64,000 nt of DNA, taken from contig CM073323.1 in NCBI GenBank assembly GCA_037043015.1, positions 26,192,758-26,256,757 on the forward strand, read 5' to 3'. This document shows positions 1 through 64,000 of the stretch, in pieces. The notes below the pieces were generated by a model. That model did not search any database. It had not been told where the DNA came from and saw only the letters and a list, made by a program, of their open reading frames with translations. Both the position numbers and the translations under genes were made by a program. Within the stretch, counting starts at the first letter, position 1. Each line of letters starts with the position of its first letter. This DNA comes from Bryum argenteum (lineage: Eukaryota; Streptophyta; Bryopsida; Bryales; Bryaceae).

Positions 1-1003
1 GAGTGTTATGTTATCAAGCATAAGGATTCATTGTGTGATTTTTCCTCACGAGTTGGACTTTTATCTGCATGATCTGGTTGATGCTGCTCCCACCATCTAC
101 TGTGAAGAGGTGTGAAGAGGTCCTGAGTACCTTCGCCTTTCAACCCAATGTTGGTTACCATCACCTACTATGAAGAGGACGGTGAAGAGGTCCTTCGCCT
201 TTCAACAAAATGTTGAATTGCAATTATGAACTAAATAAGTCATCATATTATGCAATCATGTTCACACTGTCGAGTTGTGAAGTCATAGCTCATAAGCTGG
301 GATATAGGAGGTGTCTTGTAACATTCCTTGACTTCTGTAATTGCCCGACTTGATGGGTTATACCTCTTTAACTTAGGGTGGCAAACTCACACGATGCGAG
401 GTAAGGTTGATGAGTTCCTTTGCCTTTGTTGTTGGATGCTTTGAGAATATCAATCATTTCATCAGGCTGAAGTACTTGACTTATTTGCAAAAGCTAATTG
501 ATGATATGCCCTCACTATTAGAATCCATCATTTCACTTCAAGTTGCACATATTTATGTTTCACGAATAAGTTACTGTTAAATATTGGTTGGCCTCTTCTT
601 GTATGTTTCATCTTTACATTTATTAGGATGCTCAAAATCCACACGATACCCAAAGCGCTTATAGGCCAATCCAAGCTGGGAGGTATATTATAGTTTCTAG
701 TTATAAATTTTAATGTACTCAGAGTTGTGATGTACCCGCCTACAAGTTTCACTTTCAATAATTAATAATATTTGAATTCTGATCCAAAACTAATGATTCG
801 ACTTGGTTCAATCTCTCACGAACTTTGGCCATATACTAAGTTTAATTCACTTGGCCACTTGCCAATGCGCCTGACAATCAAAAAATCAAGTGGCTTGTGA
901 GCCACTTACTATATATTCTTTGACAATTTGAGATGAGTTTGTTTGTTGCAGAAATATTAAAAATTCATATGGTAATTCAGTCTTCCCATTTTCTAGTCTA
1001 GTA
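1..1003. other. intergenic, no gene seen
   Basis: AT-rich sequence with many stops in all frames. A short imperfect duplication around the phrase GTGAAGAGGTC occurs near 110-190. I see no coding signal and no RNA gene here. Confidence 0.6.
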
Positions 1004-1105
1004 CTCCCTGTATCTCATTATATTTGTACAGTAGGTTCTCTCATATCTATCTTAGGAGATAGATCTATGAGTACCTACTGGACAATTATAATGGGACATA
1101 GGGAG
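1004..1105. mobile_element. Stowaway-like MITE
   Basis: A 102-bp palindrome-like element. It opens with CTCCCTGTATCTCATTATA and closes with the imperfect reverse complement, ending ATAATGGGACATAGGGAG. It is flanked on both sides by TA (1002-1003 and 1106-1107). The inner part also pairs (AGGTTCTCTCATATCTATC against the facing arm). The CTCCCT terminus and TA target site are the hallmarks of Stowaway MITEs, which are mobilised by Tc1/mariner-type transposases. It has no coding capacity. A second copy of the same type lies at 51742-51841. Confidence 0.85.
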
Positions 1106-1461
1106 TAATAAAAAAAGAAAGAAGAATGTGATTATTTACTAAAATGCGTAAATCGAGCCTTCAATAAGTGCTCATGACCACAGCAATAGGCCCGACACTC
1201 AAGGGTCAAAGCCCTAATGTACGATTTAAACACATCGTCCTGGAATGTCACGCCAATTGAATCCATCACTTTCTCGAAGTCGGTACAGCCATTTGCCAAC
1301 ATTATCGAACTTTGAATCAGCATCATCATCAACTGCTGCTTGTTTTCATGATTTTTCTATTCAAAGATTCGGGAGGCTCTTAGTTTTTGCTGCTTTCAGT
1401 TTCAGCATCGAGTGAACCCACGTTGCAGGTGCGAGCTTGCATACAATTGTCACTTGTTTTC

Positions 1462-1476
1462 GGGTTTAGGGTTTAG
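1462..1476 (+). promoter_or_regulatory. telo-box in AXR4 5-prime leader
   Basis: GGGTTTAGGGTTTAG, two telomere-type units, lies about 45 bp upstream of the AXR4-like start codon. Telo-boxes are known plant cis elements near transcription starts of growth and housekeeping genes. Its role here is inferred from position only. Confidence 0.4.
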
Positions 1477-1517
1477 TGATGATCGCAGTTCTGTTGTAAG
1501 CTTCGGATTGCGCTGTG

Positions 1518-3112
1518 ATGGACGAGGGCGAAAAAGAAGAAGTGATGGACGAGGTCGAAGAAGAAGAAGTGATGGACAAAGTAGGAGAGCTTTTGAGCCA
1601 ACGCAGGAAATCGTCAGTACAGAAAGTCGTCGTGGTCAGTAACGAGAATCCCTTCTTCTTCTGGCTCTGGTTCATGGCCATAGTATCACTCATCATGCTG
1701 GTATTTGTCGCGGGGAAAACCATTTTGAATCGGAGCGAGAACATCGAGATTCTGTCAATGCCATCGGGAGTGCGAGCGCATTTCGAGGCAGGGAGGCTGG
1801 TCAAAGTGGAGGTCGGCAGAGATCGCACTTCCCTCAAGCTCTTCGTGCGCGCATCAGGCGAAGGCGAAACTGTGCTTCTACTTCACGGCCTGGGATCCAG
1901 CTCCTACTCTTACCGGAAGCTCGTCTCTCTCCTCTCATCCAAAAAGCTCTCCGCCATAGCCGTGGACCTTCCAGGCGCGGGCCTCTCTGAGAAATCGTAC
2001 CTTGCCAATGACATCATCGAGGAGGAGGAGGATCACCATCAAGGCTTCCTCTACGACCGATTGGAGGCATTGAAGGCGCTTCTCGTGGAGGGCTTTTTCC
2101 ACACAGGCAATGACGATAGCTCCGAGCACGAGTTTCTGTCAAAGCTGAGAAGCGCCAAAGAGGCGAGCGAAGGAAGGAAAGTGCTGGCGCTCGCGCCGGA
2201 CGAATTGGGAGAAGCTCTAGACCAAATTGTGGCATCCTTGGAACTCGCCCCTGTGCATCTTGTCATGCACGACACTGGAGTGGAGGTCGGCTTAGCTTGG
2301 GCTTCTCAGAATCCTTCCAAAGTAGCCAGCCTCACTCTTGTCGATACTGTGCCTCGATTGCCTTCATTACCTTTCTGGCTCTTCAAGATCCCCGTCCTTG
2401 GACCTTTCGTAGCCCACTCTGACCTCGCATTCAGGTAACGCCGCTGGCATGCTCTAATCCATGCTTGCTTTGTGAGTGTTGCAATGAGCTGACAGTTCGA
2501 GTGGCCTCGTCAGGCTCGTGTTGCGATCGTGCTGCTTCGCCTCGGTGACAGCAGAAGAGGCTGAAGATCACGACTACCTTTTCCGAAGCAGTGAAGGCCT
2601 GCGAGCTTCAATGGCGTCTTTGGCTGCATCGAACACGAGCATGGATGTAGCAGAGTGGGCGAGCCTCTCCCACTTGAATCACATCCCGAAGCTAATTCTC
2701 TGGGCGAGTGGATGGTCGAAAGAGTGGCAGCGAGAGGGTGAGGAGCTCGCAGAGGCGCTCCCTGGCGCTTCCTTTCACTCCCACCATGGAAGCCGATGGC
2801 CCCAGGTACGTTTCTCGCCATTCTAGATCTCCATTCTGCAGCCACTACCATCCATAACCTCTTTGCTTTTGTGGTCAGGAGGATGCAGCTCCGGAGATTG
2901 CAGAACTGATTGTCGAGTTTGTGAAGAGCTTACCATCCAGCAAGCATGGCGAGCTTTTGTACGAAGTCGCGAAAGACAACGGCAATCCTCGATTGAGTAG
3001 CAACGTTGGACGTGATCATAGACATCACCATAGCCACGAGCAGCAGGGGCTTGGCTACATGGAAGGGCTTGGGCAAGCTGCTGGAGTAGGTCACGGTGGA
3101 TGGGTTGTATAA
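1518..3112 (+). CDS. AXR4: AXR4-like alpha/beta-hydrolase-fold ER protein
   Basis: Three exons, 1518-2434, 2514-2805 and 2879-3112, give 480 aa; all joins are GT-AG and keep phase. The protein has a very acidic N-terminus, one membrane segment at about residues 46-67 right after an NPFFFW motif, then an alpha/beta-hydrolase core with HGLG (123-126). At the nucleophile elbow it has HDTG (251-254) instead of GxSxG. The last part carries SRWPQ, a histidine-rich stretch and GLGYMEGLG. This order and length match plant AUXIN RESISTANT 4, an ER accessory protein needed to move the auxin importer AUX1 to the plasma membrane. The lost Ser nucleophile agrees with a non-enzymatic role. The ATG at 1518 is the first in frame. 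The next gene ends only 54 bp away on the other strand. Confidence 0.85.
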
Positions 3113-3166
3113 TATTATTTCATGAAGTGTACAGTAATCAATTAGTAGTGTTTTTTCTTGGTTTAG

Positions 3167-4130
3167 TTATGTTAAGTAAAGCGCCCATGCCCCAACTACG
3201 CCGAACACTTTGTCATTGAGAAAGGATCCGAAGGAGTAGTCGTCAGTTGCAGGATCCCACAACGATTTGCTTGCGAATTGGAAGCCTTGGTCTTTCGCTT
3301 CTCCAATCACTGATTGCACCACAATCTTGTACCTCTGCAAGCCCATATCTGCACATCACCACAGGTAAGTCCCCAACATCATTAGCAGTGCAACTTAGAT
3401 TTGTGTTCTCTCACTGATGATATGTCTACAAAGCTGAGTAGTTGTAAATGCAGGTGCAAGTCGATATGCTGGTTACTCGTCATGGAAGAGGGTGGAGATT
3501 CAACAGGCATATTAGGGTTTTCTCGTTTCGGATTCATGTCAAGAAGACAAGACTTGGCATTCTTATCTGGTTAGGGCATAAACCCCTTTTATCATTTAGG
3601 GTTTCAGGTATTTCCATGACGTTCGTCAGAAGTAGACAGGGAAGGAGGATGAAGAGCAACCTCGGATTTGGTACTTGACGCCATCAGCAATCTCTCGTGC
3701 TATAGCAGGAGCCTGCTCGAAATCATAGGCGGGCAATGATCCAAGCCTCTCATTCAGCATTTTATTGATAATGTCTTTCACTTTTCCTGGCTGGAAGCGA
3801 GACGCTGGGGCATATGGCAACTCCGAATTTACCACCACCTGCAGAAATCATATCACGCCATTACTGATTATCTCCTCAAAACCCTAATTTTGGTGGTAGG
3901 GCCTCTAGCATATGCAGTGCTTTCGCTGAACCCTAATTTGAAGATTGTAAACATCAAATCTCGATACACTCGTCGATGATGAGTAATACACAAAGAGACA
4001 GAGTTGGATGTCGTTTTACATTGATCTTTTGAACCGTGTCTGCGTTCAGTGCATCCGGCGGCACCGATGTGAGCTCCTGTTTGATTTCCTCGAGTGACTC
4101 TGGTGGCTTTGGAGTAGTAGCCTCCGACAT
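3167..4130 (-). CDS. Tctex1-domain dynein light chain
   Basis: Three exons on the minus strand, 4130-4020, 3838-3661 and 3348-3167, give 156 aa with correct phases (0, then 1) and GT-AG sites. After a disordered 45-residue start the protein has the Tctex1/DYNLT fold: FQPGKVKDIINKMLNERL, an EQAPAIAREIADGVK helix, the strands LQRYKIVVQSVIGE and SKSLWDPATDDYS, and a hydrophobic C-terminal strand (VFGVVGAWALYL). Members of this family are light chains of axonemal dynein arms or of the intraflagellar-transport dynein. The sequence looks closer to the Tctex2/TCTEX1D group than to cytoplasmic Tctex1, but I cannot place it firmly. It is convergent with the AXR4 gene, so the two 3-prime UTRs probably overlap. 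Confidence 0.85.
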
Positions 4131-5259
4131 CTTGATGTCAGTAGTGTATCGATCAAGTTATTTCAGGTGACGTCGGCTATGGTGTAGGTGGCTTTCGATG
4201 AGAAGCAAATGGGTGTGTACTCTTACAGCTTGTAAAGGGCACGAAATTTTTCTACAAGTAGCACTAGTGAGTTTCACTATCGTCAACAATTGCTGAAGGC
4301 GCTTTACAGGAGCCCTCCGCTTCCGAGCACCAACCTCTTGATTTTATTCTACCACATGTCAGTGAGCATGCTTTTCATTGTTAATTTGAATCTTTCATTC
4401 GCAGGTCGTGTTGGAAAACCTGCTACAGAGTGTTACAGATGCGTTTGCCCTACACTCGAGGTGTGTATAGAGCTTCTGTTGCACATCAATACAGTTTCTG
4501 GATATAGCACCGCAGTGTGATTGGAGGGTAGGAGTGTGACATCCGAATAATTAGAACATGATGGATTAGATCCATAAAGTATCGAAGTGAGGTTGGATTG
4601 AGGATGCCCTATTAACCTTGCCTATTGACAATTTGGACATTGTCATTTTGAAAAACGTATACTAGCCACCCATGGCTTCTAAAGTGTCCTAAGTGGATGA
4701 AATGTGTACTAAACTTTACAAAATAATCATTACATGTCTAAGTAGTTGTGGGGTGTTCCCATTCTTGCTAAGGATGAATTCAAGTCCATTTTATGACACT
4801 TATGTGGCATCAATGTTATACAACACTCTTTTGTCTCTGAAATTTGCCAAAGATGGTTGGATTTTCTTTGTCCAATTGGCATGAGGCTTTCAGAAGGTGA
4901 GTCTCAAAATATCATTGGGACGTGTCCATTAATGACAAATCTTGGATCCTTTTGTTAGACGAGTGTTTGAATGTTTGAACCAATTCTTGTTTTTCAGAGA
5001 CGGAGGAGTAGTCAGGAAGAAAGGAAACAGTTTGGATCGGCAAGCTTCAAAGTTCATCTTCTAAAGTTTCTACGAAGGTCTATCCCAATACAAACTGATT
5101 GGCATAAGTAGAAGGCTGCACAACAACAACACAGTGGGCACCCATAAAACACCCCTACGACATCACTCTCACTGTAACGCAATTAAGACTGAGCAATTCA
5201 TATTTTCAATTTTGAAATCTTCCGTCCAACATGACAACAACAAGAAGCAAGAATGTAAG
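4131..5259. other. intergenic, no gene seen
   Basis: About 1.1 kb between the dynein light chain start and the panB stop, both on the minus strand. It should hold the light-chain promoter and the panB 3-prime UTR. Only short open frames without recognisable domains occur. Confidence 0.5.
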
Positions 5260-6628
5260 TCAATCAAGAGGGGTCTTGATGGGCGGTTCACCAGCAGCGG
5301 TATCGCGGGCAGCCGCAGCCTCGGCCGCCGCGGCGGCGTCATGAAGCCCACGCTTCGCCAGCGCCTCCAGAAACGCATCCGTCTGTTCCTGATCGATGCG
5401 ATACGGCGTGTGCATCTCCGACGGAAACTTGTTCGACGTCACTTCGTCTCGGTACTGCGTAAGCGCCTCCTGAATCACGTGGCCCAGACTCGCATACTGC
5501 TTGGAGAATTTCGGCGTCACCTGCACGCACCCACTTATCAACTCAACACCTCCACTCTCGATCCAAGCACCACTCAATGAGACACAGGATGCTTACCTTC
5601 ACGTAATGAGGATGTTGCATCATGCCCAAAAGATCATGGTACACCAACACCTGCAATCACATTACAGTTGTGAGACTGGATACGATCAAAGAAGCGGATT
5701 GAAGAGGATGTAGTTGGCTACCTGTCCACTGCAGAGAGGGCCAGCGCCGATTCCGATGGTGGGTATGCTGAGAGCGGAGGTCACAGCGGCGGCAATTGGC
5801 GATGGGACGCACTCCAGCACGATGGAGAAGCAGCCCGCGGATTGCAAGGCCAAAGCGTGGTCCAGCACTGTGAGCGCGCTGTCCACATTGCGGCCTTGCG
5901 GGCGGAATCCGCCCAGCACGCTGATGGCCTGCGGGGTGAGGCCGACGTGACCCATGACGGCAATGCCAGCTTCAGCGATGGCTTTCGCGGCGTGGACGCG
6001 AGAGCCGCCACCTCCCTCCATCTTCACGGCGTCCATGCCGCCCTCCTTGAGCAGGCGCGTCGCGCTCGCCACCGCCTACCCAACCCCGATCGATCGGTCG
6101 GTCAATTGCCACGAGAATTTGAGAAACAAGCGAATGGGGTGCTGTCACACCTGCTGCGTGCTCTGCTCGTAGCTTCCGAACGGCAAATCGCCAACCAGGA
6201 GTGGCCGATCGGCGCCTCTCGCGACCGCCCTGCAATGCAACAGCATGTCGTCCAGAGTGACCGGGAGCGTCGTGTCATGGCCATGCACCACCATGCCCAC
6301 TGAATCGCCCACCAGAATTATGTCGATTCCCGCTCGTTCCACATGCACTCCTGGAATTCCCACTCCTCCGTTACAACATTTGTTAATGGCAAAAGCCTCA
6401 TTAGGGTTTGGTGGTCGAACCTGAGGGGTAATCATACGCAGTGACCATCGTGATCGGCTGATTCGCATGATACTTGGCTTCCAAGTGCCGTAGCGTCACT
6501 CGCTTCCACGGCGACTTGGACTTCGGACCTCCGTATACTGTACTCTCGGGTAAGTTGCTCATAGCGCGAGTACTTTCGTGTGCACATCTCGCTACTTTCT
6601 TACAAAAAATCCTCGCGCTCCGCCACAT
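5260..6628 (-). CDS. panB: ketopantoate hydroxymethyltransferase (mitochondrial)
   Basis: Five exons on the minus strand, 6628-6421, 6350-6151, 6075-5722, 5650-5597 and 5520-5260, join in phase to 358 aa. The enzyme adds a hydroxymethyl group from 5,10-methylene-THF to alpha-ketoisovalerate to make ketopantoate, the first committed step of pantothenate and CoA synthesis (EC 2.1.2.11). Visible family motifs in order are [21 protein letters not shown], the EGG loop, [23 protein letters not shown] and IGIGAG. The basic, Ser/Arg-containing N-terminus ([15 protein letters not shown]) looks like a mitochondrial presequence, as in other plant KPHMTs. The C-terminal 25 residues are an Ala-rich tail. 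It is transcribed away from TEN1 across a 672-bp shared upstream region. Confidence 0.97.
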
Positions 6629-7300
6629 TGTCGCTCAAAATCTCGCAGCCCTGGACCGTGAATCTTCAGTCGGTATAGTGGTCCGAGAGAAGAGAGATAT
6701 ACTAGATGAAGTTTTGAGCCACCAAGAATAGCAAATTCGAAATTCTCATATTCGTCCTCACCATCTCCGATTAAAAAGCTCTACTATGTGGAGCTGCGGA
6801 GCCAATCTTACAGCACTCGAGAGTCCGCTACAAGTGAAACCCTCCCTCAGTGAATCTCCAGGAAATTCCGAGCGACGCTCCTGGAAGCTACTAAATTGGC
6901 TAGATCTTATCTCTGACAACATCATGCTATGGTGATGCTTGTTTGACGTCATTTTAAACAAGTAATTCAATGAATGGAAGCTGCCGGTAGATTCAAGGAC
7001 CTCGTTCGCTCCGATTGAAGAACTCTAGGGTTTTGTCGATAATCAGTGAGCCCATCACTTGAAACTTTTCCGTATCAATTTCGAGAAGAATCCATTTCCA
7101 GTACTCGTTCGTTGCGTTTCAGTGTCCGAGTTGTTCCCACATTCTAGAACATGCTTGTCTATCTGTAAACTCGCAATTACTTGAGAGATCATTTCGTTTT
7201 GTGCTATGGTTCACACATTGACAATTGAGTTGATTTAGGATTTAGACTCCATCGGAACCATGTTCTGAACACAGAGCTCTGATCTAGGTTAGGGTGCACG
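6629..7300. promoter_or_regulatory. shared divergent upstream region of panB and TEN1
   Basis: 672 bp separate the panB ATG (minus) from the TEN1 ATG (plus), so both promoters and 5-prime leaders must lie here. A partial telo-box-like CTAGGGTTTTG occurs near 7026. I found no convincing TATA box for either gene. Confidence 0.45.
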
Positions 7301-7753
7301 ATGTTCGAAGCTGTGAGCCCAGGCGTGGTGGTGAGACTGCAAGAGCTTCATCCGGGCTCTCCACTCCTCCAACCCAACCAGTCTCTTCGAGTCGTAGGAT
7401 CACTGCAGCAATTCGATGCGGTCTCCGGGATCGCGGTTCTGGAAGATGGGGACTCGTCTCTCCACATCGACATGCAACACTTGCGGAACATCTCGTTGCG
7501 CGTGGGCTCGTTGTTCGAGTTCATCGGCGAGCTCGAGATCCAGCAACAACAGGTACTCTTGATCCTTTCCTCGAGTCTGGTACCACAAGATCCATGGATG
7601 GTTTTTTTAATGGTGGTGGTTTCGTCGCCGTAGGGATTGATGCTTAAAGCGCGAGTGGGCCGGAATGTGGATGGACGGGACATGCGCGCCTTCGACAAAG
7701 TCGTGCAACTCCGGCGTCGATTCCAAGAGACGGAATCTGCCATGCGGAATTGA
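7301..7753 (+). CDS. TEN1: CST complex subunit TEN1
   Basis: Two exons, 7301-7552 and 7634-7753, separated by an 81-bp GT-AG intron, give 123 aa, the usual size for plant TEN1. TEN1 is a small OB-fold protein. With CTC1 and STN1 it caps telomere ends and aids C-strand fill-in by DNA polymerase alpha. The N-terminal half has the pattern PGVVVRLQELHPGS..LLxPNQSLRVVGSLQQFD, then DMQHLRNISLRVGSLFEFIGEL. The second exon gives KARVGRNVDGRDM followed by a basic helix, the typical TEN1 ending. The start is the first in-frame ATG, next to the AGGGTGC leader. The intron was chosen because the first frame runs into unrelated sequence and a stop. Confidence 0.88.
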
Positions 7754-7763
7754 AAAGATCTGT

Positions 7764-7780
7764 ACCTAAACCCTAAACCC
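7764..7780. repeat. two-unit telomere-type repeat downstream of TEN1
   Basis: CCTAAACCCTAAACCCT is just over two copies of the plant telomere unit (CCCTAAA) and begins 11 bp after the TEN1 stop codon. It is most likely a chance telo-box or a small interstitial telomeric remnant. Confidence 0.6.
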
Positions 7781-8108
7781 TCAATAATGGCACAAATTTT
7801 AGTATGGCATATCTGTACAAGAGTTAACTTTGTGAATAATATTTGTGTGGTGGAAGACCATATAGACCAAATGGAATCATCTTTTTAAGATTGTTTTATA
7901 ATGAATGTTGAGTTTCTGAAGTTGGGCATATGTCTGGAATGGAACTCTAATTTTTTCACCATAAGTATAGTGATAGTTGGAATTCAAAGTGTTCATCATA
8001 TAACTGCTAGCTGCAAACTACACGAGGTCTATTTAGTCTTAATGACACTACAGTGTGATCAATACCACAAGGCAAATTCATGGATTTACAAAGCGACAAA
8101 GACATTAA

Positions 8109-9080
8109 CCCCTAAACGTCCCCAATGTCGTTTTTCTACATTTTGGATGGAGGGCAGAAACTTTGAAGAGCCATAACGCCTTCATCCAAACTCCGTTTTG
8201 GATGAAATCACTTGTGTTGGGTTCCAAATCAAGTCTAGTTTGTGTTGTAAAATTTGCAAGCCCATACAATAAAGTATGAATTAATGGACTGCACTTTAGT
8301 GAAGACAACTCTTGTTTTTGGGATTCCAAGCATGGGGCATGTATTACCATTGCAAGCCAATTATGTGAAATTAAAAATAGTTTTTCATGATTTTTTTTTT
8401 CATGGTCATAATCTTAAGGTGACTCTTAACAACTTTGTAGTGAGAAGTTTTTTGATCCAAATGATTTTGCTATTGGATTTGCAATGATGTTTTGTCAACA
8501 GAAAAAGTGAGGAAATGGGTGATATTTGAGGAGCTATATCTCCCTCATCCACCGTTGGATTTCAACTCAATTTTTGGGATGGCCTCCAATTAGAGTCTAG
8601 TCTAAGTGGTAGAAACCTTAACAAGATCAAAGATGTTTTGAAGATAAGGCATGAAATTGAATGCAAAGGGTCTAGTTTTGGACAAATTTTCCTTTGTAAA
8701 ATGTTCGGTAGTTTTTACCATTGCATGGCTTTTATTTGAGCCAAGAAATTTTTTTGATGAATTTTTGTTGGGTAAAGGACTTATTAAGATGAAGGTGAAC
8801 ATCTTTCTAGTTGGTGACTTTTTCATTGCAATAGGTATATTGGTAGCATTTCCACCTCAAAGTGAAAATGATGAAATTTTGCAGTTTGTTTTTAGTATTA
8901 ATATGTTATGATCTCCCGATCTATAAGACCTCATGACTCAAATTTTGGTCCACATGATCTTCGATAAGTCTACTACAAGTTTGTACGGTTGAGATCTTGA
9001 TACCTTCTCTTCATTTTCATCTATGACGATTTTTATGGAAATGTGCTTTTCTGCTAAAAATAGGCTGGGACGTTTAGGGG
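8109..9080 (-). mobile_element. family A TTAA-flanked non-autonomous DNA transposon, copy 1
   Basis: A 972-bp element with near-perfect terminal inverted repeats, CCCCTAAACGTCCC at the left and its reverse complement at the right. It sits between two TTAA sites (8105-8108 and 9081-9084). CCC...GGG ends plus TTAA targets are the signature of the piggyBac superfamily. There is no transposase. The AT-rich interior recurs in the copies at 10300-11810, 15955-16873, 20605-21558, 21563-25220 and 50873-51250; this copy lies in the opposite orientation. It is the most intact copy in the window. Confidence 0.85.
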
Positions 9081-9084
9081 TTAA

Positions 9085-10010
9085 CTCCCACAAACCAAGC
9101 TTATTTTGAACCTGTAACACCAAGAAATATAGATCTCTACCACCTTGTTGAAGTTGAGGATTTTCATTCATTTGTTTTTTGGTAATTTTAAATGTAGTAT
9201 TTTGAACCTAGCTACTCTTGCATATACTTTGTTGAATTCCAACAGTTGGATTTGCACAATTAGTGAAATTATAATGTTCAACGATGACGCAAAAATTATT
9301 TTTGGGCATTCTTTGAAAGACACAATCTACTTCGTACAAATGGACTTGATTATTATTCCTCATACATTTTACTTATATTCTTTTCCATTTAGGTAACACA
9401 GTTGAGTATGCCCACGCATAATTTTAGAGACTCTTTTGGCTTATAAGACCTTCTTGCAACTTGCGCAATTTATGAAAGTTTTCCCTTGATATCAGATCAA
9501 GAATTTTTTATTTTTTATTTTTTTTTAAATTTTTTTTTAATTTTTTTTTTTTAATCGCAAGAAAAGAATCTTGAAAAGATGTTGATGACAAAAAGTTCTT
9601 TTGAACCCACTTAGGCTTGAAAAGTAAAATTTGCATTAAATGTCTTCAAAATTAGAATTCAAATTTGGATTTTTTTGCACATTTACCTTTGTAGTATAGG
9701 GGGTACAACTAGTAAAAATTTTGGGCAAAAACAAAAAATATAACTCCTTTATCTAGAGTCTCCAAATAGCAAAAAGCCATTTCAATTTTATTGGATTTTT
9801 AGTGGATAAAGATTCTGATAACCCCAAAAGTGACATCAAAGACGAAACATCTTTAGAGCTCTAGCAAGCACCCCACTTTGACTTGGAATTTTTTATTGGC
9901 CAGTATATATCAATGGTCTAATGTTTATTAGTGATATCTCTTCCCACCTCACCAAACAATTGTAGCGCCTCATGATTATTTATAGACCTTTTGAACTTGC
10001 ACTATAAGAC

Positions 10011-10092
<82 letters not shown>

Positions 10093-10299
10093 ATATTTAT
10101 TTATTTATTTATATGTGTGTGTGTGTATGTGTATGTATGTTGTCATAAATGTTGAAATCTTAATATCACTTTGGTTTTAACACAAAAAGGTTTCCATGCA
10201 AATTATTATAAAAGACTAGTGAAGAGACACTAAATGTTTGTTCAAAAAACATAATAATTTCTTCCAAAGGATGTTTCCAACTAGGCCGGATGTAGTTAA
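9085..10299. other. intergenic, AT-rich, no gene seen
   Basis: Very AT-rich DNA with runs of T and A (9505-9555) and a large TA microsatellite (listed separately). Short open frames only, none with recognisable domains. Confidence 0.5.
10014..10141. repeat. compound microsatellite (TA)n-(TTTA)n-(TG)n
   Basis: About 38 TA dinucleotides in a row, then ATTT-type tetranucleotide units near 10091-10112, then TGTG/TATG units to about 10141. Length is probably polymorphic. Confidence 0.95.
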
Positions 10300-11810
10300 C
10301 CTTCAAATGCCCAAGGGAAGTATGGAGCCTAGAAACACAAGTTTTTTCAAAGTGTCATAGATAAAAATCAAGGAGAGCTATTTAGATCTTAACCCCTAAA
10401 TGGTTTGACTCATTTGTAGTAAAATGAACACATCCTCAAAAGCATTGTCATAGGTGGAGGTAAAAGTGTGTTATCCAAATCTCAACCGTACAATCTTGTC
10501 GTAGACATATTGAACATCATGTGGGTCAAATTTTGAGTCATGAGGCTTCATAGATTGCGAGATCATAATGTATTAATACTCAAAAATGATCACATAATTT
10601 CATCATTTTCACTTTAAAGTGAAAATGCTACCATTAGACTTATTGCAATGAAAAAGTCACCAATTAGAATGTTGTTCACCTTCATCTCAGTAGCATCCTT
10701 GAACAAAAAAAAACCATGAGAAAAATTTCTTTGTGCAAATTATGGCCCTGCAATGGTGAAAACTGCCCTAAATTTTACAAAGGAAAAAATGTCTAAAACT
10801 AGGCTGCTGTCACTGAAATGCATGCCATTAATTCATACTTCATTGTATGGGTCTGAGATTTTCATTACATAAACTAGACTTGATTTGGGACCCAACCCAA
10901 GTGATTTCGTCCAAAACGGAGTCCGGATGAAGAAGTTATGGCTCTCCAAAGTTGGTGTCATCCAAAATGTCGTTTTTCGACATTCGGCCCGCTTAAGGGT
11001 TAAACGTACAATCTTGTGATAGACTTGTTCTTAGTCATGTAGATCATATTTGAAGTTATGAGGTCTTGCAGATTGTGAGATCATAACATATTAGTGCTCA
11101 AATCAAATCACCGAATTGCATAATTTTTACTTCGAAGTGTAAATGTTACTACCGTACCTAGTGCAATGAAAAATACACGAACAACAAATTTGGTCAACTT
11201 GATCCCAACAACACTTGTGTACACCAAAAAAATAAAACAATACACAAATGAAAAGTAGTCAAAACTTCACCTCTTGCACTCAAAGTCTTGCCTTGTCTTC
11301 GAAACACATTTAACACATTCTACCACTTAAACCAAACCTCGATTGTAACCCGTCCAAAAAGAAAGAGTTGAAATTCAACAATGAATGTAGGAGATCTAGC
11401 TCCTAAAAAATCATCCATTTTTCCACTTTTTTTGTTGAAGAAATATCACTAAAGATTCATCATCATAAGTATTTGAATGAAAATTCTTTTCACTAAAATG
11501 GTTTAAATAGTAATCTTAAGATCATACTCAAAAGGAAATTCATGAAAATCTAAATTTGATTTTGCATAGTTAGCTTGTCATAGTAGAACATACCTTAAGT
11601 TTAGGAACCCTAAAACAATAATTTCCTTCATCAAAATGCATGCCATTAATCTTTACATTATTGCATAGGGCCCACAATTTATACCACACTGAAAAGACTT
11701 GATTTGGAACCCTACCAAAGTGAATTCATTCAGAACAAACTGCGGATGGAGAAGTTATGGCTCTTTAAAGTTTTTGCTTTTCGTTCAAAACGTTGTTCTT
11801 CGACTAAGGT
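10300..11810 (+). mobile_element. family A element, copy 2 (outer, interrupted)
   Basis: An old family A copy with TTAA at 10296-10299 and 11811-11814. It starts CCTTCAAATGCCC, a degenerate terminus. Its own sequence is interrupted after 10392 by a second family A element and resumes at 11004 with CGTACAATCTTG, exactly where the uninterrupted copies continue. The right end (GACTAAGGT) is eroded. No coding sequence. Confidence 0.75.
10393..10999 (+). mobile_element. family A element, copy 3 (inner, self-nested)
   Basis: A 607-bp internally shortened copy starting CCCCTAAATGG and ending GCTTAAGGG. It is bounded by TTAA at 10389-10392 and 11000-11003. It sits in an internal TTAA of another copy of its own family; removing it and one TTAA restores the sequence seen in the other copies. 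Confidence 0.82.
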
Positions 11811-11814
11811 TTAA

Positions 11815-12690
11815 AGCACTTAGAGCATCTTCTATTGCCACTCCACTTGCGCCCTAGATCTGCTCATGGTGTGGCGAGTAGGAAAAAACGAGCTCCATTG
11901 CTCATGTCACCCTCCCTCTACATGCCCATTCCCATGCAAGACCCGACCGCGTAAAACCAAGAGAGTCTCAAAGAAGTAGGTCATTTCCATGCAACCCAAC
12001 CCGTGATATATCAAGGGCTTGTCAAGGGGAGGAGGCAAGCCCTTGAAATAAAATTAGAACCCGTAATGCAAATTTGGAGGCTTTGTCCACTTGTCACTCC
12101 CTTTTCGATCATGAATAGTGCTTACTCAAATGGAGAACAACTATTCCCTCGAAAGGGAAGACATCTGAATGGCCCTTCATAATCTTCCCTTGATAGTGGC
12201 CCATGATTCTACAGTGTAAGTACTGGGACGGGTCTCACATGAGAATTGGGGCCTAAGAAGAGGGCTCCCCTACTCAAAGTACTCCAATTGTGCAATACAA
12301 TAATGTTGTGGGGATGCCTATTATTTGGGATTGCTGAATTACCGCCCGTGCGGTGGTCACAGTCAGCTTTTGGAAGTGAACCCCACCACCCTCAACATTA
12401 TAGCCAACTTTGGGAGGGTTGGTAACGTGGATCCTGATCAGGTCAGACTTTTCTGGTACAAGAAAAAAGGGGGAAAAAAAAAAACTACTTCAAAAGTAAG
12501 GTAGGAACAAAAGAAAAATTCCTGAAAACCAGGTGGATGTAATAATATATATTCAGTCATTTAAAGCGACCCCATTTAGCAGAAAAGGAAACTACTCCTC
12601 AAGGAAAGACATGCAAATTTGGCTACCCATGTACCCCCAAAAATGGCCCGCTTTCTGCTGCATGTAACCCCGAACCCTAAATCCCATCGA
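11815..12690. other. intergenic, no gene seen
   Basis: Mixed unique-looking and repeat-like DNA. It begins with AGAGCATCTTCTATTGCC, a phrase reminiscent of hAT/PIF element ends, but I could not find a matching second end. No coding signal. Confidence 0.4.
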
Positions 12691-13569
12691 CACGATGCCA
12701 CCTGAATCCGGGAGCCCCCCAAAACTTGCTGCTTTTTTTTGGGCTATGGCGCCGATCCTTCGTCATTATCACGAGCCATCGCCCGCACTCTTTGCGCTCC
12801 TAGCTCCATCCTTTTCTCTGATTCCCTCCTTGTCCTCCAAACGAAGGGATCTCTACTGCATCGATCACCGCTCTCTGCTCAGATGATTGGAGGTGGCGTT
12901 TAAGCTCCCAAGCTGGTGAGCATCCATCCATTTTGAGCTTCTTAGGGTTGATCGAAATGGAAGTGTGATCGATCGCAACAGTTCGATGAATTTGATTGCT
13001 AGAAAGCAATCGTATAGGTTTCATGTTGTGAATGTTAAGGCGAGCGGTAGATGTGATTTAGTAACACAGAATGTAGTAGGTTATTGCTGATCGCGAGTTC
13101 TGTTTGTGTGGGATCGCATAGATTCCGTTATCGTCTCGGGGTTCAACTTGTGAATGGTGAGATGGAGAGCTTTGTGATTTAGAAACACTGAATGTGTGCA
13201 TGTTGTTGCGTTTTGCCTGTGTGTGATCGCAATAGTTCACGAGCATTTATGCTTGGTGATCGACCATAGATTGTGTTACAAACTCTCAAATGTTGAGATG
13301 AGGGCTAGATGGAGAGCACACATAATGTGTGACTATTGTGAGTTTCGTTTGTGTGCGACCGCAGTAGAGGGGTAACTCAGATGTGAAGGTTCCCGAGATA
13401 GTAACACAGAATATGTATGTTTCAATCAAAGTCTTAGGTGTAGCACTTCAATGTCGTTCACTTTTCTGTGTGGGCCAGTGGATTTCATGTGTGACTGAGT
13501 CCTGGGTCCCGCTTTTGAGCATGATTGCAATTCGCGTTTTAAAGCTCTGCTTGGGGTTCAGGTAGCGAG
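12691..13569 (+). promoter_or_regulatory. probable 5-prime leader and leader intron of the BTB gene
   Basis: GC rises near 12690, where a leader exon probably lies. A GT donor fits at 12916 (CCAAGCTG/GTGAGC) and an acceptor at 13561 (GGGGTTCAG/GTAGCGAG), 8 bp before the BTB start codon. The DNA between has repeated phrases of the kind CGCAATAGTTC..GTGTGTGATCG, typical of a T-rich plant leader intron. Inferred from signals only. Confidence 0.4.
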
Positions 13570-14808
13570 ATGGCTAGCATGATGGAGGAGCCTCCGATGA
13601 CGGTATGGTGTGGGGGAGAGGACGAAGGGCAAGATGTGACAGTAAGATTGGTGGCGAGCGGGATAAGCATAAACGGGAGCGTCGAAGATAGGGAGCCACT
13701 CTTACTCTTAAAGTTACATTCAAATCGATTAAGCAAATGCAGCAAGTACTTCGAGACATGCTTGAGTGAGCGATGGCAGAAACCGAGCGCATCTTCTACG
13801 ATCGAGTTTTCGCTCGAGGTCATCCACGCCGACGTTTCCTGCTACACGGACTGCTTCGAGTGCATGTACTCATCCTACCGAAAAGACTTTCGCGACGTGA
13901 GCTACAGTCTCGCGCTTCTGAAAGTGGCCTCACAGATCGGGTACCACGAGCTCATGGACGCGGTCTCGCGCTACCTCTCCGGGATTCCGTGGTCAGAGCA
14001 GGAAGAGATCAGGATCAGAGAGTACTCGGCATCACCGGATTTTCCCCGCAACTTTACGGATGATCTGGTGAGCCGATTAGGGTTTCACGTGGTGGAGGAG
14101 GAGTGCCAGGAGAAGATGTGCGAGATGATACGGCGGAGTACATGGAGCGCGCTCGGGTGCTGGCAGCCCCAGAACTTTCGTGACTTCATCGAGGAGTTGT
14201 TAGATGGCATTCAGCTCGGCACGAAGTTCATGGAGACAGTCGTCCCGATCATCATCGAAGTCGCCAAAGACAGGTTCGTGGAGTTCGAGAACGATTGCCT
14301 GGAAGCCGATCGATTCTCTCGCGTTGCCAACTTCGCAGAGCACGTCTCCGGAATGTGCTGGATTTTGAACCTGTTATTGAACACGAACGTCGCTGAGGAG
14401 CTTGTTCAATGCTTACTGCACCTGAACACCATTCCTGATTATCTCACCACCGCGAACTCGTATGACGTTGAGGATGTCGGACTTGCTGGTCTGGAGATGG
14501 CGAAACTTGTGCTCCGAATGTACAAAGAAGTGGCTGCCGGTCGTTTGCTCTTGAGAACTGCGGAGCGCGTTGCTCTTGTGAAGAACTGGCATGAGCTTCT
14601 TGAAGCGTATCTGCCGAAGGAGGATTACGATGATGCTACGAAACCTTTGTTCGCGACGTTGCCTCTCGAGGAGCAGATCGAACATGTTAACCTTCAGGAA
14701 GACTCGTATGTGGACTTCATTGATGCTAGGTCGCTTGCTACTCTCATGAAGAAGAATTGGTCGGCGTTGGATGGCAGAACTTGGCATCCTCCCGTCCTTG
14801 AAGGTTAG
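13570..14808 (+). CDS. BTB/POZ domain protein (plant At1g63850/At3g50780-like)
   Basis: A single-exon frame of 412 aa. Residues about 20-140 form a BTB/POZ domain: DVTVRLVA strand, the conserved LKLHSNRLSKCSKYFETCLSERW helix-turn, then CFECMYSSYR and LLKVASQIGYHELMDAVSRYL. The long alpha-helical C-terminal half (about 150-412) resembles the plant-specific group of BTB proteins without MATH or NPH3 domains. Such proteins usually act as substrate adaptors for cullin-3 ubiquitin ligases; the substrate is unknown. A GT right at the end (14804) allows a phase-compatible splice to an exon at 15176-15300, which would replace the last residue with a 42-residue basic tail. Confidence 0.85.
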   Translation: MASMMEEPPMTVWCGGEDEGQDVTVRLVASGISINGSVEDREPLLLLKLHSNRLSKCSKYFETCLSERWQKPSASSTIEFSLEVIHADVSCYTDCFECMYSSYRKDFRDVSYSLALLKVASQIGYHELMDAVSRYLSGIPWSEQEEIRIREYSASPDFPRNFTDDLVSRLGFHVVEEECQEKMCEMIRRSTWSALGCWQPQNFRDFIEELLDGIQLGTKFMETVVPIIIEVAKDRFVEFENDCLEADRFSRVANFAEHVSGMCWILNLLLNTNVAEELVQCLLHLNTIPDYLTTANSYDVEDVGLAGLEMAKLVLRMYKEVAAGRLLLRTAERVALVKNWHELLEAYLPKEDYDDATKPLFATLPLEEQIEHVNLQEDSYVDFIDARSLATLMKKNWSALDGRTWHPPVLEG

Positions 14809-14869
14809 CCCAACTCCGCAACCAACCTTTAGCTTGTCCTACCATGTCCATTGCTTGAGTTCCACGGCC

Positions 14870-15125
14870 ACCAGCGATTGCTCGAATGCCGAGGCAGCCA
14901 TGGCCACCATCGATTGCTTGAATGCCGAAGAAGCCATGGCCAGCAGCAATTGCTTGGATGCCGAGGAAGCCATGGGTAGCATCGATTGCTTGATTGTCGA
15001 GTAGGCCATCTCTAGCAGCAATTTCTTGGATGCCGAGGAAGCCCAGGCTACCATCAGTTGCTGAGGTAGCCATGTGTAGCATCAGTTGTTTGGATGCCGA
15101 GTAAGCTAAGTCCAGCATCAATCAC
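14870..15125. repeat. 36-bp minisatellite
   Basis: About seven imperfect units of the type AGCATCGATTGCTTGGATGC + CGAGGAAGCCATGGST, nearly all 36 bp (one is 28 bp). Because 36 is a multiple of three, open frames run through it on both strands; these look like by-products, not genes. It lies just after the BTB stop, in the 3-prime UTR or an alternative last intron. Confidence 0.9.
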
Positions 15126-15175
15126 TATGCAAGCCAGAGATTCTGAAGCTGCTGGTGATGGCAAATATTTGGCAG

Positions 15176-15300
15176 GGATGCAATCGAGGAAGGAGATGAG
15201 CAGCAGCGATGGAGTGGGAGACGAAGGCAGTAGTAGACCTGCAGGAAAAGCCAAGAGGAGGAAACCCCGAAGAAAGCAAGCTCCACCACCGAGTGCATGA
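15176..15300 (+). CDS. possible alternative last exon of the BTB gene
   Basis: If the GT at 14804 is used as donor and the AG at 15174-15175 as acceptor, the BTB frame continues in phase to a TGA at 15298-15300. The added 42 residues include a strongly basic run (KAKRRKPRRK) that could be a nuclear localisation signal, then a proline-rich end. The frame fit could be chance (one in three) and the acceptor tract is weak. Confidence 0.3.
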
Positions 15301-15568
15301 ACATGGTTTCCACTTGCATACGTTGTGCCAATGTGGTCCGAAACACGCCGTCGTTCGACCCTTGGTGCAGATTTTTGTATATATCTTGCTCATGCATTTG
15401 AAACCAAATGTGGGCTTGTTTCCACTTATCGATTATTTCTATAGATTTTGAAGAGAATCTGTTATGATGCGAAGCTTTTGTGAAGCATAGTGTACTTGCG
15501 GATTTACAGTAGTGGTGCTACAATGGGTGTAGTTATACAAGTCGCGTACAAAGCAAAGACGAGCACGA
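15301..15568. other. intergenic, probable BTB gene 3-prime UTR
   Basis: AT-rich downstream region with no coding signal. Confidence 0.4.
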
Positions 15569-15852
15569 GGGGCTTTTTTCCAACAGAATTTGCTCTGTAG
15601 CTCTCACTATACTCAACTTTTCTCTCAAAATATTAAATTGGTCACCTTCTTATGATGCATTCAAAATGTGAAATTTTACAATTCAAATCACAATTTGTTT
15701 GAGTGATTTTGTGCTTTAAAATGATTGTGGTAGTAGGTTGGGGTTGAACATAGTCTTGTAGGAGATTGGTACATTCATGATGTCCAAGTTCAAAAGATGT
15801 TGTGATCCAATTTTGGGCTGCCCGATTTAGACCCATAGGAGTTTAAGGGTGA
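15569..15852 (+). mobile_element. family B TTAA-type MITE, copy 1 (left end lost)
   Basis: About 284 bp matching the element at 37139-37491 throughout: TCTCACTATACTCAACTTTTC, the GGTCACCTTCTTATGATGCA block and the ending TTTAAGGGT. The first roughly 20 bp of the element are missing and the right flank is TGAA rather than TTAA. No coding capacity. Confidence 0.75.
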
Positions 15853-15954
15853 AGTCCCGTGTTTTTGCAAATCAACACTTGGAATCGCTTTAAATTAAGT
15901 GTGATCAACTTCAACCTAGTTAAGTTACTTAGAAAAGGTGTTTGTTTGCATTGT

Positions 15955-16873
15955 AAGCATTTTCAAAAAAAGTGTCAAAAATGAAAATGAAGATAAGCTA
16001 TTTAGATCTCAACCGTACAAACGTGTAATAGACTTGTCGTAGGTCATGTAAACCAAATTTTGAGTCATGAGTCCTCAGAGATTAAAAGATCGTAATGTGT
16101 AGTACACAAAACAAAATTTCATCATTTTCACTGTAGAGTGCAAATTCTACCAACAAAGCTACTTTATTGAAAAAACTCCAACTAAAAAGTTATTTACCTT
16201 CATCTCAATAGTACCCTTGTACAAAAAAAAGAGTTGTCAAACATAATAATTGACTCAAATACTAGCCTTGCAATAGAGAAAAATGCCAAAAAAAATTACA
16301 AAGGAAAAATAGTGCAGAACTAGACCCTTTGCACTCAAATCTACACCTTATCATTAAACATCTCCGATATACTACTAAGTACAAACTCTAAATGGAATCC
16401 ATCTCAAAAAATAAAGTTGAAACTCAATTGTGGATGAATGAAATGTTTCTCTTCAAAAGTCAACTATTTTTTCACTTTTTTCATTGTGGAAGCATCACTG
16501 CAAATCTAATACCAAAAGTGTTTGGATCAAAAATCTTCCAACTAGAAAGTTGTTAGATTGCATCTTAAGATCATGATCATGTAAAAAAAAATCATCAAAA
16601 ACTACTTCTGATTTTTACATAATTGACTTGCAGTGGTAAAACATGCCTAATATTTGATAATCCAAACCAAAAGGTGCCTTCACTAAAATGCATGCCATTA
16701 ATTTATACTTTATTGCATAGGGCCTACAATTTGTACCTCACAAAAGACCTTATTTGGAAGCCTATCCAAGTGATTTCGTCCAAAACGGAGTTTGGATGAA
16801 GGACTTATGGCTCTTCAAAGTTTTCTATCATTCATCCAAAATGTAGAAAAATGACAGTGGGGACATTTAGGGG
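15955..16873 (+). mobile_element. family A element, copy 4
   Basis: About 0.92 kb with the family A interior (GATCTCAACCGTACAAAC near 16006; the CAAAACGGAG block near 16781) and right terminus GGGGACATTTAGGGG. The left terminus is not recognisable, so the left edge is approximate, and the TTAA flank is eroded. Confidence 0.75.
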
Positions 16874-19800
16874 CTACACATTTTAGCACTCTATCATTGG
16901 TTTTGCTCCATTTTTTAGTACTCTCGCTTACGAACCGGCATCGCCGCTTCCGTTTGAACTCTTGGTAATGATTATAGCATGCCCAGCCCCGTGCTTCATG
17001 CCGGGTTGCTCGGTCGCATGAAAAGCTTGCAGGTAATGCTTGGTTGGACGTCGCAACCCCACCCTAGGCTAAAAGACAAGGCTGAGGAAAAGGCCGCTCA
17101 CCAATCACATTTGCTCATAAGCTAGTTATATCAAAATTATTTTTTGCCAATAATGTCTCTGCCACATGGCACTCTACCATTGATTAATGGGGACGCCAAA
17201 ACGTGAATGAAAGCACATGATAACTAGGAATTATGGTGTCCTAGAATTCAGGAGACCACAACCATCTTGACCGGGTTACAGGGATAGTGTGTGGGCTGGG
17301 TTCCTCACACTCCAAACAAGGCTCCACTCTGGGGCCCAAGGCTCCACTCTCCAGCCCACAATGGACTCATGGAGAACCGGAGTCCCATGACCTGGACCGT
17401 ATCCTCCTTGGATCCAGGCGGATTTCAGGAGCGGGTATTGGGGCAGGGCATAAAGAGTACTACCCTACGGTTCATAGGGAGCTTCTCGGGCAATCGTGCG
17501 GACACTTTCTAAAGCACATTACAACGTGGAGGTAGGAAAGGAAACGAGGGTTTCCTTGGCCGACTATTTTAGGCTTTCCGTTGTATTTCACTTCGCGTCT
17601 GCAATGCGCAGGTGATCTTTTTTGGTGTTGGTGCCGTTCGTGCTACTTCCCGTGTCGAAATTGGTTGCGCTTTAGCTGGTGTGAGAGCGGAGCGGGTTGG
17701 AATTGGCTTTGTGCTCCGGAACATATCCAGTCGATTGGCCTGTGCATGATTCTCCAGAAACCCGCTTTCAATTGCGTTTCCGTTTTGGATCAGTTCGAGT
17801 ATCTGCAATTCATCATACGTTCCGCTCGCACGTCAGCTAAATGGTAACCATTTTGACACTTTACCAATCTCTGCTGTGGCTTGGTGCGGTGATGGAGGTC
17901 ATGCCCACTGCCTCTGGAGTAGCTGAGTAGCATGCTCTTTAAGATGAAGAAGAACATGCTGAAAGCGATGCAGCTTGTATTTCGAAGATTTCCCTGACAG
18001 CCTGAGTTTCGGGACGGACGCGGAATGACCGTCTGCTCAACTGGCTGGCGTGCCAGTTGACGAGGTACGTGCTGATTGAGTTCTTGCAAGAATTGCACAA
18101 CAAGCACGTCATGCATCTATCGAGAAGTGTAAGCAAGCATCTTATGTACCTTGTAGATCTCAATTTCTCGATCGTGGATATCCAAAGTGGGTTTCAATCT
18201 TCAAACGCTTCATGATATGTGCACTATTTATGCGTGAGCGCCATGAAGATTTAGCACTGGGGTATGAAACTCTGACTTGTGTCCTCGAATTTGACTCGAC
18301 AGTAAGCAGCAATGTATCGTATTCTTGTTAAATTCACCGTTGCTGGTGGATTGTTGCTTAACTCGTATCACCTCGGAGGTATGTCTCTCATCCATCACTT
18401 CCCGTTCTTTGTATATATTTGTGAGACACTGGCCGTTGCTTCTGATTCTGGCTGGGCTTGGCAGACCTATCCTGGTGTGGATACACTGCACCAGTGCCAA
18501 CGTCAGACGTATCAGTGCATGGTTCATGTCAATAGTAAGTGTTTAGAACCGAAGGTTTCTTGTCATCAGCAGGTATTGTTATGATGGAGTTGTGGTGGCA
18601 AGGGGCACGATTTTGCATGTGCTTTGACAAGGTCGTGACGTCTGAGCAGTCTTGCAACACCTAGCCTGCGCACAGAGCATATATGTGGGTTGCTCAAGCG
18701 GAGGCAGATGGAGGAGTCCGATCTTGCCGTCTAATCGCCGTCTCTTGTGTCTTGTGTGTTTACCGTGTGTTTACCACTCCCCAACTCAGGTAACCAATCA
18801 CATGCGAGAGTAATCTAGTAAAACGATATTCACACGCGCATCGCCACCCTTGCATACTAGTGTGAAACCAGACTGTTTGCATTGCAGGAGTGAGTACGTC
18901 CCTAATGTGGAAAGAGAGAGGGGAGCTTTTGAGCAGATTCATTGGGCAGTCAAATTGCCTACCCTTCTTTCACTCAACACTGGATTTTCTGCTTGCCACA
19001 TGGCCTTGTGATTTCATGGTGGGCCAATCATGCCTACGAGCAAGCAAATTGGCTGCCTGTATGGGGCAATGATTCGTGGCAGCTACCAAGCAGGCATCCT
19101 AGAATTTGTGGGGACCTCCCAAGACCGTTCTTGATAATTTTGAATTCAAATTTGAGGTCTGCAACCCCAAGTTACCCTTGGAAGCCTACTCCTTGGCATC
19201 TAATGTCTATACATCAAAAAATTAGGGGGCTCGGTACCCCTCCTCCATCCTCCTTGGTAGCTGCTACGAACGCTTACCCGCCCCTATGCCTCATGTGCCT
19301 GCAAAGTAACATTTTGCGTCTCTGGAGCTGGGAAAGAGAAGAATCAGTTCTGCAATTCTGTACATCGAGACTGGATATACTTCCATCTGGTTATGATGGT
19401 AGACCTGCCTAGGACATATAAATTTGGACTTGTGATGAGTTCTATGCTTGCAGCATTGGCTGCTGTACTTGTGTCTTTTCTGAATGCTTTGCATTTTCTG
19501 GTGATTTGCAAACTTTCTTGTGCCACAGTACGTCTTGTCTGAAACTAGTAAACCAGTTTACGCCCTGAGGTCGTTCGTACTAGAAACTTCTCTTTTGATG
19601 TGCCACTAGTGTAATTGAAAGTAATAGGTTTGAGCATAAGGAATTTTCAACTCAAATGGTCTTTTTGGAAAGGTATGGACAATTACTACGATTTGCAAAT
19701 AGTTTTGACTTCATTTGACCTGAATATACCTGAGTCAAATCAACCTAAGGCGAGCCTCTTGAAATTTTAGAGGTCAACTATATTTGTCAACAACATAAAA

Positions 19801-20600
19801 TGTCTTAACTACACCAGCTTTTACGTTTGAATCTCTCTAAAGGTATGTTTGCATTTCGCCTGGCTGGTGGTCTTAGAGGGTGATTGTATCTATGTAGAAG
19901 AGTGTTCCTACCTACATTTTGTAATAGTTTCTCCAGTATGAAGTAGTTCCAATCGGGTGAGCTTAAAGCAGGCCGGCGAGCTGGTCATGGAGTCCCTCGA
20001 CCCTACCTGCCCGCCCGATCCCCTGTCCAACCAAAAATTCCATTTTTTAATGTTTTTTGCGTTTAGGGATGCCCTCTTATGTTTTTTAAAAAAAATTCTG
20101 AGTTTAGGAATGGGGTCTACGACCCCGTTCTACTACAGTAGGTGCCTCATGGAGCTATGGGTGACATCAACCATTAAAAATTAGGGGGCAAAAATACCCC
20201 AATTTTTATTTTTTGGGGAGGGATTATTTGCCCCCGGAGAGGCTCAGTGATCAGCTCACTGGCCTCCTTTAAGGAGATCCGTTCCAATCCCACAAACTTT
20301 AAGAAATGGATATAGGCTAAGATTTGGGGATGATATTAGTTATTTAATCATGAGCAGGCAATCGCCAAAGGAGCACAGCAATAGAAAATAATTCCATTCC
20401 ATTACGACCATTTTGAAGTGGTCAAATGGTCTTAGTCAATATGGCACTTGGGAGGCCATTATGTAGTAGTGGCTACTATTCACAACACTTTCCAAATCTC
20501 ATTGTTGACACCTCTCATAAAAAGGAGGGCTTACTCTTAGAACTGTGGAGATGCTAAGTTTCAATATTTGTTGGTTATAAAGGCTTGGCGGGAAAGAACC
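16874..20600. other. gene-poor stretch, possible non-coding transcription unit
   Basis: About 3.7 kb. 17550-18700 has higher GC and many weak splice-like signals but no conserved domain in any frame, so it could be a decayed gene or a long non-coding RNA. 18890-19100 has GC near 50 percent without coding sense. A phrase ending ATTAGGGGGC then poly-C recurs at 19222 and 20180, hinting at another dispersed repeat. I support no gene here. Confidence 0.4.
20230..20325 (+). mobile_element. tRNA-derived SINE-like fragment
   Basis: GGAGAGGCTCAGTGATCAGC resembles an A box region, and 39 bp later CCGTTCCAATCCC resembles a B box (one mismatch to GTTCGAATC). The spacing is right for a pol III tRNA-type promoter, but the rest does not fold as a tRNA, which suggests a SINE head. 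Confidence 0.45.
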
Positions 20601-20604
20601 TCAA

Positions 20605-21558
20605 CCGCTAAATGTCCCAATTTTTAGCCAAAAAAAACACATTCTCAAAAAAAGTGATGTAGATGAAAATGAAGGTAGGTCAAGTAGATCTTAACTATGG
20701 AACCGTATAGCAGACTTACTGTAGGTCATGTGGGTCAAATTTTGAGCCATGAGGCCTTCTACATTGCACGATCATAGCATATTAATGTGCAAAAAAGATT
20801 TCAAAATTTCATCATTTTCACTTTGAGGTGGAATTGCTACCAATATACCAATTGCAATGAAAAAATCACCAACTATATAGATATTCACCTTTATCCCAAT
20901 AATACCTTTGACAAAAAAAATCAATCAAAATGTTTTTTTGGCTCAAATAATAGTTTTACAATGGTAAAAACTACCTCGGAATTTACAAAAGAAAAAAGGT
21001 TAAAAACTATACTGCTTGCACTAAGATGCATGCCATGTCTTCCTCACACATTGGATGATTGAGTTTAAGATTTATACCACTATAATAAGAGTCCAACTCG
21101 ACAAACAAAATTAAAATTCAACGGTAGATGAAGGAGAAACAACTCCTTGAAAACCATGTAACTTTTCAATATAAAAAACATTATAAAAGAATCTAACACC
21201 TAGGATATTTTAACCAAAAATCTTCCAACTACAAATATGTTGAATTTCATCTTTGATCATACTTATCCAACAACATAACTATGCAAAACTAGATTGGATT
21301 TTACATAATTGGCTTGCAATGATAAAACATGCCCCATGTTTGAATACCCAAAAACAAGAGTTGCCTTCTCTAGAATTCTTGCCATAAAGTCATATTTTCT
21401 TACGTAGAATTGAAAATTTTGCCACACAAACTATACTTGATTTGGTACTTAACTCAAGTGATTTCATCTGAAACCGACCCTCGATAAAGAAGATATGGCT
21501 CTATATAGTTGCTACCTTCTATCTAAAATTTTGTTATTCTACATACGGCCCGTAAATG
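20605..21558 (+). mobile_element. family A element, copy 5
   Basis: 954 bp starting CCGCTAAATGTCCC (flank TCAA, a one-base change from TTAA) and ending CGGCCCGTAAATG next to TTAA (21559-21562). The interior matches the other copies. Its right TTAA is shared with the next element, so the two stand head to tail with a single TTAA between them. Confidence 0.78.
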
Positions 21559-22137
21559 TTAACCCCTAAGCTTGGCTTGACTTATTTTAGCAAAAGAACA
21601 CAATTTCAAATAAGCTTCTCAAATGGAAAGAAATGTAAGTAATTTAAATCTCAACTGTATAATCTTGTAGTAGACATAGTGTAGATCATGTCATGGGTCA
21701 AATTTGGAGTCATGAGGCCTCATAGATTGCAAGATCGTATCATATTAGTATATAAAAAACATCACAAAAACTCAACTTTTCACTTTGAAGTGAAAATGCT
21801 ACCCTTAAACTAGTATTCCAATGAAAACATCACCAACTACAAAGATGCTTACCTTCATCTCAATAGCACCCTTGAACCAAAAAAAAACAACCATGAGAAA
21901 AATTTCATTGTGCAACTAAAGGACTTGCAATGAGGAAAACTGCCCTAAAATTTGCAACAAAAAAATAGTCCAAAACTAGGCCCTTTGTTCAAAAATGGAA
22001 GTCATAACTTCCTCACATCTTGAATGGAATTAAGGTTTTTACTACAAAAATCTATATTCAAATTGGAATCCAACTCAACAAACAAAAATGAAATTCAAAA
22101 ATGGGTTGATGAGAAATTTCTCCTAAAAAATCATGTA

Positions 22138-24814
22138 CAATAGGGTGACATTCAAATTGGCCGTTTAGTGGTTCCAGGGATAGTGTCCTACACTGCTGCC
22201 AACTTTGACACTCTCCCCAAAGCTGAGAAATTTTTATTTTACCATGAAAATTTGGGGACAACATCATCTTTATGTTGAAAACATGCATACCAAATTTCAA
22301 GTCCAGGAGACTTATACAGAAAAACTTATGCAAGATCTACCAACATGGGATAGCTGTGAGAAAAGTGTCACAGCTGCCAACTTTGACACCCTCCCAAGAA
22401 TTGAGGAAATTTTTTTTGCCCATGAAATTTTTGGAGCAAAAACATTTTTATGTTGTTTGCATGTGTGGAAAATTTCAAGTTCAAAAGACCCATACAAAAA
22501 ATAATATTCCAAATCTATCAACATGTGTAGTTTTGAGAAACAAAGGGGAAAACCATTTTACTACTTCCAACTTTGACGCCCTCCTTAGGATTGAGTTTTT
22601 GTTGATACATAGTGAAATTTTTGGCACAAGATCATCTCTACGCTGGTAACATATGAGATAAATTTCAAAGCCAAAAGACATACATAAAAAAAGTTATTCC
22701 ATATCTACCAACGTGTATGTCCTCCATTAGGGTCAATCAATGCTAATAACCTGGAGGGCATAGAATGACATAGTTGAAGGAGCTTTGTACCATTGACTAA
22801 CTTCCACTCTCTTTCAAGAACTACCTTCAACACATCTAAGTTTCTACGACATTGTTTGCCATGTTGCACAGCATCATTTAACATCCTCCAAATGTTCTCG
22901 ATTGGATTGAAATCGGGAGAGTTTGCAGGTCAGTTGAGCTTTTCGAGAAGGTGGCTTTGTCTCCATTCTTCACATATTTTGCTCCTATGGGCGGGTGCCC
23001 CATCTTCCATAAGCACTCCTTGTGGAATTTGACCCATGAAATGAACCAATTTGGCATCGTAAACCACTTCTATAAAATCCTTAGCAGAACGTTGACCTTT
23101 AGGCATAAAGACAAGTTCTGACTTTTGTCCTCCGGCAAATGCGCCCCAAATCATTAAAGAAGTCCTTCCACTTTTAAAAGTAGGAGCTAGACAACTTGAT
23201 GAATAACGCTCGTATGTACTTCTCCAAACATGAATTTGGCGAGAATTTTTCCAATATCAAAAGTGGATTCATCTGTCCAAACAACACGCTCCCACTCTTT
23301 TGCACTCCATCCACGGTACTTCTGAGCAAAAGCTAATCGTTGAGACATGTGACGATGTGTCAAAAAAGGTTTTTTGACTGCAATTCGACTAAAAATGCCA
23401 TTTTTATGTAAGACCCTTTGAATAGTACGTCTACACACTTGAGTAGGAAATTCATTGGTAATCTCTGAGAGTCAAGAGCAACGATGAATTTTTGAGTAAT
23501 GCATAATACTACGAACATCTCTATCACTAAGCTTTTTAGCGTGACTTCCACCGCAAGGTTTGCGCTTGTAGGTTCCATCTTCTCTAAATATTTTTACTAA
23601 CCTTGTAATTGTTCTAATAGGAACTCCAATAGTAGCTGCAATTTGAACTCTTGTAAATCCTCCCTCACTCAAACCTATGAAGCGAGCACGAATTTCATCT
23701 GAAATTGTCATCATAAATTTATAGAGTGCGTGATGCTAGCTACAGCAGTACAATATGGATTAGAGTAGAGCAAGGAGGAGAGAAGGGAGCCAAGATGCTG
23801 GAGCAGAGAGGAGAGAGAAGGGTCGCCAAAACACAAGCCCATATGCATACATGAAAAATCATTTTGCTCTTACTATTTTGCTCATTATGCCCAATGTGAA
23901 TCAACACTCATGCATCCCACAATACAACACTCTCTGTTTTGAGGATTGTCTCAACATTCAGTCTATCACAAAGCACACACACCATTCCCTTTACATAGTG
24001 TTCAATAGATATTTAGTAGAAAAAATTTGTCATGTGTCTAATGCACACTTTATGGCCAAGTGGATTCTTCTGCATGGAACAGCTATTCACGTCTTCATTT
24101 AGATGTTATTGATCTTTTTTAGAAGCATTTATGTTTGGTGGCTTACTCACATGATTGAGTTCAATGAAAAAGCATGAGGTGTCAAAGATATTTTGACATT
24201 TTCAATATGACCTTTAAATTGTTTATCATAGTTACACATGTTGATAGATATGGAATAACTTTTTTTATGTATGTCTTTTGGCTTTGAAATTTATCTCATA
24301 TGTTACCAGCGTAGAGATGATCTTGTGCCAAAAATTTCACTATGTATCAACAAAAACTCAATCCTAAGGAGGGCGTCAAAGTTGGAAGTAGTAAAATGGT
24401 TTTCCCCTTTGTTTCTCAAAACTACACATGTTGATAGATTTGGAATATTATTTTTTGTATGGGTCTTTTGAACTTGAAATTTTCCACACATGCAAACAAC
24501 ATAAAAATGTTTTTGCTCCAAAAATTTCATGGGCAAAAAAAATTTCCTCAATTCTTGGGAGGGTGTCAAAGTTGGCAGCTGTGACACTTTTCTCACAGCT
24601 ATCCCATGTTGGTAGATCTTGCATAAGTTTTTCTGTATAAGTCTCCTGGACTTGAAATTTGGTATGCATGTTTTCAACATAAAGATGATGTTGTCCCCAA
24701 ATTTTCATGGTAAAATAAAAATTTCTCAGCTTTGGGGAGAGTGTCAAAGTTGGCAGCAGTGTAGGACACTATCCCTGGAACCACTAAACGGCCAATTTGA
24801 ATGTCACCCTATTG
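22138..24814 (-). mobile_element. Tc1-like (DD34E) transposon with long inverted arms
   Basis: A 2677-bp element starting CAATAGGGTGACATTC and ending with its exact reverse complement, flanked by TA (22136-22137 and 24815-24816). The inverted arms are about 580 bp each (22138-22716 and 24236-24814) and nearly identical; the same 125-residue frame can be read from both (22272-22649 plus, 24303-24680 minus). Each arm contains three direct repeats of about 180 bp keyed by CCAACTTTGACRCYCTCC (near 22199, 22379 and 22568). The centre holds a broken Tc1-family transposase gene on the minus strand. It lies inside family A copy 6. Confidence 0.92.
22740..23714 (-). pseudogene. decayed Tc1-like transposase
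   Basis: Reading on the minus strand from the ATG at 23714: an N-terminal helix-turn-helix (LSEGGFTRVQIAATIGVPIR), a second HTH region, WTDES (first catalytic Asp, about 23290), MEDGAPAHRS (second Asp, about 23010) and NPIENIW (Glu, about 22900). The spacing from second Asp to Glu is 34 residues, the DD34E arrangement of Tc1. Lesions visible: an in-frame TGA at 23474-23472; a frameshift between about 23260 and 23230; and a TGA at 22932-22930 in place of the usual Trp codon before the PANSPD motif. The gene cannot make a full protein as it stands. The DDE part looks more like fungal or animal Tc1 proteins than like plant DD39D mariner proteins; that is an impression, not a search result. Confidence 0.9.
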
Positions 24815-25325
24815 TACATTTTTCGGTTATTTCAAAATAGAAACATCATTGCAAAAAAAATATCTAAATCATTAAAAAAAAAAACCTTCCAACTACCAAG
24901 TTGTTGGATCTTATCTTGAGATCATACTTAATCAAATAAACATTCATGAGAAACTAAAGTGGATTTTGCATGATTGGCTTGCAATGATAAAACATACCCC
25001 ATATTTGAAAACCCAAAAACAAGAGCTCCTCCACTAAAATGCATGCCATCATTTCATACTTCATTGTAAGGGTCCGAAATTTTGATCACACAAACTAGAC
25101 TTGATTTGGGACCCAATTCAAGTTATTTTATCCCAAAACACACCATGTATGAAGAAGTTACGACCCTTCAAAGTTGTAACTTGTTATCCAAAATGTCATT
25201 TTTCGGCCTCGTTAAGGGGGTTATGATTTCCTTTTGTGACCAACTCTTTTTCTATAAAAAGATGTGGTCGAATTTTCTGACCCTTTAAAATTTCAATCAT
25301 ACATCACCGTGGGTCAACATTCAAT

Positions 25326-25589
25326 ACTAGAAAAGAGAGGGGTTTGTAACGTAACAAACCTTATGTTCGTGCAAATGTTGCTCAAGTTGAGCAATGTATT
25401 GGAACTTGGTTGAGCAACGTTCTCAAGAAAATAAGCAATGGTTTCAACTAGATAATAAATAACATTGATTGGTGATCCAATAACATTGCTTATTTTCTTA
25501 AGAATGTTGCTCAAACAAGTTCCAAAACATAACTAAACTTGAGCAAATGTTTGAGAAGAAAAACGTTGCAAACCCCCTCAAATTGTAAT
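25326..25589. mobile_element. foldback MITE, family D copy 1
   Basis: A 264-bp long hairpin. ACTAGAAAAGAGAGGGGTTTG at the left pairs imperfectly with CAAACCCCCTCAAATTGTAAT at the right. Inside, GAACTTGGTTGAGCAACGTT and CTCAAGAAAATAAGCAATG pair with the facing arm around a small centre near 25455. A second copy lies at 32156-32370. No coding capacity. Confidence 0.8.
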
Positions 25590-25790
25590 AGAGATTATCT
25601 ACAGTAAGCTTAATACACAACCTTGATGCCCAAAGATGATACTCCGTTCATCTTCTCAGGTATAAGTTTGCTTTGACCACGTTCGTCAGTTTTCTTTCCA
25701 GTGTAATGCACAGACAGTCGGTTATTCTAGTATGGGACAGAAACTACGGCATTTCCTACACGTACAAGTTACGTCGTTTATATTTAGCAT

Positions 25791-26006
25791 ACAGACATTT
25801 CATATTATAATTTACTTACAGATATTTCGTATCATAATTAACTTAGAGATATTTCGTATCATAATTTACGTACAGACATTTCATATCGGAATTTATGTAC
25901 AGACATTTCATATCGTAATTTATGTACAGACATTTCATATTATAATTCATGTACAGACATTTGTATACAGTGTTTACAGACACTTCATATTTTAATATGT
26001 ACAGAC
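25791..26006. repeat. 27-bp minisatellite
   Basis: Six units of exactly 27 bp of the type ACAGACATTTCATATYRTAA + TTTATGT (25791-25952), followed by two or three shortened units to about 26006. Since 27 is nine codons, an open frame of repeated residues passes through it; it has no sign of being a gene. Confidence 0.92.
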
Positions 26007-26194
26007 AAGTACGACAAGTTAAAAACCTAATGCAGACCAGAGGTAGACTGTCTTCACATTTTGCTGCGAGGTATGCAGTAATCCTCTTTTCTGTACCATC
26101 GATTTTTGTTGGTTGTAAGTGGATGGAAATTATCGCTAAAGGATGTGTGTGACCACTTGTCTAACCATGTGTGTTTTGTTTCTAGGGCTTACGA

Positions 26195-26626
26195 TTGATG
26201 AAAAATCTGGTTACTGCCGGGCACGAGACTAGCGAACTGCAGTGGGCACACCCAGCTTTCGTGATCGTCACGCACCACTCTAGTGTGTCTCTGATCGATC
26301 TCAACATGATCAGAGACATACATGCTCACATCCAGCTGGGTGTGCCCCAACCGACCTCGACTGGTGCCCGGTCCATGATGAGGGCGGTTTACGGCACCGC
26401 GGTATCGATATCGATGGGAGTTTCATCTCTCTCACACTGGCTAAAAAAAGGTTTGAATTGGCTACTAACTCTCCCACAGTGGCTAAAATCAGACGGCGTC
26501 GCACAAGGCGGTGTTGTCGACACCGAGAATTTGGGGACCGACGATGTTCCCATCATTGTTCTCAAATCGGTCTCAGGACGGTCCAAGAATGACTTCATTA
26601 CGTTTCCTGAGGTCTCCGGTTATTGA
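26195..26626 (+). CDS. unrecognised 143-residue open frame
   Basis: A GC-rich open frame in otherwise AT-rich DNA. The predicted protein has no domain I recognise; two WLK-containing segments (HWLKKG, QWLKSDG) follow each other and the end reads VPIIVLKSVSGRS. A similar phrase (PSIVLKSVS) occurs in another open frame near 29560, which may mean that both are remnants of one repeat or gene family. The start is unclear because the first third overlaps a perfect hairpin. It may be a decayed transposon fragment. Confidence 0.25.
   Translation: MMKNLVTAGHETSELQWAHPAFVIVTHHSSVSLIDLNMIRDIHAHIQLGVPQPTSTGARSMMRAVYGTAVSISMGVSSLSHWLKKGLNWLLTLPQWLKSDGVAQGGVVDTENLGTDDVPIIVLKSVSGRSKNDFITFPEVSGY
26243..26349 (+). 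other. 107-bp imperfect hairpin
   Basis: TGGGCACACCCAGCT (26243-26257) pairs with AGCTGGGTGTGCCCCA (26334-26349). Nested within, TGTCTCTGATC (26286-26296) pairs with GATCAGAGACA (26308-26318). The size and the single terminal loop resemble a small-RNA precursor, but the sequence between the stems pairs poorly and I recognise no known miRNA. Confidence 0.5.
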
Positions 26627-26728
26627 TTAGTGCGGGCGCACATCGATCAATGACATACTGGACGTCAACAGAGTGATCTCAAGCATATAAAGATAGCTTG
26701 AGGGTACGAGTTTCAAGTATGAAACTCA

Positions 26729-26749
26729 TATATATATATATATATATAA
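26729..26749. repeat. (TA)n microsatellite
   Basis: About ten TA units. Confidence 0.9.
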
Positions 26750-27119
26750 TAACAGGGGCGGACACACTGCCGTAGGTTCTTGGGTTGGCATGGGGAGCCG
26801 GAGACAAGTTGGAGGTAGCTCATGTGGACAGGAATCACGGTCGGAGGTGTACTTAGGGTTTGGAAAGTTGGGATCGAAGCTCATGTATGATTGAAGTCGT
26901 CTGAATAAAGTACATGAGTTGAGGAGGAAGTTGTCTGTGCCTGCAGACAACATGATCGGAGTATTGTGAGGTTTGCACATGATCAGACGATCGCTTGAGG
27001 TTGATGTCGAAGTATGATTTGTGTTGCATTCACGGTCACCTTTCTGTGCTTCAACTTCTCTGATGTGTTCTGAAACAGGAAAGTGAAGATGACCTCAATG
27101 GCGTTACTCCATGTGGTAT

Positions 27120-30100
27120 CGTGGAGGCATATCTAATTATGCCTCTAAAATGGAGTGTTTTTTTCTAAAATTCATGCACACCCAGATATCAATTCACCAA
27201 AAAATTCCCACCATCACATCTTTTTAGGGTTTTGACCTTTGAAGAGCGGTCAAAAGGTAAATATTTCTCAATGGCCATTTTAACATATTACAAGTTAGTT
27301 GGGATTAACCCCTAAAGTTGAAAGCCCCCAAAACTACCAAAACTCCTCAAAACCACCCCCTTTCAATGTACCAACGTTATTTTTTTCATTTTAAGTACCC
27401 CTAAAAGCGCCATTTTACCGGAATAATGTTACCGTAATAATTCTATAATGTTTTTGAACAGCTATTTCAAAAACATTTACCTTTCAATGAAATATTTTGA
27501 ACCGCAGTTCAAAAACAATGATATTTTTGAAGAACTGTTCAGAAATATCGCCCTTAAACTATGTCCAACGATCAAAAACCACAAAAATCTGTGATACTGT
27601 GTAAATTTTGGTGATATTACAGAAATCATTTGATATTACGGAGTAATTGTGTGATATTAATAAACATGTGATTCTGCATGCATAAATTCCTCCTGAACTT
27701 CAGTTCAAAAATATGCTTGTAAAATGGCACGTTTTAGAACGCAACCAGAATGGCTCATAGGAGATTTGACAAAATAACACGTAATTCGTTATAATGGTAG
27801 TATTCACTGATTTTGAGAAATGTGGGTTTAGCTCGAGTCGAGCTAAATGTACCCACATAGTACATTTGGCTCAACTCGAGCTCAATTGTCATCAATTTGA
27901 TAATCTGAATATTCCCATTATAACGAATTACGTGTTAAATGGCACAAAGTATACCGCCATTTTAACAAAATTGTGATAAATGGCTGACTAGACTTCTATG
28001 TATTCATAGTGAACATTTTAGCATGCTATTTTGTGGGACCATTTTAGAAATCCTAGAAGTGTAGTTTGAAGAATTCATGATAAATTGCAAAAAAGTCCAA
28101 AACTGATAATTCCTCTTTATTTACTTGTCTTCTACTTACTTTGCCTATATCGACAATTCTGTTAAAATAGCACGATTCCAAGTGTCATTTTGTCACTACT
28201 GAAATTGCATTCCCATGTCTAGTTGCCTACATAATGATGTACTCTGTAATATCGCATTTTTCTATAGTATCACTCTAATTTACATTGTGATTTCTCAACG
28301 AGCGTTGGGAAAGTTAATTTGTGCCATTTTTGCAGCAGAGTACCAAAATAATGGAATTGCCTATTTATGCACAAGATTTGCTCACATTGTTAACTTCCCT
28401 AAAGAAAAATTACAAAAATTTATCGCATTATTAAGTAATCCACCTTACTAATGCGGTGGGCATAAGGATATTGTTCACACAATATTTTGTTATAGGACAA
28501 ATTATAAACTAGTTAATTAATAGTGAGTGGAATATGCGGCAACTACTCTAGGCTATGATAAGAGAGTACCATCGAATGGATAAGGTCTCGTAGAAGAATA
28601 AATTCAACCAATTTCTCAGGTGTCAAAATAACACATGAAATGTTGGCAATTATACTTATAAAATTGAGATTGTTTAAAGTTGTGATTCGACAATTCCAAT
28701 TTCTACTACCTGCTTTATCGTAAGAAACTTACATAATTGAGATGTCTCCATCTTGTTGCACTACAGAAATTTGGATCTAAACAAATGAAGCGAAAAGAGC
28801 TTAGTAAAGCGTGGCTGCAATGCATTCTATAAGATACGATGCACCTGATGCCGTCCTTGTATCTAATGGTCTCCCTTCTCATTTGACCCATAACCATCAA
28901 ATGTTGTCCTTGAATCTAATGGTGTATATTCTAATTTGACTGATGACTACCCCACAACCATCCTATGTATTCCCAAGGGGCATCTTAACCAATCAACTTG
29001 ACAATCTTCATGCAAAATTTCTTAAAAAATAACTTGGGGACGAAAATAATTGCCTATTATTTTCTACTTTTGATTATTAATAAAACTAGATGCTCCTGAT
29101 TTTACTTTTCAATCCCCCTATTACTTAATATTGTTTATTTTCTCTTGAAATTATAAATACATTCAACTTGGAAGTACCTCTTGCGTACACGACTGTCCTA
29201 CCACTTTACTTAGTCCGCCATGATCGACGGTTCTCCTGGTTTCTGGGTGACTCAGTCGGAAAGGATCGACGGTTCTCCGAGGTTCCGACTGACCAGCCAA
29301 TGGGTTTAGTCGGTAAGGCTCCCAACGTTCCCTATCTGTTCCCGGTGACAGCTTTTGTGTTCCCAGTCTCCGGATGCTGGGAGCTCACAGTTTCGCAGAC
29401 TTTACCTCGACACGCATTTCTTCCATCCACCGGCCTACTCAGTTCTTGTAGCTCTATCGTAGAATGTAGCAATGTTCTATTTTCATGCCATTTAAACCCA
29501 TCACGGCAATGCATTTACAGGGATATGCATTCAGGTGGTCAGGGGGAGCGTCCTTCAATTGTGCTGAAGTCGGTCAGTTTTAGTCTTTTGCTACATGCGC
29601 AAGTGTGCTTGGTGGTTTGCTACTCGAGCATCTGCGCATGTACGAGGACTAGAACTAACCGCCTTGACACTTATTGATGTGCACTAGGTCCGGATCAACA
29701 CGGCGGACGGAGGCTGCGCGCACTTACATGGGACTGGGTACTTCACATTCTGATTCCATGATACTGGAAGGATGATAATAGCATGGAGGTGGAGCTCCTC
29801 GGCAGACAGGCAAGTAGTCTCGCCGGCCTCCCAGTGAGAGCTTCCTGCTAGATCAGTGGATTCTCTTGTCGCAATGAACCGATTTGGACAGCTCTGATAT
29901 CCTTGTCATGCAGGAAATGAGGAATCAAGTGTGGCAGGAGGAAAGGAGGTTCCCGTATGGGACTGGGAAGGCAAGCTCGGCGTGGGAGGAGCGTGAGAGA
30001 ATGAAGGAGTGGAGCAGCTGAGAGAGTGAGAAACGAGTCGAAGAGATCAAAAACATGAAAGCAGGATGGAAGAAGACCTTTTCTAAAAGTGGAAATCACT

Positions 30101-31191
30101 TCCTCCTAGCTGCTCGGAAGGTCCATGTCAAGTATATATAATAGCTTGAAGCCTTTGCATGTGCTGAAACCTCAGACACCAACCAGCTGAATTTTCAAGC
30201 CTCAAATATGCTCCACTTCGTAAGAAAGTAGTTTCTTACAGTGTCTTTGAGACACATAAGTTTGAAATTCTTCCCCAGGTTGATTATCGTCAAAGGATTT
30301 TGGAAGTGAAGCTACAAGTGGGTGATGTTTTCTTAAGCATTGTTCTTTGACTTCATCGTTTGTGAATGTACAGTTGCAGGGAGGCATGATTTTGATCACA
30401 GGTGGTGAAAATTGTGGCGCAATTTGCAAGTAGGATCGGAGTTCATCCTCTAGTTTGAATGTAGAACAAGTGTATCATAGATTTCCCAGTGTAATCTATT
30501 ACGCATGAGGGTGATGGCTGTTTCAATTTGAGCAATTTTTGAAAGACCCATTCATTTAATAAGCAGATTGCAGAATTTTGTGACTCATTCAGCGAATATT
30601 TCTCTTGGTGAGCAAAGTCTTGAATGGCATTCTTGAGGGAATCTTTGAAGATGTGGTGTTCACTCGTACGATATCTTCATGTATGGGTTTTTTATTACTA
30701 AGAATGGTCATTTGGGCTGGTTAAGCACGTAGTTCAAATTTTGATGGAAGTCAAGCAGTGTCTAAATGTGAAATTGGAGCAAGAAATTCACAAAAACACC
30801 ATGGTTGATGAGAAATAAATATGCCATGTCAGAATGATTAGAATCATTAAACCATTTTCTGTATTCATTTCTAAGTAGAGTGTATGCTAGTAATCTAGTA
30901 TCAACGGTGTATGTATAATTTGTGATCTTGAGAGCATCATATCTTTACACAAACTTAGAAGATTTGATTAAGTACACTTACCAAGTAGTATGTATGGTTT
31001 TTTTGAAATATTCAAGAACATGCATATATACAAATACTTCTTGTCTCATCTAAAGATCACCAATCGTAGGATATGCTCATTGTGATTATTCCAACAATTA
31101 TTGAGTTTCATCGTAATTCACATGAAATGATATATGTACATGTGTTACATTCATACCTACTCATTCTTAAGTTATGAATGTACATATTATG
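27120..31191. other. gene-poor stretch with MITE
   Basis: About 4 kb, holding the family C MITE at 27776-27936. 27120-28210 shares phrases with 54470-54860 (TATGCCTCTAAAATG; AAATGGCAC..TTTAGAAC), so both may be parts of a larger dispersed repeat. 29168-29680 has a GC-rich open frame with a doubled GATCGACGGTTCTCC. No gene supported. Confidence 0.4.
27776..27936. mobile_element. 161-bp MITE, family C copy 1
   Basis: Terminal inverted repeats AACACGTAATTCGTTATAATG, pairing over at least 20 bp with the right end, and an inner palindrome around GCTCGAGTCGAGC. The flanks AAAT on both sides could be a 4-bp target duplication. The second copy (33289-33449) has exactly the same length, in reverse orientation. 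Confidence 0.85.
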
Positions 31192-34100
31192 TTACAAATG
31201 GGGAAAAACTCCTACGGCACAAAGAAAGTCATCAGTATTGGTGAAGTTAGGGAATACTATAGTAGGATAGGGAGGAATAGCTCTACATTGGCGACCTGTT
31301 TCTTCTAAATCATGTGCAGTGAAAACACCTGTGCATACACCAATAGCAAGAGCTTCTCCAAAATGAGCTGCTTGAATGTCCGCCGGCTGAATATCACAAG
31401 TTAGAGCATAATTTAGTGCTCATATATCAAAATGATGTAAACAATGATGTAGCAACTTGCAATGATTCAATCAAAAGTAGGAAGACTAGACTACAAAGGA
31501 CTAGACCATAAATAATGTGGATATTCTTACCGTATCACCAACATGAGCTCGTAGTTTGAAGCCACTTGGATAGCACGTAGCAGCCCTTCTTGCTGCTAAA
31601 TTCACAAGCTCACCTCTATTCCAGTGGTCACTTCCGAAACTGCAAGAGCATAATTTATTATCATAAGAACACTTGGCAAAAACCACGTAAGTACACAATC
31701 AAAATAATTACTATGATAATTAAACAATACTAATGATGAATTAGAGGTCAAAACAAAAAGATACATTCGTCACACAACTAGACCTTGCTACTCAGTTCCA
31801 ATTTGTAACCTTCTTTTTATAAGTCTAGCTTCAATTTACAAATATGGAGAAGTCAAGTGAGGACATTGGTGATTCATAAGAAAGAACTCATCCTTCTCCC
31901 TTAAAAAGTACAACAATCAAGTCCTAGAATACTTATTGTAGTGAATCTTCTTCCATTATGATTGAAACTACTAAAGTGACAACATGAGCATGAAAACTTT
32001 GATTTTCTTAAATCAACACAACAAATGAAGAAAAGAAGATGAAACTTTATAAAAAAAAGTGAGTGGAGGAAAGAAATTGCTCAAACTATGACAAGAGTTG
32101 CTAGCCACTCAATCTTATTAAAAAATAAACACTCATAATCTCACAACTAGAAAAAAGAGGGTTTTGCAACATCACAAACATTGCTTAAGTCTAACAACAT
32201 TTTTGGAACTTGCTTGTGCAACGTTATCAAGAAAACAAACAACGTTTTCAACTAGATTATAAATAACACTACTAATTTTCTTGAGAACGTTGCTCAAGCA
32301 AGTTCCAAAACGTTGTTAACCTTGAGCAACGTTTCAGAAGAAAACATTGCAAACTCCCTCAAATTGTAGTAATGGACTTCAATCAAAATGCCTCAAACAA
32401 TATCAACAAAATTGAAATTCTACACAATTAGTGTTCGACTGCAATTTAGTGGTACATAAACCCTAACAAAACCCTAAAAGAGAGTGGAAAACACACCCTC
32501 CAAATTCCACACAATAAGGGATACATAAACCCTAACAAAAAACCCTCAAAAATAGTCGAAAAACACACCCTCCAAAGTTGGGTTGTGTGAACAAGTGGCA
32601 AACACCAAGCCCCTCCATCTTCATCCACCCTATCTCCACCAAATTCCCCGTCACCTGCACATCAGCAATCACACCTTTAGAATTTCCCCAAAAACAACAC
32701 CAATGAGCAAAAGACTAAAACAAAAGTTTCATTTAAGTTAACCCTGAAATGCCCAAACGAGCAGCCCAAACTGGATCACAACATCTTTTAGACTTGAGCA
32801 TCATGAATAGTGCACTTTTTGAACTTGGGCATCATGAATGAAGCAATCAATGATGAGCTTGCAACCTCCTACAAGGTTATGTACAACCCCAACCTACCTA
32901 CCTACCACAATCCTTTCAAAGCACAAAATCACTCATACAAATTGTGATCTGAATTGTAAAATTTCACTTTTTGAATGCATCATAAGAAGGTGACGAGTTT
33001 GACATCAAAATATAAGTGAAAAGTTGAGTACAGTGAGATCAGTACCAAGCCAAAGACAATGTCAGGATGCTTGGACAAAGTCTCCAACAGAGTCTGCACT
33101 CCCGGAAGAAGCTCCAAACCATTGCTTATGTCTCGTCGATTGTCTCGAAAGTACGAAACCATGCTGGCCATAATCTCCCGCATCTTGGCCTCCACTCTCT
33201 GTCAACCCTAAACTCCTGGTTTCTCAGTTTTAGAAAAAGGCATCTCCCCCAGCATTGCAACAAATGGAAAAAAAAAAAAAACAAAAAAAACACCTATTTC
33301 GTTATAATGAGAATATTCAAATTATCAAATCGATGACAAATGAGTTTAAGTTGAGCCAAATGTACTCTGTGGGTACATTTAGCTCGACTCAAACTAAACT
33401 GTAATTTCTCAAAATCAGTGAATGTTACCATTATAACGAAATACGTGTTAAAACATAAAAAATGAAGATAACTAAGCACCGTACTGGTCGAGGGATGCCG
33501 TAATACTCTAGTGAGTCGAGGATGATCATTTGGTCTGTTTTTCCATGACACTGCATTGAAACGAGAGTGAGAATGTTGCACAATACTCCGCAAACTTGCA
33601 AGCAAAAGACATTGAAAGTGTCTATTTTTTGTAAAGTTGATAAGAATATACATTGTTTGATATGCAATATGTAGAGTTTATTGAACTAAAAGGTGTTCAA
33701 AACCAGGAAGAAAGCGATCAAAGTCTTCAAGAGTTTGCTCCAAAATGTTCTTAACTTTCCTAACTTTCCTTGACACTTGAAATGAGTTTAGAAGGTTCTT
33801 GCATCAAAATATTTTGAATTTATGAATGAAAAAGAATCAAATGTTCAAATGTTGAGTGTGCGTAGAATGTTAGGATAATGTTGAGTCTTTCAAATTTTAC
33901 TAAAATTGAGTGTACATTTTTTACCCTTGCATTAGAAGACGGTCATATGTTATACTTTAGGTGCTTTTGCATCAAGGAAATATAGGATTTGATGCTTGAA
34001 AATGACTTTGTGTAGGTATGAGAGAGAACTTTGTGAAAGTGAGGTTTTGGAGAGGTTTGATCATGCATTGTGAGTGACTGAGAATATTGTGTCTAAATAT

Positions 34101-34686
34101 GAATAAGTACAAATGGAAAGGCGATGATAATGTGTGTGATGGTTATTTTGAATGTATCATAAAGAATTGGAAGATTGGAAGTGAGAATGTTAACCGGAAG
34201 AACATCGCAATTGCCATTGATTCCAAAAATCTCAAGAAATGAATGAGCAAAGGCACGCTTGTGGAGGTGGTTTGACTTTGGTCCAATGGATCGAATGAGT
34301 GTTCCATCCACATCGAAGGTTATTAGAATAGGTTTAGGGTTTCTTATTCCCCTAGTTGACTTGCAAAGATCTATAACAACAAAATTTATGTTTGGCCATG
34401 TTCAAAAAAAAAATTGTATACGACTTCTAGGTTAATTTTTTTTTTTTTCGAGAGTCTCGTTGTAAGACATTAGTGTAATATCACACCTACATTAATGTAT
34501 ATAGAGAGACCAACTTCCATTACTTCCATTATCTCTACAACATAAAACTTGAACTCTATCTTGATTGTTGACATCAGTTTTACAAGACATTTTGGGAATT
34601 AAGTAGTAAGAATAAGAGCAAACCAGGTTTCATATATTGAAACACGATGAAGTTGAAAAACTACCTTTACGATTTGAACAATCCAT
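31192..34686 (-). CDS. HAD-superfamily phosphatase
   Basis: Seven exons on the minus strand, 34686-34665, 34370-34195, 33550-33485, 33198-33046, 32654-32569, 31639-31531 and 31386-31192, all GT-AG and in phase, give 268 aa. The haloacid-dehalogenase motifs appear in order: motif I FDVDGT (nucleophile Asp), the cap region with HGKTD and LELLPGVQTLLE, motif II VTGN, motif III Lys in GWMKME, a QPNFGGFGSD segment and motif IV HVGDTPAD. This is a subfamily I (cap C1) small-molecule phosphatase, like phosphoglycolate phosphatases; the substrate is unknown. The 22-bp first exon is the least sure part: without it no in-frame ATG precedes motif I. Introns 3, 4 and 5 each contain a different MITE. Confidence 0.85.
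32156..32370. mobile_element. foldback MITE, family D copy 2, in HAD intron
   Basis: A 215-bp hairpin element matching 25326-25589, starting ACTAGAAAAAAGAGGGTTTTG and ending CAAACTCCCTCAAATTGTAGT. It lies in the 929-bp intron between HAD exons 5 and 6. Confidence 0.82.
32450..32590. repeat. tandem duplication of the HAD exon 5 donor region
   Basis: Two units of about 70 bp, each with TACATAAACCCTAACAAAA and CACACCCTCCAAA. On the gene strand each unit carries a TTTGGAGGGTGTG-like 5-prime splice site, so the true donor (32568) has a decoy copy about 70 bp into the intron. Confidence 0.75.
32742..33040 (-). mobile_element. family B TTAA-type MITE, copy 2, in HAD intron
   Basis: Starts CCCTGAAATGCCC next to TTAA (32738-32741) and matches the 37139-37491 element in reverse orientation. 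Its other end stops at GTTGAGTACAGTGAGATC, only about 5 bp from the donor of HAD exon 4 (33045), so roughly 50 bp of the element are missing there. Confidence 0.8.
33289..33449. mobile_element. 161-bp MITE, family C copy 2, in HAD intron
   Basis: AACACCTATTTCGTTATAATG at the left and CATTATAACGAAATACGTGTT at the right. Same length as copy 1 and reversed relative to it. It fills most of the 286-bp intron between HAD exons 3 and 4. Confidence 0.87.
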
Positions 34687-35708
34687 TATCAATCCACTTG
34701 AGTTGCTATGTAATCTTGAGTCACACGATTATGTAAAATGTCTCAAAGCTAAAGCTTTGATATCTTATTTGTCAGAAGCTAATTTTAGTTTTTCTATCTC
34801 AAAAACATGACTATGAGTGAAACCTTGTTCAAAAATCTTAATATGCTTCAAATGGCATTGAAAAATGTTCATTTTGATCAAATGGAATGGATGACGAAGT
34901 CATGAATAATCAAATGTGGATATATTGACTTATTCTTCTATATTGAATTGAATTATATGGATTTCTTCATCTATAGTGAATTCTAAAATATTTCTTGGAT
35001 GAAGATAAAAAGTTGGAACATGCTCAATATTAGTGTTTCATTATACTAAAAGACACTAAAAAGACATCTTCATAGAAGTTGACGGTTGGAAACTTTGAAA
35101 GTTTGTGAATACTCAAATAATACAATACTTCAAACCAAGCTTTATTCAAATAATGTACTTCATTTATTTTATTGAGGATGAAACAAAGGACTTTAATAAA
35201 TTTTAGAGTGAAACTTAAATTTTGATATCAGTTGTTGAGCTTTTCCTTCCTATTCCACTTGCCACGCACCACAAATTGTCTTGTTAGCTACTCATTCACA
35301 CTTAACTGCACCTCAACTAGAAGTTCCTAATTCTCAAAAATTTCTCATTATATCTTTTTCCTAGTCTTGGACGCGTTCACGAAGTCTGAGCAAACTTTTA
35401 AGCCGCACAACAATTTGTAGCAGATGTTTCTTTCGCCATAAGATTGTAAAAGTAGGCACAATCAATTATTGCAACACTAGTTCATGCCTGCCTGATTAAA
35501 GAACAAAATTATTCTTGTTACTTTCTAAAGGACCAACATTTCATCATTGATAATGTACAAAAACATGAGGTGGTGGAGTTTATTCTCTATGATAATAAAA
35601 GATAAAACCTCTTACTTGACACTAAGAGATTTCTAATCTATAAATTGAATTTCTTCATAAAGCTATTCCGTGATTTTCAAGAGTTAAACCTAAACTATAT
35701 ATAGATAA

Positions 35709-35747
<39 letters not shown>

Positions 35748-36462
35748 ACTCCACTCCATATATAAGATAAGTGGAATTCCATATCTTAGCACATCAAGAG
35801 CTCCATGAGCAAATATGTACTTTGAGACCATTGTTGTAAGTTAACAACTTACATTGATAATTGTGAAAACAATCGACTTTTAGAAATAGAACATAATACA
35901 CATATAATTGTAAAATCCACTAATTGTAAAATCCACAACTAAACTCCATATCATACAACATTCTACAATAAATTCTAAGGCAACTCCAGTTCAATACAAA
36001 AAACCAAACCATTCATCAAGAATTTCACAAACACAATTTTAACACAAAGGTTAGATAATAGAAGATACTCAAAACAACCTAAACAAGCAGACCTTACTCA
36101 AATCTTCAAATAAAAAATTACATGAAACTTTCCATACCTGTCAAAAGTCACCGACACAAACTCAAATTCTCCACATTTATCTCATGCACAATCAATTGAG
36201 TTGCAAAGTGGGTTGAATGTATTGTTTTCAACAAAAACTATGTTCAAAGAGGACATTTTCATAAATACAAAATGGCAGTTGCAAGTCCTAGAAACTAAAA
36301 TAATCGAAAGAAGAGGGGGAAGTAGTATTGTTCCAATCTCCCCTTGTCCAGTGGCCATCGGGATATTAGCATTACAAACGGACAATTCATTCACGCCGGC
36401 TCCTTAGAAAGGGACCGGAGTTTCTATCTATCTAATCGAAAGAATTGGAAGGAGAGTGAGGT
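34687..36462. other. intergenic, very AT-rich
   Basis: HAD upstream region and beyond. Contains a TA microsatellite (35711-35745). No coding or RNA signal seen. Confidence 0.5.
35711..35745. repeat. (TA)n microsatellite
   Basis: About 17 uninterrupted TA units. Confidence 0.93.
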
Positions 36463-36810
36463 CTAAACTCGGGGTTCGGTGGTGGCGACAGGGGCGGTGG
36501 TGGTGGAGTCGGCGCCCGTGCGAGCGGCGTAGCGGAGCGCATCGGCCTGTTGGGCGCCGACCTCGCGAATGGCAGCCATTCTCTCCCCCGACTGCGCCTT
36601 GTCCTCTTTCGCGGTGGCGATGGCGTCCGCTCGGGCTTCCTTGTTCAAGGGATGCAGTAAGATTTTACCGACTGCGCGTGCGTTGAAAGCCGCGTGGTCT
36701 ACGATTTCGCGCGCACCTGATGTCGCGTTTATGATCTGCTCCTTCGCTGCTGCCTTCTGCTCCAGTTGCTTCGGACTCTTGCCCTCGTCGCTCGGCATCA
36801 TCCCCGCCAT
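36463..36810 (-). CDS. small alanine-rich hydrophilic protein
   Basis: A single frame of 115 aa, GC-rich in an AT-rich setting. The sequence is rich in Ala, Glu, Lys and Gln, with one predicted long amphipathic helix (KQLEQKAAAKEQII) and a Thr/Pro-rich end. There is no signal peptide or membrane segment, and I do not recognise a domain. In-frame ATGs further upstream would add a Cys-containing stretch, but an AG at 36830 suggests a leader intron ends just before this start. Two perfect CCACGTGG boxes about 240-300 bp upstream, plus the hydrophilic composition, would suit a LEA-like stress protein; that is inference only. Confidence 0.6.
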   Translation of the reverse strand: MAGMMPSDEGKSPKQLEQKAAAKEQIINATSGAREIVDHAAFNARAVGKILLHPLNKEARADAIATAKEDKAQSGERMAAIREVGAQQADALRYAARTGADSTTTAPVATTEPRV

Positions 36811-37044
36811 AGCTAATCTTTCACACCTGCAAATGAAAAAATCTCTCGCCTGCAAAGGAAAAATGGAAAAATCTCTCGGCTGCTATCGAATTCAAAAGGA
36901 AATGGAAATTCTCTCGGATGAAAATTGATTCAAAAGGGAAATGGAGGCTCGCTCGGGTGCAATCGATGCAAAGGGAAATGGGAGAATACTCGGGAGAGAT
37001 CGGTCGGGAGCTCAAGGCTTGTGCCAGGTTGGCACAGTCCCGTT

Positions 37045-37116
37045 GGCGCCACCACGTGGTATGATTCGGGGTGTCCATGTGGCGGTTTTTTGTCGTTGTT
37101 GCCACGTGGTGCCGTC
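37045..37116 (-). promoter_or_regulatory. paired G-box/ABRE palindrome
   Basis: CCACGTGG occurs at 37052-37059 and again at 37102-37109. The surrounding GGCRCC/GGTGCC bases extend this into a 15-bp inverted repeat (37045-37059 and 37102-37116). The perfect G-box core is the target of bZIP and bHLH factors such as ABI5 and PIFs. It sits upstream of the 36463-36810 gene. Confidence 0.55.
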
Positions 37117-37138
37117 TGCTATGTGTATTATTCTTCAA

Positions 37139-37491
37139 CCCTTAAATGCCCAAGGAAGTCTGAGGGGCTTTTTTTCTGCTCTATGAGTCTCACTATACTC
37201 AACTTTTCAGTTGTATTTTGATTTCAAAGTGGTCACCTTCTTATGATGCATTCAAAAAGTGGAATTTTACAATTCAAATCATAATTTGTGTGAGTGATTT
37301 TGTGCTTTGAAAGGATTGGGGTAGGTAGGTTGGGGTTGTACATAACCTTGTAGGAGGTTACAAGCTTATCATTGATTGGTTCATTCATGATGCCCAAGTT
37401 CAAAAAGTGCACTATTCAAGATGCCCAAGTCCAAAAGATGTTGGGATCCAATTTTGGGCTGTCCATTTTAGATCCCAGGGGAATTTAAGGG
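37139..37491 (+). mobile_element. family B TTAA-type MITE, copy 3 (most complete)
   Basis: 353 bp with ends CCCTTAAATGCCC and GGGGAATTTAAGGG, right flank TTAA (37492-37495) and left flank TCAA (37135-37138). Termini and target resemble family A but the interior is different. Two further copies lie at 15569-15852 and 32742-33040. Confidence 0.82.
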
Positions 37492-37495
37492 TTAA

Positions 37496-38302
37496 TGGAC
37501 CAAGGGTGGGCTTTTTGAGTAAGTTGTTTCAAATTGGAATTGCTCATAGCAAGATGGTTGTTGAGGGAGGGTAAGGATATGACTTGCCCCTATTTGTAAT
37601 TGGGGGTTTTAGATTTTGAAAAGAGACTCTTGAATAGGAGTTATTTTTAATTTAAGCTCTTCAATTATTGTCTCAATAATGATAATAAAAACTCCTGTCC
37701 TTTTTCAAAGGGCCAACGTGATTAGAGTGTCTGTTCGTCGAGCCCAGCGACCTAAAACCCACCGGACAGAAGGACTCAGGTACAAGACTACTCATCCCTT
37801 TGAGGATTAGACACTATAGTAGCCAGGGGAACAAAAGTAACCATAAAATAGTCAGCCGACCACTGTTTAGGTTTGTCTTTGGTTATATTATGAGTTTTAT
37901 CGTGGGTATGGACACCAAGTTATGATTCCTGGTTGATTGGTAGGGACATTAAGACACGTGGAGGCGGTCTGGGTTCGATACTCGGTGTATCCGTTTGAGC
38001 GTTTGATGTGATTTACATGACTTGGTGTTGCTAGTGTATTTATACATAGGCAGGGGATTTGTACCAATCAATCGGCCTCATCCCATCTACATGAGACAAG
38101 TGTGACTTCTTGTAAAAAATTGCAAATCTACACAACAATAATATTGGCACATCATGTGATTTGATTATTTAAATTCTTATAACTCTAAAGCACAACATAA
38201 TACATCTCTATGTCTTTGAACATCCTTGCTACCATAATTTCTTGCTACCATAATTTGAGTTTCTAAATCACCATATTGAACTCAACATCTTACATACATG
38301 AA
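37496..38302. other. intergenic with a tRNA-like SINE candidate
   Basis: No gene. 37925-37990 contains CTGGTTGATTGGTAGGGA (A-box-like) and GGGTTCGATACTC (B-box-like, near-perfect GGTTCGA) with tRNA-like spacing, so a SINE head or decayed tRNA gene is possible. Confidence 0.4.
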
Positions 38303-39721
38303 CTAAGTGCAGTCATTTAACACGGTTGGTACATGAGCAGCTATCATTTCAATTCCAAAACAGTGCTTCATGGTAAGAACTATTGTAGAAGTCGAAATAA
38401 CAGCCAACGATACTACAACAATGTTGATAGAAATCTGCATCTTCATTGTTACAAAGACGAATTAGCTGTGCCTACCTTCGATTCAAGGTCCCGTGTCTTG
38501 GCCTGCATCCAACACCATCAACTTTGTTCAAAAGAAGAAGTACAAAACTTCACACATGGAGCTTACCACGACCACCTATACTTCAGAATGTAAAAGTATT
38601 CACCGACACCTTGTTGTCCGGAATACTTCGATACAGAATCGGAAAAGCCCATGTTGCAAAAAAGAAGAAAGCATTTGAATTCAGTTGCTAAAAATTACCT
38701 GAAATGCTTGTGAGCGTCTTAGAAGAGGATCAAGACGAAGAGCAGTAGCAAGAGCATCTAAAGCAGGCTCAACTTGGCCCATTGCAGATAACGCATCCGC
38801 CTGACGCACAAAAGCCTGCAAGACCACCACTATGTGTTCATTGCATTAAAAAGACTAGAAAAGCAATCAAGATTACAATTCTGTACCTGAGCCCACTTGG
38901 GAGCGATTCGTTGAGCCTCTTGTGCGTCTTCCAAGGAGCCCTGGAAGTTCCCCTGAGCTAATCTCAATGCAGATCTGCAACAACCCAGAGTTTCAGACAG
39001 CATGACGAAGAATATTGACCGCAACAATTTAGAGGATGTAAGAAAGGACCTGTTGGCGTATATGAAGTGCAATCCTCCGCTTGGACTCAAATCAATTGCC
39101 TGCATAAGCAACAATGAATCTTGTAAATGAGTGGGAGGAGTATCACACGTATCTTTCTGGAGAAAAGGGGGAGCAGATACCTCTGTATAAAGCTCCTCAG
39201 CTTCTGACAGGTTACCTCTTTCAAACGCTTTGTTGGCCAGCTGCTTCAACCCCAGAGCCTTGAGATTTTTTTCTGGATTTGAAGCTCCACATTCTAGAGC
39301 TAGAAGACGAGCAGCGTGCGCCGCAGTATTGCAGTGGCTCACCACAACCTCTGCGGGAAGGATCACCAAATTTGGACCATTGCCACATCTTCCTGCATTC
39401 CATAATTCAAATCAGCATATCGTATGATCCGATGTCACATTCATTGACAAAGATCGAGAATGAGCACTTACCGAGACAACTGCATGATTCCACTGTTACA
39501 TTCGGCGGTGCCAAACTTCGAATCACGTCCAAAGTCTCCAAGCTCCCGCTCTTTTTGCATGTCGTGTTGATGCAAACCCTGATCTCATGCTGCCCTTCCG
39601 TTGTTGCATTGGCCCTCACTCCAAAAACCCTAGAATGTCTCGGGTGATTGTATATGCACCCGTGTTCTTGATGAAAGACGAGGAACTGACCACCTCTATG
39701 AATCATTCCAGCTGCTGCCAT
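38303..39721 (-). CDS. thioredoxin-like [2Fe-2S] ferredoxin with TPR domain
   Basis: Seven exons on the minus strand, 39721-39472, 39392-39181, 39099-39050, 38974-38887, 38815-38699, 38502-38476 and 38434-38303, joined in phase, give 291 aa. After a likely plastid transit peptide comes a thioredoxin-like ferredoxin unit with Cys ligands in the pattern C-x4-C (VCINTTC) and CSCLGRCG. A TPR superhelix follows: KQLANKAFERGNLSEAEELYTEAI, FIYANRSALRLAQGNFQGSLEDAQEA and AFVRQADALSAMGQVEPALDALATAL. Plants have such two-domain proteins, but I know of no settled function; electron transfer or Fe-S handling with TPR docking is the simplest guess. The last exon is least certain: it would add a hydrophobic membrane-like helix. 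Confidence 0.75.
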
Positions 39722-40822
39722 CTTTAATCTAGTTCACAATCCTCTCGTCAACTCTTAATTCCTACAAAATGGCTGAGAGAAAATAACAGCTCAGGATCAT
39801 CTCTCAAACTATCAAACAGAGGATCACGATAAGACCATTCTATCTTAATATTATGCGAATCCAACACTCCCAAGCATCAGAAACTCCTGAATTCTGGTTC
39901 TGCGAATCCTGCAAATTGTACTCTGTTTCGAAATTATGAGAATGCGATTGCGTCTTATACTGAAATGCATAGAAGGACATACTCAGCTGGTTCGGATTTC
40001 TACTCTTCGCTCCGCATTTGGAGACAAAATATAATGGTGAAATGCTCGCAAGAAATTGAATTATCTGAGAGTCAAGATTCCGCAGACGGGAAGCCGCAGA
40101 AATTCTAGAATTGCAGGCAAGGAAGCTTGAATTTCTCCTCTGAGGTTGAGTCCGAGTTTGGGGAAGAAGATCAGCGGTTACCGATCACTGTAACATGATT
40201 ACCTTTCACCGTGCGGCGGATAAAGCATTCCCCTAGAGGTCAAGGTCCGTCAACGGGGGATTGATAACCGGGATGCTGATTCACTAACTCCGATCAACTC
40301 ACTAATCACTTCACTAATGCTGGCTTGGTTTCCGCCTTCGGGGACACGGGATACTCTTCCATTGTCCTTGTCAATGCCTTGTGTTAGTGAATTTTGAGCT
40401 CGCTGTCAACCACTGGGGAAGGATGTGGCGTCTCTGAGGATCTTCTTCGATTTTGAATTGGCGCTTTTGGTTAGGTCAGCTGGTCACGGGGTTGTCGATT
40501 ACCACAATCGCGGATTCCTTTGGTGAAGAACGAGCTTACTGCTGCGGGCTACGGGCTACGGGGATTTTGACTGTTTTTATTGCGGATTCCTTTTATGAAG
40601 TTGGAATTGATCCTAGTATTTATTATTGTGAAGAGCGAGCTTGCTGCTGCACCATTCAAAAATCTGCATTCTAGCGGAGCTTATGTTTCTGAAACGCGAA
40701 TGGCGTCAATTGGCGATTCTTCGATTTTAAATCTTTCCGATGCTTGTAATCTAGTTATGAATTGATCAAGGAGAGGATTCTGTGTTGAATTGTAGTGGAA
40801 GTCGAATTAGGGTTTAGGAACG
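39722..40822. promoter_or_regulatory. divergent upstream region
   Basis: 1.1 kb between the divergent [2Fe-2S]/TPR gene and the exonuclease gene. Short direct repeats (GCGGATTCCTTT near 40511 and 40582; AACGAGCTT/GCGAGCTT) are present. There is no other coding signal. Confidence 0.4.
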
Positions 40823-43800
40823 ATGGAGATGGCAGAGAGTAGTGCTAGCGATGAGGAATCGTACTGGAAGCTTGTAATTCCGCGTGAGCGGATTTTATTC
40901 GTGCAGTCGCCGGGAACGGAGGAATTTGAGGTATTTCTGACGGCTATGGAGGAGGCCAGGATTGTGGCGATGGACGCGGAGTGGAAGCCAGTGAGGAGAG
41001 CGGGTGTGTCTCCCCGCGTTTCAATACTGCAAATGTCGTGTCGGATCAGGAAGGAGTCGAAAGCTTGGGCGACGATGGAGAAGATTTTACTGGCGAGGAG
41101 GATTAGGGCGGAGGTGGAGGAGAGCTTCCAGGCTAAGAAATCGGAAGTGGAGAAGCAGAAAGACGATCTTCAGAAGCAGCAAGAAAAGCTACAGAGGGAG
41201 CGCGAGGAGATGCAGAAGGAGATTGAGCTGGAGAAGCGGAAAGTGAGAAGGGACAGGGAGAATTTGAAGAGGGAGAGAGCAGAGAAGAAGCGGAGAGACA
41301 AGAAAGAGAGAGAAGAACTACTATTAGAGAAGGCTAGTCCGAGAAAAGAGCGTGAAGCAGAGGACGTTGTTGACGAGCGTCCCGCGCTTACAAAACTCCA
41401 GGATGGCTTGAAAGATCTTGTTCTGGGAAGGAATGCCGAAATTTCTGGAGTGGCAGCGGATCTCGCAGGAGGTGGCCAGCAATTTACCGACAATGATGTG
41501 ATTACTCCGAATGTCAACACTGAGGACCCGGAGCAGAACATAGACAATCTGCTTGATGTACTCGCGCAGGCACAGAAGGAATTGATGAAACACCAGGAGG
41601 GTGAACAGCATACAGATTCTACAGAAGCCAGATTAGAGACACTTAGTAAGGACGATAATCCGGAGCCTGAAACGAATTATGCCTTTCCTGCTAGTAAAGA
41701 CCTAATTACAGAAAATGGATTGATAAGCAGAGATACTGAAGTTGAGGATCGAAAAGTGAAGGAATCTTTCGAAGAGAAAGCGAGAAATTCTGAAAGGGGT
41801 GAAGAATTGCAAACAGCGCCACCACGAGCTGACGGTGGTGTAGGGGAGACGGAATCCAAAAGCTCCATCGAGCAAGTTACAGATATAGACTCTGAAGAAG
41901 GGGATACCTCTGATAGTGATCAAGTGTTTTCGGACGCTGGGGAGAACGAATTTGATGTGGACGAGGAAGTTACAGAACCGGCACCAGAGCTTGTTCACAG
42001 CAATGATGGAAAAGGACTCACAGAGGAAGAGAGGGAGATTTTTCGAGGAGAGGAAGTTATTTTCATCTTGGATATGCTTGCTCTTTCAGCTGCTGACTTT
42101 GCACTCCCGATGAAGAAGATGTTGTGCTCATCTAGGATCTTGAAGCTGGGCTTTGAGTTTAAGAATGATCAACTTCATTTAGCTGCCTCTTTCCCAGATG
42201 CCATTGGCTGCTTCGACAAGGTCGTTGCTTCAGCTTCTAATCTCGTGTTGAGTGCATCCGGCTTGTAGCAGATATTCCTTTTTGTGTCTTACTGATTGCT
42301 CTTAGTTTCAAGATAGCTGATGTCGACTTCCGTGGTCACATTACAATCAGTCGAGATGGTAGCATAACGAATAGTATCTACATTTTTCTCAGTCAACTGA
42401 AGGTTCATAGTGACGTCCGTTGCAGGTGGAACCTTACATGGAAATCGCCAAGTTGTACAAACAGTTGATACACGCAAGTTCTGCCAGCATGAAGCACAAA
42501 GGGAAGAGGTTTGTTTTAGGAGGAACCTACAGTCTAACAGGGATCTCGAAAGCAGTTCTTGGGCACCCTCTACGTAAGGTACGAGTCTATCATGAGATTA
42601 CTTGAAATAAGTATGCAGAATCTTCGTGCGAGTTCACTGGCACTCTCAAAGTTGTAGGTGTGAACATCTGCATTCTGGTTAATTCTGAATGATGAAGGAT
42701 TTCTTATGTTTTAGTTGGGTATGTCTTGTGGCAGGATTCTCAGTGTAGTGACTGGGAGCAACGACCTCTTACGGATGATCAATTTTATTACGCTGCTGCT
42801 GATACTCATTGTTTACTTGCTATATTTGACGCGTTACTGTCCGACGCTTTAGCACTAATTAGCCCACCTCGAGCTCCTGCCGAAGCTGGCGATAAGCCAG
42901 GATTGACGATTCAACAGCGAGCACCGAGTCTTCGTGAAATTAGAGGAGAAGGGTTAAAATTTCTCACAGGTACGAGACGGGATGTCTGTCGTTGATTCAC
43001 TTAGTATAGCTTTCAGAATCATGACCATTTTGAAAAGGACCCTTGAGAAGTTGATTTGCATCACCACAACTTCTGGTATTTTTTGCTTTATTGGATTCCC
43101 TCAATCATTCTTTAACGACGATTTGACTCGTTGGTTTTTAGTAGGTGTATTCTATAACATGAAGATATCGCTCTGTTGATTCGTCTCTTGACCTTGTTCG
43201 CACCAACATGTTCTTGCAGGGTTGGATAAAATGCGAGAGACTTCTCCCGTTAGTCGCATCTATACTTCAAGGATGAGCACTGCTTCACAAATGGTAGAAG
43301 CCGCACTTCGACCCTCACCTCTGTCGTCTCCGCGTGAGCCTGTTGCGACTGACGAACAGCGGCATTCGGCTGAGAGGTTCTCCAAGTTTGTGAAGAAATA
43401 TTCAGACCGCTTGATGGTTAACGATTCGGGTCGCAGTAAGTCACATGCTCGTAGGCCGAGAGGTCGGCGAGCCAGGGAGGCCTTGAGGAATCCAGAAAAT
43501 AAAGATGAGCTGAATCTGGAATGGGCTGGACCTGCACCGTGGGACACAAGAATCGGCGGAGATGGGGTACCAAAATTCTTGTGTGATGTGATGGTGAGTT
43601 CATATCTGGACACCTACACGTCAGTTGCTAATCAAGTCCTCTTTACTGGCTTCTGTTGCAACCAGTAAGGTAACGTAGATTCTTCGCGAGCTGATTGGGA
43701 ACTGCTCTAGGTGGTCTGCACATCTTTATCAATGGATATAATTCATATCCGGGTCTTAGATGGTTGAGTGTGTGCATCGCAGATTCAAGGATTGGCTCGA

Positions 43801-45488
43801 CAGCTGCGTTGTATTGGTATTGATGCAGCTTCACCTCCGGGGAAGAAAAGTGATCCAAGGTATTGACTTTAATCTGCCAGTAGGCATGTCTGGAACCACA
43901 TGCATATCGCCTCGTATGTTTTCCGAGATTGAGAATTTCAGCCGAAGACCTGGTTTAAGAATAGTAGGGGCTGCACTGAATGTACTGTTGATAGTAGAGG
44001 AGATGTGCGTGGTCTTGCGATTCACGTCTGGTTCGAACTTGATGGATCACAGGCAAATGGTTGAGCAATCAGAAGCGGAAGGTCGTATATTGCTAACGAA
44101 GGACATCAAGCTGTTGCGACGGCGACTGATGCCCGAAAATCTGGCTTACTTTGTTAAAAGAAATGGAAAATGGGAACAGCTTGAAGAGGTACGTTTTAAA
44201 GAGAGATGTTGGCTGTTTGTTTGAAATAGCCTTACGTCTGCTTCAAGATTCAATGGCTCCCTGTGCTTCCGCTGAATCGGAATACGCCCTGTATCTTCTT
44301 TAACATCCTTGGGGTCGACACATCAGGTGATGAAGGTATTTCAGATCACGGTATCTGAATCAGAACTGTTGTCAAGATGTGTCAAGTGCAACGGAGAGTT
44401 CACGCCGAGGCCTCTTTCATCAAAAGAGGCCAAGGCACAAGCTCCTGCTTCGCAAGACATTCCACGATCCGTCCTCGAGTCTTGTGAGGAGTACTGGCAG
44501 TGCTCTGTATGCGGACATCTTTTCTGGCAGGTTAGTCCCTCAGAGTTCTTCATATTTAATCTAAAAAGCCCTTCTACTAGAATTCTCAATATATTTCGAG
44601 TATAAATGACCATGCTTCGATTACAGATGCGTGGATTTTTTTGGAGGCTCACGAGTCGGAAATATCGCTTTTTACAAACAATTTCGAGTGTATCAAGAGG
44701 AAGTGGATTCAATAACTGCCTTCCTTTTATACACGTGATAGAATGGTAACGATCAACCACCGTACTATCCATCAATTAAGAGCTAGTATTCTCTCCAGCA
44801 GCTGGAGAGACTATTGCAAAGCTCAGACTAGGAGTTTCTTGACCTCGCCTCCCTCTCAAAACTCGAACATTGAACCCCAGTAGAACGGCTTTTTTCAACT
44901 TTAGGTCAAACCTCATCGGGAAGAGTAACCCTATGATAGTATCTGCCTGCAGTGGTGAAACCACCACTTTGCTGGCATCCGAAGCTGGAGTGAAGCTTTA
45001 TGACCATCAAAGTCGCCTTACCTCTTCATGATTGGGTTCGGAAATGATACACTGAACGTCGATAAGTCATACCCCTAATTAATGAGTAGAGTAATGTTGC
45101 TGTCTCTGATCGTGTCCTGTCCAATGCAGTTACATCATTTCTTCAAAGAGCGGTTACGGTCTATAATTCACCCAGCTGACAGTGAAGAGGGGGCAACATC
45201 TGCACCTTGAGAAAAAACAATGTGTGCACGACGCTGACCCTCCTTTTCTGTTTCAAGTAGAGGATTCGAACGTCAGTCACATTCTAACGTTTTCCCACTA
45301 AATGTGGATCGCAGGGCTTCCAGTTCGATCGAGCCAAGCAAAAGTTCGCAGCTGTGTGTGTGAAGGCAATCCAGGAAGACTCAGCTCCAGAAGATGATGG
45401 TCCCATTGAACCTCTTGACATCGCTTGTGAGTTTCTGGAGGAGCCTGAGAAGGCATTTGCACTTTCTCATGGTTCATCAATGACCTAA
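40823..45488 (+). CDS. Mut7-like 3-5 exonuclease with Mut7-C domain and split exonuclease fold
   Basis: Eight exons, 40823-42220, 42426-42578, 42735-42969, 43220-43593, 43783-43859, 44053-44188, 44327-44530 and 45315-45488, join in phase to 916 aa. The DEDDy exonuclease domain has Exo I at residues 50-54 (MDAEW), the next strand SILQMSC (67-73), Exo II around LKLGFEFKNDQL (about 441-451) and Exo III YYAAADTHCLL in exon 3. Between SILQMSC and GEEVIFILDML (409) lie about 335 extra residues: a charged coiled coil (about 92-180), then an acidic disordered part. The C-terminal half is the PIN-like Mut7-C RNase domain (KFLCDVM, LARQLRCIGIDA, EGRILLTKDIKLLRRR) with a zinc ribbon (CVKC...CSVC). Relatives include nematode mut-7 and animal EXD3, which act in small-RNA pathways and RNA decay. 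Confidence 0.87.
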
Positions 45489-47090
45489 CTCAGGTCTCTC
45501 CTCTTGCAGGCCATTGTATCAAATCCTTACAGAAGGATATTACTGTATCAATACCAAGTGGTCTTTCTCTCTTTTTCTTTCAACCAATCAATGTATTATC
45601 AATTAATGGTCTCTCTTTTGGTTGTGAGAGAAGTTGGGGCTTACCGAAAGTTGAATTGTGGATCTGACAGAAACTGGACAAAAAAAAAGGTTTTGTTTCG
45701 AGCCACAAGCTGGGGAACAACACGTGGCTGCTTTATCCACTCGGGGATAGGGGCTTTCTCTCAGCCAAGTGTCAACCCACGTGGCGGTTTTTACCGCCAC
45801 CTCAGCTGTGACTTGGCACTATCCAGAAGGGGCAGACCCCTCCTCCAGGTGGACCACAAGCGCCACCTCGGCAGGTGTGCTGGAACGTCGGCCACCAGGG
45901 TTGGTCGAGCAATGGCAGCCACAAACTTTTGTTTCCCCCACTCTATTTGAAAGTGCTTTTTGAATAACGGACTCATAAAGGCCTCTTATTGGTGGTTTGG
46001 ATTGGATGACTTTGTGGTTGTTCTTCATTCGATTTGGTATTTGTGGCTTTCATGCTCGTTCAGTGTTGCCTTATGTGGAAAGCAGGAGCATTGATGTCGT
46101 TAAAGTTCATGAGAAGGATCCTTGATCATACTTGCATTGCCATTTTTAAATGATGGAGGAATCCTATACAAAGGGGTTGTGTTTGAAATAACTAGGCCTT
46201 CTTGGGTCTTTATTACTTGTTTCAAGTGCATGAAATATAGTCAGGAACTTTTGATCAAGGATCTTGGGATTGAATGGATGTTATCATAAGTTATTTCAAC
46301 AAGCAATTATAGGTTTTACTCCTTGCTCAAATTTTCACAACATTATGGAATATATATAAATCTTCAACACTCACACGTATTGATTCAATAAGAATAAAGA
46401 TTGAATTCACTCAAACATTTGACATTTACAAATTAATCTACAATAAAAAAATATTTTCCAATTAAAACTAATACAAGGATAAAAACATGACCATAACAAG
46501 TTAACAAAGCACAAACTAGAGAAGTTGCATACGAGAGAACAAGTAATATCCACACAAAATTTTAAGTTATCCTTACACTCCTAAAAAAAACCCAATGAAC
46601 ATGATTTTCAATTCAATTCAACAACCTCGAGTTGATCCACAAGAGCTCTTTTCCCAAAAGGTAAAAGATGGTGCAAAACTTTGGAATGTGTGCCACCTGT
46701 CAGGAGTGGTTCCAATACTGTGGCAACGTCCAAGCCAGATCCCTATCACATAGGATTCCACCACTCACGATACTCATCCAAGACCCGACGAGAAACAGAC
46801 AGATTCACGAATGAAAATCATCCGATCCCCTCAAAAACATCGCATGCCATGGGCTTTTGGCAGGGGGGGGGGGTGTCGTTCTGTTCTGTTGTCGCAAGCT
46901 TTGCTTTCTACGAGCTTGCGAGCTCTTCCTTCCATCCCCTCGGGGGGGCAGGGCAAGGCAAGGCATCTCTCGGCCACATTGCATTTGCATTCCAGCAACA
47001 TTGTCCTCATTCATTGACCGCATTATTCGCGGAGCCGTGAATCTTCTTTCCGACCTCCTGCGCATTTTCATCTCCTCCTCTAGATTCCGC
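45489..47090. other. intergenic, no gene seen
   Basis: Exonuclease 3-prime UTR, then unique-looking DNA. 45738-45822 forms a nested hairpin (AGCCAAGTG..., with GTGGCGGTTTTTACCGCCAC at its tip). A G10 run lies near 46863. No coding signal. Confidence 0.5.
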
Positions 47091-47093
47091 TCC

Positions 47094-47102
47094 ATATAAA
47101 AC
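47094..47102 (+). promoter_or_regulatory. TATA box candidate of ESV1
   Basis: ATATAAAAC at 47094-47102 is followed 25-60 bp later by a CT-rich tract (CCCTTCTCCACTCTCACTCC), the usual layout of a plant TATA promoter and start region. It lies 226 bp upstream of the ESV1 start codon. Confidence 0.55.
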
Positions 47103-47236
47103 AAGGCCACCCGTCCCACTCATTTCCCTTCTCCACTCTCACTCCCCACTTGATTGCCCCTGTACCCGCAATTCTCCCATGTGTCGGTGGAAACTCGGAT
47201 TGCACCGCCTTTTTGAGCTTCACTTGAACCCTTGTC

Positions 47237-47314
47237 ATGGTTAGAATTGTAATGCAGTAGCTAGATCTGGTGGTAATGGAGAGGAAGAGACGATGCCGTG
47301 AGATAGGGTTGTGA
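47237..47314 (+). promoter_or_regulatory. upstream ORFs in ESV1 leader
   Basis: The leader contains short ATG frames before the main start: 47237-47260 (seven codons plus stop), 47276-47314 (twelve codons plus stop) and a minimal ATG-CCG-TGA at 47293-47301. If the leader begins near the CT-rich tract at about 47130, all are in the mRNA and would lower translation of ESV1. Confidence 0.45.
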
Positions 47315-47327
47315 ACAGCGGGATTGG

Positions 47328-50300
47328 ATGGCTGTGAAGCTGTTTGGGAGTGTCACCGCTCTCTTTCGGAAGAATCAGGAGAAGGAGAAGGAGAAGGCAG
47401 GGTGGACTCGGCTGAAGTTTTGTAAGGCAGTGAGCTTAGGCAGTAGTGACCGGCAGTGTTTCTTTGGTAGGATCGCCGGAATAGCAGTTAAGAGCAGCCG
47501 CAAGTGCCAAGTTGTCTACTGCGCATTGTCTTCATTCGAGGTTTGTTTGTTCATTCATCTCAATTTGATTGATTTTTGTGATTTTGGAAGGAATTTTTGA
47601 ATGCAGCCATTTGTTGACAATATTCTGGTTGTTTTCTGTCCATGCATATATAAACTGTGTGCAGCTTGATGATGTGGATTTACGGCGGGAGACAGGTGAT
47701 GGATGGAGTAGTACCAGCACTAGTAAGCAAGTACCTAAGTCGGTACAGCATAGAACTACTTGCAACTTCCAGAAATCCAATGGAACTTCCTTGAGGTTGC
47801 CTACCCCTACGCAGACTTTTGCCTCCGCCAGGTATCACAGTGGCCTTGATCCAGAAGCTTACTCTAAAATATCAGCTGATTCGTATCAACTCAATGCTGA
47901 TTAATTCCACAGGGATAACTAATTTCTCGATAGTAAGTTAGGACATGATACTACTACTGTTTTGAGGGAACTCTGGTTCATCTCGAAGATCATATGGGAT
48001 ATCGTACTTACTAAAACAGGAATTTTGATTTTGGAGCGTGATCTCTTTGAGCGCTTAGTTTGAAGGTGCTGTCTTTGAAAAGACTTGGATTGCTGGATTG
48101 TAGGCCAAGGAAACCAGGAGAGCAAGATGAGTCGATAACACGGCAAACGCAGGCTCGGTGTATGTCACAACCCCGTGATACTCCTCCAAAAAGAGGTACG
48201 TTACTAAACTGTAATCTTGTATGCAAGTAATGAACCTTATAGGTTAATGTCATTTTTTGAATGACTCGCAGATACAGGGATTGCAAGTGAAAAGGATTGG
48301 GGGATCAACTTGAACAAAGAGATTAAGAGCGAGTCGGGAGTTAATGAGGATGGAAGTAGCTGGTACAGGGACAACGGCGAGGATTTGGGTGAAAATGGCT
48401 ACAGGTGTCGGTGGACTGTCATGGGCGGCCGCAGTGCAGATGGTTCCTCCGAGTGGAAAGAAGCTGTATGTCTTTTCATAAGTTACCTTGTTTCTTTTTC
48501 TACGTCCCTGTCCGAAGTCTTTAGCATTTTAGGGGCCGAGGTTATCTTTTTCTCGTCTTTTGCTGAATGTGTTAGCTTGGAAGAGTGTACTGAATTTTGG
48601 CTTGATTTTCCTTTTTTGCAGTGGTGGGAGAAGAGCGACTGGACAGGTTACAAAGAACTCGGTAATCATGCCGTAGTTTTTAATGTTCTGCAGCGTGGAA
48701 GTGTGGTCCTCCCCGTTTCAAAGTTGTTGTTGTCCATTTTTGATTTTAAGCCTAAACGCTCCATTTGTGTTCATGTGGGAGAGGAGTGCGAGATTAGACA
48801 CCGTAGTTTGAACCCTGGGTAGTGTAGTGTCAGGATCTTTGTGTTTGGAGCATGTGCGTATAGAGACTGAGGAACAAAAGTGGGGGACTTCTGACGACAG
48901 GTGCCGAAAAGTCAGGTAAGAACGCACAAGGAGATACCTGGTGGGAGACATGGCAAGAGGTTTTAAAGGTTGATGAATTGAGGTAATTCACCACATTTCA
49001 AGTAACATACCATCTTAGAAACTGCCTTCACATATCTCACCCGATGATAGTAAAGTGAAGCATCTTCTCAGTCGTTTGCTCGTTTTGCGTCTTGCAGCAA
49101 CCTGGCCAGGATTGAGAGAAGCGCCCAGAAGCAAGCTAAGTCTGGAACTGGGTCGGCTGGCTGGTTCGAGAAGTGGTAACATACCTTCGCTGTTAAACTT
49201 AAGCTCTCTATTACGGGCGTTTTTAACATCTACCCTTTCACATCTGTGACGTCTTTTTCTTCGTTTAGGTGGGAGAAGTACAACGCCAAGGGTTGGACAG
49301 AGAAAGGAGCCCACAAGTATGGGCGGTTGAATGATCAAGGCTGGTGGGAGAAATGGGAGGAGCAGTATGATGGTAGAGGCGCTGTTCTGAAATGGTATGT
49401 TAAACTACTACTACTACTCAAGACGCATCCTTTTCGGGTTGCTTGTAATACTGAGAAGCGCAGATGGAGTCTTTCGCAAAGTGAGCGTATTAAATCAACA
49501 TAGACTCATTTTGCATTTGAATGCAGGACGGATAAGTGGGCAGAGAGTGACACGGGTACAAAATGGGGTGATAAATGGGAGGAGAAGTTCGACCACGGTG
49601 TGGGTACACGTCAAGGCGAGACCTGGCACAACGACGACAAAGGTACCGGTATAGTATCAGTTATTGAAGCTTATGATATCTCGTTCTAATCAAAGCCTTG
49701 AGAGATCATATGAACGTTCTTTCACTATTGGTGTTTGTGAATTTCAGGCTGGTCGAGAACATGGGGAGAAGAGCATTTCGGAAATGGGTAACTTCTGGCC
49801 CCATGAACATTACTTTCAGTATCCAGTATAAATCGTTGGTCCATTTCTAGAAAGAATCACCATCGATGCAGACTTGCAGCATTGAAATCGAACTACACAA
49901 TTTCATTAATTACTTTGTTACAGCTCGAGCAGCTGCCAAAAGACTTGAAGGAAATGAATCACTTTTGTCATGAAGATTGAAAACTTTCACTGAGCTGAAT
50001 GCCTGTATTTATGATCCAACATATGTGTTGCTAGTCTCTGCTAATAGTGCTGTGACAATATCAGGAAAGTGCACAAATACGGAAGAAGTACAAGCGGCGA
50101 GAATTGGGATAGCGTTGTTGAAGAGGGCACATACTATCAGTAAGTCTAACCAGCGAATCACTCGTTTAATTGAAATTATTGCAAATCTCATTTTAGTGTG
50201 GAGTTGCTGCAAGCTCGAAAGGAGTGGAGAAGTCTGGTACTCACCACAACAACAAAGCGTTATGTGCACAAAGTAGCTGATTTAACGAATATGGCCTTGT

Positions 50301-50571
50301 TGCTTTGTATAATGCTTTTTGAGGGGTGGTAGCTTGATGTATTGATTTGCTGTTTATCAGGGCCGAGCCTCATTACGGATGGGCCGATGCAATAGGCAAC
50401 TCAGTGCAGCTGCTGAGCATAGAACCTTTAGAACGACCTCCCGGCACCTTCCCGAGTGTAGAACCCACTCCGAGAGACCAGCAACAGATGCAGCAGAAGA
50501 AAGCAGAAGAAGAAGAGGCTCCACAAGAACCACCAGGGCTCGACGAGGATCAACAGCCCAGACAGGATTGA
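47328..50571 (+). CDS. ESV1: EARLY STARVATION 1 (starch-binding Trp-rich protein)
   Basis: Twelve exons, 47328-47540, 47665-47831, 48104-48195, 48272-48465, 48622-48661, 48901-48982, 49098-49175, 49269-49394, 49527-49642, 49748-49787, 50065-50139 and 50361-50571, all in phase, give 477 aa. ESV1 binds starch in the chloroplast stroma and protects glucan order against premature breakdown at night. After a basic, Ser-rich transit-peptide-like start and a variable linker comes the long tryptophan-rich domain with family signatures: WWEKSDWTGYKELG, GDTWWETWQEVL, NLARIERSAQKQAKSG, WTEKGAHKYGRL, WWEKWEEQYDGRG, WGDKWEEKF, RTWGEEHFGNG and AEPHYGWAD. The end is Pro/Gln/Glu-rich. These match ESV1 rather than its paralogue LESV. 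Exon 3 is the least constrained, as it encodes linker. Confidence 0.93.
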
Positions 50572-50872
50572 CCATGCTTTTGTATTGAGGTAGTAGTAAG
50601 ATTGGATTAGGCCATTCGATTCTTCACATCATCTTGGTTGAAGAGATGTGTATTTATGAAAAGCGGACCATCGTGTTTGTTGAAGCTCGCCACAATTTCT
50701 CTTGTGATTGATGGAAAGTGGCATAGCCTGCAAGAGGATTGAGTTGTTGAACACCGAAAATTTATCTAACATTGTTCTGGAACTGATTTGCTTCTCATCT
50801 TTTATCTGTTGGTGCATGGAAGATGACTTAAATTTGTTGCTCGGCTTGTAGATATCGGAGCAATATTGTAGA

Positions 50873-51250
50873 AACATTATTGCAAATCCATTAGGAAAAG
50901 TATTTTGTTCAAAAACCTACCAACTAGAAATTTGTTAATGATCACCTTAAAATCATGATAATGAAAAAAAGAAGCATGGAAAATTATTTTTGATATCACA
51001 AAATTGGCTTACAATGGTAAAGCATGCCCCATTCTTGGAAACCCAAAAACAAGAGTTGTTTTCACTAAAATGCACACTATTAATTCAAACTTCATTGTGT
51101 GGGATTGCAATTTTTTATCACACAAACTAGACTTGGTTTGGGACCTAATCCAAGTGCTTCCATCCAGAACAAAACTAAGAAGTTATGGCTCTTCAAAGTT
51201 GCAGCCTTCCATCTAAAATGTAGTTTTTCTACATTCAGCGCGTTTAGGGG
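50873..51250 (+). mobile_element. family A element fragment, copy 7
   Basis: The right 380 bp of a family A element, ending GCGCGTTTAGGGG next to TCAA (51251-51254). The left part is absent. It lies about 300 bp downstream of the ESV1 stop. Confidence 0.72.
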
Positions 51251-51254
51251 TCAA

Positions 51255-52815
51255 ATATTTTGGAACGGTGTGAGAAAATTCTATCACTTGAAGATCGCGT
51301 TTAGCCAATGAGGATTTAACACAAACATGCAATTGTATGTGATTATTTTCAGTCCAACAATGTTCGGGCCTATCAATTGTTGACATCTGGCATGAAGTGC
51401 TGCAAAGGAAAGAATGCAATGAGGATTTCTAGTCCGAGAATGTCTCAATTTGTACATTCTTATTTTGCAGAATTTACACAGTTTATAGAAAATTGGTAGA
51501 ATTTTGCAAGACAAATAACCATAATCATTTGGGCAATTTTTGAAACAAATGAATCATAGGATGGATACATTGTTTTACTTCAAGTCTAACAACAAGTTCA
51601 TTGAAAAAGCACCCGTAGGAGAATAGAAGGAAATGTGGAGGAAGGCGCTTTGAGGGTGATTGAATAGGGTGGATGAGGTTGAGATAGAAACTCCTTTTGG
51701 ACTTCGAGTCAATCATATAATGGGAATTGACTAAGAGAATATTCCATCTATCCTATAATGTCAGATCAATACGTTCTCTCAAATCTCCTTGATGGTAGAT
51801 TTGAGAGAACCTATCGATCTGACATTATGGGACAAAGCGAGTAATAAGTATCTCCCACACCCTCTTTGCTCTTCTCCAAATATTTTTGAAGTTGGGCATT
51901 TCAACAAGTTGCCCACCTCATGCCAATGTTGCAATCTCATTGGTTCTCACCTGGCCTCCAAATTTTCCATAGAGAAATAATTGCCTTGTTTCTATTTTAA
52001 GGCTTAAGGGCGCATTACACTCAAGACCATGAAGATTGACCACATTCTTCCAAGATCTACCATTGGCCAAGAAAAAACTTTTGGTCCAATTTCGCATTAC
52101 ACTACCTTGAAAGAAGGGGATTGACTAATAAGTTCGAGGTCCCGAAAGTAAGCTAAATTATTTAAAATGCATAATGTTTCATGGTCTTTTGAATTATTAT
52201 TTAAGCTTCGACAAATGCTTTGCCTCAATTATAATCTAAGAGACTAGAGGGGTCAACAATCATTAATTGGCTATTGTTTAATGACTTTAAGATGTAGGTA
52301 TTCTTTTACCCCTTACCTGTAAATCCACCTTCGCAGATTCGTAACTTGTCGGAGAGTTCAAAAATGATGAATCCACTTGGATTGTCTTTCCACTTACTTT
52401 CCCGTACACAAAAATTTCTTACACTTTTAACTTCACTACAGATTTTCCCATGATGAAATTTTTGAGCCATTATTGAGCACTCTCCCTTACGTTCATGGCG
52501 ACTTGCAGATTCTCAAAAAAAGGCTTGAAACGGGGTTGCATAACATGGCCATGACATGTTCAAAATTTTAGGCGGCAGCAGTTCCCTGGCGATGGCGACA
52601 GCTCTCACTCTCCCGCCTCCAGTAGTTCGACACCTAACTTCTGCTCAACGGTTGCTTTAACCTCCCATTTAGCATCACCAGGATTCTATCACACTCATTG
52701 TAGCTTTCAATTCGACCACAGAAGTATACTGTCCGATCGATCCGCGCATCTTTAAGCAATTTTTACGATCGATCCTCGCATCTCTGAGCAGTTTTTGAGC
52801 GTCGTGAAATCTGCT
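51255..52815. other. intergenic
   Basis: Holds one Stowaway-like MITE (51742-51841) and otherwise AT-rich DNA without coding signal. The last 250 bp should contain the promoter of the following gene; CGATCGATCC(T/G)CG occurs twice near 52733-52775. Confidence 0.5.
51742..51841. mobile_element. Stowaway-like MITE, second copy
   Basis: 100 bp between TA dinucleotides (51740-51741 and 51842-51843). The left end TTCCATCTATCCTATAATG and the right end CATTATGGGACAAAGCGAG are imperfect inverted repeats. The inner arms pair strongly (GTTCTCTCAAATCT with AGATTTGAGAGAAC). Related to 1004-1105. Confidence 0.82.
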
Positions 52816-53406
52816 ATGAGCTTGCCGATGAATTCATCTGTGCCTGTACACATGCACACGAGTGGAACTACTGCTCCATCTGCTCGCCATGTACCGCTCA
52901 CTGCCGATGCCAGGGCCACATGGGAAGCCTGCGTCCAGGCTCTATATAGGCAAGATGCTGTCGATGAGTGCTTCGGGCACCATGATAATTTGTGCAAGCA
53001 ATTCTTCTGTGTGACTTGCAAGGAAGGCGGCGTCTGCAAGGCCTTCAATCGTAAGGTTGTCAACGCTCTCGACTCGAACAATCAGGTTGTCAAATCCTAC
53101 AGCCAGTTCGACGTCCCACATGACTTTCTGCGTGTCCATGGTATCCATGGAAGAGACGCAGTGGCGCTTAAGGGTTTAAAAAGAATGCCCGGTGACACGA
53201 AGGAAGTAATGTTGTACAAAGACTGTAACGTCGGCGATGTGCACTACCTGCGTAAGAGTGATAAAGCACCAAGAGCCCCTCGGCTGTGGTGTCATGGCTG
53301 TCAGAAAGATGTATCGACTCAACGCGCTGTGGAGGAGTGGAATGCAAACCACGCAAAAGTGTGTTCTATCGAGTGTTTCCTGGTGTACGATCTAGCTCGC
53401 GTGTAG
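52816..53406 (+). CDS. PLATZ-like zinc-binding protein
   Basis: A single exon, 196 aa. After a Ser/Thr-rich start the protein shows His/Cys clusters in the order expected of PLATZ proteins: CFGHHDN, FFCVTCKEGGVC, a central VVKSYSQFDVPHDFLRVHGI stretch, RLWCHGCQKDV, and CSIECFLVYD at the end. PLATZ factors are plant-specific AT-rich DNA-binding repressors of RNA polymerase II and III genes. The match is to spacing and character rather than strong identity, so a divergent or lineage-specific zinc protein remains possible. The start is the first ATG; an earlier in-frame start would need a non-ATG codon. The stop lies 7 bp from a 14-bp tandem array. Confidence 0.6.
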   Translation: MSLPMNSSVPVHMHTSGTTAPSARHVPLTADARATWEACVQALYRQDAVDECFGHHDNLCKQFFCVTCKEGGVCKAFNRKVVNALDSNNQVVKSYSQFDVPHDFLRVHGIHGRDAVALKGLKRMPGDTKEVMLYKDCNVGDVHYLRKSDKAPRAPRLWCHGCQKDVSTQRAVEEWNANHAKVCSIECFLVYDLARV

Positions 53407-53412
53407 GACTCC

Positions 53413-53552
53413 TACGGCGTAGGCGATACGGCGTAGGCGATACGGCGTAGGCGATACGGCGTAGGCGATACGGCGTAGGCGATACGGCGTAGGCGATACG
53501 GCGTAGGCGATACGGCGTAGGCGATACGGCGTAGGCGATACGGCGTAGGCGA
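53413..53552. repeat. 14-bp tandem repeat, ten perfect units
   Basis: TACGGCGTAGGCGA repeated ten times without a mismatch, ending in a partial TAC. It begins 7 bp after the PLATZ-like stop codon, so it should be transcribed in the 3-prime UTR. GC-rich against AT-rich surroundings. Confidence 0.97.
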
Positions 53553-55640
53553 TACTAGCTTGTAGTGCTAGTGAGTAATTACTGTGAGCAGTTGTATTCT
53601 TCCCCTCACCTTCATGTTTTGATTTCATCAAGTCTATTTCACTCTTTGAAGACCTTTGCTAAGCTCTTCAGTTGCGTCCAACACAGGCCTTACAAACCTG
53701 CCGGTACTGGGAGATGTCCACTTGATCGTACAATCCAGACTGCTCAGTATATTTCTTGAAATTGCTAGCTTCGTACACAGAAGTCAGGGCGAGTTACGCA
53801 ACTACAAGAACTTCTGAAAGAACTTAGGCTGGTTAAGCTGTACATACAGATTGATTGGACTGTATAAAATGACCAGGTTGATGTTCATACTCTCTGCCAG
53901 GTCCGTTTGTATCTGGAGCTAGCTTGTATCTCTAGAATTGTTATTGTGTTCGTTTGTGTTAAATTGGATATGTGTGACCACGAATATTCAATTACGATGC
54001 CGAAACTAACTCATTGTAGGATTACGTATCTGGGAAAGCAACCACATATGCAACAGTCAGCAACACAGCGGCCTCCTCTACAACCACGAATGAGCCAGCT
54101 TAGCAGGTTCAGTTATTGTGGTTACCTTTACACGATTAAGTTACTCTATTGATTCTTTCACAAAACTGGGAGGTGAATGATTCATATTAAAGTGGTGAGA
54201 TTTAATGGTTAGCAATTTCACATGGCGAATAGCTGCTTGAAGGTGTTTTGCAAGTTGTTCATAAATCCAGGCGGCGGTATTACTCTGCTCCGGGGAGACA
54301 AGTTGCCGAACTAAAAAGTGCATTCCCCATAGCACTCCATCATTTGTTCCCAGTTTCCATCAATCATTCCTTGTTCCTACCATTTTTTCACTTCATCATC
54401 CGTTCCTGGTTGTTGGTTCCTAGTTCCTCTCCCATGTTCCCTTGATCTCTTGTTCACTCCTTCTTTGCTCCTAGAATATGCCTCTAAAATGACACTATTT
54501 AGAACACGGACCAGAGTGGCACATGTTTTGCCAAAATCGCACATGTGCTAACACCACTGGTGTAACAAAATTGGGGTTCCTTGTGAAATACATGAGATTA
54601 GAAATCGGAATACCTCGCACTTGAATTAACAGTTTACATGAACACATTATTCATAGATTACTATATATTGCAAGTGTATGAAGTTGAAGTGCTCTACTTA
54701 GGAATTACGACTCTTGTACATGATTATTGCAATACTTACACTTGTAGAAAATGGCACTGAAAGTGATTGCCGTAGTGACACAAAGTACCTTTTTTAGTTG
54801 TGCTTTTAATAACATCAAAATATAATATTATACTTGTCACTTCCCCTTGAACTTTGTTGCGTTGTAATAAGCATACTTCAACCTACTAAAGTAAATAAAC
54901 CCTTGTGAACTCCTTGCACATCATGAAACGGACTACTGAACCCAGCACCAACACCAAGGTAACACCAAATCACTGGAAGAAGCAAAGAACCACCTTGCTG
55001 ATGAATCAATAGGACAAGTATATTCGAACCCGCAGGGTTACCGATATCGCATCGGTAGTGATAAGTGGAACATCGTTCGAATTTAGCCAGGATTACGCAC
55101 GTGAAGACTTGCAAAATTCGAAAGCGCATGATGACATCCGCGAAAGATGCAGTGTGCATACAAGAATCAGCCGCCAAGCAACTTCTCCAACCCAGCACAC
55201 ATCATGAACGTAACCACTGACTGACGCGAACATGATGCTCCAAATCTGCAACGAGAGTACCAAATTGATCGCACCAGAGAGCAAATATCCTCGGCCATGA
55301 CGCCGCAACCCCGCTCGCCGATGCCGCTACGGTATACACAAAGTTATTAACTAAATCGATAACACAAGTACACATCCTAAAGAGTAAAGAGCGAAACAAG
55401 CAACATCGGAAACTGTCATCCCTGCACACGAAACTATTTTATGTTCACGAGGCATGCCCTCACTGGAGTTAGAATGCGGATGAGCTCCAGGTACGTGGGC
55501 CGCACGATCAGGCGGGGGCCTCTACGCCGTTCGATCATCAATGGACTACGAAGTTTCGACGAATCGATAGAGATGGGTCATCCAAATCGTAATTATTCAT
55601 CCATGTTATTCATCCAAAATGATTACATTCATCTGTGGGT
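53553..55640. other. intergenic, no gene seen
   Basis: Only short frames without domains. 54470-54860 shares phrases with 27120-28210. Around 55010-55060 the minus strand has GGGTTCGAATATAC preceded by CCGATGCGATATCGG, weakly tRNA-like. No firm feature. Confidence 0.45.
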
Positions 55641-56173
55641 CTCCTTTCAGAGTGCGGCTTCTTTCCCCAAAGCCCTAGAAACGTCAAAAACCTTCAGAGC
55701 TTCTTCTCCGCAGAGCTTCACCACCCCGATCGGCGTTTGCACAATCGCTCGCACGCCATTTCAAATCGGTCTTCTTCAGATAAAGGACTTGAATATTGTA
55801 CTGGTAAGTTTGGATTTTCATTGCCGTGGATTTTTCCTGCTCTGAAAATGCTTTACATCCGAGTAACGGGCGTTGATCGCACTTCTTTCAGCACTTCAAT
55901 CGCAATGCCATTGGTGTTTTCTTAGCTGGAAAAATCTTCGTCTCGAGTCCTTCCCGTGGTTTAGATGCTTGATCGGTCTCTCCATTTTACTGTTTGCTCA
56001 GTTCTTGGCGAAGTTGTGGAGGTCTGCGTAGGGTTCAGCAAGGTTGCAGTTGTTTGAGTTTTCGAGGTCTGTGCCGAAGTTAGGGTTTTTGTTTGTTTTG
56101 TTATTGAACAGTTAGGTTGTAACGGTTAGGGTTCTTCATTGTTTTGATCGTTGCGCGGTTTTGGCAATGTAGG
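55640..56173 (+). promoter_or_regulatory. CCT6 leader exon and leader intron
   Basis: A leader exon likely ends at 55803 (TTGTACTG/GTAAGT, a strong donor), and a 370-bp intron ends at 56173 (TTTTGGCAATGTAG/GAGACAACG). This leaves a short leader before the ATG at 56208. Leader introns are common in highly expressed plant genes. Confidence 0.5.
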
Positions 56174-56207
56174 AGACAACGACCTTGCTTTGTAGAATAA
56201 ACCAAGA

Positions 56208-57812
56208 ATGGCGATCCGGGTGGTGAATCCGAATGCGGAGATGCTGAGTAAGTCAGCAGCTCTGCACATGAACATAAGTGCCGCGAAGGGGTTACAAGAC
56301 GTGTTGAAGACGAACTTAGGGCCGAAAGGAACGATTAAGATGCTTGTGGGCGGGTCAGGGGACATCAAGCTGACTAAGGACGGTAACACATTGTTGAAGG
56401 AGATGCAAATCCAAAATCCTACCGCTATCATGATCGCGCGGACGGCCGTTGCGCAGGACGACATCAGCGGGGACGGCACAACTTCAACGGTTTTGGTGAT
56501 CGGGGAGCTTATGAAGCAAGCGGAGCGGTTCATTGCCGAGGGGATGCACCCGCGCGTGCTGGTGGACGGATTCGAGATCGCGAAGAAAGAGACGCTGGCA
56601 TTTCTGGAGACTTTCAAAACCCCCGTGGCAGTTGGTGACCAGCTCGACAAGGAGTTGCTCAAAGTGGTTGCTCGGACGTCACTTCGAACCAAGGTGCACG
56701 AAGAGCTTGCCGATAAGCTCACGGAGATTGTGGTGAACGCCGTGCTGTGTGTGCAGAAACCAGATGAAGCCATCGATCTCTTCATGGTGGAGATCATGCA
56801 CATGCGACACAAGTTCGATACCGACACCCGTCTAGTAGAAGGTCTGGTCCTGGACCACGGTGCTCGTCACCCTGACATGAAGAAACGTGTAGAAAATTGT
56901 TATATCCTGACATGCAATGTCTCATTGGAGTACGAGAAGAGCGAGGTGAACGCCGGATTCTTTTACCACAACGCCGAGCAACGGGAGCGAATGGTGGCAG
57001 CCGAGCGTCGTTCAGTGGACGAGAAGGTGCTGAAGATCATCAAGCTGAAGAAGCAAGTGTGTGATGGCACCGACAAAAACTTCGTCGTGATCAACCAGAA
57101 GGGCATCGATCCTGTATCCCTCGACCTACTGGCCCGCGAAGGAATCGTAGGTCTTCGGAGGGCCAAGCGCAGGAACATGGAGCGGCTGATCCTCACATGC
57201 GGTGGCGAGGCTGTCGAGTCTGTTGAGGATTTAACTCCAGATGTACTCGGCGAGGCTGGCGTTGTCTACGAACACGTACTCGGCGAGGAGAAGTACACAT
57301 TCGTAGAGAATGTGAAGAACCCCCACTCTTGCACAATTCTCATCACAGGACCGAACGATTACACGATTGCACAGATCAAGGATGCCATTCGGGATGGACT
57401 GAGAGCAGTGAAGAATACCATAGAAGATGAGGCTGTGATCTTGGGAGCTGGTGCGTTCGAAGTGGCTGCTCGCCAGCATTTGATGAACAATGTTCGGAAG
57501 ACAGTGCAAGGAAGAGCTCAGCTGGGAGTGCAGGCATTCGCTGATGCGCTTTTGGTGATTCCAAAGACATTGGCTGACAACTCGGGGCTTGATACGCAAG
57601 ATGTGCTGATCAATTTGCAGTCCGAGCATGATGCTGGCAATGTTGTTGGTTTGGATCAGACTACAGGCGACCCCATTGACCCCAACGTGCAAGGAATCTT
57701 CGACAATTACTCCGTGAAACGCCAAATCATCACCTCTGCGCCAGTGATTGCAGCTCAGCTTCTTCTTGTCGACGAGGTCATCCGGGCGGGTCGCAACATG
57801 CGCAAGCAATGA
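56208..57812 (+). CDS. CCT6: CCT chaperonin subunit zeta (TCP-1 zeta)
   Basis: One intronless frame of 534 aa, the full family length. CCT6 is one of eight subunits of the cytosolic TRiC/CCT ring that folds actin, tubulin and other proteins using ATP. Group II chaperonin signatures are visible: [10 protein letters not shown] (37-46), [10 protein letters not shown] (86-95, ATP site), the substrate/lid region, and [10 protein letters not shown] with [14 protein letters not shown] in the second equatorial half. [20 protein letters not shown] at the start is typical of the zeta subunit. The absence of coding introns is unusual beside its multi-exon neighbours but may be ancestral. It is convergent with the claspin-like gene. 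Confidence 0.97.
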
Positions 57813-58753
57813 CGAGATGATTAGCCATTTTGATTGTTTTGAGCAATTGATCAGTGGGTGGAATTTTATGAAGGCCTCTTCCCACCCTCCTTCACTGTCG
57901 TGGATAGGAATCGGATCTGGACTATCTCTTTTGTTAGGACAATGTGCGGTTAAATTTTGAGTATAGAAACTTCTGTAACAACCTGTGTAAGTTCCGATTG
58001 GGGCTCCCTAGCTTTCTCTTCCTTATTAACACTGTTAACAATGTTCCTTATCAGTCGATCTCAAGTATGTTCTGTCAACCATTCTAAGTCTTACGACTAT
58101 CTTTAGATCCATTTTTGAGCCCTGTATGTGCTTCGCCTCCCGATATTAGAGGTTCTAACACTTAGGACGGTGTTGCTTGGCTGTTGACTTTGGCTAGAAG
58201 CTTGCTCAAGCTGCCAACGGTTTATTAGTAAATATGACCTACAATCGATGAGATTACGAAGCATGACGACTTGTTCCAAAGAAAAGTAAAAACTCCACAA
58301 TCTGCTACAAGTTTCAAACTTCAAAGGAATAGAAATTCGTGGCCAATCCAAACGCAAACGACGCAAACGACCCAAGTTAAGCTTCATTACGCCTTGGGGG
58401 TCAACAAAATTATTGTAATAGGACTTTCAGAGATTACAAAAGTAGGGAATGTGTTTTGCATATTATGATGTTAAAACTAATTTTCATATGAGAAATCATA
58501 TCGAACCTGAATCATAAATAGACACAAAGATTTAAACTTTGTGAGTAACACAGATCATTGAGAATGTAGATGTATGATTTACATCAAATATAACGACCAG
58601 TACAGTATTATGAATCCTAATTTCCTTCCAATGCACCAGGTGATACTATATGCAAAGGAAAAATAGTAAATTTACAATGAATAGTTTATAATACAAGTGT
58701 GATGTGAGTAATAATAGCCCATAATGGGGTGCAAATTGAGCAGGCTTTTCGCT
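57813..58753. other. convergent 3-prime region of CCT6 and claspin-like genes
   Basis: 0.94 kb of AT-rich DNA between two convergent stop codons; it holds both 3-prime UTRs. No other feature seen. Confidence 0.55.
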
Positions 58754-61700
58754 CTAAAATTTGCGGCGTTTCGAAGGAGTGACAGACTTTTTGGTGGCGA
58801 ACATGGAGAAGGCTTCTGTGTTACTGCTCCACTTCTTGGCGATGGCTGATGCGGAATTCTTCGTCAAATCCTGTTCCAGTTCTTTGGACTGTTTCTTGAG
58901 CATGTCAAAGAGCGAAGGCCCCCTTGCTGGTTGAGCAGCAGGCCGCTGTTTCTTTCCTCCTGTTGAGCTGATACCTTTGTCAGGTACACTCTTGGAGACT
59001 CCTGCTTTCTGTGTTTTGCCAACCAAATTTACCAGTCAGGCACCTTAAACCCTGAACCTAGCAGCACATGGACGTAAAAAGACTCGATAGAGACAGTATG
59101 TACCTTCTCTTCTTGAGGTGGATTAGAAGGAAAGCCATGGTTGCTGTTGCTGTCATCGCGACCAAAAACAAACGAACGCGAATTTCCACTTGACCCAACA
59201 TGCCTTTGAGCAGGTGGAGGAAGTGACGATGAGGATGAGCTGCGTCCAAGAAATGATGGCTGCATGTCACAAAACTGTGTTAATGAAAATGCAATGGTTC
59301 CACTCACTAGAATGATCAAATTCTAATTCTGTGTCACTAAGAGAAAGTGCCATATGGATACAATATGCAAGGTTAGACATCGGTAGATAACAAGCTTGTA
59401 TTAATCGTTCAAGATTTTGTGGAAAGCAGTGTTGAGTACTAATGTCTATCTGTATCGGGATTAAAGATAGATTCGGGATTTAAGTAGCTTGGAAGGTAGC
59501 GAAAGATGTTTACCCTGGAAGGAAGGGATGCACTAGTCGCGACTCGGATCTCTGAGGGACCTGAACCAGAACACAGAAGCGTTGTTTACTCGAACACAAT
59601 GATCATTGTATGCAAACTTGAAGTAACAAATTTGATATGAAAGTGACAAGGAGTGAAGAGTGATATTTGTATACCCGTGGTGGATTTGGTCTTCAAGTTG
59701 CCGACATTGACTTTAGTGATGAGACTCAAAACTTCTCGAGAACTCTCATCGTCTGCAGGTGATAAGAAAACCAGTTGTTCTTCCTGTTGCAAAACCTGCA
59801 GTTGTTAGAATCCAAAATCGCAAGTGGAACGTAAACTAAGTCGCATTGCAAGGATTTTGTGACTGACCGATTCTTCTAACATGCGTTGTCTTATGATAGA
59901 CTGCTCGTGCTCTTCATCGTCCTCAATGACCTCATCTTCTTCCACATCAGGCTCCTCCTCCCTGTCATTGTCCTCGTACTCATCGAGCAAACAGTCCATC
60001 TCTAGCTCTTGGCTCTTCGTTCTTTGTCGCAAATCAATTGAAGGTTCTTCTATGAGGTCCTCTTCGGCATCTTGACTGCTATTCTTGTCATGAATTTCAG
60101 AGCCTCTAGTATTTAAAAGGTCGTCATCTTCATCCAAGCAGCTAACCACTCGGTCTCGACCCTTCCATCTTGTACTCCGGCCTGTTCGTAAGCGCTCCAG
60201 AATGTCTTCGGTTTGTTCCGTGTCCTGCAAAACTCAGTAAGCGGTAGTGCTTTTAGTTTCTGAAGATGGCAACACCCTTGAGAAATGACTTGGGGAAGTA
60301 GTTGCTTTTCGATTCCAACCTGCTGGTCGAGCCACTTGCGGTGCAGAGCATCCCGGCGAGCTTTGTCTTCCACCTTCTCCTTTTCACTGACTGCAATGAG
60401 GTCCTTCAGATCTTCCTCATCTCCTATCACTTCTTCTTCGGCATTCTCGGCTAAAACGTCTTCATCCTCGTCTTCTGCCTCATCATCGATCAGACCTCTG
60501 ACATGTGTAGCTCCTGTGAAGACCTCAGATGGCCTCAAGTCTGTTTCTTGAAAGAGCTTGTCACGCACCGGCCTGAACAATACCGAATTAAAAGATAAAT
60601 CGATAATGATAGAAAAAATGTAGGAAATACAGACACTGAAGAAATCAAAGACATCGATATCGTTCAAGGTACAAACCTCGGCGTTAATTCCTCATCAAGC
60701 CCCACGGTAATCGAGTCCGTAGTACCCACAGATTCAAATTGTAAAGTTTCAAGACTTTCAGTGGCACCACTTAGCTGCGATGTACAAAGGAGCTCCTGCA
60801 GAAATGTACATGACAAGTTGTCAGCTTCCAAAGTGATTCAAAGTTGCAAACCGTACAAGCAGAGTATAGGTGTAGAACCTGTGTATCCATGATGCATTGA
60901 CTCCTCTCCAAGCCGAAGTCTTTCTTGTCCGATGCCTGGCCACAAGGATCGAGATAACAAATTAGCGGTCATATCTCCATTTAGTACTTTCAAGATTTTA
61001 TAACATCTTGCTAATGTTCTTACCAAATCATCAAGAGTGGCGCCTTCGTGACCCTCCGGAATCCTCTTCTCAGAAATATCTTGAGCACTTCCATCAGCTT
61101 CAGCAATTTCCACATCTTCCGTATCCTGCATACAATACATTCAGTACTTATCTAGGCATCGACCGTTTACAGTAGAAAAGTGGGAACATGAGTACTTCTT
61201 GGGGGTTTTACGAAACAAACCCTTGTGACTTCAACAACAACAGTGGTTTCTACAGTCTTCACTTCCTCGGTCTTCTTCACAACAGTTGAGCTAAAGATCT
61301 CAATCTCGACCTCTGTATCTCCATCTACTGTAAGGTCCACATAACTGTTGCTTTTCTCCTCCCTTCCTGGTTGAGACACTGATTTCGTCTCTGACTCCTG
61401 CGATGGACCTGCTCCAGAGCCACTGAGATAACAACCACCAATTAATAATCTCAGCATCGCCCTAAAATCATGAATCATGATGCTGGTGAATCATGAGAAG
61501 CTTGAGAGTACCTGCATCCTAGCTGAAGCCGTCTTTGACGTATCTTTTCCAATACACTGGACACTGGTTTCATGACCGGTGCTGGAGCCACAAATGCAAC
61601 TCCCTTCGACTCTGTGGTCCATCAAAAAATGTTCAATCTCTATTGCTGACGAGCAGCTCATAACCTTGATATAGTGAGACAGAACGTCATTACCTCGCAG

Positions 61701-63553
61701 AAGTCTTTGAGATTCGGCATATATTTCCTCCCGCTTGGCTCTCTCCTCTTCCTTCTTAGGCTGCAAGTGCGCAAATAGCCAATCGATGTAAGAAAAAAAT
61801 TACTATTCCATTACTGAGAGCAGATTGGTCTTGCCAGATCATGATCTTCATTCATAATCTCTCCGATTATGGGGGCAATGGAATCAATTTTCCATAAGAG
61901 ACCTTGCAAGTACAAGAAAACAGGAGGTTGATGAACATCCAGCTAGCAAATGCATGTCGTAATAGGAAGAGGCCTCTATACACAAAATGCAAGATTCTCT
62001 AAGTTACCTTTTTCTTCTTCCCATCCTGATCGTCAATGCCGACAGGATCAATTTGAATCGTTTGCTTCTTCTCTTTGGTGGGCTTGGGTTCTGGTTTCGA
62101 CATCTCAGCGACCATCTGTCTTGCTTTCGCCAAGATGCTTTCCATAGACATCTCCTCTTCAGCCCAACCATCGGTCCATCCTCCTGCATTAGAGTCACCA
62201 TTTCCCTTCTCGGAGTCCGATGCTTCTCCTTCACCTTCAGAATCTGAGCCCTCTTCAGCATTGCCAATATCTGTATCTGAGTCCTGCTTGACTTCACCAT
62301 CATTTTCTATGCCATCCATTGCCTCTACCTCACTCTCAAAAGTCATGCCAGTCGCTTGTGCTGAACACCTCTTCACAGTGTTTGATCTCTTCTTCTTGCT
62401 CAGAGGCGCACTCTCTGTTCAAAATATCAACACCAGTAAGCCTCGCATCGCCAAAGTAAGAAAAATGGTGACATACATAAACCAGAAAGTTTATGATCTC
62501 ACAAGGAATTAAACAATCGGATGTTAACGATTGCAACGACGTAATATCACTGTACAATTCACATTTCATGTGATGACTGGCAGGATAGCAAGCTAATTTA
62601 CACGTGTTACATAAATTCGCTCTATTCGGAATTAAGATTCTCAGAAAACTGAACATTCGAAGAACCGTACTTGATAGAGATCGCTAGAACCCGTCTTCGA
62701 TCAAGTTGGTTATTAAGATTCACACTGACGATTACTTGGAGTATATCAGTAAATGGAGCGAGTTTCATTCTGATTCTTAAAACCCTAATATTAAGCACGA
62801 ATTGTGTGGCATGAACCTATTCTCAGAAGTGAAGAAATTACTGATTGAGGAATTCAAAATGTTTAACCAGCCGTCTTGTGCCAATCATGTCATAGCAGAG
62901 CCAAAAAGCCCTGCACCTAACGTTCTGAATTGTGCTAAATAACTTGTCATTAGAATTGTAAGGTTGCGCACTCGTAGACTTCTTAAACAGAATCTTGAAA
63001 TTTCCTTGGTATAAGAATTCAAAGAACTATTACAATGTTGTTTTTTCCTGAAATGTAAAGGTACTGGATAAAGAATGTTACGGTAGTCAAAGAATTAGGT
63101 CTCAGCACTAACAAGTATTGAGCTTGATAGACACTCACCTTCACCAAGGTCCTCACCGACATCGCTTGGAAGCGGCAGAGCGTCCTCTTCAACAGTGTCC
63201 ACGCGAACTTCTCCTTCCGCCTCTGCAACAGTGATATTCACACCCTCTGTCGCAGTCTGCTTCGACATATCCACTACAGCAGCTAAAATTGTTCTCTGCA
63301 CAGCTGCTTTCCTCTTCTTGCCTCCATCGTCACCCTTTCCGAACCGCTTCAGAATCTCCTCCGCTGTTTCACGCACCTGACAGTCACTGACCGCCTTCTC
63401 AGCAATCTCCGGAACCTCGACTTGGCCATCGCCAATCACCGCCTCCTCGATCTCAATCTCCTTCACTTTCCTCAGCCTCCGCATCTTCTTCACGGGCGAT
63501 GACGAAACCTCAACACTGTCCTCCATCAAATCCGCCATAGTGACCTCCGCCAT
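58754..63553 (-). CDS. claspin/Mrc1-like replication checkpoint mediator
   Basis: Fourteen exons on the minus strand, 63553-63139, 62414-62008, 61760-61694, 61611-61512, 61422-61221, 61125-61024, 60935-60879, 60795-60677, 60572-60320, 60224-59868, 59795-59675, 59560-59514, 59259-59104 and 59008-58754, all GT-AG and in phase, give 885 aa. Claspin/Mrc1 travels with the replisome and links stalled forks to the ATR checkpoint kinase. Family-like segments are EEIYAESQRLLRES, VSSVLEKIRQRR, an acidic MRC1-like block (VRGLIDDEAEDEDEDV ... DEEDLKDLIA), RDALHRKWLDQQ, and a second acidic block before RQRMLEES. Most of the rest is disordered and acidic. The C-terminus is basic (PSKRRKF). An in-frame ATG at 63907 could add 118 residues, but that part looks like leader DNA. 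Confidence 0.8.
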
Positions 63554-64000
63554 GATCAGAAAGCGAGTATTAGACGAGCTAAAGGCGCATTTTGGCGACA
63601 AACTAATGCTCAGATTGAGCTCAAAATTGCAAAACCGGTGATTGAAGAGAGATTGCTCGAGAGCTTGGATCGGTGAGGAAGGGAGCAAGAGAGGTTTGAA
63701 TGAACAGAGACATCGACCGTCCGATCTGGAGAGGCGACAGATCCTCGCCGTCCGAAAACGCGCGGGAGAGTGAGCTTCAAGAGGAAGAATGGCGGGGGAG
63801 TCTTTCGCCACGTATGAAAACGTATGCAGATGAATAGTAGATGGCGATGGATGAATGTGTGGTGCTACGGATGAACAGTTCTTGATTCTATGGTCACTCA
63901 AGGACATGCAATCTACTTTTAATTATTAAAATTTTATTATCAATTGAAGTAATTCTCATTAGTGAATGAATTTTATGATAAGCTGAGTAAACCTGAATAT
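63554..64000. promoter_or_regulatory. claspin-like gene upstream region
   Basis: 5-prime leader and promoter of the claspin-like gene up to the window edge. An E2F-like site was looked for (TTTSGCGC); the closest is GGCGGGGGAG near 63789 on the plus strand, which is not convincing. Confidence 0.4.

Follow-up and report, generated by a model that had tools for sequence, protein, structure and literature searches.

What would it mean for an exonuclease if two strands normally adjacent in its catalytic domain were set 335 residues apart in the chain, and is the sequence between them translated at all? These questions are raised by a MUT-7-like gene in a window of 64,000 nucleotides of Bryum argenteum DNA (the whole stretch that was analysed), where an earlier note had described an exonuclease domain core split by a large insertion. 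The interpretation favoured here, with somewhat better than even confidence, is that the gene would encode a MUT-7/EXD3-type 3'-5' exonuclease with a translated 335-residue insert between strands beta2 and beta3, forming a tether-like arm.

The gene and its domains

A hand-built model with GT-AG introns, supported by an unbroken frame and family matches, places the predicted gene at 40823-45488 on the forward strand (as are all features described below), with a product of 916 aa. There are eight exons (40823-42220, 42426-42578, 42735-42969, 43220-43593, 43783-43859, 44053-44188, 44327-44530 and 45315-45488), the first of them an open frame, and the seven introns are inferred. The stop coordinate given earlier, 45488, agrees with this spliced model, and so do the motif positions reported earlier (MDAEW at 50, SILQMSC at 67, GEEVIFILDML at 409).

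The exonuclease domain is present in two parts. The N-terminal part (residues 33-73, 40919-41041) comprises beta1, in which Exo I lies (D51, E53), followed by beta2 (SILQMSC); when exon 1 alone is compared with the DNA_pol_A_exo1 profile (PF01612), these residues match profile positions 8-48, but weakly (15.9 bits, E 0.012, under the curated cut-off of 23.6 bits). The C-terminal part (residues 409-552, 42047-42839), which runs from beta3 onward through the end of exon 1, exon 2 and part of exon 3, carries Exo II (D449) and Exo III (Y536-x3-D540), and the match obtained with the whole protein, at 58.5 bits, pairs residues 407-552 with profile positions 47-169. The two parts thus join at profile position 47/48, and if the insert is removed in silico the match becomes a single stretch, positions 8-169, with 75.3 bits. 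The DEDDy family is defined by the motifs D-x-E, D and Y-x3-D, and all five of the corresponding catalytic residues (D51, E53, D449, Y536, D540) are in place.

Comparison with known structures gives a more mixed picture. The intact protein ranks 7jw6 first among PDB sequences, and with the insert removed 14 PDB sequences are matched, the junction being crossed without a gap in all five of the alignments displayed (in the 7jw6 alignment a single residue is gapped, five residues past the junction). However, the exonuclease with its insert removed scores slightly higher against the WRN exonuclease (2e6l, 60.3 bits) than against the MUT-7 homologues 7jw6 (57.1 bits) and 7jw2 (55.2 bits), which counts against a specifically MUT-7 reading.

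C-terminal to the exonuclease, as in MUT-7/EXD3, lies a Mut7-C domain (residues 713-869, exons 4-8, 43570-45344), which matches PF01927 over positions 1-145 of 146 with an E of 1.5e-33; no further Mut7-C match was found in the same genome. Its CxxC pairs 809/812 and 850/853 (C809, C812, C850, C853) would be the candidate Cys4 zinc finger of Mut7-C. MUT-7's own Mut7-C structure is matched only at E 0.22 (phmmer). Only 32 residues precede the PF01612 match, which leaves no N-terminal HEAT-like domain of the kind seen in Nibbler and MUT-7; as this is an animal feature, its absence was not taken to disqualify the protein from the MUT-7/EXD3 group. An Argonaute-hook reading was dropped, there being no WG/GW motif in the 916 aa. 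Judged by its profile matches and motif residues, then, the encoded protein is a DEDDy 3'-5' exonuclease plus Mut7-C, i.e. the MUT-7/EXD3 layout minus the animal N-terminal domain; the earlier domain assignment, including the putative Cys4 site, and the view that Exo II, Exo III, Mut7-C and the zinc ribbon are probably intact, are both upheld.

The insert and the beta2-beta3 hairpin

The insert occupies residues 74-408 (335 codons, 41042-42046) and lies wholly inside exon 1, so that the earlier description of a split within one uninterrupted exon stands as to position, size and openness. (The range that had been named for checking, 41035-42050, exceeds the insert by a few bases.) How unusual this is can be judged from the spacing between the beta2 Gln and the beta3 Asp-equivalent, which is 346 here. 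Among 18 bacterial loci it is 11 in the 17 that are covered (L013 being the exception), although eight of the 18 are Acinetobacter and hence not independent, while a spacing of 10 is seen in all four of the genome's other PF01612 loci (counted by hand, two of them across an inferred intron). A short hairpin of 10-11 residues is therefore found in 21 of the 22 comparison loci, the other being the one not covered, and is lacking in this gene. Such a hairpin is typical of DEDDy exonucleases rather than defining for activity. The available part of PMC3985635 places the beta2-beta3 hairpin at the sheet edge and describes insertions there as relatively rare, while that of PMC6330322, on the NrnC structure, has nothing on this turn.

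Several properties bear on whether the insert is coding. None of 2000 mononucleotide shuffles of it was open (mean 19.8 stops), and a chi-square of base by codon position gave p 7.5e-18, each of its five 201-nt blocks having p < 0.02; of the controls, some periodicity is likewise present in intron 1 (p 2e-4), and there is little of it in exon 4 (p 0.06). Low-complexity coding sequence, it may be added, easily yields periodicity. The T content is 17.4%, as against 28.9-37.6% in the seven introns of the gene, and of 11,996 overlapping stretches of 1005 nt, sampled from the rest of the window at 5-nt steps, none has a T content as low.

A source for the insert was also sought. A genome search in which simple repeats and very common words are passed over found no second DNA copy, and no protein relative was found in the genome with E < 1, three other protein matches being taken as chance because of their E values (2.6-8.9) and internal stops; no relative was confirmed in IMG/VR. 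The only repeat that touches the 3' junction is one of 17 nt, 82% alike, which is attributed to chance; a search for inverted repeats at the junctions gave none. As these searches found neither another DNA or protein copy nor notable junction repeats, origin from a transposon or a duplicated gene was rejected. Since the insert is open, codon-periodic and poor in T, and the searches turned up neither a second copy nor a donor, it is very probably coding sequence. Its origin may lie in coding sequence that grew, or was captured, next to a family intron site.

No credible known domain was found in the insert using Pfam, NCBIfam and PDB: matches to acetate-kinase, ATG14 and NHLM_micro_HlyD (E 0.03-0.36) and to a PDB entry (E 1.3) were under curated cut-offs or not significant. 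The coiled coil proposed earlier fares unevenly. A shuffle test for heptads, applied to six segments, supports residues 95-150 (p 0.001) and 100-140 (p 0.0015), which overlap one another, but not 90-175 as a whole (p 0.08), where the peak of hydrophobic periodicity is at 3.6 (plain helix) rather than 3.5 (coiled coil). A possible coiled coil is thus confined to residues of about 95-150 (41105-41272), and the sequence continues highly charged to about residue 175. A single alpha-helix of the ER/K type was rejected for the charged stretch, acidic-to-basic pairs from i to i+4 being no more frequent than in shuffles (the reverse direction was counted only). A charge-hydropathy plot places residues 81-400 among disordered sequences, and the end of the insert (residues 346-408, 41858-42046; 22 D/E, 4 K/R) is acidic and predicted to be disordered.

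Intron, neutral expansion or functional arm

That the insert is entirely or largely intronic, spliced out constitutively or alternatively so that the main product would be an ordinary enzyme with a length of about 580-600 aa, we consider distinctly unlikely. The idea draws on the seven other introns in the gene and on two of the four paralogues (L002 and L006), in which a phase-0 intron directly follows the beta2 Gln, three codons upstream of the insertion point; here, however, the codon after that Gln is ATG, not GT. Close to the two junctions there are 13 in-frame GT-AG pairs, the best of which would remove a hypothetical intron of 966 nt (41035-42000) containing most of the insert. Its summed score of 5.4 (donor 2.2, acceptor 3.2) exceeds those of two of the seven inferred introns (4.4 and 4.3, within a leave-one-out range of 4.3-16.5), so that the site scores are compatible with an intron, but its donor score is under those of all seven (3.5-9.3). 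The scoring is in any case permissive, 286 GT-AG pairs inside exon 1 passing both minima, and a score as good as that of this pair is reached by 16.5% of random placements. It was on base composition, openness and codon periodicity that an intron was set aside as the main explanation; the in-frame splice pair keeps it as a rival. Far less credible is an assembly artefact, or a neighbouring gene fused into the exon, against which stand a frame kept on both sides, exact family spacing once the insert is removed, the absence of a second genomic copy as DNA or protein, and junctions marked by nothing beyond the chance repeat.

A possibility of rather more substance, if on balance an improbable one, is that the insert is translated but functionally neutral: a permissive hairpin on the surface would have taken up a disordered, lineage-specific expansion that has no partner of its own. 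Much of the insert is highly charged, acidic and predicted to be disordered, neither a known domain nor a relative was found for it, and the hairpin is at the sheet edge, all of which would fit such an expansion; on the other hand, some 55 residues show a significant heptad pattern, and 335 codons have stayed without stops.

On the favoured reading of a translated, tether-like arm, the two halves would fold as one DEDDy domain, since without the insert the profile match is a single stretch with standard spacing. Given the published sheet order 3-2-1-4-5, with beta2 antiparallel, the insert would branch off at the hairpin of the edge strand, and as this end of the sheet is the one remote from Exo I, it need not block catalysis. 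The arm would first run out as a helical stretch, which may be a coiled coil, and then come back as a long acidic segment that is mostly disordered. Less certainly, and by analogy with the insert in the Mut7-C domain of C. elegans MUT-7 that binds MUT-8, the arm could be a lineage-specific tether through which the nuclease is recruited by a partner or to a compartment; in a protein without room for a HEAT-like N-terminal domain, it may supply the recruiting function. The insert would accordingly be described as a lineage-specific, largely disordered arm at the sheet edge, with a possible coiled coil, and perhaps as a recruitment module.

A bolder form of this proposal, offered tentatively and itself rather improbable, is that in this lineage a near-invariant hairpin has grown, at an intron position of the family, into a recruitment arm of 335 residues that docks the nuclease on a partner and replaces both the animal N-terminal domain and the worm MUT-8-binding insert, as a third independent solution to targeting. 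Animal MUT-7-type nucleases are targeted via add-on modules, according to the available part of PMC11347159; an independent module inside the catalytic domain, if real, would imply that a DEDDy core can be retargeted with its active site unchanged, and the arm's partner would offer a handle on the role of the plant-type enzyme, on whose function no paper was found among the literature matches listed.

Comparison with known systems

The closest parallel is with MUT-7/EXD3 (C. elegans MUT-7, human EXD3; PF01612 plus PF01927), which share the DEDDy exonuclease, the Mut7-C domain after it and four candidate zinc-ligand cysteines, and two structures named Exonuclease mut-7 homolog (7jw6, 7jw2) are among the PDB relatives of the protein. 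The differences are that the large N-terminal domain is absent here, the exonuclease match beginning at residue 33, and that the exonuclease insert is extra. According to the accessible sections of PMC11347159, the HEAT-like N-terminal domain has been proposed as the part that brings Nibbler to AGO-bound RNA, while the insert that binds MUT-8 in C. elegans MUT-7 is in Mut7-C, not in the exonuclease; the same source lists Mut7-C exonucleases of 516 aa from Arabidopsis (A0A1P8BGD5) and 505 aa from soybean (A0A0R0GNL3). As exonuclease, Mut7-C and a 335-residue insert together need about 677 aa, these angiosperm enzymes should, judged by their listed lengths, have no space for so large an insert.

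PARN belongs to the DEDDh family, and thus to another exonuclease family, and its insert is a named domain as against the charged helix and disorder predicted here. The likeness lies in an extra module inside an RNase H-like exonuclease domain, in PARN an R3H domain (PMC3985635, in the part available). RNases H2 and H3 are not 3'-5' exonucleases, and the same part of that source describes no long charged or acidic arm for them, but it does place helices between beta2 and beta3 of their RNase H-like fold, the same place of insertion as in the present protein.

The gene and its divided exonuclease domain

The gene at 40823-45488 (plus strand) was modelled by hand as eight exons with GT-AG borders and a single continuous frame of 916 codons, and in its predicted product Pfam recognises PF01612, a 3'-5' exonuclease domain, and, at residues 713-869 (E 1.5e-33), the Mut7-C domain PF01927. 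The predicted catalytic residues D51, E53, D449, Y536 and D540 are all there, together with two CxxC pairs (809/812 and 850/853), which agrees with an earlier note on this DNA, according to which Exo II, Exo III, Mut7-C and the zinc ribbon look intact. Mut7-C was matched once in the 258.8-Mb genome (25 contigs; only the best candidates were scored), whose GT-AG introns show it to be eukaryotic. The closest solved structures are chains of an "Exonuclease mut-7 homolog" (7jw6 and 7jw2) and WRN exonucleases; 7jw6 is the top PDB match for the intact protein, but WRN 2e6l takes a slight lead when the insert described below is removed (60.3 bits, against 57.1 for 7jw6), so that it is Mut7-C more than the exonuclease domain that assigns the protein to the MUT-7/EXD3 type.

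In the Pfam search, residues 33-73 correspond to exonuclease profile positions 8-48 (weak when taken alone, at 15.9 bits) and residues 407-552 to positions 47-169, while the 335 residues of the insert (74-408; 41042-42046, within exon 1, between beta2 and beta3) gave no convincing match in Pfam, NCBIfam or the PDB. Removing them yields a single unbroken exonuclease match of 75.3 bits, as against 58.5 for the intact protein, and the split of the domain that the earlier note had claimed is thus upheld. None of the five alignments displayed (2e6l, 7jw6, 7jw2, 2fbt and 9hzg; 14 sequences were matched) has a gap at the junction, that with 7jw6 having a one-residue gap five residues past it.

Counted in residues from the beta2 Gln to the beta3 Asp position, the spacing is 346 in this gene and 11 without the insert. 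It is 11 in 17 of the 18 bacterial loci (eight of the 18 being Acinetobacter, and the remaining locus, L013, not being covered) and 10 in all four of this genome's further PF01612 loci, as counted by hand and in two cases across an inferred intron; the own-genome search gave five matches, the fifth being the present gene. In PMC11347159, Arabidopsis and soybean proteins in the Mut7-C alignment are listed at 516 and 505 residues, so that, judged by these listed lengths, they have no room for a 335-residue insert; no such insert is reported in open-licence PMC papers, among the matches listed.

Several other features lie in the window. Upstream of the nuclease gene and divergent from it is a frame with a TPR-like match (38830-39411, minus strand; E 1.2e-5, under the curated cut-off), and a TCP-1/cpn60 chaperonin (PF00118, E 6.8e-167) is encoded at 56196-57812 by 538 codons in one open frame. 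A perfect 14-bp tandem repeat at 53413-53555 (TACGGCGTAGGCGA, 10.2 copies, 100% matches) directly follows a 216-aa open frame (52756-53406). Another tandem repeat, at 14862-15062, has a period of 36/72 bp, divisible by three, and lies a short way 3' of an open frame of 421 aa; neither frame has a Pfam match.

Coding sequence or intron

That the insert is an intron, for instance 41035-42000, appears unlikely. Its frame contains no stops (none of 2000 shuffles was open; mean 19.8 stops), its base use varies with codon position (chi-square p 7.5e-18, with p < 0.02 in all five 201-nt blocks), and its T content is 17.4%, as against 28.9-37.6% in the introns, lying below that of all 11,996 overlapping equal-length stretches taken from the rest of the window; a comparison with A, standing for T of the opposite strand, had the same outcome. 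The codon-position signal is absent in six of the seven introns (p 0.31-0.66), most of them short, but is found in intron 1 (p 2e-4), and it is marginal in exon 4 (p 0.06). Close to the junctions, 13 GT-AG pairs are in frame. The best is that at 41035-42000 (966 nt), and two of the seven inferred introns (4.3-16.5, leave-one-out) fall below its score of 5.4; its donor is weaker than those of all seven, and 16.5% of random placements score as high, using a matrix built on seven introns and permissive enough that 286 pairs inside exon 1 pass both minima. Opposite the insert, on the minus strand, there is a 168-aa open frame (41170-41676), probably a by-product of the purine-rich coding strand.

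Character, origin and position of the insert

Of the coiled-coil and acidic character proposed in the earlier note, the acidic end stands (22 acidic and 4 basic among the final 63 residues of the insert), while the coiled coil probably holds over a shorter stretch. Of six segments tried for a heptad pattern, two that overlap reach significance (p 0.001 for 95-150, p 0.0015 for 100-140), but 90-175 taken whole does not (p 0.08), so that a coiled coil is likely, but short. Hydrophobic periodicity over 90-175 has its peak at 3.6 and not at 3.5, as would be expected of an ordinary amphipathic helix. Residues 81-400 fall on the disordered side of the charge-hydropathy plot in all eight windows of 40 residues, though this plot also classes charged helices as disordered. 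No WG/GW motif occurs in the 916 residues.

As to origin, searches of the genome at the DNA and the protein level turned up the insert nowhere else, and hence no donor can be named. Two paralogues have a phase-0 intron directly behind the beta2 Gln, with an identical codon border: L002, on the minus strand (between LLQ and ICGES, the intron starting at about 2003), and L006 (between LVQ and ISTYS, the intron starting at 389), which by their motifs are WRN-like and RRP6-like; L003 and L005 have none there. In the present gene an ATG codon comes next after this Gln, and the insert starts three codons past the Gln. Given these paralogue introns and the great length of the insert-bearing exon (1398 nt, against 77-374 nt for the others), it would fit that coding sequence grew, or was captured, where an intron had once been.

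The strand order is 3-2-1-4-5, with beta2 antiparallel (PMC3985635). By topology, the beta2-beta3 turn should then lie at the sheet edge, at the far end from the beta1 tip with Exo I, and an arm placed there need not, for that reason, hinder the active site.

Possible function and known systems

The simplest functional reading is that the insert may act as a tether, which would put the nuclease on a partner or into a compartment; a serious rival, with perhaps a modest chance of being right, is that the turn is permissive and the insert expanded there neutrally. The tether is suggested by three precedents. In C. elegans MUT-7 an insert in Mut7-C (which itself contributes to RNA binding) binds MUT-8, bringing MUT-7 to Mutator foci, and Nibbler has a HEAT-like N-terminal domain by which, it is proposed, the enzyme is brought to AGO-bound RNA (both PMC11347159), while PARN has an R3H domain inserted within its nuclease domain (PMC3985635). 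Nibbler's HEAT-like domain is absent from the present protein, and the insert of MUT-7 lies in Mut7-C, whereas here it lies in the exonuclease domain; with PARN, in contrast, the protein shares an extra segment inside the nuclease domain itself.
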